This document shows positions 1-62,400 of a stretch of DNA of 62,400 nucleotides, in pieces. Location of the stretch: contig JABABV010000004.1 of assembly GCA_014238055.1 (NCBI GenBank), positions 1 through 62,400 on the forward strand. Reading direction: 5' to 3'. A model generated the notes under the pieces. It worked only from the letters and a program-made list of their open reading frames with translations, ran no database searches and had not been told where the DNA came from. The translations under genes and the position numbers were made by a program. The first letter of the stretch is position 1; each line of letters starts with the position of its first letter. The DNA comes from Mycoplasmatales bacterium (GTDB lineage: Bacteria > Bacillota_I > Bacilli_A > Mycoplasmatales > JABABV01).

Positions 1-138
1 GCTAGATTTAAAAAAGGAGATAAAGTTTTTGATTTAAAATCTTTTTCAACTAACAGAAAGATACAAGAATTATTAGATAATAATACTAATTGCGAAAATA
101 ATATAGCTTCAATTATAAAAATTTTAAATAATTATTAA
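1..138 (+). CDS. 3' end of an unidentified protein
   Basis: Forty-five codons in frame 1 run from the window edge to a TAA at 136-138. The tail is lysine- and asparagine-rich (…KKGDKVFDLKSFS…, ending IIKILNNY) and hydrophilic, with no motif I recognise. A 21-bp hairpin follows within 25 bases, so this is probably the last gene of its operon. Too little remains to assign a function. Confidence 0.6.
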   Translation, partial: ARFKKGDKVFDLKSFSTNRKIQELLDNNTNCENNIASIIKILNNY

Positions 139-160
139 AAGTTTATTTGGCGATTTTAAA

Positions 161-210
161 ATAATAAAATAAAAACATAAATTCATTTATGTTTTTATTT
201 TATTATAGTT
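161..210 (+). terminator. AT-rich 21-bp hairpin terminator
   Basis: Perfect inverted repeat: 161-181 pairs with 186-206 around the loop TTCA. The 3' arm is T-rich. It ends the partial upstream gene and separates it from uvrA. The stem is almost only A/T, as in other terminators here. Confidence 0.7.
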
Positions 211-279
211 ATTATATAATTTAGTATAATTAAATTACTAATATAGAACTAAATATTAAATATTGAAAAGGTGACAATA

Positions 280-3111
280 ATGAATGAAAATAAATTTATA
301 ACTGTTAAAGGAGCTCGCGAAAATAATCTAAAGAATGTTGATATTAAAATCCCGAAACATAAACTAATCGTTATGACTGGTTTAAGTGGATCTGGAAAAT
401 CATCATTAGCGTTTCAAACGATTTATAGTGAAGGTAGGCGCCGTTACGTTGATTCATTAAGCGCTTATGCTCGTCAATTTTTAGGCGGAACTGAAAAACC
501 ACTAGTCGATAGTATTGATGGATTATCACCAGCGATTTCAATTGAGCAAAAAACAACGTCTAATAATCCGCGTTCAACAGTAGGTACTGTTACTGAGATC
601 TATGATTATTTACGTTTATTATATGCTAGAGTAGGAACACCATATTGTCCTACTCATAAGATTAAGATAACTTCACAATCTACTAAAGAAATTATCGATA
701 AAATATGTTCTTTTCCAACTGGATCAAAATTACAAATTTTAGCTCCAGTTGTTCGTGATCAAAAAGGAACGCATTCTGATCTCTTCAACAAACTTCGAGT
801 TGAAGGATTTGTGCGTGTTCGTATCGATGGTGAAACTAAATTATTAGATGATACGATCATCTTGCAAAAAAATCAAAAACATAATATTTCAATTATCGTT
901 GATCGTATTATTTTAAACGAAGAAAATAGCGCTCGAATTAACGATGCTGTTGAAGTTGGTCTAGATTATGGAGAAGGCTTCTTAATCGTTAGCGTTGATG
1001 AACAAGACGATATTTTATTTTCACGCCACTACGCTTGTAAAGAATGTAATTTTCAATTACCACCGTTAGAACCACGCCTATTTTCGTTCAACTCTCCAAG
1101 CGGAGCGTGCAGTTATTGTAAAGGTTTAGGAATGCGTTTAGAAGCGGATCAAGAACTAATTATCCCTGATCCTAGTAAATCAATTAACGAAGGCGCCATT
1201 CAATATTTTAAGAATACGATTGGTAGCGAAAATATTGAATGACAAAAATTTGCAATATTATTAAAGCATTATAATATTGACCAAACTATTCCAGTCGATC
1301 GTTTAACTAAAAAAGACCTAAAAATTATTATGCAAGGATCAGATCAAAAGATCGCTTACGTATTAAAATCACGTAATAATAATACTTATGAATCTAGTAA
1401 AGTAATTGAAGGAATTGGAAAACTAATTGAACGTCGTTATATCGATACGACTTCAATGGCAGCTCGTGATTATTATAGTAACTATATGAGCGAAGCTAAA
1501 TGTTTAAACTGTGAAGGTAGTCGTTTAAACATTTATTCATTATCAGTTAAGATCGGTAGTTTAAACATTTATCAATTTACCCAAATGTTTGTTAGTGAAG
1601 CGATTGATTATGTTTTAAGTTTATCTTTAGATGAAGTTAAGAAAAAAATTTCTGAACTAATCATTAAAGAAGTTATCAATCGCTTAACTTTCTTAAACAA
1701 TGTTGGTCTAGATTATTTAACGCTAGATCGTAAAGCAGCAACGTTATCTGGAGGAGAATCACAAAGAATTCGTTTAGCGACTCAAATTGGTTCTCATTTA
1801 AGTGGTGTCTTATACGTTTTAGATGAACCATCAATCGGTCTTCATCAAAGTGACAACGATAAATTAATTGAGAGTTTGAAAAAAATGCGTGATTTAGGTA
1901 ATACGCTAATTGTCGTTGAACACGATGAAGATACGATGCGTCAAGCTGATTGATTAATTGATATCGGTCCTGGTGCTGGAATTCATGGTGGAGAAATCGT
2001 TAGTCAAGGAACGCCTGCTGAAGTAGCAGCTGATCAAAATTCAATCACTGGAAAATATCTATCTGGTGAATTAGTAATACCAGTTCCGAAGAAAAGACGA
2101 CCTTATAGTGACCGTAGTTTAACGATTAAGGGCGCTCAGGCGAATAATCTTGCAAATATTAATGTTGATATTCCTTTAGGTCAATTCATCGCTGTAACGG
2201 GTGTTTCTGGTTCAGGAAAATCAACGTTAGTAAATGAAATCTTATTTAAAGGTTTAAAAAAACATTTAGGTAATAAACATATTAAACCAGGAAAACATAA
2301 AGTTATCGATGGCATTGAACAAATCGATAAAGTCATTCATATATCACAAGATCCAATCGGACGTACACCACGATCGAATCCAGCAACATACACTAGTGTT
2401 TTTGATGATATTCGTGATGTTTATGCTAGTGCGATTTTATCGCGTACTCGCGGTTATCTAAAAGGCCGTTTCTCATTTAACGTTAATGGTGGTCGTTGCG
2501 ATCGTTGTCGCGGAGATGGAACTTTAAAAATTGAGATGCATTTCTTACCTAACGTTTATGTTACTTGTGAAGATTGTAACGGTACGCGTTACAATCATGA
2601 AACATTAGAAGTAAAATTCCAAAATAAAAATATTGCTGAAGTATTACAAATGACAGTAGCAGAAGCTTTAGAGTTTTTCAAAGATCGTACTAAAATAAAA
2701 ATTAAATTAAAAACTTTAAGTGACGTTGGACTTGACTATATTACTTTAGGTCAATCAGCAACTAAATTATCTGGAGGAGAAGCACAACGTATTAAGTTGG
2801 CCACTTATTTACAAAAGCGGCCAACTGGTAAAACGTTGTACTTATTAGATGAACCAACAACAGGATTGCATAGTCACGATGTTGCTAAACTAATTACTGT
2901 TTTAAATAAACTAGTTGATAACGGTGATAGTGTCTTAATTATTGAACATAATTTAAGTATTATTAAAGTAGCTGACTATATTATTGATTTAGGACCTGGT
3001 GGTGGTAAAAAAGGTGGTAAAGTTATCGCTAAAGGTCGCCCTGAAGAAATTGTCAATAATCCTAAATCATTAACAGGAGCATATCTAAAAGAATATTTAA
3101 AAGATTATTAA
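280..3111 (+). CDS. uvrA: Excinuclease ABC subunit A (UvrA)
   Basis: UvrA is the DNA-damage-sensing ATPase of nucleotide excision repair; it loads UvrB at lesions in the cytoplasm. The 943-residue product has the family length and two ABC modules. The first Walker A is [11 protein letters not shown] near residue 33; the first signature is [12 protein letters not shown] with DEPSIGLH. The second Walker A is GVSGSGKST; the second signature is [12 protein letters not shown] with DEPTTGLH. Paired cysteines of the zinc modules are visible (CKEC…CSYC and CDRC…CEDC). In-frame TGA codons near 1240 and 1951 are Trp. ATG at 280 is preferred over GTG at 271 because the AAAGGTG ribosome-binding site lies 6-7 bases before 280. 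No uvrB or uvrC is in the window. Confidence 0.95.
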
Positions 3112-3130
3112 ATAATAAGTAGGAGCACAA

Positions 3131-3454
3131 ATGTCAAAAAAATTAAAAATGTGAATCGTTTCGATAGCAGTTGTTGCGATATTTTTATTAACAACTGCAG
3201 GATTAATTTATCAAATGCAATGAACTAATTTCAAAAAAGATTTTGCAACTTCTATCAAAGCAGTTACAGAAAAGTATAACGAACAACAACCTAATGGTAT
3301 GAGCTATAAATTAAAGAGCACTACTCACCATACTGTTATTTATACAATTACAACTATTGAGCCAATAACATCTAAAAAAATAGTTAATGATATATCAGAA
3401 CATTATACTTGAGGTAAAAGATTTGATATTGATAAAATAACAGGTAAGTTGTAA
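3131..3454 (+). CDS. Small membrane-anchored protein, paralogue A
   Basis: 107 residues read with UGA as Trp (two near the N-terminus and one late). A short basic start (MSKKLKMW) leads into one hydrophobic segment at about residues 8-28, then a polar ~80-residue domain predicted to lie outside the membrane. It aligns end to end with the next gene: both share Y-Q-x-x-W, FKKDFA and ISEHY. A GGAG-containing ribosome-binding site precedes the ATG. There is no lipobox Cys. The family is not recognised; the pair arose by duplication. Confidence 0.7.
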
Positions 3455-3510
3455 AGCTACTTAACTAAAACTAAGACTACAAAAGGGTAATCTTTAGTTA
3501 ATCGATTATA

Positions 3511-3546
3511 AAAATAATTAAATTTATCGTTTAATTATTTTTTATT
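3511..3546 (+). terminator. Hairpin terminator between the paralogues
   Basis: AAAATAATTAAA (3511-3522) pairs perfectly with 3530-3541 around a 7-base loop and ends in a T-run. A TATAAT-like -10 (about 3551-3556) follows, so the second paralogue is probably transcribed separately. Confidence 0.65.
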
Positions 3547-3600
3547 TGCTGTATAATCGCACTTATAAAAAGAAAATAAAAAAACTAGGAGTATTAAAAA

Positions 3601-3909
3601 ATGTTAAACAAAATGTCAAAAACATTAAAAATATCAATCGCAGCTGGATTAGCAGCAGTAATTTTATTAATTGCTTTATTAGGAATCGTTTATCAAGTAA
3701 AATGAAGTAGTTTTAAAAAAGACTTTGCTTCAAATATGTCGGAGTTAAAAAAAGAAGCAGATTCAGTTTCTGAAGGATCATTCACTTATAAATTAAAAAA
3801 CACTAAAGGACACACTGTAACATATACAACAACAGTTATGGGAATCTCTTCTGAAATTTCAGAACATTATAGTTTTGCTAAAAAATTTGATTCTAAAAAA
3901 GCAAATTAG
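3601..3909 (+). CDS. Small membrane-anchored protein, paralogue B
   Basis: 102 residues, a paralogue of the gene 146 bases upstream. It starts MLNKMSKTLKIS and has one strongly hydrophobic segment at about residues 11-32, followed by W-SSFKKDFAS and a polar tail ending ISEHYSFAKKFDSKKAN. It lacks a lipobox, so it should be anchored by an uncleaved N-terminal helix. A promoter-like TATAAT near 3551, AGGAG before the ATG and its own terminator suggest a one-gene transcript. Function unknown. Confidence 0.7.
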
Positions 3910-3934
3910 TAATTATATATAATAAATTAAAATA

Positions 3935-3970
3935 AAAAAATAACTAAATAGTAATTTAGTTATTTTTTTA
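3935..3970 (+). terminator. 15-bp hairpin terminator
   Basis: AAAAAATAACTAAAT (3935-3949) pairs with 3954-3968 around the loop AGTA and continues into T's. It closes the small-protein pair; facing genes on the minus strand begin beyond it. Confidence 0.75.
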
Positions 3971-4050
3971 ATGTAGGTCACTTTTTATAAGAATTTACAA
4001 CTTTATCTCTCTTATATCAATCTATCATACTATTCTCGAGAAATTTTAAT

Positions 4051-4303
4051 TTATTTTCTGTACTTAATTTTTAAATGTTTCATTTTTTTAATTATACTAT
4101 TATATAAATTTTTAGGACCAAGATAGCAATCAGGTCCTAAAAATTCCAAAAACATACCATTACCTAAAAGTAATACTTTTAAATTTTGTTTTTTAATTAA
4201 AATTTTGTCTTTATAAAAAGGAATCCCCCCAAATTAATCCACCATCTTTCTCTTTTTCTATATTTACTAATTTATCTTGAATTTCTTTTATAAAAAAAAT
4301 GAG
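4051..4303 (-). pseudogene. Decayed-looking reading frame downstream of the permease
   Basis: On the minus strand a protein-like frame runs from the permease terminator (…KEIQDKLVNIEKEKDGG, then LIWGG) to the G-run near 4225. It then resumes one frame over (PFYKDKILIKKQ, LLLGNGMFLEFLGPDCYLG, PKNLYNSIIKKMKHLK) and stops at TAA 4051-4053. One missing base in the G-run would join the halves. There is no start codon of its own, and it begins in the same frame as the permease, after that gene's stop. It could be a remnant of a transferred gene or chance coding-like sequence. The family is not recognised. The rest of 3971-4306 holds only the inverted repeat at 4107-4145. Confidence 0.35.
4107..4145. 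repeat. Perfect 13-bp inverted repeat
   Basis: AATTTTTAGGACC (4107-4119) is the exact reverse complement of 4133-4145, with a 13-base spacer. It has four consecutive G/C positions in an AT-rich background and no T-run after it, so it is not a typical terminator. It lies inside the decayed minus-strand frame, where both arms encode Gly-Pro motifs. Confidence 0.6.
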
Positions 4304-4317
4304 AAATTAATCTCATT
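4298..4317 (-). terminator. Permease terminator overlapping its stop codon
   Basis: On the minus strand AATGAGA pairs with TCTCATT around the loop TTAATT, followed by eight T's. The permease stop codon TAA (4307-4309) lies in the loop, so translation ends within the terminator hairpin. Confidence 0.65.
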
Positions 4318-5755
4318 CTTTTTCACCATATTCTCGATGTGAGAATAGTTTATAAATTTTTTCTCAATACGATCCAACTGCAATAACAAATGCAAAGAAG
4401 ATCAATAACGTTAAGAGAATAATATCTTGACTCTCATCCGAGCCGTTAGTGAATGCACCATGAATAACACTAACAATATTTCAAATTGGAATAATTGATA
4501 ATGAAGCAATTGCAATAACTGCTGCTGGTCAGAAATATCATTGACGTTTAACATCAACTTTTTTAGTGAAGCGATTAACTGCTGCTCCAAAAATAATGAC
4601 ACCAATAAACATAAAGATAATTAATGTTTGTCAATTAGATAAATCATTTACAAAATTAAAGACTCCGTTTTGAGCTCCTTTAATATGACTGAAGTAACCG
4701 AACGTAAATGCAAATACTGTAAACAATAAAGAAATTCCCATCAACATAAAAGTCGAACCGCGTGGTGTTCCTATTTTAGTACTTTTAACTAAATGTTTTT
4801 TTAAAGGTAATAAATTATATCTAGCACCATGACGAATCATATGTCCTCCAGATAAAATATAACCGTTAAGACCACCTAAAGCACCCATGACGATACAAAT
4901 GTCGACGAAGTAATTAAAGTATTCATTAAAGGTTGCTTTACTGAAAGCGATCGCACTACCACGAACATCACCATTCAATTTAATTGAAAATAAAGCAAAA
5001 GAAATTAAGATATAAAGAATTGCAACAAATAATAATCCAAAAAATAATGATAAAGCTAAATTTTTATTAGGATTCTTTAATTCACTTTTAATATTAGTTA
5101 CATAATAAAAACCATCGAAGGCGAATAATACACTCGGTAAAGAAATGATTATACTAGCGAAACCTTTACTATGTAAATAAGTATGTGATTCAGAAATATT
5201 ATGAGCGTTCTTACCACATAATCCAAAAATTATTATAATGATTAAAGGGATTAGCGTTAAAATGATCGCTGTCATTTGGAAAGAGTTACCTGGTTTAAAC
5301 GTTAAGGCATTGACGAATCCAAATAATAATATGTAAATGATTGTAATAGCCATTGTGACTCAAACCGAATCAGGGTCTGATACTGACATTCCAACTGATG
5401 GTAAAGTATAATAAGCACCATAGTAAGCTAGTGACATAATCATGATTGGTAAATAAATTCAATGCATGAATCACATAACTGTTCTTCCGAAACGATGATT
5501 AACGAATGACGTTGCTCAACCGACAACTCCACCGTTATTATCATTTTTCTTAGCTGATATTATTTCCAATAATGCAAGGGCGACGGCGATTATGATTAAT
5601 CCACCAATCGTTCAAGTAGCGGCAGTTAAGTAAACTGAACCTGTATTTTCAATAATGACATGATTTTTAATGAATATTCCGGCTCCAACTACATTACCAA
5701 CTACTAACGCTAACGCTGAACCTAAATTATATTTGTGTTTTTTGTTTATTTCCAT
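4307..5755 (-). CDS. APC-family amino-acid permease
   Basis: An inner-membrane secondary transporter of the amino acid/polyamine/organocation superfamily, 482 residues with about 12-14 hydrophobic segments. TM1 carries the substrate-binding helix break GNVVGAGIF typical of APC proteins; TM6 contains SLPSVLFAFDGFYYV. A hydrophilic loop with NPNKN follows, as in the YjeM/GadC-like branch. Several UGA codons are Trp. The start is uncertain: ATG at 5755 has AAGGA almost touching it, while an in-frame TTG at 5764 sits about 8 bases from AAAGGTG and would add three residues. The substrate cannot be read from sequence. Confidence 0.85.
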
Positions 5756-5999
5756 TCCTTGCAATATCGATCACCTTTTCTACTATTGTTTTAGTTTTTC
5801 TTTGATACCTCATAAAGTATTTAAAATTTGTATACTATATATAATTAAATATTTATAATAATGATTATACAACAGAAAGACAAGTTTTTGTAGTAATTAA
5901 TTAAATTTATGTTAAAATTTGTGATTAATTGCAATAATTATCATTATTTATAAATATCTTTTTATTTTTTCAATAAAATGTTTATTTTATGATTAATTT

Positions 6000-6008
6000 T
6001 GTTATAAT
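6000..6008 (+). promoter_or_regulatory. Extended -10 promoter of tRNA-Ser
   Basis: TGTTATAAT, an extended -10 element, lies 33 bases before the mature tRNA 5' end. No clear -35 is seen. The same 9-mer precedes several other genes in the window. Confidence 0.6.
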
Positions 6009-6041
6009 GTATTGGCATTAAGCGAAAAAAAAGGATTTTTT

Positions 6042-6132
6042 GGAGCAGTACTCAAGTTGGTGAAGAGGCGTCCCTGCTAAGGATGTAGGTCGTTTATTCG
6101 GCGCGTGGGTTCGAGTCCCACCTGCTCCGCCA
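6042..6132 (+). tRNA. tRNA-Ser (anticodon GCU)
   Basis: The acceptor stem GGAGCAG pairs with CTGCTCC (6122-6128). It has a D arm, an anticodon loop CTGCTAA on a 5-bp stem giving GCU, a long variable arm typical of serine tRNA, and a T-arm with GTTCGAGTC. The discriminator G and CCA (6130-6132) are genomically encoded. It reads AGC/AGU serine codons. It is a lone tRNA gene with its own promoter. Confidence 0.95.
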
Positions 6133-6171
6133 TTTTTTTTTGCTTTTTTTCTGTTTTAAAGACTTTTTTCG

Positions 6172-6197
6172 ATAGCTCCTGATGGAGTTTTTTTTAT
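6172..6197 (+). terminator. Terminator after tRNA-Ser
   Basis: AGCTCC pairs with GGAGTT (one G-T wobble) around the loop TGAT and is followed by a run of eight T's. It lies about 40 bases after the tRNA. Confidence 0.6.
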
Positions 6198-6279
6198 GTT
6201 TAATTATAAAAATTACTAATTTTAATAATTAAAAACGTAATAACCAACTTTAACGTCAAAAATAGTTAAATTTAAATAA

Positions 6280-6288
6280 TGATATAAT
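6280..6288 (+). promoter_or_regulatory. Extended -10 element before the first GH18 gene
   Basis: TGATATAAT lies about 60 bases before the ATG of the lipoprotein gene. A clear -35 is not visible. Confidence 0.5.
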
Positions 6289-6349
6289 ATAAATATATAG
6301 AAACAGTGTGCTTATTTTTTTAAATAATATTAAGAAAGTTGGGGGTTCT

Positions 6350-8242
6350 ATGATAAATAAAAAATTCTGAAAGACTATTTTATTTTCGACTAGCATTTTA
6401 AGTGTAACTGTTGCTACCGCATTAGTTAGTTGTGGTCATAAAAATACTGGTCCCGATGATGAAGATATATGAAATAAATTCAAAGCTGATGCTGCTAAAG
6501 AAACGATATATAATATAGTAGCATCTGATCCGCCAAAGATATGAGAAGGACTTACTGATTTTGAATTTATTCAAAAGCCAGTTGCTAATAATATATTTCA
6601 TTGACTAACTGCCGTTGTTCGTGAAAAAGCACAAAATAACGACGCAACTTTTCAAGTTAATTATGACAAAGGTGAAACTTACAATAAAAGCCTTTGAAAA
6701 TGTGAGTTTGAACCGATAAATCCTGATTCTGGTTGAATCTTTTTCAAAAAAGAAGCGATTAATGAAACAGTTGAAAACATTGCAGCTGCTAATACTCCAG
6801 AAATATGGAAAGGTGAAAGCGGTTTTACTCCTAAGGGTGATCCAATTGTTAACGAATCATATCGTACGATAACGAGAACAGTGTCTCTACACAAATTAAA
6901 TGATGAAGCAACTTTTACGATTTCTTATAAACGATTAACTGATTATAGTTATAAAAATTGAGTCTGCACGAGACAACCACACGATGACCAGTGAAATGCT
7001 TTTAAAGCTAAAGCAATTAAAGAAACAGCTAAAAATATTGTCGCTGCTGATACACCAACAATATGAAAAGGTTTTAGTAATTTTCAATTCACTAATAAAG
7101 ATAAACCATTTGTTGTAGATGATACTAATAACACAATTACAGCAGAAATATTATCTACTGATGCAGGTAAAACAGCAACATTTTCAATAAAATATATTAA
7201 AGCTGGAGTTTATGCTTCTAAAAATTGAAAATGCGTTGTTCAACCTAAAAAACCTTTCGTTCCTAGTGGATTTGGTAAATTTAAATCAACACCTTATATT
7301 AATATTGAAAATCTTAATAGTACTGTAAATCCAATATCACCTAATTTAATTTACAATTCTTTTGGAGTTCACCAACTTATTATCATGGGGGCTAATGTAT
7401 ATAATTTCAACGGCGTTAAAACTCTTGGTTGAAATTCTTATACACCATTAACATCAAGAACTTCAAAAGAAGCAACTTGAATTTATAAATATGAAGCATT
7501 AGGTGGCCGTATCGGAATTTCTTTTGGAGGAATCTTAGGAGATAAAAATAATACTGCTCCATGAGATACTTTAAATGCCACAGCTATGTCAAAAGAATTT
7601 ATCGATGTCGCAGTTAGATTATACGATATGGAAGTTCTTGATTTCGATATCGAACCAGGTCACGATTTCAACCTTGCTAAAATGAACATTCTAGTAGATG
7701 GAATTAATAAAACTACTGATGCGCTTCCGCATTTAGAAGTTAGTTTAACGATATCATCTGGTCCGATGACAGCTGGTATTAATTTTTGAGGTAGTTATAT
7801 CGATCATTCAAGAACAGCAATCCCAGCGTTTAAAAGATTGAAAAAAGTACCAATTATAAATCCGATGGTATTTGATTTTGGAACATCTTTCATTCCTTTT
7901 AGACCGAATTATTTAACTTTGATTAAAAATACTATTAGCCAAACGAGTACTTACTTTTCAAAAATCTATAATATTAATGTCCAAACTTTCTTCTCTAACC
8001 ATTTAGAAGCAACAACGATGATCGGTCGTTCAGATCAAGGTCATAATTCAGAAATGTTAGATCTTCCATCAGCTACTAATTTAGCTAAATATTGTCGTAC
8101 TCATGCTTTATTGAGATTGTCATACTGAGATATTAACCGTGACTTCCCCGGACCTTACAATCCTGTTTCTGGAAGTAATAACGGAACTAATAATCCGGCT
8201 GGGTCTTATTCAAAAGTTAACGTTAAATATTTTGAAAACTAA
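6350..8242 (+). CDS. GH18 chitinase-like lipoprotein, copy 1 (three modules)
   Basis: 630 residues. The signal peptide ends in the lipobox LVSC with Cys28 for lipid anchoring. Three ~80-residue modules follow (about 42-125, 125-212, 215-300), each with ETAxNIVAA, P-x-x-W and a closing NWxC-x-QP. The C-terminal ~320 residues match the bacterial ChiA-like GH18 subfamily in order: GGRIGISFGG, then LDFDIEPG with candidate acid Glu435, LTISSGP, INPMVFDFG, TTMIGRSDQ and SYWDINRDFPG. DxDxE is intact; the first Asp of the classic DxxDxDxE is not. Likely role: surface-bound hydrolysis or binding of a GlcNAc polymer such as chitin. Substrate and activity are inferred, and the modules match no family I know. 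Confidence 0.8.
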
Positions 8243-8282
8243 TTATTAAAACTATTAATTATAATTGTTAATATATCGAAAC

Positions 8283-8323
8283 AAAAAAATACTATAACAA
8301 AGATTTGTTAAAGTATTTTTTTT
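8283..8323 (+). terminator. Terminator after GH18 copy 1
   Basis: AAAAAAATACT (8283-8293) pairs with 8312-8322; TAACAAA and TTTGTTA form an inner stem. It ends in T's. A near-identical copy follows GH18 copy 2. Confidence 0.75.
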
Positions 8324-8490
8324 ATTTTCCAATTCGTAATTATTTAAAAAATCCTTTAAATAACTGATAATTGTAAAATATCGATATATTTATTATAATT
8401 AATCTACGTCTATATTGATAAAAAAATAATTTATATATTAAATATGATTACAAATAATTATTATACAACCGTTGAAAGGTTCGTTATTTT

Positions 8491-9909
8491 ATGAAAAATA
8501 TGAAAATTTTAAAAACACTTTTAATGTTTACAAGCGTTTTAGGCGTCACTACTACGACAACATTATTTAATTATAAACATAAAGAAAATCCGAAATTAAC
8601 TCAATCGTTAAATATGCCTAACGTTAAAATTAAGCAAGAAGTAATTAATCAAAGTTGAGCTGCTTTTAAAACTAGTGCAGTTCAAGAAACAGCTAATAAT
8701 ATCGTTGCTGCAGACACACCAATATTATGAAAAAATTTTAATGTTTTTTCATTACCAAAAGCGCCAGTAGCCCACGATGATTCTCTTACAATTAAAGCTA
8801 TCATTCTTTCGCCCGACTCAGGTCGAGCAGCGACTTTTGTAATTACTTATACTTTAGGAAAAAGCTACAATTCTAAAGATTGAAAATGTTTTTATCAACC
8901 GAAAAAACAATTCGTTCCTAGTGGATTTGGTAAATTTAAATCAACGCCTTATATTAACATCGAAATCGTTAATAGTGCTATAAATCCAATATCACCTGAT
9001 TTAATTTATAATAGTTTTGGAGTCCACCAACTTATTATCATGGGAGCTAATGTATATAAGTTCAATGGTAAAAAAACTCTTGGTTGAAACGCAAAAACAC
9101 CTTTAACTTTAAGAACTTCAAAAGAAGCAACTTGAATTTATAAATATGAAGCATTAGGTGGTCGTATTGGAATTTCTTTTGGAGGAATCTTAGGCGACAA
9201 AAATAATACTGCGCCATGAGATACTTTAAATGCTACAAATATGTCGCGAGAATTTATTGATATTGCAGTGAAATTATATTGTATGGAAGATCTTGATTTC
9301 GATATCGAACCAGGTAACGATTTTAACCTCGCTAAAATGAATATTTTAGTCGATGGAATTAATAAAACTACTGATGCGCTTCCCCATTTAGATGTTAGTT
9401 TAACGATGTCATCTGGTCCGATGACAGCTGGTATTAATTTTTGAGGTAGTTATGTCGATCATTCAAGAACAGCGATTCCAGCGTTTAAAAGATTGAAAAA
9501 AGTACCAATTATAAATCCAATGGTATTTGATTTTGGAACTGATTATCTTCCTTTTAGACCAACTTATCTCCAAATGATCAAAGATACACTTAGTCAAACT
9601 GCCGATTACTTTTTAAAAGTTTTTTCAAAAATTCAAAAAATGAAACCACAATTTTTCTTCTCAAATTATTTAGAAGCAACAACGATGATCGGTCGTTCAG
9701 ATCAAGGTCATAATTCAGAAATGTTAGATATCTCATCAGCTACTAATTTAGCAAAATATTGTCACAATCATTCATTATTAAGAATGTCATATTGAGATAT
9801 TAACCGTGATTTTCCTGGAAAGCACAATCCTGCTTCAGGAACTAATAACGGAACTAAAAATCCGGCCGGGTCTTATTCAAAAGTTAACGTTAAATATTTT
9901 GAAAACTAA
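8491..9909 (+). CDS. GH18 chitinase-like exported protein, copy 2 (one module, no lipobox)
   Basis: 472 residues. The start MKNMKILKTLLMFTSVLG resembles the copy 1 signal sequence, but where the lipobox should be (residues 27-28) it reads N-Y followed by KHK. Without a Cys it cannot be lipidated and is probably a membrane-anchored or released protein. One NIVAA…NWKC module (about 54-140) precedes the GH18 domain, which has LDFDIEPG with Glu273, LTMSSGP, INPMVFDFG, TTMIGRSDQ and SYWDINRDFPG. The catalytic half is nearly identical to copy 1, as is the flanking DNA, so the duplication is recent. Confidence 0.78.
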
Positions 9910-9950
9910 TTATTAAAACTATTAATTATGATTGTTAATACATTAAAAAT

Positions 9951-9990
9951 AAAAAAATACTCTAACAAAGACTTGTTGAAGTATTTTTTT
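9951..9990 (+). terminator. Terminator after GH18 copy 2
   Basis: AAAAAAATACT (9951-9961) pairs with AGTATTTTTTT (9980-9990), with an inner AACAA stem. It is homologous to the terminator at 8283, so the duplicated unit included the 3' flank. Confidence 0.75.
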
Positions 9991-10158
9991 ATTTTCTAAT
10001 CTTTTATTATTTTAAAAAAGACTTTAAATATTTGATAATTGTAAAATATTTATATATTTATTATAATTAATCTGTATCTACATTTATAAAAAAATAATTT
10101 ATATATTAAAAATGATGAAAAATAACCACTATATAGCAATAGGAAGGTCTGTTATTTT

Positions 10159-11577
10159 ATGAAAAATAAAAAAATTTTAAAAACACTTTTAATGTCTACG
10201 AGTATTTTAAGTGTAACAACTACAACAGCATTAGTTAATTACAAGCATAAAGAAAATCCAAAATTAAATCAATTATTAAATGATCCAAATATTGAAATGA
10301 AGCAAGGTGCAATTGATCGAAGCTGAAATGCTTTTAAAACTAGCGCAGTTCAAGAAACAGCTAAAAATATTGTCGCTGCAGACACACCAATATTATGAAA
10401 AAATTTAAATGGTTTTTTATTACTAAAAGCGCCAATAGTCTACGATAATACTCATACGATTGAAGCAATCATTCTTTCTCCCGATTCTGCTCGAACAGCC
10501 ACTTTCACAACTACTTACACTAAAAGAAAAGTTTACCATTCTAAAAATTGAAAATGTGTTGATCAACCGAAAGAACAATTCGTTCCTAGCGGATTAGGAA
10601 AAGGTAAATCAGTGCCATACGTTAATATTGAAGATCTTAATAATCACAACCATCCATTAACACCTTCGATGGTTTATGAATATTTCGGAGTTCACCAAGT
10701 TATTATAATGGGTGCTAACGTATATAAGTTCGATGGTAAAAAAACTCTTGGTTGAAATGCAAAAACACCTTTAACTTTAAGAACTTCAAAAGAAGCAACT
10801 TGAATTTATCGATATGAAGCATTAGGTGGCCGTATCGGAATTTCTTTTGGAGGAATCTTAGGTTCTAAGCAAAATAGCACTCCTTGAAATACTCTAGATG
10901 CTGATAGTATGTATAGAGAATTTTCTAATATTGCCGTGAAATTATACAATATGGAAGATCTTGATTTTGATATTGAACCAGGTTGTGATTTTAACCTTGG
11001 TAGAATGAAAACTTTAGTCGCTGGAATCAATGAAATGACCGACCACTTTCCAAAGTTAGATGTTAGTTTAACATTATCTTCTGGTCCAAGAACACTTGGT
11101 ATTAACTTTTGAGGTAATGTTCTTGATCATTCAAGAACAGCAATCCCAGCTTTTAAACAATTACATAAAGTACCAATTATAAATCCAATGGTATTTGATT
11201 TCGGAACTGATTATATTCCTTTGAGACCGACGTATTTAGATTTAATTAAAGATACTCTTAGTCAAACTACTACTTATTTTGCAAATGTTTTTTCAAAAAT
11301 TCAAAAAATGAAACCACAATATTTCTTCTCAAATCATATAGAAGCAACTACAATGATTGGTCGCTCTGATCAAGGTAATAATACAGAAATGCTTGGTAAA
11401 CAAGCATCTATGAATTTAGCTAAATATTGTAAGCTTCATAAATTATTTAGAATGTCATTTTGAGATATTAATCGCGATTTTCCTGGTAAATACAGTCCTG
11501 TTTCAGGTGATAATAACGGAACTGAAAATTATGAAGGAACTTATTCACAAATGAACGTTAATTATTTTGAAAAATAA
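10159..11577 (+). CDS. GH18 chitinase-like exported protein, copy 3 (one module, no lipobox)
   Basis: 472 residues, the same architecture as copy 2: a signal-like N-terminus (…SVTTTTALVNYKHK) in which the lipobox Ser-Cys is Asn-Tyr, one module, then GH18 with LDFDIEPG (Glu273), LTLSSGP, INPMVFDFG, TTMIGRSDQ and SFWDINRDFPG. It is more diverged than copies 1 and 2 in the central region. The upstream ~150 bases resemble those before copy 2. No terminator separates it from copy 4, 75 bases downstream, so the two may be co-transcribed. Confidence 0.78.
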
Positions 11578-11652
11578 AATGTTTAAAGATTAAATAGATT
11601 TATAATTAATGTATTTAATTTTGAAATTATTCTTAGAAAGAGTTGTCATTTT

Positions 11653-13272
11653 ATGAAAAATAAAAAATTCTGAAAAATTATTTTAATGTCTACTAGTATT
11701 TTAAGTGTAACAACGACAACAGCATTAGTTAGTTGTGGCCGTAAAACACCGACGCAATCATGAAATAGTTTTAAAACTAAAGCAATGCAAGAAACTGCTG
11801 ATAAAATAGTTTTGGCAAAACCACCAAAATCATGAGTTGGCGATAATAAAATTACTTTTAGTTTTATTTCTAGTCCTGTAATCGATGAAAAAGATCATAC
11901 GATAGCAAGAACGATCGTGTCTTCAAAATTCAACACTCAAACAATTTTTAAAATCGATTACAAAAAAGGAACTACTTATAATTATAAAAATTGAAGTTAC
12001 AACGTTAACCCACATCTAGATCAAGCTTGAGAGACTTTTCAAACTAGCGCTACTAAAGAAACAGCTAAGAATATCGTCGCTGCTAATCTTCCAGACGCTT
12101 GAAAAAGTCTTGATGATTTTGAGATAAGTAATTCAGCAACAGTAGATCATAACGGTTATACGATCACTGTTATCATAAAATCAAAAAGTGAAATTGGTAA
12201 AGAAGCAACATTTTCAATAACATATATTAAAGGTTCGATATACGATGCTAAAAATTGAAAATGCATTATGCAACCTAAAACTGATTTTATTCCTACTGGA
12301 TTTGGAAAATCTAAATCAGCACCATATCTTTATATTGAAGTAATAGATAACGATACTAACCCAATCACGCCATCGATGATTTATAACGATTTTGGCGTTC
12401 ATCAAGTTATTTTAATGGGCGCTAATGTTTATGATTTTTACGGTAAAAAAGCTCTAGGTTGAAATTCACATACACCATTACTATCGAGAGTTTCAAAAGA
12501 AGCAATCTGAATTTATAAATATGAAGCATTAGGTGGCCATATCGGAATTTCTTTTGGAGGAATTTTAGGTGATTTAAATAATACTTCACCTTGAGACACA
12601 CAAACTCCAACTGAGATGGCTGCTGCCTTTTCTGATATAGCGATTAAACAATATAATATGGAAGATCTTGATTTCGATATCGAACCAGGTCACAATTACG
12701 ATCTTGCTAAAATGAATCTTTTAGTTCAAGCTATCAATAAAATGACGACTTCATACACAACGTTAGACGTTAGTTTAACGATTTCTTGCGCTCCAACGAT
12801 AAATGGAGTTCCTTTTTGAGGTAGTGATATTGATTTTTCAAAAACTGGTATCCCAGCTTTTAAAAAACTCAACAAAACACCAATAATGAATCCGATGGTT
12901 TTTGACTTTGAAAAAGATATGGCCCCAGGCGATCATGACTATATTGGATTAATTAAACAAACTATTACAGAAACAAATACGTATTTTGCAAATATTTTTA
13001 ATGTTGATAGTAAACAATTTATGAAAAACAATTTATCAGTCACATCAATGATTGGTCGTTCTGATCATAAAAAGTATTCTGAAGTATTAACTTTGGACTA
13101 TGCAATTAAACTAGCACAATATTGTAAGACAAATAATATTTTAAGAATGTCATTTTGAAATATTAATCGTGACTTCCCCGGACCTTACGATCCCACTACA
13201 AATATTAATAGTGGAACTGATAATCTAGCGGGAGCTTATTCAAAAGTTAACGTTAAATATTTTGAAAATTAA
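11653..13272 (+). CDS. GH18 chitinase-like lipoprotein, copy 4 (two modules)
   Basis: 539 residues. The signal peptide ends ALVSC with Cys28 of an intact lipobox, so it is a surface lipoprotein like copy 1. Two modules (about 35-118 and 125-212) end NWSY and NWKC. The GH18 domain has GGHIGISFGG, LDFDIEPG with Glu344, LTISCAP, MNPMVFDFE, TSMIGRSDH and SFWNINRDFPG. It is the most diverged of the tandem four in the loop after MVFDF. TAA at 13270-13272 is followed by a strong palindromic terminator. Confidence 0.78.
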
Positions 13273-13295
13273 ATAATTAATAATATCTAAATATT

Positions 13296-13327
13296 AAAAA
13301 AATAATACAGCTGTATTATTTTTTTTA
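13296..13327 (+). terminator. Palindromic terminator after the GH18 array
   Basis: A perfect palindrome (13296-13310 with 13311-13325) centred on CAGCTG, ending in T's. It closes the four-gene array. Confidence 0.7.
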
Positions 13328-13389
13328 ACGTGATAAATAAATTATCATAAAATAACTATTAATTTGTTTGATATATAATATAATTAAAA

Positions 13390-13398
13390 TGATATAAT
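13390..13398 (+). promoter_or_regulatory. Extended -10 promoter of cls
   Basis: TGATATAAT lies 43 bases before the cls ATG, after the array terminator. No clear -35. Confidence 0.5.
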
Positions 13399-13440
13399 GT
13401 AAACGCATTATGAACATAAAATAAAATAGGAGTTATTATA

Positions 13441-14970
13441 ATGATTAAAAAATTAAAACCACAATATTTATTTAATTTTTTATTTTTAATTTTTCTTGGT
13501 TTCATAATTTTCTTTATTATTAAATTATTAATTAATGAACATTTAGTTTGATTCGCTGCTTTAGCTATCTTAGTTGAAATCGTTAACTTCGTTTTAGCGT
13601 TAATGATTTTCATGTCTAATAAAAATCATAACGCTAAAATATCATGGTTAATAGCTATCATAACGTTTCCAATCGTTGGACATTTTTTATATATATTTAG
13701 CGGTCTAAATTTTAATAATCGCAAATATCATCGTCTAGTAGAAAAACATTTTATTGAAAATGAAATCATTGATTTTGAAGATGAACAAAAATGATTTTTA
13801 AAAAATAATGATGATGTTGAAATTAAGCGAATCGTTAAATTCATTAGTACGATAACTAATAATTATATTCATAATAATTCAACGATCAAGTTTATCGATG
13901 ATGGTAATGAAAAATATAATTTATTATTTAAACATTTAAGAAATGCTAAAAATTTTATTCATATTGAATATTATTTAATTCACGATGGTGATATTTTTCG
14001 TGAATTAAAAAGTATCTTAATAGAAAAAGCTAATCAAGGTTTAGAAATTAGAATCTTATTAGATGATATGGGATTGATGGCATTTCCAACGAAACATATT
14101 TTTGATTTAAAAAAAGTCGGTATTAAAATTGCCCGTCAAAATAAATTATATTTTCCTTTTTTAACATCAGCTCAAAATTATCGTAATCACCGTAAAATTG
14201 TTATTATCGATAATGAAGTTGCCTTTTTTGGTGGTATGAACGTTGGTGATGAATATATTTCTAAATCAAAGAAATTTGGTTATTGAAGAGATTCTCATTA
14301 CATCGTAACTGGGACAATAATTAGATCTTTAGCGATCTTATTTGCCAAAGATTGAGTTAGATGAACGAAAGAACTTTTAATTGATAATAAATATTTAATC
14401 GCAATGCCTACCGGAAATGAAGATGGTAATACATTATTAATTCCTTCTGGTCCTAACGATAAACATTTTACGATGAAAAATATTTTATTAAAATTAATTA
14501 ATAGTGCAAATAAATCAATTTTAATAACAACCCCATATTTCTCTCCCGATTCCGATATTATCGAAGCTTTAAAAAATTCTGCTATGAGTGGCGTTGAAAT
14601 TAAAATTTTAATTCCTGGAAAAGCTGATAAACAATTAGTTTATTTTATGACTAAAATAAAAGCTAGTGAATTAATTGAATATGGAGCTAAAATTTATTAT
14701 TACAAAAATACTTTTGTTCATAAAAAAACTTTTGTATTTGACCATAAATTCGCCATTGTAGGGTCAATTAATCTAGATCACCGTGCTTTATTCTTAAACT
14801 TTGAACTATCCGCATTTGTTTATAATGCTTCTTTAGTTTATAATTTAGAGAAAAGTTTCAGAGATGATTTAAAACATTCTAAATTACTTAATGGTCGTAA
14901 TTTAGAAAAAGAGAACTATTTTATCAAAGCCAAAAACTTATTTTTCAGATTTGCCGAACCATTATTTTAA
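13441..14970 (+). CDS. cls: Cardiolipin synthase (phospholipase D family)
   Basis: It condenses two phosphatidylglycerols to cardiolipin and glycerol at the membrane. The 509-residue product has two N-terminal membrane helices (about 12-33 and 38-58; a third near 75-90) and two HKD motifs. Motif 1 is NHRKIVIIDNEVAFFGGMN; motif 2 is VHKKTFVFDHKFAIVGSIN followed by LDHRA. Both His-Lys-Asp sets are intact. UGA is Trp in the central region. AGGAG lies 8 bases before the ATG. The next gene follows after 30 bases in the same direction. Confidence 0.93.
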
Positions 14971-15000
14971 GAAAAAATAAAGAATATTAGGAGATTTATT

Positions 15001-15633
15001 ATGAAAGCATTAATTATTGTCGATATGCAAAAAGATTTTGCTAATCCAACAGGTAGCTTATACGTTAAAGATGGTGAAACGATCGTTTCAGGAATCAATC
15101 ATTTAATTGATCAATATAAATTAAGTAAAGATTTAGTTATCGCAACGAAAGATTTTCATCCAGAAGAACATATTTCTTTTGCATCAACTCATCAAAAAGA
15201 AGAGTTCTCAACAATTATGATTGATGGACAAGAACAAGTTATGTGACCGGACCATTGTGTCCAAGGAAGCGATGGTTGCGAATTAGTTAGTGAATTAAAA
15301 CTTTCAAAAATTGATTTCATCGTTAAAAAAGGTTATAAAGTTGAAAATGAATCTTATAGTGGATTTGCTGATCAAAATGGCGAAAAAACTAAATTAACAA
15401 ACATTTTAAATATTTATAAAATTAAAGAAATTGGCATTGTTGGTCTAGCGCTTGATTATTGTGTTTTATATACAGTTAGAGACGCAGTAGCACAAGGTTT
15501 AGCAGTTACTTTATATCAAGACTTAACTAAAGCAGTCGATAGCGATAAAGCTGATGCTATTCTTAAAGAAATTAAAGCTTTAGGTAAACTAGTAACTATT
15601 AAAGATAGCGTTGTTGTAAAGGAAGCTAAATAA
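15001..15633 (+). CDS. pncA: Nicotinamidase / isochorismatase-family hydrolase
   Basis: 210 residues. PncA deamidates nicotinamide to nicotinate for NAD salvage. Catalytic Asp is in IIVDMQKDF (D8 or D12), metal site and Lys are in TKDFHPEEHISF (D-x-H…H), and the nucleophile Cys is in GLALDYCVLYTV. WPDHCVQGSDG matches the family; its Trp is encoded by UGA. The ATG follows an AGGAG site. It overlaps nothing, but the CPBP protease starts 2 bases after its stop, implying one operon with that gene. Confidence 0.88.
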
Positions 15634-15635
15634 AT

Positions 15636-16457
15636 ATGAAAATTATAAAAGATGCTTCTGCTAAATCAAGAAACGGATATTTAAAATATAACTTTCATGA
15701 CTTTAAACCAGTTCTACAAGATGGTATTTTAGCTTTTGGTTCTTTGATACTTGGACTATTCGTATTACCGATTTTCATGTTCCCGCTTTTTAAAGCTATT
15801 AATGGTGGGCATGCATTAGGTGAAACAGGCAGTGCCTTATTACAAATATTTACTGAACTACCATTAGCTTTAGTTGCTTTATTATTTATTAAGCAATTTT
15901 GAGAAAAACTATTTCTATTAAGATATAGCCAAGAAGCTTTAAGATTTCTTGCTTTTATAGTAGTTGGCTCAATGGCTTTATTTACTGTTGAATCTATTTT
16001 TGGAATGGTTGGTGGATTACTATATCAATTATTTCACAATGGTCATAAATTACCAACAGGTAGTACTAATGAAAATGCATTAGATAAGTTGAAAAACGCT
16101 AATTTATTCTTATTCTTAATTTTAGTAATTTTTGTCGGACCAATTTCAGAAGAAGTCGGGATGCGCTTAGGAATTATGAATTTAGGACCTAATAATTTAA
16201 CGCCTGAATCACGTAGTGTTTTAAAATTTATTTTATTTACATTATCAAGTGTTTTATTTGGTATGATGCATGTAGTCTTATCAAATGATTGATGACATGT
16301 ATTTCCATATATTGGCTCAGGATTAGCATTCGCTTCCGTATACGCCTTTAGTGGATATCAAGTCCATTACTCGATAGGAACTCATTTAACTACTAATCTA
16401 ATTGTAGTTATAATTAATATGAATAATACAGTAGGCCATAACTTAGTACTCGTTTAA
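15636..16457 (+). CDS. CPBP-family intramembrane metalloprotease
   Basis: 273 residues with about six to seven hydrophobic segments. The CPBP (CAAX protease/bacteriocin-processing) motifs are in place: EEVGMR (EExxxR), FGMMH (FxxxH) and the third-motif His/Asn in GTHLTTN. These are the expected zinc ligands and catalytic Glu. Bacterial members process or degrade membrane proteins, and some give bacteriocin self-immunity; no bacteriocin gene lies nearby. UGA is Trp at three or more sites. It is translationally close-coupled to pncA. Confidence 0.82.
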
Positions 16458-16481
16458 TACTTAGTTATCAAGGAGTGTAAA

Positions 16482-17384
16482 ATGATTGAATTAACAATTA
16501 AAAAAAACGATGACCAAAGAAGGTTAGATAAATTTTTATGTAAGACATTTAATAAAGTCCCTAAAAGTAAAATTTTTAGATTATTACGTCAAAGAGAAAT
16601 TAAAGTAAACGATAAAGCTATTAAGAACGGCGACTTTAAAGTTACTATTGGTGATAAAGTTAAAGTTTTTGGTCTTGATATGAAAATGCAAAACAAAGAA
16701 CGTGACATAATTCCGGAAATAGAAGTTACTTTTAGAGTTGTTTTTGAAGATAAAAATGTTTTAATTGTTAATAAACCAGCTAACTTAGTTGTGCATGGTC
16801 CAATCGACGATACTTTAGATAACCAAGTAAAACGTTACTTATACGATCGTAAAGAATACGATCCCAAAAAAGAAAACGCTTTCAAAGTTAGTCATTGTAA
16901 TCGTATCGATAAATGAAGCCAAGGAATCGTTGTTTATGGTAAAAATCTAGTTACTTTAAGAACTTTAAATGAAGCTTTTCAAGATAGAGATGCGATCGAT
17001 AAATGATATTTAACGCATGTTACTAAACCAGTTCAACAAGGAATGGTTAAAGGGTTTATCTATCACGATGAACCTCAAAAATTAATGGTCTTTACTTTTA
17101 CTAAACCAAAACATAATCAAGCTAAAGAAGCCATTACTGAAGTCGTTAGTTGTAAAAAAATAACTGAAAATAAATTTCTTTTAAATATTAAAATTATTAC
17201 TGGTCGAAAACACCAAATTAGAGCGATGCTACGTGCGCTCCAAAATCCAATTATTGGAGATATTAAATATAGTAGTCGTCTGTCATCTAAACGTTTTTAT
17301 TTAGAAAGTGCTAAAATTCGTTTCAACAAAGTTGGCGCACCTTTAGAATATTTAAATAAAAGATTTTTTAAATTAGAAGGCTAA
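16482..17384 (+). CDS. rluC: RluC/RluD-type 23S rRNA pseudouridine synthase
   Basis: 300 residues. An N-terminal S4 RNA-binding domain (about 10-65; RRLDKFL…VPKSKI…REIKVN) is followed by the catalytic domain. The catalytic Asp is in NRIDKWSQGIV, a variant of HRLDxxTSG in which Trp (UGA) and Gln replace Thr and Ser. LNIKIITGRKHQIRA is the conserved late motif. It isomerises uridines in 23S rRNA; the RluC-like subgroup is suggested by the S4 domain and small size, but target positions cannot be assigned. RBS AAGGAGTG precedes the ATG. Confidence 0.85.
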
Positions 17385-17427
17385 TTTAATTGCAAAATTA
17401 AATAATTAATAAAAAAAGGAGATAGCG

Positions 17428-19356
17428 ATGCTGTTTAATATTTTTATTGGTATTACTTTAATTATTGTTTTATTAATCATTTGATTTGCTCTTGGGAGAT
17501 TGTTCCAAGAGCGTTTTGCTTTATTGAGAACGAATTATTTAATTACAATTCCACTAGGTTTTAGTTTTTATTTTGCGGTTATGTGAATCGTTAGTTTACC
17601 TTTTGTATTTTTAGGAATAGATGCTTTATCACTCTTTATTACGTTAATTTTATTTAACGGTTTGCTCGTATTTTTTGTTATCTTAAATTATAAATATTGA
17701 TTTCATAAATATATTAAATTTAAAGTTTTATTGTTTGCTTTGATCGTTGCTTCTTGGTTGATCATAACTTACTATATTTTATGACCAACTCAAAATAATT
17801 ATCAAACTGAAGATTTTATTACGATCATTAATCGCAATGCTGATAGTAATAATTTATGAATCACGTTCAATAGTAGTGTTTTTGAAAAATTCAATACTTA
17901 TTATTTATGAATTGCTTTCGTAGTTAGAATTTTTGGTATGAATATTGCTTTTTTAACGAATTGAATTTTAACTATTTTAATGTTAATAGTTTTTAGTTTT
18001 TTCGTTTTAGGATCGATTTCAATTACTTTTAAAAGTAAAATAACGACTAATTTAATTACCGTCTTTGCGATCTTTATATTGTGGCATTTCGTCTTAAATA
18101 TTTTTCCATGAACTGGAATATTTATTTGTTTTTGTATGTTTATGTTGATTATTGCTTTATATATTAGATATTTAAATTCTAGTTATCGTAATCGCTATTA
18201 TTTAATTATTGCTTCGATTATGTCAGTTACAGCATTTAATTTTTCGTGAAAAGTTAGTTATTTAAATTTAATTATTTTTTACATCGTCTTTGCTTTAATC
18301 GTTTTTAAATATCGTAAAAATTTTACAATTGATTTCATTTTAACTTTTTTCTTACCGTGTTTTAGTTTAGCTTTTATTGCTTTTAACTTTAGTACTTTAT
18401 TTGGCTGAGTTGTTTTAATTTTCTATTTTTGAATTATGTTCTATACGATTTTCCATTTTTATAAAAATAGTAGTTTCTTTTTAAAAATCGAAAAATGAGT
18501 TTACGAAGATCGCATTTTAGTGTTTACTTTATTGCCGATATTTTTTGCTATTTCAAGTAGTTATTTATTAATTATCGAAAGAAGTCATTATCGTGATTAT
18601 TTAAATGTTGATTATTTTTTCCATTTTCATAGTCATATTCTAAATATGATGATATTTGTCGTTACATGAGGGATCGAAATCGGAATTACGGTTTATATTA
18701 TTTATAAATACGTCCACAAAAATTGAATTTGAGATAAAACTAATATTTTAATTATGTGAATTTGAATTAGTATATTATTAATAGTGAATCCTTTATTTGA
18801 AATTTTAACTAAAAAATATTTAATGCCAAATTATAATTATCAAATTATTATTTGAATCGCAATAATTCCATTATTATTATTAATTATTAAATGGTTATCA
18901 TTAATTAAAAAATTTAATTGAGGGTTTTCAACTTTAGCAACCGCCATCGTTTTTTCAACAACGATTGCTCTTAACGTTCCTAATTTGCATTATAGTAATT
19001 ACGATCCTTATACGCTAGTTAATAAAGGGGCTCACGATATATCGGATCAGATGGACGAATATATAATTGATCATAAATTAGGTTCGATCAATTATATGGG
19101 TGATTATGAATGAATTAACGTTTATTTTAAAAATGGTAATTTGATCAATAACTCTGATTCGCAGTTTATTAATAATATTGCGATTAACAAATTAAATGTT
19201 AATGATTTTAAAAATGCTATCGATCGTAGTGTTCGTTTAATTAAAGATCACTTAAATTGAGTCGTTAAATTAAGAACTAATATTGACAGTTCTATAAAAA
19301 TTAATTACAACGTTATTTTATATAATGATTTTTATTATGTTTTCAAAGTTGATTAA
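17428..19356 (+). CDS. Large multi-pass membrane protein
   Basis: 642 residues with at least 14 hydrophobic segments over about 1-515, then a ~120-residue polar C-terminal domain containing SDQMDEYIIDHK and MGDYEW. This topology (many helices, short loops, one extracytoplasmic tail) resembles GT-C-type or polysaccharide-export membrane proteins. I see no diagnostic acidic loop motif and do not assign an enzyme. Roughly twenty UGA-Trp codons. It is followed by a terminator; the glycosyltransferase genes beyond 19867 make a role in surface glycan synthesis possible. Confidence 0.7.
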
Positions 19357-19361
19357 ACAAA

Positions 19362-19404
19362 AATAAAAATAAAAACAAATTAATGTTTTTATTTTTATTT
19401 GTAA
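19362..19404. terminator. Bidirectional A/T hairpin terminator
   Basis: AAATAAAAATAAAAAC pairs with GTTTTTATTTTTATTT around an ~8-base loop (about 19362-19403). It lies between the convergent membrane-protein and S1-protein genes and can serve both. Confidence 0.7.
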
Positions 19405-19474
19405 ATATAGTTAATTTTAATTTTAATATGTTTAATTTTTGCCTATGAAATATAAAACTGTTATTTTTTAAAAA

Positions 19475-19708
19475 TTATTTTACGATTTTTAAGCTTATAC
19501 GACCAAGTTTTTTGTCAATGTTAATGATTTGAACTTTAACTTTTTGACCAACTTTTAAAAATTCATTAATATCTTTGATGTACTCATCGCTAATATTTGA
19601 AATATGGATTAAACCATTTTTTTCTACGCCTATGTCAACAAATGCTCCGAAACTAACGATACCAGTTACAGTACCTTCAACAATGCTGTTTAATTCTAAA
19701 TTGTCCAT
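19475..19708 (-). CDS. Stand-alone S1 RNA-binding domain protein
   Basis: 77 residues forming essentially one S1/OB-fold: VEGTVTGIVSFGAFVDIG, then NGLIHISNIS, FLKVGQKVKVQI and GRISLK. Single-S1 proteins of this size (YugI/general stress protein 13-like) bind RNA or associate with ribosomes. AAGGGG lies about 9 bases before the ATG (minus strand). It is one of only four clear minus-strand genes here and is not in an operon. Confidence 0.8.
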   Translation of the reverse strand: MDNLELNSIVEGTVTGIVSFGAFVDIGVEKNGLIHISNISDEYIKDINEFLKVGQKVKVQIINIDKKLGRISLKIVK

Positions 19709-19802
19709 TAAGACCCCTTAATAAGAAATTAATTAATTATACTATATTTATAAAATTATACTAATAAAAATGAATTAAAGCAATACTTTTCAATAAAAAT
19801 TT

Positions 19803-19811
19803 TGTTATAAT
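19803..19811 (+). promoter_or_regulatory. Extended -10 promoter of the glycosyltransferase operon
   Basis: TGTTATAAT lies 56 bases before the ATG at 19867. It drives three tightly packed genes (19867-21908). Confidence 0.5.
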
Positions 19812-19866
19812 AGATAAAGAACTAATTAAATATCTTTTATTAACGACAGAAAGCGTGTTTGAACAA

Positions 19867-20721
19867 ATGCAAAAAATTCCAAAAATTATTCATTATTGTT
19901 GATTTGGTAAAGAAATGCCAGAGCGACTAAAAAAAAATATAGAAACTTGAAAAAAGTTTTTTCCTGAATATGAGATTCGTCTTTGGGGAGAACATAACTT
20001 TAATTTACTAGATAATAAGTATTGTAAAAAGTCTTATGATTTTAAAAAATTTGCTTATGTTTCTGATTATGCTAGATTAAAAATTCTCTATGATCACGGT
20101 GGAGTTTACTTAGACACTGATATGAATGCCAAGTCTAGCTTTGGTCAATGTTTAGAAAGTAGCGATATGACAATCGGCTTTGAACATCAAAAATTAATTG
20201 CTACTGGATTTATTTCGGTAATTCCAAAACATCCATTAATTAAACAATTATTAGATATTTACGAATTGTTTAATTCAGTTGACTATGATGATGTTCCTTT
20301 CTTTATTAATAATGAATTATTTACTTTTTTATTATGTAGTGAATACGGTTTAATATTAAATAATAAATATCAAGAAATAAGTTCTGGTATTAAAGTATAT
20401 CCGATGGAATATTTTAGTTTGCAAGAGCCAACAAATAATACTGTAGTATTACATTTACATGAAGTATCTTGAAAAAAAACGAGTTTAGATATCGTGAAGT
20501 TATTAGAGTTTGTGCGTCGTTATAAAACTCTAACTTGATTACCACTACGTCTCCATCGATTAGTTTATTTTTCAAAGCATCGTAAATTAAATAATGAATT
20601 TAAAAAAAGAATCGGGATCAATCCTGACAAAGTTTTAATTAAAAAAGGTAACAAAGTTAGTAAACGAGCGCTTAAAAAACTTAAAAAAGTTTTAAATAAA
20701 AAAGCAAAGAAGGTGACTTAA
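19867..20721 (+). CDS. DXD-motif sugar transferase (Gly_transf_sug / GT32-like)
   Basis: 284 residues. The start IPKIIHYCWFGKEMPERLKK and the core YVSDYARLKILYDHGGVYLD-TD are hallmarks of the capsule/OCH1-like transferases (PF04488). The DXD (DTD) binds the nucleotide-sugar metal. The C-terminal ~50 residues are strongly basic (KKRIGINPDK…KKGNKVSKRALKK), which may hold the enzyme to the membrane surface. Stop TAA abuts the next ATG, so it is co-translated with the GT2 gene. Substrate unknown; surface polysaccharide or glycolipid is likely. Confidence 0.85.
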
Positions 20722-21438
20722 ATGAAGTTATTAGTTATTATACCAGCCCATAATGAAGAAGAATGTATTTTAAAAACCGTTAATGACTTTAAAAAAGTTA
20801 ATCCTAAAATCGATTATTTAGTTGTCAATGATGGCTCAATCGACAATACTAAAAATATTTTAATTAATAATAAAATAAAACATTTAAATATTCCGATAAA
20901 TATTGGTTTATCAGGAGCCGTTCAAGCTGGAATATATTACGCTTGTGATAAACAATACGATGCTATTTTACAATACGATGGTGACGGCCAACATTTACCA
21001 GAATATGTTAAACCAATGTTAAAGAAAATTGAATCAGGATGCGATGTTGTAATCGGTTCAAGATTCTTAAATAAAAAGAAACCATTTTCTTTAAGAATGA
21101 TGGGTTCTAAATTAATCACTTTAAGTATTTTAATAAGTTGTCGTAAAAAAATTAAAGATCCTACTTCAGGAATGCGTATGTTTTCTACGAGATTACTAAA
21201 AGATTTTAGCAAAAATCGCCCTATTAATTTTGAAGCTGATTTAATTGCTGAATTAATTAGAAGCAATTATGTGATTGAAGAAATTCAAGTTAAGATGATT
21301 GAGCGTAAAACTGGTTCGTCTTATTTTAATATTTTCAATTCTATGTTCTACATGGTTTCTTTAATTTTAACGATTATTTTCATCCAACCATTTTTAAAAA
21401 GTAAAAAAGTAAATTCTAAGAAAGCGAGCGTAAAATAA
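20722..21438 (+). CDS. Glycosyltransferase family 2 (polyprenyl-phosphate or lipid acceptor type)
   Basis: 238 residues. The GT2 A-fold is clear: VIIPAHNEEECI at the N-terminus, VVNDGSIDNT, then YDGDGQH (the DXD metal site) and IGSRF. A hydrophobic C-terminal segment (FYMVSLILTIIFIQPFL) is typical of DPM1-like enzymes that charge polyprenyl phosphate. It starts directly after the upstream stop, and its own stop shares an A with the ATG of a DUF2304 gene. That gene pair recurs in Firmicute glycan clusters. Confidence 0.88.
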   Translation: MKLLVIIPAHNEEECILKTVNDFKKVNPKIDYLVVNDGSIDNTKNILINNKIKHLNIPINIGLSGAVQAGIYYACDKQYDAILQYDGDGQHLPEYVKPMLKKIESGCDVVIGSRFLNKKKPFSLRMMGSKLITLSILISCRKKIKDPTSGMRMFSTRLLKDFSKNRPINFEADLIAELIRSNYVIEEIQVKMIERKTGSSYFNIFNSMFYMVSLILTIIFIQPFLKSKKVNSKKASVK

Positions 21439-21908
21439 TGTTTAATCATTTTTTAATTAACAGCAATAGTCCAGATGCGCCGATTAATCCCGGATTTCAA
21501 TCGCCAGTAATTTCAATCGGTTTACCAATTTTAATTTTTACGGTTGTTTTAGTTTTTTCAATCTATTTAATTTATTTAATTCAAAAAGGAAAACTATTAG
21601 TTTCTGATTCAATTTCTTGAACGCTATGAAATGTTTTTATGATTTTTATATCGTTATCATTATTGATTACGCAAATAATTTCACAAACTTCAAATCAAGT
21701 TCAATTCAACTGAATGCAATGATTAGCTAACGGACTCGGTTTAAAAGAATCTAATGCTTGAGTTGTTTTATTATTAATATTCTTTATTATATTTTTATAT
21801 TTCAAAAGTATTCGCAATACTTTAAAAATTTCTGATCTTCACAAAAAAGTTAATCGTTCATTACAAGCAATTGCTGTTTTAGAAGAGAAAATTAATATTA
21901 AAAAATAA
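21438..21908 (+). CDS. DUF2304-family membrane protein
   Basis: 156 residues with about three membrane segments (25-47, 68-88, 104-122) and a coiled C-terminal tail (SDLHKKVNRSLQAIAVLEEK). The topology and the position directly after a GT2 gene fit DUF2304 (PF10066), a partner of unknown function in glycan and teichoic-acid-like clusters. ATG overlaps the upstream TAA (TAATG). UGA is Trp at several sites. Confidence 0.7.
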
Positions 21909-21922
21909 AGGAAGTGTCGATA

Positions 21923-23920
<1,998 letters not shown>

Positions 23921-23943
23921 AAAATGTTGGAGGAGTTATTAGT

Positions 23944-24246
23944 ATGACAAATGAAGAATTAAAAATTTTAGCTAGCCATGTTTTAATTGAACTCGATGAC
24001 TACGAATGTCAAAAAATTAATAAACATTGAGATTTGATATCATCACAATTAGTAATTATTAAAAAAATTAAAAATTTAGATAATGTTAAACCAATGAATT
24101 ATCCTGGAGATTTAGCAAACAAATTTAGTTCAATGCGAGAAGATTGTGGAACTAATGTTTCGCAACGTCAAGATCTTTTAAAAAACTCTAAATTTCATGA
24201 TGAAGTTTATTTTAAAATTAATGGTGTGATTAAAAATGAAAAATAA
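23944..24246 (+). CDS. gatC: Asp/Glu-tRNA amidotransferase subunit C
   Basis: 100 residues, a typical GatC: the N-terminal helix (…ELKILASHVLIELDD) and the later NVKPMNYP and LREDC-like MREDCG. GatC stabilises GatA in the complex that amidates mis-charged Glu-tRNA(Gln) or Asp-tRNA(Asn). It overlaps gatA by 11 bases and heads gatCAB, directly after ligA with a GGAGG site before the ATG. Confidence 0.9.
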
Positions 24247-25711
24247 AGAATTAACTTTAGAAGAACTGCACAATAAAATAATCAATAAAGAAATTTCAGC
24301 AACAGAGTTAGTGACCGACAGTTTTGAAAAGATTCAAAAATATGATGATAAATATAATATTTTTATTAATATTTTCAAAACAGAAATATTATCACAAGCT
24401 CAACAATTAAAAATTGATAAAACAAAACAACAACCTTTATTAGGAATACCGATTAGTTTTAAAGATACTTTTGCTTATAAAGACCACATTACAACTGGGG
24501 GAAGCAGTTTATTAAGCGACTTCATCCCTAATTACGATGCTACTGTCGTTAAACAAGCGAAAGAGGCCGGTGCTATGATCATTGGTAAAAATACTACTGA
24601 TGAGTTAGGAATGGCAGGAACGGGGACGTTTTGCTATACTGGCGATGTTAAAAATCCTTGAAATGAAAAACATATCACTTCTGGGTCTTCATCTGGTAGT
24701 TCAGTAGCAGTTGCTCTCGATATCGTGAAACTATCAATTTGTTCTGATACTGGTGATTCAATTCGTCGACCAGCTTCTTATTTAGGGATTGCTGGATTTA
24801 AACCTAGTTATAGTTTAATTTCGCGTAATGGGATGTTTCCTTATTCACCTTCATTAGATACTGTTGGAATGGTATGTCGTAATGTCGATGATTTAATTTA
24901 TAGTTTTAAAATCTTTAATAAACACGATCCTAAAGATATGACTTCACAAGCATGAAACTTTGATTACGATGCTATCAAAGTAGATAAACAATCTTTTATT
25001 AAAAAAACTAAATTAGTAGTTTTAAAAGATTTAACTAATTCAACTTCAAAAGAAGTTCAAGCTATTTTTGAAGCTCAAATTGCTAAGATTAGAGCTCAAG
25101 GAATTATCGTTGAGGAAATTGATTTTGGAATCGATTTATTAAAAACTTTATTACCAATTTATCGAGTTATTTCTTATGCTGAATCAACTTCTTGTTCTTC
25201 GAATTTAACTGGTTGATATTTTGGTCAAAGTCAAAAAGATTTATCTTGAAAAGAATTAGGTATGAAAAATCGTGATCATTATTTTGGCAGTATGTTGAAA
25301 GATCGTTTTACTTTAGGAACTTATTTCTTACAAAAGAAAAACCAAGGTAAGATTTTGAAAAAAGCTAAAATAATTCGTCGGATAATCGTTGAAAGATTTA
25401 ATGATATTATGAAAAAATATGACGCTATCATAGCACCTTCAACACCGACAACAGCACCGACGTTCGAATCGATTGAAAAATATATCCCGAAAGTTTCGGA
25501 AATCGATAACGTCTCTGAAAATTATTTATTAATTGCTAATTTTGTAGGAGCACCATCATTAACAATTCCAATGGGGTTTGTTAATGAAATGCCAGTCGGC
25601 ATCAACATCACTAGCGTTAGCTTTAAAGATGATTTATGTTTACGAATAGGTTATTTTTTAGAAGAAATTATTGGTTTAAAAAATTTAAATCCAGGTGATA
25701 AAAATGTTTAG
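24236..25711 (+). CDS. gatA: Glu-tRNA(Gln) amidotransferase subunit A
   Basis: 491 residues. It liberates ammonia from glutamine. The amidase triad is visible: Lys in ISFKDTF, cis-Ser and nucleophile Ser in the stretch SGSSSGSSVAV and CSDTGDSIRRPAS. Family motif GKNTTDELGMAG is present. It overlaps gatC at the start and gatB at the end, so the three are translated together. No glnS is seen in the window, which fits the indirect Gln-tRNA route. Confidence 0.95.
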
Positions 25712-27137
25712 TAATAAATATGATGTAGTTATTGGAATTGAAGTTCATGCTGAATTAAAAACAAAAACAAAAATGTTTTCTGATGCTCCGGTCACTTTTG
25801 GACAAGAGCCAAATACTCAATGTAATGAAATCGATTTAGCTTATCCAGGAACGATGCCAACAGTTAATAAAGCTGCTGTAAGATTAGCGATTTTATTAGG
25901 GACAGCTTTAAATATGGAAATATCTAAAACAGTTTCATTTGATCGTAAAAATTATTATTATCCTGATTTACCTAAAGGGTTTCAAATCACGCAACAATAT
26001 AATCCAATTAATAAAGATGGATTTTTAGAAATTAAATTAGAAGATAACAGTTTTAAAAAAATTAGAATTGAAAGAGCTCATTTAGAAGAAGATACTGCTA
26101 AACAAATTCATGGCGATGACAATATTAGTTATTTAGATTTTAACCGTTGTGGAAATCCATTAATAGAAATTGTTTCTCAACCAGATTTAAGTAGTGCTAG
26201 AGAAGTCGTTTCTTATCTTAAACAATTACAAAATATTTTATTGTACGCTAATGTATCGGATGTAAAAATGGAAAATGGTTCAATGCGTTGCGATGCTAAT
26301 GTATCTTTAAAATTAAAAGGCGCGCTTGAATTAGGTAAAAAAGTTGAAATTAAAAATATGAATTCGATCAGTAATGTTGAACAAGCAATCAATAACGAAA
26401 TCGAAATTCAAATTGAAAAATTAGATAATGGTATCGAAGTAGAACAAGTCACTAAGCGTTTTGATGATGTTAAAAAAGCAAATATTTTAATGCGTCTTAA
26501 AGGTGATGATGTTGACTATCGCTATATTCCAGAATCAAATATATTACCAATTTTACTAGATCAAAATTGAGTTGACGATATTCAAGCATCTTTACCAAAA
26601 TTACCAAAATTTTACGATACTTTTTATCGTTCAATTAATTTAGAAAATCAATTAATCGAACAACTAATTAATAATTATGATATCAATTCATTCTTTTATG
26701 AATGTTGTTTAAAATCAACTAACTACAAAGCAATCAGCCATTGAGTGATTACAGTTTTAAATAGCTATTTAAATAAAGAAAACTTAGTTTTAAAGGCAAC
26801 TAATTTAAATAGCGATAATTTAGTAGAGATGATAAATATAATCGAAAATGGTATAATTTCTTCAAAGCAAGGAGAACTTGTTTTCAAAGAAATCATCACT
26901 AATGAAACGAATCCTAAAGAAGTTATTAAGAAATTAAATTTATCGCAAATTAGTGATGAAAACTTACTTCAAGAAATTGTGCAAAAATTAATTGATGAAA
27001 ATAATAAAATGGTTATGCAATTTGGTGATCGACCTGAAAGAGTTATTAAATTCTTAGTAGGTCAAACTATGAAACAAACTAAAGGTAAAGCGAATCCTAA
27101 AATAGTTATCAATTTAATAAAGAATATTTTAAGTTAA
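25704..27137 (+). CDS. gatB: Asp/Glu-tRNA amidotransferase subunit B
   Basis: 477 residues. GatB activates the tRNA-bound carboxylate by phosphorylation and recognises the tRNA. Seen: VIGIEVHAELKT, then FDRKNYYYPDLPKG-FQITQ, HLEEDT, DFNRCGNPLIEIVS and the C-terminal YqeY-like tRNA-binding tail ending near NPKIVINLIKN. ATG at 25704 with AGGTGAT upstream is preferred to GTG at 25695. It overlaps gatA by 8 bases. Confidence 0.95.
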
Positions 27138-27170
27138 ATAAAATGAATTTATTAGATTAAGGAGTAAATT

Positions 27171-28406
27171 ATGACGATTAAAAATCGTAATAGCGATGAT
27201 GAAAATAAGAAAAATAAAAAGTTTCTTCGTTTTCTAAAATCAATACCTACTAAATTAAACATCGCTAAAAAATGAATTTTAGTATCCTTAATCCATTTAG
27301 TTTTAATTTTAAGCATTACTCATAAAAAAGAACGTGATAAAAATAAAATAGATATGTTGCAACGTTATATTTTGAAAAAGATTTCTCGACCTGTAAATTC
27401 TTTCATGCCATCAGTTTTAGCTTTTAGTATGTTTATTACTCTGATTCCAACAATTACAGTAATGGCTATTATAATAATAATGGTATCGCGTAGTAGTTCA
27501 ACTAACAGTTTCGACCCTAATAACAGTTCCTTTTTATTAGGTATGACCCATTTTCTAAATAAATTATTCGGTTCTGGAATTGGTGAAAAAATTATTAGTA
27601 ATTTAACTAATGGAGCTAAAGAAGTTAATTTATTTTCAACTTTTTCATTATTAATTGTCTCTTTATGAATTGCGATATCATCAGTTAAGAATGTTATTAA
27701 AGTAGCTAGTGCAGTTTATAATGAAAAATATCGTATTCCTTTTTGAAAAACATATTTAAAATCATTTTTATTAATTTTAGTTTTAGATTTTTTTATGATT
27801 TTTGCAATGATGTTTTTAACTTTCTTCTCTCAAAGTACACATATATCTGAATATCCATTAGTTTGATCACTCTTAAAAGTTCCGTTAGCAATTGGAGTAG
27901 TTTATATATTGTTAATTATTATTTTTATAATTGCTCCAGAAGAATCAGTAACTTGAAAATCAGTTCATCCTGGATCTTTCGTAAGTTCTATTATTTTAGG
28001 AATAACTTTTGCGATTATTACTTCATTTAATCAATTTACGCAACAATATTCTAAATTGTATGGAACGATTGCTTCAACGATGTCTGTAGCTGCTATTCTA
28101 TTGATTTTATCTTATATTATTTATTATGGTTTTATTATTAATTCAGCTGTATTTAAAATTTATGATAATCCGATGATATTAAGAATTAGTCAAAAGAAAT
28201 TTGATAAAATAATAAAATCTAAGAAAAAATTAGGAGTATTAAAGTTTCGAAATCGTAAAAACTTTATCAGAGTAGATAAACCTGATAAAGTAGATAAAAA
28301 TGCAATTTCTGATATGGAAATTAAGGCAGGACCAGTTAAGAGAACTGCTCATAAAATATCTTCTTTATTTAAACGGCATAAAAAAAATAAAAATAAAAAA
28401 GAATAA
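27171..28406 (+). CDS. YihY/BrkB-family integral membrane protein
   Basis: 411 residues with six hydrophobic segments and basic tails at both ends. The signature region PGSFVSSIILGITFAIITSF leads to a YGTIAST motif and a last helix, matching YihY/virulence factor BrkB (once mis-called RNase BN). The role is unknown in bacteria. It has an unusually long basic C-terminus (KFRNRKNF…FKRHKKNKNKK). It follows gatB by 33 bases with its own GGAG site and is closed by a bidirectional terminator. Confidence 0.8.
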
Positions 28407-28413
28407 AGATAAT

Positions 28414-28449
28414 AAAAAAAACAAATAATTAATTATTTGTTTTTTTATT
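28414..28449. terminator. Bidirectional terminator
   Basis: AAAAACAAATAATTAATTATTTGTTTTT is a near-perfect palindrome centred at about 28431, between the convergent yihY-like and ktrA genes. Confidence 0.75.
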
Positions 28450-29131
28450 TTTCAATTATTTTATTTGAAAATCTTTGGAATTCAGAAACAGCTTTTATTT
28501 CACCTACGATAACTACTTTATCACCTAATTTTAAGATGTCATCTTTAACAGGTACAAACGTTTTACCATTTCGGGAAATAGTTACTATAGCTACTCCGAT
28601 ACGACGTAAATCTAAACTTGCTAAAGGCTTCGTAGTTATATTAATGTTTTTAATAATTGTTTTTAACATTGCGTAGTTATCTGATATCTCTTGAATTTCA
28701 GCATAAGAAGTAATGAACAGAGGATTAGTTGCTTTTAAAGCTGTTCGTATCCCAGCTTCATATTCGGGACGCACAATATAGTCAACACCAATTTGTTTTA
28801 AAATTGTTTCATGACGTTGTGAAGACGCTTTACAAATAATGTTTTTAATATTTAACTCTTTTAGAAGAGCGGCAATCATAACTGAAGATTCAACATCACT
28901 ACCAACTCCAACGATAACTGTATCCATACGTTCAATCCCTTGAGTTTTTAATGAATCTGGATCAGTTGCATCTAAGACTACAGCATAATCTACTAAATTT
29001 TGCGTACGTCTAATACGATCTGATTTAATATCGATCGCCATTATTGAATGCCCTAGTTCTGATAATTGATAAATAACAGCATTACCAAATTTTCCAGCGC
29101 CAATAACACATATATCATATTTTTTAGCCAT
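28445..29131 (-). CDS. ktrA: K+ uptake regulatory subunit (RCK; KtrA/TrkA type)
   Basis: 228 residues. RCK_N Rossmann domain with VIGAGKFGNAV and the acidic end of strand 2 (AIDIKSDRI) for nucleotide binding, then VGVGSDVESSVM. An RCK_C domain (about 140-225; …GKTFVPVKDDILKLGDKVVIV) ends the protein; in homologues it binds c-di-AMP. It gates the KtrB channel-like transporter, encoded divergently 281 bases away. Confidence 0.9.
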   Translation of the reverse strand: MAKKYDICVIGAGKFGNAVIYQLSELGHSIMAIDIKSDRIRRTQNLVDYAVVLDATDPDSLKTQGIERMDTVIVGVGSDVESSVMIAALLKELNIKNIICKASSQRHETILKQIGVDYIVRPEYEAGIRTALKATNPLFITSYAEIQEISDNYAMLKTIIKNINITTKPLASLDLRRIGVAIVTISRNGKTFVPVKDDILKLGDKVVIVGEIKAVSEFQRFSNKIIEK

Positions 29132-29412
29132 TTGAAAACCACCTGTTCTTTCTGATTGGTATAATTATATTATACTTAAAACTAAATTATTTCAGTAATT
29201 ATAACACCATTTTTAATTTTTAATAAATATTATTGATAAAAAATTAAAATAATAATAAATAATATGTTATAGTAAAAAGAATAAAATAACTTTTATGAAA
29301 ACTCTTTTACTATTTTATTTATTTATTATAGAATGAAATAATTGGCTTATAAAAGTGTTATAATTAAGTAAAATACTTACAAATATTAATTTAACGATGG
29401 TGATATATAATT
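29132..29412. promoter_or_regulatory. Divergent ktrA/ktrB promoter region
   Basis: A 281-base AT-rich gap. Toward ktrB it contains the extended -10 TGTTATAAT (29356-29364), 49 bases before the ATG. Toward ktrA it holds an A/T palindromic patch near 29160-29175 that could supply a -10. No riboswitch-like structure (for example ydaO) was recognised. Confidence 0.45.
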
Positions 29413-30948
29413 ATGAAATTTAATTATAACAATCTTAAAAAAAAATTTAAATCAGGAATAAATAAATATGGAAATTTTTCTACTTCTAGAAAATTGTTTA
29501 TTTATTATTTTTTAATTACGTTTTCCGGAACTGTATTATTACTGCTTCCTTTTGCTCGTAAAGATGGACATTCGTTGTCTGTTATAAACGCATTATTTAC
29601 TTCAGCTTCAGCTTTTTCTGATACTGGTTTAACTACTGTAACTACTGTTTCAACGTTTTCCTTTTTTGGACAATTTATTATTGCAGCATTAATTCTTGTA
29701 GGTGGTATGGGTTGATTTGCGATTAGAGTTTATTTTCTTTATTATGTTTTTGGTCGTAGATTACCTTTACGTATGCGTATGGTCTTGCAAACTGAACGTG
29801 GTGAATCTAAGATAGGTCAGACGAAAGAAGTTATTGCTGCAGGGATTACTGCTGTATTAATAGCTATCATTATCGCGACTGCGGTATTAACGTATCATTT
29901 CTATCACGTTAACAATACGATGATAATAGCAGCTAATAGTCCTTATCATAATTTAGGAAAATCAGTTTGAAGTGCTTTATTTCATTCGATATCAGCAGCT
30001 AATAATGCTGGTTTTGATATCGTTGGAAGTCAATCACTAATGCCTTATTATCACGATTACTTTGTACAATTTATTTTTATTGTATTATTAGTTTTTGGTG
30101 GAGTAGGTTTCCCAATATTTTATGATATGAAACAAAAAATATCTCATCGTATTCAAGGAAAAATGTATACAATGAGTTTACTGACTAAAATATCGTTAGT
30201 AACTTATTTTATTGTTTTTGTAGTTGGTTTGATCTTTGCTTTTATTTTCGAAACCCAAGCGCCTAGTAAAGACGCTTTTAATGTTGATAGTTTTTGACAA
30301 TCATCTACTATAAGTATTAATGGTGGTAATTATGGATATAGCTTAAAAGATAAAATTATGGCAGTAGTATTTAGTGTTTTCTCTACTAGAAGTGCTGGAT
30401 TTTCAACTTGCAACATGGCTTTATTTAGCGATCCTACAAAATTCTTATTTTCTATTTTAATGTTTATTGGAGCTTCACCGTCTTCAACTGGTGGGGGAGT
30501 TCGAACTACTACATTCGCTCTAACTATTTTAGGAGTTACTAAAATGATGAGCAGAAACACACAAGTACAAGTCTTTAAACGTAAAATTCCTCGAACTACT
30601 TTAATTAATGCTTATGCTGTTACTATCATCGCTTTATTATTAGTTATTTCTGTTTCTATGGTAGTTATGGTTGATGATTTATTCTTATTGAATTCTAATA
30701 AAGTTACTGATATAACTAAATTTAATTATCATTTTACTGATTCTCTATTTACTGTATCCTCCGCCTTTGGAACCGTTGGGCTTTCAAGTTTCAACTTATC
30801 CGGGATTCGGTGATTTTCAAAACTATGTTTGATTTTATTGATGTTTGTTGGTCAACTTGGAGTTAGTTCAACAATGTTATTATGAAGCTCGAAACGTAAC
30901 GATGAAACTAAATTTAGTTATATCGAAGAAGACGTTCCGATTGGATAA
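29413..30948 (+). CDS. ktrB: K+ transporter membrane subunit (KtrB/TrkH type)
   Basis: 511 residues with eight core helices and four pore loops. The selectivity-filter Gly of each loop is visible: SAFSDTGLTTV, SAANNAGFDIVG, FSTRSAGFST and SSAFGTVGLSSF. GGGVRTTTFA is a conserved positive patch after the third repeat. It imports K+ (usually with Na+) under KtrA control. In-frame UGA codons are Trp. A GGTG site lies before the ATG. Confidence 0.93.
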
Positions 30949-31013
30949 TAAGTTTATTAGTTGTATTTAAAGTAATATTAGATTATTATAGTATTGAAAC
31001 GAGGTATTTAATT

Positions 31014-31412
31014 ATGAAAAATATGAAACCTAGAAAAATGATTCGTGATAAATTCAATTGATGAGAAGTAGTTGCGGGTGACGTACCACGTGATAAAGAT
31101 GGGACAGCACTTGGACGCGAAATTAAATATTTACGCGCTGATCCAGATAAAAATAAACACGTTCCTTATACAGTAGAAGTTGCTGATGGTTATGAATCAC
31201 GTTGTGGTAAACATGAACTACATATGGTAACTGAAGAGCATTTCATTGCATATATCGAACTTATTATTGACGATCGCTGACATCACCGTTTTTACTTTAA
31301 AGCTGGCGATGAGCCAAAAGTACATTTCCAAGTACCAAAAGGTAAAAAAGTTATTGCTCGCGCATTATGTAATTTCGATTCATTATGAGAATACGAATTA
31401 CCAGTTAAATAA
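31014..31412 (+). CDS. Superoxide-reductase-like (neelaredoxin) protein
   Basis: 132 residues spanning one desulfoferrodoxin iron-binding domain. Superoxide reductases reduce superoxide to peroxide at a mononuclear iron held by four His and one Cys. Here the order is kept: His49 (KHVP), His70 (LHM), His76 (EEHF) and Cys119 (LCNFDSLWEYEL). The fourth His expected three residues after the Cys is Asp122. The Glu often preceding KHVP is Asn. It may be a working variant or a repurposed iron protein. Five UGA-Trp codons hide the frame. It has its own terminator. Confidence 0.8.
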
Positions 31413-31417
31413 AAAAA

Positions 31418-31447
31418 TAAAAAACACTATTAATAGTGTTTTTTTTA
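31418..31447. terminator. Bidirectional terminator
   Basis: AAAACACTAT pairs with ATAGTGTTTT around TA or TTAA (31421-31442), flanked by A's and T's. It separates the convergent superoxide-reductase-like and SAP-like genes. Confidence 0.8.
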
Positions 31448-31448
31448 T

Positions 31449-31961
31449 TTAAAATAGTTTAATGATGACTATAGTAGCGATTAATATTATGATGATGATA
31501 AATAAAATAATTTCTAATAAATGATTTTTTTTGTTAGTTGAATCTGATTTAAATTTATATTCTCCTAAAAGTTGTTTTAGTTGTGAATTTTCTTTCACGA
31601 TAATGATAAATTTTTTCTTTAATTGTTCAGTTGTATTAATTAACATATTTAGTTTTTGTTCATCACTCAAAACAACATTATCTTTTATTTGAGTAATCTC
31701 ACCAGCTAAAGTTGGTTGTTCAATTAAATCTATTAATTCTAAACGTGTTAAATTTTTTAAATTTTTAATACCTTTGTTAGTTGCGAATTTTTTCAATTCT
31801 GTAATATTCATATTAAAAATACTTGAATCAACATTAGGATCTTTAGTTTTTACTTTTAATGTTTTTAAATGATCGAAATTTTTTATTAAATTATTTTTCA
31901 TTTTCGTCTTTTTAATTTCGATATCTTTTTTAACATTAGTTTTTTTTGTAGTAGTTTTCAT
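31449..31961 (-). CDS. SAP/Rho_N-like domain protein with C-terminal membrane anchor
   Basis: 170 residues. The N-terminus is lysine-rich (KTTTKKTNVKKDIEIKKTK). Residues about 51-81 (ITELKKFATNKGIKNL…TRLELIDLI) fit the helix-turn-helix pattern of SAP or Rho N-terminal domains, which bind nucleic acid. A Lys/Glu-rich, possibly coiled region (about 100-140) follows, and a single hydrophobic segment (about 149-168, very Ile-rich) ends the protein. An in-frame ATG at 31970 abuts AAGGGG; ATG at 31961 has proper spacing. It could tether DNA or RNA to the membrane. This function is inferred. Confidence 0.65.
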   Translation of the reverse strand: MKTTTKKTNVKKDIEIKKTKMKNNLIKNFDHLKTLKVKTKDPNVDSSIFNMNITELKKFATNKGIKNLKNLTRLELIDLIEQPTLAGEITQIKDNVVLSDEQKLNMLINTTEQLKKKFIIIVKENSQLKQLLGEYKFKSDSTNKKNHLLEIILFIIIIILIATIVIIKLF

Positions 31962-32112
31962 TACAGTCATCCCCTTATTTAAATTTTACAATATTTTGAA
32001 ACTATGATATCATTATTTTAAAATAATAAAGCTAAAAAATTTAATATTTTATTATTATATTGATAGTTAATTTTAAAATATAAACTTCTAATTTGAAAGG
32101 TCGTGTTCAATA

Positions 32113-32256
32113 ATGATGTTTAATAAATTAAAAGAAAAATTTAGTAGTAATATGTCGGTAGTTAAAAAGTGAGTTATTTTAGGGGCGGCATTATTGTTTG
32201 CCACATTGTGAATAATCATTGCGATGTTAGCTATAATTATTTGAAAATTATTCTAA
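32113..32256 (+). CDS. 47-residue single-span membrane protein
   Basis: ATG ATG with AAAGG 15 bases upstream opens a 47-codon frame ending TAA. The product has a basic amphipathic start (MFNKLKEKFSSN) and one hydrophobic helix (about residues 20-46), with three Trp, all encoded by UGA. An imperfect hairpin with a T-run follows (about 32298-32334). It is small enough to be missed, but codon use and the Trp codons look genuine. Function unknown. Confidence 0.5.
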
Positions 32257-32297
32257 TCAATTAATATCTATAAATGAATAATCTAGTTTCAATAAAG

Positions 32298-32334
32298 AGA
32301 TAGCTAACTGTTGAAGTTGTTATCTTTTTATTTA
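32298..32334 (+). terminator. Imperfect hairpin terminator before metG
   Basis: GAGATAGCTAACT can pair imperfectly with AGTTGTTATCTT across a short loop, followed by T's. It lies between the 47-aa gene and metG and might also act as a metG leader. Confidence 0.4.
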
Positions 32335-32358
32335 AAATAAAATTAAGGAATGAATCTT

Positions 32359-33906
<1,548 letters not shown>

Positions 33907-33935
33907 ACATTTGAAATATAGGAGGAAATTATAAA

Positions 33936-34703
33936 ATGAAAAATAAAAATGAAGAAATTTTAATCGAAATCAAAAATTTATCGAAAAAGTTCTCTAATTT
34001 AAAAGCGGTTGACGACATCACTTTCAATATTTATAAAGGTGAATCAGTCGTTATTATTGGTGCTAATGGAGCTGGAAAAACCACTTTATCTGAAATGCTT
34101 TCTGGAGTTTCTAAACCAAGTTCTGGAAAAATTAATTATACTTTTGGAAACAATAAAATAGAGATTGCTAAAAATATTGGAATTCAATTTCAAGATAATA
34201 GTTTTCCTAATGGAGTTGGGGTAAAAGATTTAATCAATTTTTACGCTAGTATTTATAATGTTGATTTAAATTCACCAGATATTAAAGAAACTTTTAAAAT
34301 CTTTAATATGGATGAATTAATGGATCGTCCAGCAGCTAATATGTCAGGTGGTCAAAGACAACGTTTAAATGTTTTACTTTCTTTTTTACATAAACCAAAA
34401 TTATTATTATTAGATGAAGTTTCAACTGGTCTAGATATTAAAAGTCGTAATTTTATTCGCGACTTTTTAAAAGATATTATTAAAGGTAATAAAATAACTT
34501 TAATTTTAGTATCACATAATATGAATGAAGCAGAATTTTTGTGCGATCGTTTAATTTTGATGGAAAAAGGTAAAATAATAAATGATCAACCAGTTAAAGA
34601 AATTGTCAAAAAGTTTGGTAGTTTAGAAGCTTATGCTAATGATTATTTTGAAACGATGAAAGATACGCATACAAACGTTAATAAAAAAGTAGGTGTTAAA
34701 TAA
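33936..34703 (+). CDS. ABC transporter ATP-binding protein (ABC-2 exporter type)
   Basis: 255 residues. Walker A GANGAGKTTL, signature MSGGQRQRLNVL, Walker B LLLLDEVSTGLD, and His switch LVSHNMNEAE. It is the lone nucleotide-binding subunit, presumably forming a homodimer with two copies of the permease encoded next, whose ATG overlaps this stop. ABC-2 pairs of this shape export lipids, drugs or peptides. A strong GGAGG site precedes it. Confidence 0.9.
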   Translation: MKNKNEEILIEIKNLSKKFSNLKAVDDITFNIYKGESVVIIGANGAGKTTLSEMLSGVSKPSSGKINYTFGNNKIEIAKNIGIQFQDNSFPNGVGVKDLINFYASIYNVDLNSPDIKETFKIFNMDELMDRPAANMSGGQRQRLNVLLSFLHKPKLLLLDEVSTGLDIKSRNFIRDFLKDIIKGNKITLILVSHNMNEAEFLCDRLILMEKGKIINDQPVKEIVKKFGSLEAYANDYFETMKDTHTNVNKKVGVK

Positions 34704-35464
34704 TGATTGCTACATATCGCTTAACGTTAAAAGTATTTTTCAAGTCATTTCAAGGAGTCTTTTTTGCTTTTGCTTGACCTTTATTAATTATGTATATTTT
34801 GAATTCATTATTTAATACTTTACCACTTCCAACTGGAGGCGAATCGTATATCAATATTATTTGTCCAGGAATGATTTTTATTTCAACTTTTTCAGTTGGG
34901 TTATTTGGAATGACTTCAACGACAATGAAATTAAAAGAATCGTTTATTTTAAAACGAATTTGTGTAAGTCCTTTAAGTAAGATTAAATTCTTAAGTAGTT
35001 TGATTATTACTTTTGCACTTATTCAAGTCGTATCTTCTTTGTGAGTTTTCACATGTGCATATATTTCTTTTCATAATCATGGCTTAATATTACCGGTAGG
35101 ATTTTGATTTATTTTTGGTTGAATTTTATCAGCTTTATTAAACATCACTCTATCTTTATTGATTATCGGAAATATCAAAACGCAAGAAAACGCTTTTTCA
35201 CTAACGTTATTAATTTTGATCCCGTCATTATTTTTATCAGGAGCAATGTTTGATATTCCTAGCCATAAAGGATTGTATTACGTTTCTGAATGCATGCCTC
35301 AAAGACACGTTTATAATTTATTTTTTCACGGTTGGCAAGAAGGTCATAAAGCTTTTCAAGGAACTGGTGGCCATAAGTTAGATGCTTTTAAATGATTATC
35401 AGTATCGATCAGTTCTATCGTTATTATTTTTGGAATCACTCTAAAAACATTTAAATGAGAATAG
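34703..35464 (+). CDS. ABC-2 type transporter permease
   Basis: 253 residues with six membrane segments. The ABC-2 pattern is clear: ICPGMIFISTFSVGLFGMT, KRICVSPLSKIKFL (coupling region), and a late LIPSLFLSGAMFDI helix. Its ATG shares bases with the ATPase stop (TAATG). UGA is Trp at several positions. The substrate cannot be inferred. A strong terminator closes the pair. Confidence 0.85.
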
Positions 35465-35471
35465 TTAAAAT

Positions 35472-35508
35472 AAAAAAAACTAATTATTAATAATTAGTTT
35501 TTTTTATT
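35472..35508 (+). terminator. Terminator after the ABC-2 pair
   Basis: AAAAAACTAATTATT pairs with AATAATTAGTTTTTT around a minimal loop, followed by T's. Confidence 0.8.
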
Positions 35509-35636
35509 TTTTGATAATAATTGATTTAAAATTTTAAAATTTGGAATTTTAAATTAAAAGTTATATCATTAATTTATATAGTGAATAATATTTATTTTTT
35601 TATAAATTTAAAAATTTCCAAGGATGTGTGATCAAC

Positions 35637-37031
35637 ATGAAAAGGAAAAAAATATTTAAATTTTTTTTAATAACTAATATCTTAGTTCCGCTAAGCGGCT
35701 CAATTGTTTTGAGTACTGTTAGTTGTGGTCATAAAGATTCAGGTGGTGGAACCGTTCCAGGTGCAACTTGAGATGACTTTAAAACTAATGCCCAAGCAGA
35801 ATCAAAAATTAATATCGTTAAACAAACTAAACCAAATGGGTGAGACGATGCCGTTGATACGCAATTAAAAATTGATAGTTTTACGCCTGATCAAACTAAT
35901 AATAAAATTACAGAAGCAATTATTAGAACCGTAAGTGGTCAAAAAACAAAAGCTATTTTTGAAATTAATTATACTAAAGGTCAAAAATATAATATTAAAG
36001 ATTGAAAATGCGAATCACAACCAATTCCTATTAATGGTGGTGGTTTAGGTTATAGCAAATCAGTACCCTTTTTAGATATAACTAGTACAGTAACAAATAA
36101 GATAACACCAGATAAAGTTTATAAGACTTTTGGAATTCACCAAATCATGGCATCTTTTGCTAATGTTTTTACGATTAATGGTAAAGTAACTATCGGCTGA
36201 ACTGGTAGCGAAAGATTCGATGATAGTACAACTGCAGAAGCTAAATGAGTTTCTCAATATGAAGCATTAGGTGGAAAAGTCGGAATTTCTTTCGGTGGAG
36301 CCGATGCTAGTGGTCATAAGATTACGCCGTGAGATATGATAAAAGATGCTACTACTTTGGCAAATGATATGAAAGTCGCTATTAGTCAATATAAAGCAAA
36401 AGCAATTGATTTTGACATTGAACCTCCTGGTAATTTTGATGCCAAAGAAATGAATACTTTAGTTGCAGCGACTAATATTATTTTAAAAGATAATCCAACA
36501 ATAGATATTAGTCTAACGTTAGCTTCGGTACCGACTGATAAAAATGGTACTAAATTTTGAGGTGGAGTAGCTGATCATTCTTCAACTGGAGTAGCTGCTT
36601 TTAAAAAATTTACTAAAACACCAATAATTAATCCAATGCTATTTGATTTTGGTGCTTATTATATTACTGACCAAAAATTTTATGAACCTGAAATTGAAAA
36701 AACAATCACTCAAACAGCTACTTATTGAGCAAATATTTTTGGTATTGATGAAAGTAATTTTATTAAAAATAATATCGAAGCAACTACAATGATTGGACGA
36801 AGCGATCAAGCTGTTAATGATAAAGGTCATCTTAATCGCGAAGTTTTAACTAAAGCCGCTGCAATTACATTAGCTAAGTTTTGCAAAACTAATCAAGTTT
36901 TTAGAATGGGATTTTGATCTTTAAATCGAGATTTTCCAGGTAAAATATCATATGTATCCCCCAGTAATAATGGAACTGATAATCCAGCAGGAACGTATAG
37001 TAAAGTTAATATTGATAATTTTGAAAAGTAA
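35637..37031 (+). CDS. GH18 chitinase-like lipoprotein, copy 5 (dispersed)
   Basis: 464 residues. The signal peptide ends STVSC with Cys30 as the lipidation site. One module (about 44-137, ending NIKDWKCESQP) precedes a GH18 domain with GGKVGISFGGADA, IDFDIEPPG (Glu262), LTLASVP, INPMLFDFG, TTMIGRSDQ and GFWSLNRDFPG. SLNRD is closer than the array copies to free-living bacterial chitinases, so this may be the least derived copy. It lies 22 kb from the tandem array. The AAGGA-containing leader and a separate terminator make it a single-gene unit. Confidence 0.8.
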
Positions 37032-37050
37032 ATATATTATTTAATTAAAT

Positions 37051-37084
37051 AAAAAACAACATAAATTTATTATGTTGTTTTTTA
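37051..37084 (+). terminator. Terminator after GH18 copy 5
   Basis: AAAAAACAACATAA pairs with TTATGTTGTTTTTT around a short ATT-rich loop, then T's. Confidence 0.8.
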
Positions 37085-37289
37085 TTTTATATATATTAAT
37101 TATTAAGATTTTTGTTTTTACGATCGTATAAATTGTATCTTTAGTTAGTAAAAAACTATTTTAGTAAAAGTTGCTCTACGGATGAATTATCTTAAATCTT
37201 AGATTTTAAATTAATGTATAATATATTTATATATATAATAATAATTTTTTCAATATTATAATAAACACTTTTTAGCTAAAGGAGGAATT

Positions 37290-38477
37290 ATGAAAATAAA
37301 AAAAATATTATTTTCATTAATTGCAATTTCGGTACCACTAACAACAGTTTGTTCGGTAGCTGTTAGTTGCACCTATCACGATTATGTAAAAGAATTAAAA
37401 GAATGAACAAATTTCAAAAACGCAGCTAATAAATCTAAAAATATCGATATTATTAACGCTACTAAAGTTAGTTCATGAGCAGGTCTTACGGAATCAGATT
37501 TCGTTCGCACAAACTATAAAGTAGATGAAACTAAAAAAATAATATCTTTAAATATTAATAGAATTTTACCTGGTAATATAGTTCGCCAAGCTAAATTTAA
37601 TATAAAATTTTTAGATGATATTATATACTCAATTAATTCATGAGAATGTATTTCTCAACCAAATGCATTAATTGCCCATTCTTGAGAAGCTTTCAAAACA
37701 TCTGCACTAAGTGCTACATTAAATGCTTTATTTGCACAGTCTAGAGAAGGCGATGTATTATATAATCTGCGATGAAAATACGGTACCAATGATGCTGCTA
37801 ATCTTTGAAGAAATGACGACGAAGCAGAATTCGACATGTTTGGTGCTTTACCAGATCAAGCGAAAAATACTTATCAAGGAATGAATGGAAAACTTACCGT
37901 TGATGAAGACAATAAAACAATAACGGGAATTTTTTGTAAAAATCAGTTTGCTAATCTTTTTGAATCTGATCCTGTTAAAGTTCAAATTCATTATTCACCT
38001 AATCAAGCTTATAATATTTCAGATTGAAAATATAGCGCAATCCCACAATTAGAATCTATAGAAAGATTAAAATGAGAATTTGATAATTTAGTTACAAAAA
38101 CAAAGCAACATATGAATGAAACAATCGCTAATAATTGAATATATTTTCCAGAAAATCCTGGAGATAAAACTGACGCTGAAAAACATGGTGCTAATTTCAA
38201 AATCAAACCTTATTTAGAAGATCATTCATATCCAAATGCTAGAGACTTTGAATATAGAGATTCTAAATTTGATTCCGGAGATGGTGATGATAGTTTATTT
38301 AAAGCAAGCCATTGTGTATCAACTCTAAGAATTAATTTTGTAACGTATAAATCAGGACAGCAGCAAGCTTTATTAACTATGAAATTTTATTCAGAGTATT
38401 ATAATGGAACAAATGAAAACGATGGATTAGAACCTTTTAATTTTATTTGAGGATCAAATGTTAAATTAACAACTTAA
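37290..38477 (+). CDS. Lipoprotein related to the GH18 set but lacking the GH18 domain
   Basis: 395 residues. The signal peptide ends VAVSC (Cys27). Residues about 38-125 form the same module type seen before GH18 domains (WTNFKNAANKSKNIDIINA … SWECISQP). A second, longer block opens with WEAFKTSA (about 131) and ends SDWKYSAIPQ (about 254). A diverged third block (about 262-395) fills the C-terminus. No DxDxE or GH18 core motif is present. It may be a binding or adhesion partner of the GH18 proteins, or an independent surface protein. A GGAGG site precedes the ATG. Confidence 0.7.
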
Positions 38478-38511
38478 AATAAAGCTATTAAAAAACGTTG
38501 TAGATAAAAAC

Positions 38512-38549
38512 GAAAAATGTCTAAAAATAATTTTAGGCATTTTTCATTT
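38512..38549 (+). terminator. Terminator after the GH18-less lipoprotein
   Basis: GAAAAATGTCTAAAA pairs with TTTTAGGCATTTTTC around ATAA (one G-T pair), followed by TTTTTTT. Confidence 0.75.
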
Positions 38550-38633
38550 TTTTATATCTAATATTTATTAAATATAAAAAATGAAAAATATGTATGTCAA
38601 TATTTAGTGTTAATTGTTTATTGTTTAAACATT

Positions 38634-38642
38634 TGTTATAAT
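38634..38642 (+). promoter_or_regulatory. Extended -10 promoter of the helicase-nuclease gene
   Basis: TGTTATAAT lies 87 bases before the ATG at 38729. The leader between them is plain AT-rich sequence. Confidence 0.45.
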
Positions 38643-38728
38643 AATTATAAAAAATATTTATCTTTTAATATAACGATAATAGTTAAAAAAGTAGATTAAT
38701 GAATAGTTGATTTTGAGGAGAATTTATA

Positions 38729-41377
38729 ATGAAAAGTTTTTTATACAACAATAGATATAAAAATTTAAACTATAAACAAAAAATTATTGCCGATTGACGA
38801 AAAGGACTTTTATGAGTTAATGCTTGTCCAGGATCGGGAAAAACAGAATCAATAGCAATCAATATTAGTAATCTAGTTATTGAAAATATTAAAAATGATC
38901 GATCAGAAGATAATAGTAAAATATTAGCTTTTAGTTTTACTAATAAAGCCGCTAGAGAACTAAAAGATCGCGTTCGTAAGATGATTTCTTTAGAGTATCC
39001 CAAAGATGCTTTATCGATTATAGATGATTTATCTATTGTAACAATTGATAAATATTGTTTAGAATTATTATCGAATTATGATAACAAATATAATTATTTT
39101 AAAATTTTATCTGACGGTGAATGAGCAACTTATATGTATTCAGGTAAAATGATTCAAAAGCGTAAAATGATCGCTAATTTACTAAAAACAGGAACAGATA
39201 ATTATGAATCATCAACAATTTATGTTCTGAATCAATTAAATTTTTTAATGCAAAACCTTTCTAAAACTGCCGATAATTATTGAGATAGCAATTCTGAATT
39301 TTATCAAAATAAAAAATTGATTGAATTCTATTTAAAAACAATTGATGGTAACAAAGTTTTTTCTTATCATGATTACAAAATTATTCTTAATAAATTAATT
39401 GAAACAAATACTAATTTAAATCTTCAATTTAAAAAAGTTAAATACTTATTTGTTGATGAGGTTCAAGATATCAATCATTTTCAAGAAAAAATAATTGAAC
39501 GAATTCTTAAGAATACAATTTATTCTGTTTTTGTAGGAGATGACCAACAAGCAATTTATAGTTTTCGTGGTGGAGATATTAAATGTGTTGAACGATTATT
39601 TAAAAAATATAATGAAGAAAAATCAATTTTAAAGTTAGATAAAAATTATCGTAGTAGCACTAATATTATTAATAATTTAAATGAGCGTTTTGATAATTCT
39701 CAAATGATTAAATCTAATAGTTACAAAACTGATCATCCAGTTTATAGATACAAAGCAGATAACGAAAAAGATTTCTTTAATTTTGTTAAAAATAATTTAA
39801 AACTTTTGATTGAAAATACGACTTTATCTAATGATCAAATCGCAATTTTAGTTTACTCCAATAAATTAGCTTATCAATTATCTGATTATTTAAATAAATA
39901 TGATTTACAATCTGTAAGTCAAAAAATTTTAATTGATAAATGATTTAAATATATAGAATCCGAACAAAGCCAAGGAATTCTTTTTCAATTTTTAGATTTT
40001 ATTGTTAGTTATGACAAAAAGACTAAAAGTAATTATTTGATTAATGATTTATATAAATGATTATTAATATTTTTGGAAAATGCTGAATTATCATTTGAAG
40101 ATCGTAACGAAATAACTAACGTGTCAATTAGTTGATTTATGGAATTTATTATTAGTCAACAAGTTTTAAATCGTGAAGTTAAATTATTAACGTTTGCAAA
40201 AAGCGTAATAGATAAAAAAGGGATTTGAAAACTTATTTTATTAAATCAATTTTTTAATAAAGTAAATAAAAATGAATTATTAATAGTTAATAAAATTAAA
40301 ATATTAACGCATCATTCAGCTAAAGGTAAAGAATGAGATGTTGTTTTTAATTACGATAAGAAGTCTAATCGTAACAAAGATAAAAAAGCAATTAATTACG
40401 TTGCCTTTTCAAGAGCTAAACATATTCTATTTGATATAAGTGAAACAAGATTTTTAAATAATCAAGAAAATGATTACGATCAAGATAAAATATTAAATTT
40501 ATCAAATGAATTTCAATATAAATCATTAGCAATATCTTTCGCAACTTTAAATAATTTTAGAAATTGTATAGATCGCTACAAAGCATTTAATATTTATCTT
40601 TGATCAACTTTAGATAGTGATCAAAAAGTTGAAGGTACTTTAATCCATAAAGCTTTAGAACTTTATAATCAAAAATTAATTAATTGTCATAATGATAGCA
40701 GTCTAATAGATCTAAAATTTATTAAAGAACTTCAAAATAACGTTTATATTCGTAAACTTTCAGGGAATAAGTCTGCAAAAAAAAGAGCAGGATTACGAAA
40801 GCGAATTCAAGAACGAATCCCTGGGATTATGAAAACTTATCAAAATTGATTAAACGAAAACAAACATATAGTTGTTAAAGCAGAATACAATTTTAATTTT
40901 ATTAATAATAATTTAATAAATGGTTTAGACATTAATTTTACTGGTCAAATCGATTTATTATTAAAAAATTCAGATAATAAATATACAATTGTTGATTTTA
41001 AAATATTAACTGGACATACAATTGAAAAACATCAAGATTTAGATCAATTAAAAACTTTTGAATATCAAATTAAATTTTATGCTTGAATCTTAAAACGTCA
41101 TTTTAATTATGATATTAATAAATTAGAAATTCTAAGATTAATTAGAAATGAAAATAGTTCCGAAGAAAAGATCGAAAATATAACTAATATAGAAGTTAAT
41201 GAAGAAATGTTAAATGCTTTTGAAAAAGAATTGCAAGAAGTTTGTACAAAGATTTCTAAATTTAATGAATTAGGATTAGAAAATATTAAAAATAAGCGTT
41301 GTTTAAAACCTAATTGTAAATTTAAAGAAAATGAAAAAGATATTTATAAACTATTAGAATATTTTGATTATAAATAA
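38729..41377 (+). CDS. UvrD-type helicase fused to a PD-(D/E)XK nuclease
   Basis: 882 residues. SF1A helicase motifs in order: Walker A CPGSGKTES (about 33-41), Ia FSFTNKAARELKDRV, II FVDEVQDINH, III VGDDQQAIYSFRGG, IV LDKNYRSS, V THHSAKGKEWDVV, VI NYVAFSRAKH. From about residue 605 a PDDEXK_1 nuclease begins: FRNCIDRYK, HKALELY, FTGQIDLL, then IVDFK with Asp756 and Lys758 and a QIKFYAWIL tail. Cys613, 839, 858 and 863 recall the iron-sulphur staple of AddB/Cas4 nucleases, but spacing is atypical. This looks like a compact AddA-like end-processing or defence enzyme. No addB is next to it. Confidence 0.85.
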
Positions 41378-41461
41378 AGGCTACTTTCATAAATCGAAAA
41401 AGATTTATTGTTATTTAAATATTAGAAAATAATCGTTAAGTTTTGTTTTGTTTTTATTTGG

Positions 41462-41470
41462 TGTTATAAT
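41462..41470 (+). promoter_or_regulatory. Extended -10 promoter of mnmG
   Basis: TGTTATAAT lies 38 bases before the mnmG ATG; a weak TTGTTT (41443-41448) lies 16 bases upstream of the hexamer. Confidence 0.55.
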
Positions 41471-41507
41471 ATTAAAAGAATTTTAATAACATAAAGGGGG
41501 ATTACTA

Positions 41508-43370
41508 ATGGAAAAAGATTATCAAATTATTGTAATTGGAGCTGGGCATGCTGGTATTGAAGCTGCTCATATTGCTGCTAAGTTAGGTTTGACAACAAAT
41601 CTAATAACTTTGAAAGATGCTAAAATCGGACATATGCCTTGTAATCCTGCGATTGGTGGTCCTGCTAAAGGAACAGTCGTTAGAGAAATCGATGCTTTAG
41701 GTGGTTTGATGGCTAAAGTGGCCGATAAAACTGCTTTACAACTAAAGATGCTTAATTTATCTAAAGGTCCTGGTGTTTGATCTATGCGTGCTCAATCAGA
41801 CATGCAAGCTTATTCTAAAATGATGGAAGAAATTTTAGAAGAAACACCTAATTTAACAATTACACGTGCTAAAGTAACTAACTTAATTGTTGAAAACGAT
41901 ATCGTTATCGGTGTAAAAACTAGTGATAATAAAATTATAAAATCTGATGCTGTAATTTTAACAACTGGAACTTATATGAAAGCTCAAATTTTACGTGGAA
42001 GCAATAGTTTTGCAGCTGGTCCTGATGGAGCTTCAACTACTAGTATTTTGTCTGAACAATTAAAAGAATTAGGTTTTGAATTAATTCGTTTAAAAACAGG
42101 AACACCACCACGAATAAAAAGAGGTTCAATTGATTTTTCTAAAACAAAATTAGAACCAGGAACAGATCTTGAATTAGCATTTTCTTACACTACTAAAAAA
42201 ATGCTTCCGTTTAAAGAACAATTACCTTGTTATTTAACATATACAACGCCGTTAACTCATAAAATTATTTTAGATAATTTAACTAAATCAGCGATGTATT
42301 CAGGTAATGTTAAAGGTAAAGGTCCGCGTTATTGTCCTTCTGTGGAAGATAAAATTAGTCGTTTTAAAGATAAAGAACGTCATCAAATTTTCTTAGAACC
42401 AATTTCTAACAACTCTGATTTAATATATATTCAAGGTTTATCAACTTCAATGCCAATTGAAGTTCAAGAAAAAATGGTTCGTTCAGTTCCAGGTTTAGAA
42501 AATTGTGAAGTTGCTAAATGAGGATACGCTATCGAATACGATGCTTTAAACCCATTGCAACTAAATTTAAGTTTAGAAACTAAAAAAGTTAATAATTTAT
42601 TTACTGCTGGACAAATTAATGGAACGAGTGGTTATGAAGAAGCTGCTTGCCAAGGATTAATTGCTGGAATAAACGCCGCTAATAAAATCTTAAATAAAAA
42701 ACCATTAATTTTACGAAGAGACCAAGCTTATATTGGGGTTTTAATCGATGATTTAGTTACTAAAGGAACAGATGAACCTTACCGTTTATTAACGTCTCGT
42801 TCTGAATATCGTTTATTATTAAGAAGCGATAATGCTGATCAACGTCTTACTGAAATTGCTAATGACAATAATTTAATTACTAAATCTCGTTATGATGCAT
42901 TTACTAATAAAATGACAGTTATTAAAAAAATATTAAACGATTTAAAAGATATTCGTTTCCGTCCTAGCGATCCGATTCAAGAATGAATGAAAGAAAATAA
43001 TTTAGTTACTTTACATCAAGGAATTAGCGCTTACGACTTACTTAAAAGACCGGAAATTAAGTTTTTAGAAATCGCACAATTTTTAAACTTAGACTATGAA
43101 TATAATCGTCAAGAAGCTGAAGCTGTTGAAATTACTATTAAATATGCTGGTTATTTATTAAAACAAGAACGCCAAGCTAATCGTAATATGAAACTTGAAA
43201 ATAAAAAAATTTCTCAAGATATAGATTATAAAAAAGTTGGTAATCTTTCTTTAGAAGCTTCTGAAAAATTCAATATTGTTAAACCACAAACTATCGGTCA
43301 AGCATATCGAATTTCTGGTATTAATCCAACTGATATTGAAGTATTATTAATTTATCTTAAAAATAATTAA
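41508..43370 (+). CDS. mnmG: tRNA uridine-5-carboxymethylaminomethyl modification enzyme MnmG
   Basis: 620 residues, family length. FAD-binding [10 protein letters not shown] at the N-terminus, [19 protein letters not shown] and [16 protein letters not shown] are all diagnostic. With MnmE (not in the window) it modifies U34 of tRNAs reading two-fold degenerate codons. UGA-Trp occurs at about 41779, 42519 and 42984. The AAGGGGG site is strong. In many Firmicutes mnmG lies next to the origin and parAB, as here. Confidence 0.96.
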
Positions 43371-43390
43371 TGGTAAATGATAATTTTTTA

Positions 43391-43424
43391 AAAAAATAAA
43401 AAACGTTGATGTTTTTTATTTTTC
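43391..43424 (+). terminator. Terminator after mnmG
   Basis: AAAAATAAAAAAC pairs with GTTTTTTATTTTT around a GTTGAT loop. The unit downstream therefore has its own promoter. Confidence 0.7.
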
Positions 43425-43500
43425 TTTTTAAATAAGCCTTTTATTGTTAAAATAATATTGTAAAGAAAAATATATTAAAATAGATCGGAGTTTTAAAAAT

Positions 43501-44229
43501 ATGGCTGAAAACAAAATGAAAAGTAAAGTTAAAAAAAGTCCAACCACTAAAAAAACACCAGTTAAAAAAGTAGCTAAAAAATCAAAACCTCAAGGAATTA
43601 AAGGAATCAAAAAATCTTTAAATGTTACTGCATTCTTCACTGATTATTGCAAAGCTGTTGAAGAAAATAATATTGATAATTTAATTGATATAAATAATAA
43701 GATCGTTCATCAAATGACTTATAAAAGTATTTTACAATGATCAAAATTATTAATGCATTTAGCTAAAGGTTGAAAAGGAAAATTAGATACTAAAGGTAAA
43801 GAAACAGTTGCTATTCAATTAAGATTTGTATTAGAAAAATTAAAATGATACGAACCAATGTTAAAAACAGAACCAAATGCTTTAATAGAACTATCAACTG
43901 AATTAGATATTAGAAGAAATGTATGAGCAATGGAATCACAAGCATTTGATAAACAAATGATTGAATGAGAAAAAGGTAAATTAAATTGTAAAGCTCATAA
44001 AATTGATAAAGTTAATGTTAATACTTGTGTAAAATGTATTACTAATTTTGATAATTTGTTAGAAGAAAGATTAGAAAAATTACATTATATGATTCAATAT
44101 ATCGAAGTAAATAAAATAAATATGAATTGAAAACATGAAGTTTTAACAGAATTAGTCGGAGCATATAATAGTTTAGTAGATGTTCATAAAACTAATTATG
44201 ATTTTATCTCTAAAAATAGTGATAACTAA
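43501..44229 (+). CDS. Unknown protein with a possible zinc-binding cluster, upstream of parA
   Basis: 242 residues. The first ~40 are a Lys/Pro/Thr-rich, disordered-looking tail (KKSPTTKKTPVKKVAKKSK), as in DNA- or RNA-binding proteins. The rest looks helical, with several UGA-Trp. Cys163-x2-His166 and Cys176-x2-Cys179 could bind zinc. It lies 23 bases before parA in the same direction with a separate GGAG site, so it may be part of the segregation operon. It occupies the place of rsmG/noc in Bacillus but resembles neither. Family not recognised. Confidence 0.65.
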
Positions 44230-44252
44230 CAAAAGAAAGTAGGCGTAGTTCA

Positions 44253-45023
44253 ATGAGTGCTAAAATAATCGCCATAACGAATCAAAAAGGTGGAGTAGGG
44301 AAAACAACTACCACAATTAACTTAGCTTCTGGATTAGGTAAATTAGGTAAAAAAGTTTTATTAATTGACTTTGATCCTCAAGGTAACTCAACTTCTGGAA
44401 TAGGAATCGAAAAAGATAGTATTAATTATGATATTTTTGATGTCTTAATTAATGATAAAAATATCGAAGAAGCGACTTACCCTTGTAGTAGTCATAACGT
44501 AAGTGTTGTTCCAGCAACAATAAATTTAGCTGGAGCCGATTTACATTTAATGAAAGAAAATCGCACAGAAAAAAATATTTTAAAAGAAAAAATTAATCCT
44601 GTTATCGATAAATACGACTACATCTTAATCGATTGTCCACCTTCATTAGGATTATTGAATCGTAACGCTTTAAGTACTGCTCATTCTGCGATTATTCCAG
44701 TGCAATCTCATTATTATGCTTTAGAAGGATTAACTCAACTATTATCAACTATTCATTTAGTACAACGTCTTTTTAATGAAAAATTATATATTCAAGGTAT
44801 TTTAATTACGATGTTTAATAGAAGAACTAATCTTTCTAGAGAAGTAAAAAACGAACTTAAAAAATATTTTAAAGAACGTGTTTACAACGCAACTATTCCA
44901 CAAAATATTCATTTAGCTGAAGCGCCTTCTAAAGGTCTTTCTATTTTTGATTATAAAAAATCAAGTAGAGGCGCTAACGCATATCATAGATTTGTCAAAG
45001 AGGTGATTAAGCAAAATGGCTAA
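44253..45023 (+). CDS. parA: Chromosome-partitioning ATPase ParA/Soj
   Basis: 256 residues. Deviant Walker A KGGVGKTTTTINLA at about residues 11-24, then LIDFDPQGN and ILIDCPPSLG (Walker B), the standard Soj order. It binds nucleoid DNA as an ATP dimer and is stimulated by ParB. Its last 8 bases overlap the start of parB. Confidence 0.95.
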   Translation: MSAKIIAITNQKGGVGKTTTTINLASGLGKLGKKVLLIDFDPQGNSTSGIGIEKDSINYDIFDVLINDKNIEEATYPCSSHNVSVVPATINLAGADLHLMKENRTEKNILKEKINPVIDKYDYILIDCPPSLGLLNRNALSTAHSAIIPVQSHYYALEGLTQLLSTIHLVQRLFNEKLYIQGILITMFNRRTNLSREVKNELKKYFKERVYNATIPQNIHLAEAPSKGLSIFDYKKSSRGANAYHRFVKEVIKQNG

Positions 45024-45876
45024 TAAATCTTTAAGTAAAGGTTTAGATGTAATATTTGGAAAAAATCTTTCTAGCACTATTAACGAAATTCAAAACAATC
45101 AAAATAACAATAAAATATATAATATTGAAGTTGATAAAATTATTCCTAATCCATATCAACCTCGTAAGATTTTTAACTCAATTGCTTTAGCAGAACTAAC
45201 ACAATCTATTTTACAGCATGGAGTTTTTACACCAATTATTGTGCGTAAATCAGTTAGAGGTTTTCAATTGATAGCTGGAGAAAGACGCTTGCGCGCTTCT
45301 AAAGCAGCGAAATTAAAGACAATTCCAGCAGTAATAGTTGATTTCGATGATATACAAATGTCTGAAATCGCTTTGTTAGAAAATTTACAGCGTGAAAATT
45401 TAAATGTCATTGAAGAAGCGTTAGCTTATAAAACTTTAATGCGCAATAATAATTGATCGCAAGAAGAACTAGCTACTAAAGTTTCAAAATCAAGACCACA
45501 TATCGCTAATAAAATTCGTTTATTGTTGCTGCCTCAATTTGTTATTGAAGCAGTTTTAGAAAACAAATTAACAATGGGTCAAGTTCGACCACTTTTAGGT
45601 TTAAAAAATCAAAAAATAATTGTGCAATTAGCTAAAGAAATTATGTCACAAAAATTAAGTGCTCGTCGAGTTGAAGAAGTAGTTAGAACGTATTTATTGA
45701 ATGCAAATAAAAGTAATAGTCAAAAACAAAAATCTAATAGTTATAAATATGTTGAAAGTTTAATCCGTGAAAAAGTTTTATCTAAAGTCAAAGTTGATAA
45801 TAATAGAATTGTGATTCATTTTAAAAACGATTCCCATTTAAATGATATTTTAGAAAAACTTAAATTAATTAAATAA
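45016..45876 (+). CDS. parB: Chromosome-partitioning protein ParB/Spo0J
   Basis: 286 residues. N-terminal LSKGLDVIFG (ParA-contacting tail), ParB/Srx CTPase domain with the conserved IPNPYQPRK and the C-box GERRLRASK, LLENLQREN, then the helix-turn-helix region (SQEELATKVSKSRPHIANKI) that reads parS. It spreads from parS sites near the origin. I found no exact TGTTTCACGTGAAACA-like parS site by eye. It overlaps parA. Confidence 0.94.
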
Positions 45877-45884
45877 TCTTTAAT

Positions 45885-45915
45885 AAAAGTCATCTAAATG
45901 AATGACTTTTTTTTA
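45885..45915 (+). terminator. Terminator after parB
   Basis: AAAAGTCAT (45885-45893) pairs with ATGACTTTT (45902-45910) around CTAAATGA, then T's. Confidence 0.8.
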
Positions 45916-45994
45916 TTTATGTAATATGATAAAATATTTTAATTACTAAAGTATGATATTTAGATTATTTTTTAAAAAAAAGGAAGTATTAACA

Positions 45995-47098
45995 ATGAGT
46001 TTAAAAGCTGGAATAGTAGGGTTACCTAATGTTGGAAAATCAACTTTATTTAACGCTATTACAAAATCACAAGTAGAAGCTGCAAATTATCCATTCGCAA
46101 CAATTGAACCTAATGTAGGTGTTGTTGAAGTACCTGACCAAAGATTAGAAGCTATTGCAAAAATTATTAAACCAGTAAAAGTTGTCCCGACAACATTTAC
46201 ATTTATCGATATTGCTGGTTTAGTTAAAGGAGCAAGTAAAGGTGAAGGATTAGGTAATCAATTTTTAGGAAATATTAGTCAAGTAGATGCTATTTGTCAC
46301 GTAGTTCGTTGTTTTGAAGATAAAGATATTCAACATGTTCATAACGAAATCAATCCGTTAGATGATATTGAAACTATTAATACTGAATTAATTTTATCTG
46401 ATTTAGAAAAAGTTAATAAACGTTTAAATAAGATTGCTAAAAAAGCCAGACAATCTAATGATAAAGAAGGTTTAAAAGAAGTCGCTCTTCTAGAAAAAAT
46501 AAAAATTATTTTAGATAAAGGAAAAAGAATCTTTACTAACGATATAATAAGTAAAGAATTAAAAACTTTTAGTGAATTAAATTTTATTACTGATAAACCA
46601 ATGATTTATGTTGCTAATATAGATGAATCAGAAGTTCATAATTACGAAGAAAATAAACATTTTCAAGCAGTTTCTAAAATTGCCAAAGAAGAAAATAGTA
46701 AAGTAATTGCTATTAGTGCAAAAATAGAATCTGAATTAGCGCATTTAGATAATGAAGATAAAATTCTATTTATGGAAGAATTAAAAATTTCTAAAAGTGG
46801 ATTAGATAAACTGATTAAAGTTAGTTATGATACTTTAAGTTTAAAAACTTTCTTTACAGCAGGAGTTAAAGAAGTTAGAGCTTGAACTTTTTATGATAGT
46901 TATACTGCCGCTAATTGTGCCGGAGTTATTCATACTGATTTCGAACGTGGATTTATCAGAGCATCAGTTATCGGTTATAATGATTTTATAACTTATAAAG
47001 GAGAAGCTGAAGCGAAAGCTAATGGTAAATTAAGAATGGAAGGTAAAACTTATTTAATGCAAGACGGCGATGTATGTCATTTCTTGTTTAATGTTTAG
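45995..47098 (+). CDS. ychF: Redox-responsive ATPase/GTPase YchF (Obg family)
   Basis: 367 residues, standard length. G1 [14 protein letters not shown]3 [20 protein letters not shown] and the C-terminal TGS domain (…[10 protein letters not shown]…DFERGFIRA) are seen. NxxE (NIDE) replaces NKxD, explaining the ATP preference of YchF. An upstream in-frame ATG at 45953 would add 14 residues but lacks homology; ATG 45995 has AAGGAAG before it. UGA-Trp near 46884. Confidence 0.95.
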
Positions 47099-47115
47099 AA
47101 AGTCAGGTAATTTTA

Positions 47116-47577
47116 GTGAAAAATTTACGTATTGGACAAAGTAAAGATATTCATAAATTAATCCCTGGTAAATCATTAAAAATTGGTGGGATTGAATTTT
47201 TTAATAATTATGCAGTTGATTCTCATAGCGATGGCGATGTTTTATTACATGCTATTTCTGAAGCTATTATAGGAGCTTTAGGAAAAGGCGATTTAGGAAT
47301 GCATTTTCCAATGAACGCTGTTAATAAAAATCGAAATTCAGAAGAAATTCTAACGACAGTTTTAGAAATGATGAATAAAGAAAATTATGAAATTATTAAT
47401 TTAGATACTTTAATAGTCGTAGATAATATTAAAATTGCCCCTTTCAGCAATAAAATAAAAATTAATCTAGAAAATATTTTAAAAAATAAAAACATTAATA
47501 TTAAAGCAACTGTTAGCGAAGGTAAACATAAAGATTTTATCGAAGCTATCGCAACTATATTATTAGTAAAAAAATAA
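47116..47577 (+). CDS. ispF: 2-C-methyl-D-erythritol 2,4-cyclodiphosphate synthase
   Basis: 153 residues. IspF forms the cyclic diphosphate in the MEP isoprenoid pathway. Zinc ligands Asp and His (DSHSDGDVLLHAI), GALGKGDLGMHFP and the C-terminal E-x-A motif (IEAIATILL) fit. The start is GTG at 47116, with AGG about 9 bases before. It follows ychF by 17 bases. No other MEP gene is in the window. Most Mollicutes lack this pathway, so its presence is notable. Confidence 0.9.
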   Translation: MKNLRIGQSKDIHKLIPGKSLKIGGIEFFNNYAVDSHSDGDVLLHAISEAIIGALGKGDLGMHFPMNAVNKNRNSEEILTTVLEMMNKENYEIINLDTLIVVDNIKIAPFSNKIKINLENILKNKNINIKATVSEGKHKDFIEAIATILLVKK

Positions 47578-47584
47578 TTATTAA

Positions 47585-49058
<1,474 letters not shown>

Positions 49059-49069
<11 letters not shown>

Positions 49070-50270
49070 AGAAAATTATTATAAAACTATTCGTGATGCA
49101 GTTCACGGTAATATTATCTTTGATAAAAAAATCTTTATTGATTTAATTAATTCTGTAGAATTTCAAAGATTACACCGAATCTCTCAATTGGGAGGAACTT
49201 TCATGGCTTTTCCAACAGCTAACCATACGAGGTTCAGCCATTCAATTGGAACTTATTGCGTTACTAAAAAAATATTAGACAATATTAAAAATAATACTTT
49301 AAGTGAATATGAGCAAACAGTAACTTTGATAGCTGCTTTATTACACGATATTGGACACGGACCTTTTTCTCATGCTTTTGAATACATTCATAATATTGCT
49401 CATGAAAAATATTCATCAGCTATTATTTTAGGTGATAGTGAAATAAATAAAATTTTAAATAATTATGATTCAAAATTAGCGATTGATATTGCTAAAGTAA
49501 TCGATAAAAAACATAATAATAAAATTATGGTTCAATTAGTATCTAGTCAATTAGATGCTGATCGATTAGATTATTTAAAACGAGACTCTTTTTTCACTAG
49601 TGTTCCTTATAGTAATATTGATTTACGTTGATTGATTCAAAATATGGAAATTGTAAATGAAAAAATAGTTTACAATTATCGTGCTTTAATGAATATCGAA
49701 CAATATTTATTAGGTAGATTTAACATGTTTAACGCTGTCTATTTTCATAAATCAAGCAACGCTTTTGAAGTTATGATTAGTAATGTATTTAAAAGAGTTA
49801 AAGAACTTTATAAAAAAGAGTTTAACTTTAAAAATAATATAAAATTAATAGAACCGCTAATTAAAAGCGACAAACAATTATCAGTTAAAGAATATATCAG
49901 TCTTAATGATTATCAAGTATTAACTTTGATTGATCGATTAACTGAAGAAGATGACTTAATATTAAGTCAAATATGTAAAATGATTAGTAGTCGAAAATTA
50001 TTAAAATTAGTCACTAAAGAAGAATACGATGAGTTCGTTAAAAAATGTGATAATAATAATATTGATAGTAAATATTATAGTTATGTATTATTGAATAAAG
50101 TTCAAGCTTATAAAAGTCATCCTATTCCTCATAGTGAATCAATTGTGATCAAAACTAAAAATGGTGAACTAAAATTAATTGAAGATATCTCTTCGATTGT
50201 TAAAATTTTAGCAACTATCGAAACTAAAGAAACAGTTTATTATATTTATCCGGAGGTTTTTAATATATGA
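49059..50270 (+). CDS. HD-superfamily phosphohydrolase (dGTPase/SAMHD1-like)
   Basis: 403 residues. IRDAVHGNIIFDKKIF and EFQRLHRISQLGG open the family fold. Metal ligands are in NHTRFSHSIGTY and LLHDIGHGPFSHAFE (H…HD…D). LDADRLDYLKRDS is the conserved fourth-ligand region. These enzymes hydrolyse dNTPs or other phosphomonoesters; the substrate is uncertain. ATG at 49059 lies in the end of gltX; the next gene begins at 50267, overlapping its stop. Confidence 0.9.
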
Positions 50271-50647
50271 AAAAAGTAAATATTCATTTTCTAAGTTCGT
50301 TTAAACAAATGGACAACGATGATAATGTTGATTTTAAAAGTACAGGAACAATAGTACAAAACGATAATGAAACGATTTTAAAATTTAAAGAAGCGTTAAA
50401 TGATGTTGAGACAACAATCATTTATAATGATACTAAAGCTAAAATTCATACTGGAAATTCTGAGTTTAATTTTGAAATTGACAAAGTTATTAAAAACATT
50501 ATGAAAACTGCTCATGGAGAAATTATTATTTTTACTAATCTAAAAAAATTAATTTCAGATGATACTAAAGTTTATTTAGAATATCAATTAACTAATGAAG
50601 TAAAAGAATCAATTGGATATTTTAAAATAACAGTTAGTTTTGCGTAA
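50267..50647 (+). CDS. DUF1934 beta-barrel protein (YwiB-like)
   Basis: 126 residues, predicted all-beta: alternating hydrophobic strands in KVNIHFLSSFKQ, TGTIVQ, TTIIYND and IGYFKITVSF. Size and position directly before argS fit the YwiB/DUF1934 family of Firmicutes, a calycin-like barrel of unknown ligand. ATG overlaps the HD gene stop by 4 bases, with CCGGAGG upstream. Confidence 0.65.
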   Translation: MKKVNIHFLSSFKQMDNDDNVDFKSTGTIVQNDNETILKFKEALNDVETTIIYNDTKAKIHTGNSEFNFEIDKVIKNIMKTAHGEIIIFTNLKKLISDDTKVYLEYQLTNEVKESIGYFKITVSFA

Positions 50648-50672
50648 GTGAAAATAAGAAAGGATTTTAAAT

Positions 50673-52331
50673 ATGGAACAAAAAATAGCAAAGATTATCA
50701 TTAATTTCTTTGAAGACCAAAAAATTAATGATGTTAAAGTTAGATTACAAAAACCAAAAAACCATATTCATGGAGACTACACTACTAACGTAGCTTTAGC
50801 AAATGCGCGTTTAATGAATATAGAACCGCAAAAATTAGCTAATCTATTAAGTGATTATTTAATGACTTTTACTGATTTAATTAAAAAGGTTGATGTTGCC
50901 GGAAAAGGTTTTATAAATATTTGAACGTTAGAAAATCGTGATGAAACAACTTTGGAAGAAGTTCTTAAGTTAAAAGAACGATATGGTAGTTCACAATTAA
51001 AAAATCCTTTTAAAGTAAATGTTGAATACGTTAGTGCTAATCCAACAGGACTTTTACATTTAGGTCATGCTCGTAATGCAGCTATCGGTAATAGTTTAGT
51101 CAACATATTAGAATTTGCTGGATATGAAACAACTGCAGAATATTATATTAATGATTTTGGAAATCAAATAAATATTTTATCTATTAGTGTTTATACTAGA
51201 TATTTAGAATTATGCGATCAAAATGTTACTATGCCAGAAGATTCTTATCGTGGACAAGAGATAATTACTTGTGCACAACAATTAAAAGATCAATACGGCA
51301 ATAAATATTTAAATGTTAATTACGAAGATGTTAAAGAAGAAATTAAAGATTTTTCTTTAAATGTTATGTTAGAAAATATTAAAAAAGATTTATCTAACTA
51401 TCGAGTTACGTTTGATTTATGAACTAAAGAAAGTTCGTTATATAAAAATAAAAATGTTGATCAACTAATTAAAGATTTAAAAAAGACTAATAAGATTTAT
51501 ACTAAAGATGAAGCTCTTTGATTGAGAACAACTGAATTAGGTGATGATAAAGATCGTGTGTTAGTTAAAAGTGATAAAAGTCAAACTTACTTTTTAGCAG
51601 ATCTGGCTTATCATTTATTAAAAATTAATCGTGGTTGTGATCGTTTAATTAACATTTGAGGAGCTGACCATCATGGATATATTAAAAGAATGGAAAGCGG
51701 CATTAAGTTTTTAACAGATAATAAGTGTGATATTAATATAAATATTATGCAAATGGTTCGTTTAATTCGTGGTGGTGAAGAAGTAAAAATGAGTAAGCGT
51801 AAAGGAACGGTTATCACACTAAGAAATTTATTAGAGTTTATGAGTGTTGATGCAGCCCGTTATTTTATGGTTTCTCGTTCAACTAATACTCATTTAGATA
51901 TCGATATCGATATTGCTAATGCTAGTGATAGTAAAAACCCTGTGTATTACATTCAATATGCTCACGCACGAGCATGTAGTTTGCAAAAGAAAGCTAAATT
52001 AGATAATATCAATTGAAATAAAGAATTTGATATTGATTTAATAAATAGTAGATTAGAAAAGCAAATTATTAGTACGATATTCGATTTTAAATCTTTAATT
52101 TCAGATATTGCAATCAATAATAAAGTGCATCTTTTAGCTAATTATTTACAAAAACTTGCTAAATTATTCCATTCCTACTATAATGAATATCAAATCATTT
52201 CTACTAATATAGAAGAAACTCGTAGTCGTTTATCGTTAGTAGAATGTTGCCGTCAAACAATTAGTAACGGTTTAAAATTAATCGGTGTAAAAGCACCTAT
52301 ATCTATGTTTAAGGAGCAAACAAATGTATAA
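50673..52331 (+). CDS. argS: Arginyl-tRNA synthetase
   Basis: 552 residues. HIGH motif [22 protein letters not shown]-like [13 protein letters not shown], and C-terminal DALR anticodon-binding domain. Its 3' end overlaps rpoE by 8 bases. AAAGGA precedes the ATG. UGA-Trp near 50922, 51420, 51520 and 52015. Confidence 0.95.
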
Positions 52332-52665
52332 AGAGTCGATTACAGAAATTGCTAAAAGATATTTAGCAGAGCATAATAAAGCTAGTTTTGCAGATATTTG
52401 AAAAAAAGTCCTACCAACGGTAGAGAAAAATTTAATTAGAGAAGGTTTTAAAACTTCACGTTTAACTGATGCAATTGCTGATAAACACGCTGAGCTATAT
52501 ACTATTTTAATATTAGATAAAACTTTTATTTTAGTAGAAAAAGATATTTGATCATTACGTAAATTTTTCACTTATGATGAAATAACTTATAAAACAGGGG
52601 AAATGCATATTAAATCAGATGAATTAAAAAAAGTTAAAGTCAAAGTTAAAAAAGCAAGAGGATAA
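52324..52665 (+). CDS. rpoE: RNA polymerase delta subunit, N-terminal domain only
   Basis: 113 residues with the HARE-HTH fold of RpoE (SITEIAKRYLAEHNKASFADIWKKV…LYTILILDKTFILVEKDIWSLR). In Bacillus delta an acidic, disordered ~80-residue tail follows, which displaces nucleic acid from RNA polymerase. Here the protein ends in a basic tail (KKVKVKVKKARG) instead. The UGA-Trp codons fall on conserved positions. Overlap with argS keeps the Bacillus neighbourhood, where pyrG is also nearby. Confidence 0.85.
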
Positions 52666-52756
52666 TTAATTTTACTTTTAGTTATTTTTAATGTATAATT
52701 TAAAAGAGTTTTTTTGTATAAAGATATTATTTAATATATTTATTAAAAAACAAAAA

Positions 52757-52797
52757 TTCTCCTTGACTTAAAAGTCCATTTAGACCAAAGGGAGGGA
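52757..52797 (+). promoter_or_regulatory. rpsF leader: stem masking the Shine-Dalgarno
   Basis: CTCCTT (52759-52764) can pair with AGGGAG (52789-52794), which is the rpsF ribosome-binding site. Inside, GAC (52765-52767) can pair with GTC (52774-52776), or GTC with GAC (52783-52785). This could be an autoregulatory S6:S18 leader, though I do not see the full published consensus. Confidence 0.45.
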
Positions 52798-52803
52798 TTA
52801 CAA

Positions 52804-53196
52804 ATGTATAATTACGAAATTATGCTTATTGTTAAATCTAACATAAACAAAGATGAATTAGACAATGTTAAGAAATTTATAAAAGATAATTTAGATGGGG
52901 ATGCCAAAATTAATGATTGAGGAAATCGTGACTTAGCTTACGATATTAATCATACAAATCAAGGACATTATTTAGTGGTTCATGTAAACACTACTCCAGA
53001 ATCTATTAAAAATTTATCTAACAGAGTTAATATTAATAAATCATTCGTACGTTTTATGGCAATTAACTTAGATAAAGAAACTAATTATGATGCTAAATTC
53101 ACTGTTGACTCACCAGCTGAGACAAAATGAATTGAACGTGAAAAGAAACCTTTTCAAAAACGTTACAACGATAATAGATCAAACTTTAGAAAATAA
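52804..53196 (+). CDS. rpsF: 30S ribosomal protein S6
   Basis: 130 residues. YNYEIMLIVKS begins the S6 fold; WGNRDLAYDINHTNQGHYLV is the conserved central strand region (Trp from UGA). S6 pairs with S18, encoded two genes on, in the 30S platform. The C-terminal ~25 residues are basic and disordered. It is first in rpsF-ssb-rpsR. Confidence 0.95.
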
Positions 53197-53229
53197 TTAT
53201 AAAAGTTTAATTATTGAAAGGAATTAATT

Positions 53230-53709
53230 ATGAATCATGTAGTTTTAATAGGGCGTCTAACAAAAGACCCAGAATTAAAAAAAACATCTAATAATATTAG
53301 TTATTGTAATATTACTGTAGCGGTTGATCGCACTTTTAATAGTGATAAAACAGATTTTATACCGGTTACAGTTTGACGTGCACCAGCAGAAAACGTTTGT
53401 AAACATTTACAAAAAGGAGCGCTTGTAGCGGTTCAAGGAAGCATTCAAGTTTCTAGTTTTGTAAATAATGATAATCAAAAGATATATCGTACAGATGTTC
53501 AAGCTAATAATGTAAAATTTTTAGGTGGAAAACGTAATCAAAATAATTCCAATGAATCAAGTTATGAAAATAATACGAATTCATATAATAATAAAAACAA
53601 TAATAATGTATTTTTCAATAAATCAAAAACTAAAAATAATCAATCTGAGATAATTAACTCAAATGATAACAATGTTTTTGAAGAAGACCCGTGATCAGAA
53701 GATTTATAA
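53230..53709 (+). CDS. ssb: Single-stranded DNA-binding protein
   Basis: 159 residues. OB fold at about 1-105 (NHVVLIGRLTKDPELKKTSN, and VTVWRAPAENVCK with UGA-Trp), an Asn-rich linker, and the acidic tip NNVFEEDPWSEDL that docks partner proteins (variant of DDDIPF). The position between rpsF and rpsR is the usual Firmicute order. Confidence 0.95.
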
Positions 53710-53721
53710 AAGGAGATAGTT

Positions 53722-53958
53722 ATGAATTTTAAAAAAAATCGTCGTTTTTTTCCAAGAAAAAAAGTATGTTTCTTTACAAAAAATAAAATTAGTTATATAG
53801 ATTACAAAGATGTAACTTTATTAAAACATTTTATTGCTTCTAACGGTAAAATTCTACCTCGTAGAGCAACTGGAACAACTGCTAGATATCAAAGAATGCT
53901 AGCACATGCTATTAAACGAGCACGTCAAATGGCATTAATACCTTACAAAATAAAATAA
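53722..53958 (+). CDS. rpsR: 30S ribosomal protein S18
   Basis: 78 residues, basic. [20 protein letters not shown] and [20 protein letters not shown] are S18 signatures. It follows ssb by 12 bases with AAAGGAG. A CxxC is absent, with a single Cys left in the N-terminal part (KVCFF). Confidence 0.95.
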
Positions 53959-53982
53959 GTTCAAACTTATTTTATTTTTTTT
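53949..53982 (+). terminator. Terminator of rpsF-ssb-rpsR
   Basis: AAAATAAG (overlapping the stop) pairs with CTTATTTT around TTCAAA, followed by a run of eight T's. Confidence 0.75.
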
Positions 53983-54056
53983 AAAGAGCTATTATAGAAT
54001 ATTCTTATACAATATAGTATAATTTTATTCATATATCAATAAGACAGGTGGTAACT

Positions 54057-56006
54057 ATGATTAAAAGATTTAAATATTTATTTTGAATAGGAATTTTATT
54101 TGCTACTTTTTCGGTTTCTGTAGATTTAATCTTCAGTGCGAATAATCACGATAAAGGTTTTGTTTACGCAATATATATAGTTAATTATATTTTTTTAATT
54201 TTATATATATTATATTTTTTCTATATTTTAAAAGTTAATTCAGGATTTGTAAATGAATTAATTGGAATTCATTTTGAAGAAATATTTACTGACATTAATG
54301 TTGGTATTGTTGTCTATGATGCTGATTATAATATTATTTGGGTTAATGAATATTTAATGAATAATGGTATTAGTAATATGGTAGGTAATCCGATTACAAG
54401 AATCCATTCTAAAATCAGTAATTTATCAAATAATACAAAAGAAGAAGTTCAAATTCAACTTAATAACACTAGTTTTACAGTTTCTAATCAATCAATCAAC
54501 AATACTTTAATATTTAAAAATAATACTAAGTACGAAGTGTTGAAACAAGCATATGTTCATGATAGTAAAGCTATTGGATTTATTAAAGTAGATAATTTTA
54601 GAAATCTTAATAGTTCTTTATTAACTTCTGGTCTTTTTAAAGCTAAAGAAAAGATTAGTAATGCTATTCAAAAATTTAGTCATGAATATGAAGCTACAAT
54701 TAAATCTTATTCAGATGATGAATATATAGTGTTTATGACTGGTTATAATTTAAAAAGAGCTATGAAATCAGATTTTATAATTTTAAAAGATATCAGAAAA
54801 TATGCGAAATCAGAAAAATTATCAATTTCATTATCAGCCGGATTTTCTTTTAATCATGGTAATGCACTGACTTTAGAAAATTTAGCTTTAAAATCTTTAG
54901 AATTAGCTCGATCTCGTGGTGGAGATCAAGTTGTTGTTTATGAATATGGAAAAGGTAATTTATTTTTCGGAGCTAAATTAGAATTAAATTCTAGTAATTC
55001 AAAAGTAGAAGTTAAAAACTTTACTAATAATTTTGCAAGAGAATTAGAAAAATGTAAAAATGTAATGGTATTTGGCCATATAAACGCTGACTTTGATTGT
55101 ATTGGAGCAATGCTAGGAATTGTTCATATTTCAGAAATATATGGAAAAGACGTTAACTTTTTAAATATTTCTAACGAAGAAAAAGCAGACGTTTTTTTAC
55201 ATAAAACATTTAATGAAGATAAATTAGATAAATTATTAGTGAAGAAAAGTGCTGCTAATAAATTAATTACTAAAGATACTATGATCGTTATCGTAGACGT
55301 TTCTGCTTTAGACCAAATTTCAGGAAAAGTATTATTGAAAAAATCTTTATATAATCAAATCTTTATTATTGATCATCATCGTATTAGTGGTTCGAGTTTT
55401 AACGAAGTTCCAGCTCGCCAAAAATACATAATGCCATCAGCTTCTTCTACTTGTGAAATAGTTACTGAAATGTTAAATTTTGACAATAAAGTATTACAAG
55501 TTCCTGTAGCTACTGCTCAATATTTATTAACAGGAATGGTATTAGATACTAATAGCTTTAAACAAAGAACGAGTGCAAGAACTTTTGAAGCTGCAGCTAT
55601 TTTACAAAAATGAAATGCTAGTATATTAATTGCAAACGAATCTTTAAAATTAAACGAAAGAGATTCACTAATTATTCAAAAGATCTTAAGTAGTATGAGT
55701 ATGATTAAAAATGATGTTTATATCGCCTTTTTAGAAGACGAAGAAACAGCTGACTATGCTCAAATTGCTAAATCTTCTCAAGATATTTTAAACGTTGAAA
55801 ATAGACGCGCTAGTTTTGTAATTGCACGTGTAAGTGAAGATCAAATAAAAATTTCGGCACGCTCAAACGGAACTTATAATGTACAATTAATTATGGAAAA
55901 ATTAAATAATGGTGGAGGCCACTTCTCTTCAGCGGCAACTATTATTCAAAATGCAAAAGTATCTGAAGTAGTTGAAAAAATAACTAAAATAATTATAGAA
56001 AACTAA
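54057..56006 (+). CDS. gdpP: Cyclic-di-AMP phosphodiesterase GdpP
   Basis: 649 residues: two N-terminal membrane helices (about 9-60), a PAS-like region, a degenerate GGDEF domain (about 170-305; SDDEYIVF at the motif site), and a DHH/DHHA1 module. DHH ligands are in NADFDCIGAMLG, DTNSF and IDHHRIS (about 437); DHHA1 has NNGGGHFSSAATI near the end. It cleaves c-di-AMP to pApA at the membrane. UGA-Trp at about 55612. It heads gdpP-rplI-dnaB-rlmH-ung, as in Firmicutes. Confidence 0.93.
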
Positions 56007-56026
56007 ATAGCAAAGAGGTATAAATT

Positions 56027-56464
56027 ATGGAAGTAATTTTATTAAAAGATGTAAAAGGTAAAGGAAAAAAAGGAACTGTTATAAAAGTTAATGCTGGATA
56101 TGCTAAAAACTTTTTAATTCCTAATAAAGTTGCTATTGTTGCAACTAGTGGAGCTTTAAATATTAAAGACAAAATTGATCTTAACAATGCTAAAAATTTT
56201 GAACTAGAAAAACAAAAGAGTCAAAAGATTGCTAAAAAAATTGAATCAATAGAATTGAAATTTGAATTAAAAAATAATAATGGTAAATTATTTGGTCATA
56301 TTTCAGCTAAACAAATTATTGCTCAATTTTTAAATCATAATATCAAAATTAAAAAAACAGATATTATTCCTAATAAAATTGATAGTTTAGGAAAAACAAC
56401 TTTAACGATTCAACTACCTGCCGGAGTAAAAGCAACAGCCAAAACATTTACTAAAGGAATTTAA
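56027..56464 (+). CDS. rplI: 50S ribosomal protein L9
   Basis: 145 residues. The N-terminal domain signature VKGKGKKGTVIKVNAGYAKN followed by FLIPNKVA, a long connecting helix (about 42-75) and the C-terminal domain (KLFGHISAKQI) are intact. GAGG precedes the ATG 20 bases after gdpP; dnaB follows after 7 bases. Confidence 0.95.
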   Translation: MEVILLKDVKGKGKKGTVIKVNAGYAKNFLIPNKVAIVATSGALNIKDKIDLNNAKNFELEKQKSQKIAKKIESIELKFELKNNNGKLFGHISAKQIIAQFLNHNIKIKKTDIIPNKIDSLGKTTLTIQLPAGVKATAKTFTKGI

Positions 56465-56471
56465 ATTTAAT

Positions 56472-57785
56472 ATGACAGAAAATTACAACATTAATTTAGA
56501 AAAAGCTATTTTAAAAATAGTTCTTACTAAAAAAAATAGTTATTTAGATATAGTAGATAAACTAAGACCAGAACATTTTGTAGACCATGCTCATAGAAAG
56601 ATTTTTGAAGTTGTTGTTGAATTATCAGATAAAGGTTTTCCTGAAATAAATTTAGTGATTTCCTTTTTAAGCAAACACAAATCATTAGAATCAATTGGTG
56701 GCGAAACAAGAGTTCTGGATTTGTTAACTTTTGAAGCTGATACTGATAATATTGATCGTTATATCGAAGAATTAATAAAATATTATGAACATCAAGAATT
56801 AGTTAGTGTAGTTAAAGACTACTCTAATAAAGTTTCTAACGTACATGTAGATAATGTAAATGATGTTAAAAATGAATTAGAAACAGCAATTAGTAATATC
56901 GGTCAAAACTCAAATCAAGAAACATTTGATAGCGAAACTATCGTTAAAGAAACGATGGATAAAATATTATTAATGCAAAAAGGTGAATTAAATAATGGTC
57001 TTAAAACTGGTTATAATTATTTAGATAAAGTCACTTCAGGTTTTCAAAAAGGTGAATTAATAATTTTAGCAGCTCGTCCATCTATGGGTAAAACAGCATT
57101 AGCTTTAAATATGGCAAATAACATCGCTAAAACTAAAAATGTTTTATTTTTTTCTTTGGAAATGCCTAGAGAACAGTTGATCGAAAGAATGCTTTCGTTA
57201 AATACTAAAATTAATAGTCAGAAGTTTAAACAAGTTAACGGTCTTACTGATAACGAAAAATTAATATTACATCACGGTTCAGATGTCGTTAAAAATTTAA
57301 AATTACATATAAATGATAATGCGAGTTTAAATATTAATCAATTACGTTTAGCAGCTCGAAAAAGTCATAAAAAAAATCCTTTGAGTTTAATCATTATCGA
57401 TTATTTACAGTTATTAACTGGTCAAAGTAATCGAAATGAAAATCGTCAACAAGAAGTTAGTAATATTTCAAGAACGTTAAAAGCTTTAGCGCGTGAGATT
57501 GGAATTCCAATAATTGCTTTAGCACAACTATCTAGATCAGTTGAAAAGCGTGAAGACAAAAGACCGATAATGTCTGACTTAAGAGAGTCGGGCGCTATTG
57601 AACAAGATGCGGATTTAATTTTATTTTTGTATCGTGAATCTTACTATAATCATGAAAAAGATCATAATCCTAGTGAAATAACTAACATAATAATTGCTAA
57701 GAATCGTAATGGTGGAGTTGGTAGTTTTGAATTAGCGTTCAATAAATATGCCAATGCTTTTAGCAATGTTATGGAAAGAGAATAA
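56472..57785 (+). CDS. dnaB: Replicative DNA helicase
   Basis: 437 residues. The N-terminal helical collar (NLEKAILKIVLTKKNSYL) is followed by the RecA-like ATPase: Walker A ARPSMGKTALALN (about 200), SLEMPREQLIERML, Walker B IIIDYLQLLTG, and the late DLRESGAIEQDADLILFLYR. The hexamer unwinds the fork. No intein is present. It has no visible ribosome-binding site and is probably coupled to rplI. Confidence 0.95.
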   Translation: MTENYNINLEKAILKIVLTKKNSYLDIVDKLRPEHFVDHAHRKIFEVVVELSDKGFPEINLVISFLSKHKSLESIGGETRVLDLLTFEADTDNIDRYIEELIKYYEHQELVSVVKDYSNKVSNVHVDNVNDVKNELETAISNIGQNSNQETFDSETIVKETMDKILLMQKGELNNGLKTGYNYLDKVTSGFQKGELIILAARPSMGKTALALNMANNIAKTKNVLFFSLEMPREQLIERMLSLNTKINSQKFKQVNGLTDNEKLILHHGSDVVKNLKLHINDNASLNINQLRLAARKSHKKNPLSLIIIDYLQLLTGQSNRNENRQQEVSNISRTLKALAREIGIPIIALAQLSRSVEKREDKRPIMSDLRESGAIEQDADLILFLYRESYYNHEKDHNPSEITNIIIAKNRNGGVGSFELAFNKYANAFSNVMERE

Positions 57786-57788
57786 AAT

Positions 57789-58253
57789 ATGTTGAAAATT
57801 TCTTTAATTAATATTGGTGAAATTAAAGACAAATCTTTAATTTCTTTAATGAATGAATTTAAAAAACGTCTTCAACGTTATATAGATTTTGAAGAAATTA
57901 CGATTTCTAATAGTAGATTAAATCAATTAGAAGAAATTAAAAAAGATGAAACAGCTAAAATTATCGCTAAAATAAAAAAAGATTATTATGTTATCTTGTT
58001 AGATATTAAAGGTAAACAAATAGATAGTGATAACTTTGCAAAATTAATAAAAGATCAACAAGATTTTAATAAAGGTAAAATTTGTTTTATTATCGGCGGG
58101 TCTAACGGCATTAGTAAAGCAATAGATAAATTTGTTGATTATCGATTATCATTTTCTAAGTTTACTTTTCCTTACGCTTTATTTCGAGTAGTTTTATTAG
58201 AGCAAATTTACCGTGCTTGTAAAATTAATGCTAATGAAAAATATCATAAATAA
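57789..58253 (+). CDS. rlmH: 23S rRNA (pseudouridine1915-N3)-methyltransferase RlmH
   Basis: 154 residues, SPOUT class. The knot region CFIIGGSNGISKAI and the C-terminal FPYALFRVVLLEQIYRACKI are diagnostic. It methylates position 1915 in helix 69 on assembled ribosomes. It starts 3 bases after dnaB; ung begins inside its 3' end. Confidence 0.95.
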   Translation: MLKISLINIGEIKDKSLISLMNEFKKRLQRYIDFEEITISNSRLNQLEEIKKDETAKIIAKIKKDYYVILLDIKGKQIDSDNFAKLIKDQQDFNKGKICFIIGGSNGISKAIDKFVDYRLSFSKFTFPYALFRVVLLEQIYRACKINANEKYHK

Positions 58254-58944
58254 ACAATTTATTTTATCGCAAATATTAAAAGATAATAAAATAGATGTTA
58301 GTTGAAAAAATTTTATTGGACAAGAAATTAAAAAAGATTATTTTATTAATCTAGAAAAGAAAGTTAATAAAGCTTATAAAAATAATATAATTTATCCTCA
58401 ATTTAAAAATATTTTTAAATATTTAGAATTAAATATTAATGATATTAAAGTAGTTTGTATTGGTCAAGATCCATATCACAAAGCTAACCAAGCAACTGGT
58501 TTAGCTTTTTCTGTAAACGACAATATAGCAACTCCGCCTTCTTTAAGAAATATATTTAAAGAATTAGAAAATGATTTAAATATTGTTAAAACTAATAATT
58601 CTTTAGATTTATGATTTAGACAAGGTTTTTTTGCTATTAATTGATTTTTAACAGTAGAAGAAAGCAAACCTCTATCGCATAAAGATTTTGGTTGAGAAAT
58701 ATGAACTAATAATTTAATAAAATACATTGAAGCAAATCATAAAAATAAATTTATTTATTTACTATGAGGTAGCTTTGCTCAAAAAATAATCAATAATATT
58801 CATATAAACGATGAGCGAATAATAAAATCTTCACACCCTTCACCATTATCTTCATATCGAAGTTTTTTTGGTAGCAAACCTTTTTCTAAAATTAATAATT
58901 TTCTAAAATGTTCTAAAATTAAACTGATTAACTTTGATTGTTAA
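58234..58944 (+). CDS. ung: Uracil-DNA glycosylase
   Basis: 236 residues, family 1. Water-activating loop [20 protein letters not shown] (catalytic Asp), [12 protein letters not shown], and the leucine-loop [20 protein letters not shown]. It removes uracil from DNA. ATG lies 20 bases inside rlmH in another frame. Six UGA-Trp codons break the frame. Confidence 0.93.
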
Positions 58945-59057
58945 GCTAATATTTAATTAAATAAATATGTTAAAATATAAGTATAAAGCTAAGTGCATAT
59001 TGAGTCTTGTATGTTTTAATTTTTTTTAATTTTTAAAATATAATTAATGAGGTTTAT
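58945..59057 (+). promoter_or_regulatory. Promoter/leader before the first FolT-like gene
   Basis: 113 bases between ung and the S-component gene. TAAAATATAAG-type -10 sequence near 58970-58982 is followed by AAGCTAAGTGCATATTGAGT and an oligo-T tract. I could not fold it into a known riboswitch. GAGG precedes the ATG. Confidence 0.3.
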
Positions 59058-59897
59058 ATGAAAAGATGAAGTAATCGAAAAATTGCAGTTGTCGGCTTAT
59101 TCATTTCTATAGGAATAGTTTTAGTAATTTTAGGTAATGCTTTTGTAACTATACCTTCTTTTAAAACTGCTCTGGCTGGGGTTCCTGTAAAAATAACAGG
59201 ATTTTTATTAGGACCTTTAGCTGGTGGAGTTAGTGGTGTAATAGTTGATTTATTATCATTGCTATACAGACCAAGTTTTTATTTCCCTGGTTATACATTA
59301 GATATGATTATGGTTGGAGTAATACCAGGATTAGTATTTATTGTCCAAAGAAGATTTAATCGTAAAATAGCTAAATCAGAATTAAAGTTTAAAAGATATA
59401 ATAAAGGTATGTTATGAATGTTAATTATATCTATACTTATGGTTATTGCTATTGCCACAATATTTATATCTTTAATTCCAGATGATTTTTTCCATGTTAA
59501 AGTCACTCCTAAAGATAAAACAACGAGCACATCACAATTGATAACAAATAAATGAATATATTTAATATTGATAGATTCACAAGCACTTATCTCCCTAATA
59601 GTTATTTTGTGTTTAAAATTTTATTTCAAAAAAAATAAATTTAACGATATTCTCCCAATTATTGTATTTTGTTTTTTTATTGAATATTATTTAATTTTCT
59701 CAACACCTTTATGAGATCAATTTACTATCGGGATTCCGTATTCATTTGGAGTTTCATTTAGAATTACATTCGCTAGTCTTAAGATGTGATTCAATGTTGC
59801 TGTTATGTATTTTGTCTGAAAAGTAATCAATCCTTTGATTAGAATTGATGACATCGAAGAAAACAATGTAGTTACCGGAATCGAAACAGAAAAATAA
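59058..59897 (+). CDS. ECF transporter S component, folate (FolT)-like
   Basis: 279 residues, about six helices with a large cytoplasmic loop (RRFNRKIAKSELKFKRYNK). VKITGFLLGPLAGGVSGVIV, followed by DLLS, is the S-component motif; its glycine-rich G-P-x-x-G-G forms the vitamin-binding helix. A long loop between helices 4 and 5 (DDFFHVKVTPKDKTTS) is unusual. It needs the shared EcfA/A'/T module, not in the window. Position before folC suggests folate. UGA-Trp codons throughout. Confidence 0.75.
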
Positions 59898-59939
59898 TTT
59901 TTATTAATTACTAAAAATTATGCTAAAATATTATTGAAT

Positions 59940-60042
59940 TATATTAGAGCCGCGTAAAATTGATGTTTTTAAATATGGGAGTATAAATTTAAAAACGAAT
60001 TAATTAATTTTAATTATCAATTTATGCTCATCCACTAATATA
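59940..60042 (+). ncRNA. Pseudoknotted leader RNA of folC; candidate THF riboswitch
   Basis: Four helices can form by exact pairing. P1: TATATTAG (59940-59947) with CTAATATA (60035-60042). P2: AAATTGAT (59957-59964) with ATCAATTT (60016-60023). P3: GTTTTTAAAT (59965-59974) with ATTTAAAAAC (59987-59996). A pseudoknot joins the P3 loop ATGGGAGTATAA to the P2/P1 joint ATGCTCATCCA (GAGTAT with ATGCTC, or TGG-GAG with CTC-CCA across a 2-base bulge). Loop to J2/1 pairing and the GCGT-x-A, ATGGGA and CATCC islands match the layout of the class I tetrahydrofolate riboswitch. Placement before folC supports that. Ligand binding is inferred. Confidence 0.6.
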
Positions 60043-60069
60043 TTTAATACAATAAATAATATTGTTTTT

Positions 60070-60104
60070 AAAAATCTCCTACTTTTAGAATTAGGAGATT
60101 TTTT
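60070..60104 (+). terminator. Terminator-like hairpin holding the folC Shine-Dalgarno
   Basis: AAAAATCTCCTA (60070-60081) pairs perfectly with 60092-60103 around a 10-base loop; the T-run ends at the folC ATG. AGGAG (60093-60097), the only ribosome-binding site for folC, lies in the 3' arm. It can thus stop transcription or block initiation. Confidence 0.75.
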
Positions 60105-61265
60105 ATGTATATAAATAACTATGATAAAAATGTTAATTTTTTATTAGAATTAGCTAATCGAAAATTAACATTTAATGTTGATAACGAAACTAAAAAAAAT
60201 TTATGATTAAAATGTTTAATTGAATTAAATAATCCTCAAGATAAAATAAAAGTTATTCAAGTAGTTGGAACTAACGGAAAAGGTTCGACAACGATGTATT
60301 TAAATTGAATATTAAAACAAAAATTTAAAAAGATCGGAACTTTTACTTCGCCAGCTACGATGACTTTTTACGATCGTATTCAAATAAATAATATTGCTAT
60401 TAGTGATCAAAATGTTGATAATTATTTAAAAATAATAAAACCACTCATAAATAAATATAAATTATCTTTTTTTCAAGTTTGAACATTAATGGGATTATTA
60501 CATTTTGTTGATTGTAAAGTAGATATAGCTATTATTGAAGCAGGCATAGGTGGTAAATGAGATTCGACAAATATTTTTTTAGATAAAAATCAATTAGCAG
60601 TTGCGATAACTTCGATAAGTCTAGATCACCAAAACGTATTAGGTAATACACTTTTAGAAATTGCTCATCAAAAAGCAGCAATAACAAAAGCTTCAACTCC
60701 TATTTTTGCTGCCGAAGATTTAACGCGATTTAAAAAAGAATTTTTAAATTTTAGTAATGAAGTTATTTTTGTAAGAACAATTAAATCAAATTTAGCAATT
60801 CCTAAATATCAAGATAGTAATTTGAGCATCGCCTTAGCTATAGCTAAAAATGTTTTTAATATTTCTGATATTGATTTAAATAAAATACCTGAAAACATCA
60901 TTTTTTATCGCTTTAGTACAGTTTTAGATAAACCGTCAATAGTTATTGATGGGGCGCATAACGATGAAGCGTTATTAAAGAATATTGCACATATTAAAAA
61001 AACAAACAAAGATTATATCGTTATTGTTGGTTTTTCTGCAAATAAAAATATTGAGACTATGAAGAAAACGTTGAAAGATAATTTTGAAACAATTTATTAT
61101 GTTAACTTTCAATATAAAAATTCACACCATTTCGATAATAAAATCGATTATAAAATATTGATTTTGAAATTAATTAAAGATAATAAAAATATATTAATTA
61201 TTGGTTCGCTCTATTTTGCTAGTGAAGTTTATAATTGAGGGAAGATAAATGATGTTTTTAAATAG
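60105..61265 (+). CDS. folC: Folylpolyglutamate synthase
   Basis: 386 residues, Mur-ligase fold. P-loop VVGTNGKGSTTM, TFTSPATMTFYDRIQIN (folate site), IIEAGIGGKWDSTN (variant of the usual G-GRLDATN), SLDHQNVLGNT and VIDGAHNDEAL. It adds glutamates to reduced folate, trapping it. FolP or a DHFS partner is not seen, so its use is probably salvage rather than synthesis. It starts directly after the leader hairpin. Its end overlaps the next gene by 17 bases. Confidence 0.93.
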
Positions 61266-61872
61266 TTTAATTTGAAGCGATCATTTATTAATGATAACTA
61301 ATATAATCGCAGTTTTATTAATCTTAGTTGTTGGAATTATAGTTTTTAGTAAAGAAAGTTGAAAAAATATAACTAATAGAGACATCGCTACGATAAGTCT
61401 TTTAGTTGCATTAGCAATTATTTTAAATGGATTTTTTAGTTCGATATCATTAGCCGGCTATGTAAAAATTAGATTAGGTGATGTTGTAGTTTTCTATATG
61501 GGTTATCGCTGTAAATATATTTTAGGATATACTGGTTCAATAATAAGTGATTTATTGAGAATATTAATATTTCCAATCGCAGGAATTCATTTAGGATTTA
61601 CTTTAAATTCTTGTTTATTTAGTTTAGCTGGATCGATAAGTTATCAATTTAACACTAAAAAATTTTTCTATTTTATTGTCAGTTTTTTAATTATATATAT
61701 TTTAGATTCTTTTGTTTTAAATATTATATGATTAGTTTCAATGGGTTGTATTCCTTGAGGTGAAGTTGCTATTTATAGCGCTTATATAAATAGAATAATC
61801 GAATTAGCATGAGCTTTACCGATATATATAGGACTTCTATTACTTTTATATAAAGTAGATAAATTAATATAA
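61249..61872 (+). CDS. ECF transporter S component, second folate-type
   Basis: 207 residues with about six helices. After an N-terminal anchor (IIAVLLILVVGIIVF) come ISLLVALAIILNGFFSS, the core GDVVVFYMGYRCKYILGYTG and SIISDLLRILIFP, matching the FolT/BioY-type S fold with a G-x-x-x-D-L motif. It overlaps folC, so both share the leader RNA. With the gene at 59058 the locus has two S components around folC; they may be two folate forms or different vitamins. Confidence 0.7.
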
Positions 61873-61882
61873 TTCATTTCAA

Positions 61883-61911
61883 TTGACATTTTTGCCTTTT
61901 TGAAATAAAAT
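61883..61911 (+). promoter_or_regulatory. Strong promoter upstream of pyrG
   Basis: TTGACA (61883-61888) and TAAAAT (61906-61911) with a 17-base spacer, the best -35/-10 match in the window. The ~130-base leader to the ATG contains GGCGG and long T-runs near 61990-62000, possibly an attenuator. Confidence 0.7.
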
Positions 61912-62037
61912 ATTTATAGAATTAGAAAATAAAATAAGAAAACTTCAATTATTATTTTTATAAAACGAATTTAAATAAAGTAATGATTTGGCGGTTTTTT
62001 TTATTATTTTTATAACTAATTAAAGAAAACGAGGTAA

Positions 62038-62400
<363 letters not shown>

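Follow-up and report, generated by a model that had tools for sequence, protein, structure and literature searches.

The described enzyme closest to the glycosidases analyzed here is the chitinase of Pyrococcus furiosus (structures 2dsk, 3a4w, and 3a4x; PF1233, domain B of the Thermococcus type). In Thermococcus, oligomers are made by domain B, an endochitinase, and the dimer is set free by domain A (PMC3575233). A second group on the same GH18 branch comprises Streptomyces exochitinase 1 (9buf) and its relatives in Streptomyces, Myxococcota, and Legionella, which have the motif DFDIE. The domain partners of these enzymes differ from those found in this study: the archaeal chitinase has chitin-binding domains (PMC3575233), and those members examined from Streptomyces olivaceoviridis and Ilumatobacteraceae carry CBM4/9 with fn3, or CBM5/12. 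The proteins described below instead combine an unrelated module with a lipoprotein-type signal.

Mollicutes with putative chitinases have been described before. A 2DSK-type chitinase was already reported in an oyster Mollicutes MAG, which by its description resembles the present genome in being a mollicute with a Pyrococcus-type GH18 enzyme and a predicted GlcNAc PTS (PMC8125052). It is set apart, again by description, by having just one putative chitinase, whose C terminus bears a chitin-binding domain, and by a MAG size of 0.62 Mb (PMC8125052). Further cases are chiA of S. melliferum (PMC3563533), ChiD of S. poulsonii (PMC5874924), and a tsetse Spiroplasma with several putative chitinases and a diacetylchitobiose PTS (PMC12408004). 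Cultured Mesoplasma whartonense has predicted chitin genes and used GlcNAc, with no acidification on chitin (PMC12239587), and shrimp Hepatoplasmataceae have no CAZymes, yet use GlcNAc (PMC9636832).

The window, i.e. the whole stretch of 62,400 nucleotides analyzed here, belongs to the assembly of Mycoplasmatales bacterium GCA_014238055.1 (845 kb in 164 contigs, 96.7% complete). Four consecutive GH18 genes lie on the plus strand at 6350-13272, and a fifth copy is located farther along at 35637-37031. The features are as follows:

6350-8242, plus strand: GH18 gene copy 1, 630 aa; lipoprotein signal (Cys at 6431-6433), three modules, GH18 domain
6458-6721, plus strand: module 1a of copy 1
6722-6985, plus strand: module 1b of copy 1
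6980-7255, plus strand: module 1c of copy 1
7256-8239, plus strand: GH18 domain of copy 1, DFDIE at 7640-7654
8491-9909, plus strand: GH18 gene copy 2, 472 aa; signal without lipobox Cys, module 8641-8910, GH18 domain 8911-9906, DFDIE 9295-9309
10159-11577, plus strand: GH18 gene copy 3, 472 aa; signal without lipobox Cys, module 10312-10575, GH18 domain 10579-11574, DFDIE 10963-10977
11653-13272, plus strand: GH18 gene copy 4, 539 aa; lipoprotein signal, modules 11749-12018 and 12013-12282, GH18 domain 12286-13269, DFDIE 12670-12684
35637-37031, plus strand: GH18 gene copy 5, 464 aa, the most diverged; lipoprotein signal, module 35757-36029, GH18 domain 36030-37028, DFDIE 36408-36422
37290-38477, plus strand: module lipoprotein without GH18 domain, 395 aa, adjoining copy 5; a member of the large non-GH18 module family

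Under code 4, genes 1-4 each form an uninterrupted frame from ATG to TAA, with 8-15 TGA codons that are read as Trp. All five proteins share one layout, in which an N-terminal signal is followed by one to three modules and, at the C terminus, by a domain of about 330 residues. An earlier note on this DNA had described four tandem genes for exported, modular GH18 proteins, and the open code-4 frames, the signals, and phmmer, profile, and Foldseek matches far beyond chance bear this out. It had also given one to three modules of about 80 residues per protein; the counts are 3, 1, 1, 2, and 1 for copies 1-5, at about 85 residues each. The five copies were said to occupy about 8.1 kb, and this figure needs correction to a summed coding length of about 7.75 kb. 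Promoter-like sites were barely above chance level (54 versus 44 in shuffles). Elsewhere in the window, inspection by eye showed, at 3131-3909 and following a UvrA-like gene, two neighbouring paralogs of 107 and 102 aa, both small and membrane-anchored. A large membrane protein, a glycosyltransferase-like protein, and a dolichol-phosphate-mannose-synthase-like protein are consecutive at 17428-21438; judged by eye, these three may serve surface glycan or glycolipid synthesis.

The assignment of the C-terminal domain to GH18 is supported by sequence and by Foldseek. In a phmmer search of solved structures, copy 1 matched the catalytic domain of the P. furiosus chitinase with an E value of 2.5e-13, and a profile of the five copies reached 7e-17 for 2dsk and 2e-12 for Streptomyces exochitinase 1. 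Together with 3a4w and 3a4x, these were the sole significant sequence matches among solved structures, and all are chitinases. The DxDxE motif, claimed to be intact, is present as DFDIE in all five copies. The structures 3a4w and 3a4x are catalytic-site mutants: the Glu of the window sequences stands opposite the Ala of 3a4w and the neighbouring Asp opposite the Ala of 3a4x, and the unmutated 2dsk is identical to the window at both positions of the alignment. SFGG, DFDIE, NPMxFD, and FW/YW, which we take to be the usual GH18 motifs of strands 3, 4, 6, and 8, are likewise kept in every copy. GISFGG varies in one conservative lead residue, and NPM-FDF and the Trp of the last strand are invariant.

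An AF2 model of the domain, built from the five-row alignment, has low local confidence (pTM 0.65, pLDDT 58). With this model, Foldseek placed 3a4x, 3a4w, 2dsk, and 9buf on top (E 4.5e-14 to 3.6e-10, the best about 1e-14 to 1e-13), with runners-up about five orders weaker in E. The TM-scores of 3a4x, 3a4w, and 2dsk (0.63-0.69) support a (beta/alpha)8 barrel in the predicted model, at about 18% identity to the P. furiosus chitinase over the fold alignment. Neither a missing GH18 fold nor a misplaced Glu or Asp, named in the earlier note as grounds against its reading, was found at the alignment level, since 2dsk-type chitinases head the Foldseek matches and both residues align with theirs.

The term ChiA-like holds in the sense of Pyrococcus chitinase domain B and Streptomyces exochitinase, and does not extend to the Pfam model PF00704 (Glyco_hydro_18), proposed as a check in the earlier note, which gave no match at E ≤ 1 for copies 1-4. 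Two Spiroplasma-side relatives likewise gave no match to this model, and four bacterial relatives of the same branch scored 28-40 bits against a cut-off of 29.6. We take the miss to reflect the limited reach of the model and not the bounds of the family. Nothing useful was matched when PF00704 and NCBIfam were used as classifiers of the domain, and no known chitin-binding module was found in the five proteins. Chitin is a putative substrate of these enzymes, and a chitinous host, which the earlier note offered as the reason for the expansion, likewise stays an inference.

In the tree, the five copies form one clade (100/100) and the Spiroplasma-side sequences another (100/100); the two join with weak support (39/61) and on long branches. 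An origin by phage was rejected, as phage records and viral contigs yielded no relatives. The Spiroplasma-side chitinases (ChiA/ChiD; loci L019-L038) belong to the same order and mostly have DFDIE or DLDIE, with one or two matches per genome and without the module of the window. The claim that such genes are rare in mollicutes was overstated, as the GH18 profile matches 15 other genomes of the order (one or two matches each, mostly with DFDIE) and cases have been published (PMC8125052, PMC3563533, PMC5874924, PMC12408004). Five copies are the highest number per genome in the set searched with this profile, which is biased to this genome's own copies. The enzyme type is thus already known in mollicutes; new are the presence of five copies, the mosaic array, a lipobox lost from two of the copies, and the module.

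The GH18 domains of the other copies are 85, 74, 59, and 44% identical to that of copy 2. Purifying selection acts on the copies, with dN/dS between 0.25 and 0.58 for every pair (Nei-Gojobori). Copy 2 is a mosaic, with a module as in copy 3 and a GH18 domain as in copy 1. Its module DNA is 77-87% identical to copy 3 and just 58-75% to copy 1. Over most of the GH18 domain the order reverses, with 83-96% DNA identity to copy 1 against mostly 73-84% to copy 3; stretches near aligned positions 450 and 900-990 depart from this. Such a pattern is the one that gene conversion inside a tandem array gives. The upstream DNA of copies 2 and 3 is also alike.

Export, as claimed in the earlier note, is supported, and copies 1, 4, and 5 have a lipobox-like cysteine after the signal. 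In copies 2 and 3 the cysteine is lost, N-Y-K-H standing in both where S-C-G-H would be, so that not all five are ordinary lipoproteins. A candidate for LspA was found in the genome at 69.9 bits, just under the cut-off of 73.95. Type I signal peptidase was not found in this genome by a search that was positive in 13 of 14 control genomes, an absence that bears on every exported protein without a lipobox. Given this and the lost lipobox, copies 2 and 3 would most simply be held in the membrane by an uncleaved signal; a divergent or unassembled peptidase would alter this reading.

With respect to the fate of the products, nagA (304 bits) and nagB (279 bits) both scored above cut-off and lie together with a PTS EIIBC within about 6 kb (contig C76, 208-214 kb). 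The best model for this EIIBC is the GlcNAc one, at a score below that model's equivalog cut-off. As all three genes are present, GlcNAc is probably usable by this mollicute. The genome encodes six EIIC proteins: besides the GlcNAc-best one, one is glucose-type and four are fructose/mannosylglycerate-type, and a chitobiose-type PTS was the best model for none of them. Family searches of the genome found neither GH20 nor GH3 hexosaminidase. This leaves a gap between dimer and monomer, which would have to be closed by monomer release from the enzymes themselves or by a hexosaminidase of the host. Separately, a GH38-type protein (best model mannosylglycerate hydrolase) is encoded between fructose/mannosylglycerate-type PTS proteins (L094:6239-8806), a possible second sugar-scavenging route.

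Our preferred reading, to which we assign a probability of about 0.68, is that the array represents a lineage-specific expansion of surface GH18 glycosidases of the Pyrococcus domain B/Streptomyces exochitinase type, which are exported, held on module stalks, and feed GlcNAc to the PTS, NagA, and NagB. Each enzyme would be exported by Sec; copies 1, 4, and 5 would be lipidated at the cysteine after the signal, and copies 2 and 3 would be kept in the membrane by the uncleaved signal helix. A stalk of one to three small alpha/beta modules may hold the barrel off the membrane. The barrel would cut beta-1,4-linked GlcNAc chains by substrate-assisted catalysis, with the Glu as the acid and the neighbouring Asp orienting the N-acetyl group. 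Freed GlcNAc would be taken up by the nag-type PTS and passed via NagA and NagB to glycolysis. Against this reading count the gap between dimer and monomer, the lack of a match to any known chitin-binding module, the low local confidence of the GH18 model, and the Mesoplasma result with GlcNAc and chitin (PMC12239587).

The strongest competitor shifts the purpose of cleavage: chitin would be cut mainly for passage through, or attachment to, a chitinous lining of the host (peritrophic matrix, cuticle), and less for nutrition. The same role has been proposed for S. melliferum chiA (PMC3563533), and the lack of a hexosaminidase or chitobiose PTS match leaves the feeding route incomplete. However, the genes for GlcNAc uptake and use favour nutrition, and we regard passage or attachment as the main role as unlikely, the two roles not being exclusive. 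Less probable still is that the five enzymes are endo-beta-N-acetylglucosaminidases, which would cut the chitobiose core of host N-glycans, the food being host or mucus glycoproteins rather than chitin. Endo H and BT1285 do occur among the Foldseek matches (E 6e-5 to 6e-4), and the GH38-type protein beside a fructose/mannosylglycerate-type PTS could use mannose-containing glycans. The Pyrococcus and Streptomyces chitinases are nevertheless better by many orders in both sequence and fold, and no ENGase appeared in the sequence searches.

Beyond the glycosidases, the module was traced across the genome. It is not specific to the chitinases, a point that goes beyond the earlier note: a profile of eight modules found 61 copies in this genome, in at least 44 proteins of the regions fetched, corresponding to about 57 kb of open reading frame or close to 7% of the assembly. 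Most module proteins start with a lipoprotein signal; members are found at 37290-38477 of the window and at loci L068-L083. Among payloads of at least 150 residues without GH18, 24 of 36 belong to one family and the remainder to small families or singletons. In this family of 24, the payload starts with a further module, interrupted by an insertion (hhalign probability 97.8, E 9e-13). These 24 proteins (L068-L081, e.g. L070:4227-5456) are lipoproteins of about 390 residues with a shared C-terminal part that often ends in GG-x-AFNYTW.

The module had no match in 319 other genomes of the order, nor in 394 other genomes drawn from the class, a set that overlaps the former; the relatives and order members searched included no other genome of the same family. 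An AF2 model from 61 rows (pLDDT 95, pTM 0.85) predicts with high confidence two helices and a small sheet, a fold with no match in the PDB (best E 0.85). Trp30, Tyr76, and Trp81 are invariant and may belong either to a core or to a face that binds sugar. Searched against Pfam, the 61 modules gave no match that was both significant and common to the members; DUF4878 was rejected, as a single member matched it, below cut-off. Given its absence from the order and class sets and the lack of a PDB or common Pfam match, the module is most readily understood as a part, specific to this lineage, from which surface lipoproteins are built, the chitinases being one group among them. A broader proposal, which we put forward tentatively and rate as less likely than not, is that the module is a new family with a fold absent from the PDB, which arose or was hugely enlarged in this mollicute lineage. 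It might then act as a universal surface scaffold or, given its conserved Trp and Tyr, as a glycan-binding unit. GH18 and several further C-terminal domains would have been attached to it, and about 7% of the genome would encode a single modular surface system.

That the array mainly provides variable surface antigens or adhesins, with a barrel that binds GlcNAc polymers or host surfaces and for which catalysis is minor, is the least likely of the alternatives: variable module number, lipobox loss in two copies, and mosaic exchange resemble surface-protein variation, and the module is common to about 40 lipoproteins of unknown role, but the catalytic-site motifs are all kept in five of five copies despite 44-85% identity, and dN/dS is below 1 in every pair.

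Taken as surface glycosidases, the five enzymes and the GlcNAc genes suggest a diet of chitin-like sugars from the surroundings of the host. Most of the enzymes that degrade carbohydrates have been lost in mollicutes, and a multiplied surface GH18 points to a niche of GlcNAc polymers. Since these proteins escape the standard Pfam GH18 model, surveys reporting reduced genomes without such enzymes may undercount them. Above all, the new detail of this analysis is the lineage-specific module, which indicates that one small unit can be enough for a minimal genome to vary its surface.

Follow-up and report, generated by a model that had tools for sequence, protein, structure and literature searches.

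The closest described systems to the leader analysed here are the tetrahydrofolate (THF) riboswitches. In the THF-I class (Rfam RF01831), loop L3 faces the joining strand J2/1, and the ligand is contacted at a pseudoknot site (U7, U35 and U42) and at a junction site (U25 and C53) (PMC9881143); in published work reviewed there, regulation requires the pseudoknot site alone. THF-II riboswitches (the folE motif) are described in Gram-negative bacteria and consist of two helices and an internal loop, with neither a three-way junction nor a long-range pseudoknot (PMC9881143). They have in common with our leader the folate-related genes, and they hide the Shine-Dalgarno sequence on ligand binding (PMC9881143), as is proposed below for the leader; no Rfam match to THF-II was found in the leader. 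On the sequence comparisons described below, the leader is most likely a new, far-drifted variant of THF-I that would work like a THF-I riboswitch turning folC-folT2 off.

The folC locus and the predicted fold of its leader

The DNA analysed (the window, 62.4 kb in all) comes from a TGA-reading Mollicute with a genome sequence of 845 kb; no second genome of its family was present in the set that we searched. An earlier note on this DNA had proposed a THF riboswitch ahead of folC, and folC, together with two folT genes beside it, was identified by NCBIfam models, each of which exceeded its cut-off; the genes and a putative promoter element are listed here.

59058-59897, forward strand: folT1, the upstream neighbour, a folate-family ECF S component (TIGR04518, 3.6e-17)
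59921-59929, forward strand: putative extended -10 element TGCTAAAAT, with a start expected at about 59936 (consensus match by eye)
60105-61265, forward strand: folC (TIGR01499, E 1.1e-72)
61249-61872, forward strand: folT2, a folate-family ECF transporter S component (TIGR04518, 1e-16)

A gap of 207 bases that contains the leader separates folT1 from folC, and folT2 follows, which places the leader upstream of folC-folT2, as expected of an RNA class found upstream of folT, folC or folE. A folate importer fits this organism, because DHFR was detected in the window's genome and DHPS, which was looked for there as well, was not. In the region 59058-61872, folC thus lies between two ECF S components of the folate family, and the arrangement folT-folC-folT is found in further families of the order as well (G003, G014, G024, G030, G035, G045 and G050), where no folC leader was seen wherever this was readable. 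From the predicted extended -10 element, transcription would begin at about 59936, directly ahead of P1 (59940); the promoter scan of the region did not list this candidate (59921-59929). The region's best sigma-70-type match was TTGACA-17-TAAAAT at 61883-61911, in the gap (61880-62043) before a CTP-synthase-like reading frame.

All of the stems, loop pairs and the hairpin that had been described earlier were recovered in the sequence where they had been placed. The elements of the fold that we favour for the aptamer are as follows.

59940-59947, forward strand: 5' strand of P1, TATATTAG, 8 bp with 60035-60042 (pair probabilities 0.8-1.0; fits the THF-I P1)
59948-59951, forward strand: J1/2, AGCC, where THF-I has AGUA; the third position is C (THF-I model alignment)
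59952-59964, forward strand: 5' strand of P2, GCGTAAAATTGAT, GCGTAAA(A)TTGAT, with one bulge (fold)
59965-59974, forward strand: 5' strand of P3, GTTTTTAAAT, 10 bp with 59987-59996 (sequence and fold)
59975-59986, forward strand: L3, ATGGGAGTATAA (THF-I model alignment)
59987-59996, forward strand: 3' strand of P3, ATTTAAAAAC (sequence and fold)
59997-59999, forward strand: J3/4, GAA, which with the AC just before it forms the conserved THF-I ACGAA (alignment)
59998-60015, forward strand: P4 hairpin, 6 bp in the minimum-energy fold (fold; aligned to THF-I P4)
60016-60027, forward strand: 3' strand of P2, ATCAATTTATGC (fold)
60028-60034, forward strand: J2/1, TCATCCA, where THF-I has GCRTCCG; its UCC is the proposed partner of the L3 GGA (alignment)
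60035-60042, forward strand: 3' strand of P1, CTAATATA (sequence and fold)

The minimum-energy fold and the model alignment both gave P1, P2, P3 and P4 with a P2/P3/P4 three-way junction, and the stretch earlier described as a 19-base linker proved to fold as the fourth helix, P4. The 8-bp P2 proposed before does join complementary strands (59957-59964, AAATTGAT, with 60016-60023, ATCAATTT), but the favoured P2 is longer, with 12 pairs and one bulge (59952-59964 with 60016-60027), and more stable (-15.8 kcal/mol vs -11.3 kcal/mol, both computed without P4). Likewise, the six-pair pseudoknot (with one G-U) suggested between GAGTAT at 59979-59984 and ATGCTC at 60024-60029 is complementary in its letters, but it is excluded by the favoured P2, which uses the ATGC at 60024-60027; as this pairing, though possible, competes with a better P2, we rejected it. 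The pseudoknot here is probably instead the short GGA:UCC pairing of THF-I. The letters of L3 AUGGGA and of the J2/1 UCC stand at the aligned positions, in a single sequence and for pairs that hardly vary. The whole leader folded at -33.7 kcal/mol, compared with -21.6 +/- 3.2 kcal/mol for its shuffles (z -3.8; 0 of 200 shuffles as stable), and the aptamer part alone had a weaker excess stability (z -2.3; 7 of 200 shuffles).

Covariance-model searches for THF-I relatives

Of the three outcomes that the earlier note named as refuting its proposal, one, the lack of an Rfam match at relaxed thresholds, was observed: RF01831 gave no match to the 261 leader bases even at an E of 10, and it was found neither in the window and the rest of its genome nor in 148 further genomes from the order; the leader does not reach the gathering score of 36 bits. 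The same family matched in 119 of 395 genomes of the class. Other Rfam families produced two chance-level matches on the leader, both on the terminator hairpin. Loop-to-joint pseudoknots occur in riboswitch classes other than THF-I, which would allow a riboswitch of some other class, or a leader of similar outline that binds a protein, to be mistaken for this one, but as no other family matched beyond those two hits we consider such an origin very improbable.

We built a covariance model (R1) from 42 THF-I RNAs of the class (alignment A1), with the window sequence left out; RNAalifold on this alignment returned the known THF-I layout, with compensatory change in 23 of its 28 pairs. When R1 was run unfiltered on both strands of the window, the best match was the leader (59938-60044), at 18.4 bits and an E of 0.017 calibrated on a short run, followed by a match at 12.7 bits. 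In the 5.4-kb folate region the E-value of the leader was 0.0015. For the window search, scaling to the 261-base leader gives an expectation of about 1e-4. This match is telling because the top match of the window falls on a leader that had been flagged for other reasons, and the claim of a THF-I relative was thereby upheld in one part, the window's best match to a model of bona fide THF-I RNAs, but not in the other, since RF01831 matches at no threshold tried. In the controls, which were folate loci of the order's other genomes with a total of 89.5 kb, the best R1 match reached 14.7 bits and lay inside a gene, folC at L022, and over 198 genomes there was one match of 19.4 bits in coding sequence, within an NAD synthetase-like reading frame in G007. 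Both were dismissed as chance. With the P2-core columns removed (model R2) the leader still ranked first, at 16.5 bits and an E of 0.15, with a weaker separation from the next match at 14.7 bits.

These scores bear on the possibility that the leader is an ordinary A/T-rich one with a constitutive terminator/Shine-Dalgarno hairpin, and that its likeness to THF-I is due to chance, aided by easy A/T folding and by the prior selection of this leader. Such a leader would account for a modest R1 score that includes a 12.7-bit composition correction, for the silence of RF01831, for the similarly high chance match in another genome, for the poorer separation by R2 and for the lack of a recognisable THF-I-type switching strand. 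However, it would not lead us to expect that the window's top-scoring match sits exactly on the folC-folT leader, that the junction lengths and the L3 and J2/1 words match, or that the platform, which is outside the model, matches too, and we regard it as unlikely. Descent of the leader from THF-I is, on these sequence comparisons, likely though not proven.

Further cases of this kind were sought in several ways. A model that includes the window (R3) scored the leader at 35.5 bits, which is no evidence because of that inclusion, and over 218 genomes it found no other convincing case. A DNA pattern of the L3, ACGAA and J2/1 words had 28 matches in 84,980 genomes, none supported by the model; the class-wide word pattern gave mostly chance matches, yet it led to real THF-I. 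Close relatives sought by protein in genome contigs were not found. There was no comparative set of folC leaders, because in the relatives, where starts were readable on the strand shown, folC abuts the preceding gene and leaves no space for a leader.

Conserved columns and the ligand site

The leader shares with THF-I the arrangement of P1 to P4 with L3 facing J2/1, a J1/2 of 4 nt and a J2/1 of 7 nt, the L3 AUGGGA and ACGAA words, CAUCC in J2/1, GU/AC at the base of P3, the folate transport and polyglutamylation genes, and a Shine-Dalgarno hairpin with T between it and the start codon. Its L3 reads AUGGGAGU, where THF-I has AUGGGA(n)GU, and a canonical THF-I RNA (L154) carries the identical word ATGGGAGTATA at L3. 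Conservation among the THF-I rows reaches 90% or more in 35 columns, and the leader agrees at 24 of these; 25 of the 28 model pairs are standard pairs in the leader, mostly A-U, a count that is biased towards structure because the alignment was fitted to structure. In contrast to THF-I, the helices are almost all A-U (P3 entirely except for its first G-C pair, with the basal GU/AC kept), P1 is UUAG/CUAA rather than ACAG/CUGU, J1/2 is AGCC rather than AGUA, and J2/1 is UCAUCCA rather than GCRUCCG. The leader also lacks the P2 core GCGU/GCGG and the J2/3 AA; of the conserved J2/3-P2 core, GCGUUAAGUG with GCGG, it keeps the GU/AC pairs and one G-C, and it differs at columns 24, 27, 29, 30, 33, 84 and 88. 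Its score is below any Rfam threshold, and it is not filed under RF01831 because it falls short of the score threshold and departs from several conserved positions.

THF-I derivatives that are likewise weak in RF01831 exist in the same class, as P1-less variants (G254, G289, G208, G430, G277 and G224), but these show the opposite pattern, keeping GCGUUAAGUG/GACGAA/GCGG and seeming to lack the usual P1 and J1/2. Six weak RF01831 matches (L116, L117, L121, L125, L127 and L131, in G254, G289, G295, G430, G224 and G277) retain GCGUUAAGUG, GACGAA and GCGG but seem to lack the usual P1 and J1/2. Their L3 words containing GGG face words containing CCC on the 3' side of P2, which suggests a subtype of THF-I that has no P1. 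In five other THF-I relatives (L132, L133, L134, L137 and L140, in G356, G392, G397, G427 and G212) the J1/2 U, the U7 position, is changed to A, mostly with an altered L3 too, and their sequences make a changed ligand preference possible.

In order to locate the ligand-contacting residues, we numbered the Streptococcus mutans aptamer by our own count, in which we take U7 to be the J1/2 U, U35 and U42 to lie in L3, U25 to be the U of AAGU and C53 to be the C of ACGAA. The leader has equivalents of U35, U42, U25 and C53, and a C at the position of U7. As U7 is one of the ligand contacts of the pseudoknot site (PMC9881143), its replacement, together with the loss of the three-way-junction core and of the anti-sequestor, could point to a descendant of THF-I with an altered or decayed ligand site, one that prefers another pterin or is a non-switching relic. 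However, the four other ligand-site residues are kept and P1 to P4 are intact despite strong A/T drift, which argues for selection, and we find this alternative quite unlikely. A more specific version of THF-I descent, which we put forward tentatively, is a lineage-specific derivative that lost the junction core, kept only the pseudoknot ligand site, changed U7 to C and gained a new L3/P3 switching strand; such an RNA would be a naturally occurring THF riboswitch with a single ligand site, and its pterin preference might be altered.

Expression platform and proposed regulation

Two further features lie between the aptamer and the folC start codon.

60062-60081, forward strand: candidate switching strand UUGUUUUUAAA-AAU-CUCCUA, whose complement is L3 together with the 3' strand of P3 (59976-59998; duplex -14.0 kcal/mol)
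60070-60103, forward strand: terminator-like hairpin of 12 bp in which the Shine-Dalgarno of folC, AGGAG (60093-60097), is sequestered, with a T-run at 60099-60104 (-11.6 kcal/mol)

The hairpin is as the earlier note had described it, pairing 60070-60081 with 60092-60103, with the AGGAG in its 3' arm and a T-run that touches the ATG at 60105, and its reading as a terminator/Shine-Dalgarno hairpin agrees with the usual THF-I platform in the class. There, a hairpin such as GGATCTC...GAGGAGGTC is followed by a T-run and then by ATG; at least four T separate the Shine-Dalgarno from the start in 55 of 68 THF-I leaders, the Shine-Dalgarno lies within a hairpin in nearly all leaders folded, and the downstream gene was folT, above cut-off, in all five cases checked. 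The window has this same platform, a likeness that counts separately because the platform lies outside the covariance model.

The switching strand differs. In eight relatives from the class, J2/1-P1' can also pair with the 5' arm of the hairpin and the bases just before it (-9.0 to -11.2 kcal/mol), which would be the obvious way for them to switch. The window lacks this usual anti-sequestor, with only -2.1 kcal/mol for J2/1-P1' and the 5' arm. Here, a 9-base copy of the P3 5' strand, GTTTTTAAA (60064-60072), stands directly ahead of the hairpin's CUCCUA, and L3 plus the P3 3' strand can therefore pair there. With the whole aptamer this pairing has -15.2 kcal/mol, a value reached by 12-21 of 1000 shuffles, and the resulting fold, thermodynamically disfavoured, falls short of the default one in stability by about 8-10 kcal/mol. 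Pairing of L3 and the P3 3' strand with 60062-60081 is, in this modelling, a candidate switching step only.

We think it probable that the leader is a strongly A/T-drifted THF-I descendant that would fold, bind a reduced folate and turn folC-folT2 off. Computation gave the fold, the agreement with the THF-I model, the folate genes around the leader and the platform design that it has in common with the class, and for the ligand, the direction of control and the switching step we infer the following. Transcription would start just ahead of P1, and the RNA would adopt P1, P2, P3 and P4 and dock L3 on J2/1, with a reduced folate bound beside this pseudoknot. In the ligand-bound state the downstream hairpin would form, end transcription at the T-run and hide the folC Shine-Dalgarno, and folate polyglutamylation and uptake would be turned down. 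In the ligand-free state an alternative pairing would have to open the hairpin, for which L3 plus the P3 3' strand with 60062-60081 is the best candidate.

As the leader appears to keep most of the pseudoknot-site half of THF-I and to have lost much of the junction-site half, it offers a way to ask, in a natural RNA, which of the THF-I ligand sites matters. It also suggests that such control RNAs can persist in reduced genomes unseen by standard RNA-family searches, and that surveys based on Rfam may show no THF riboswitches in TGA-reading Mollicutes for reasons of detection.
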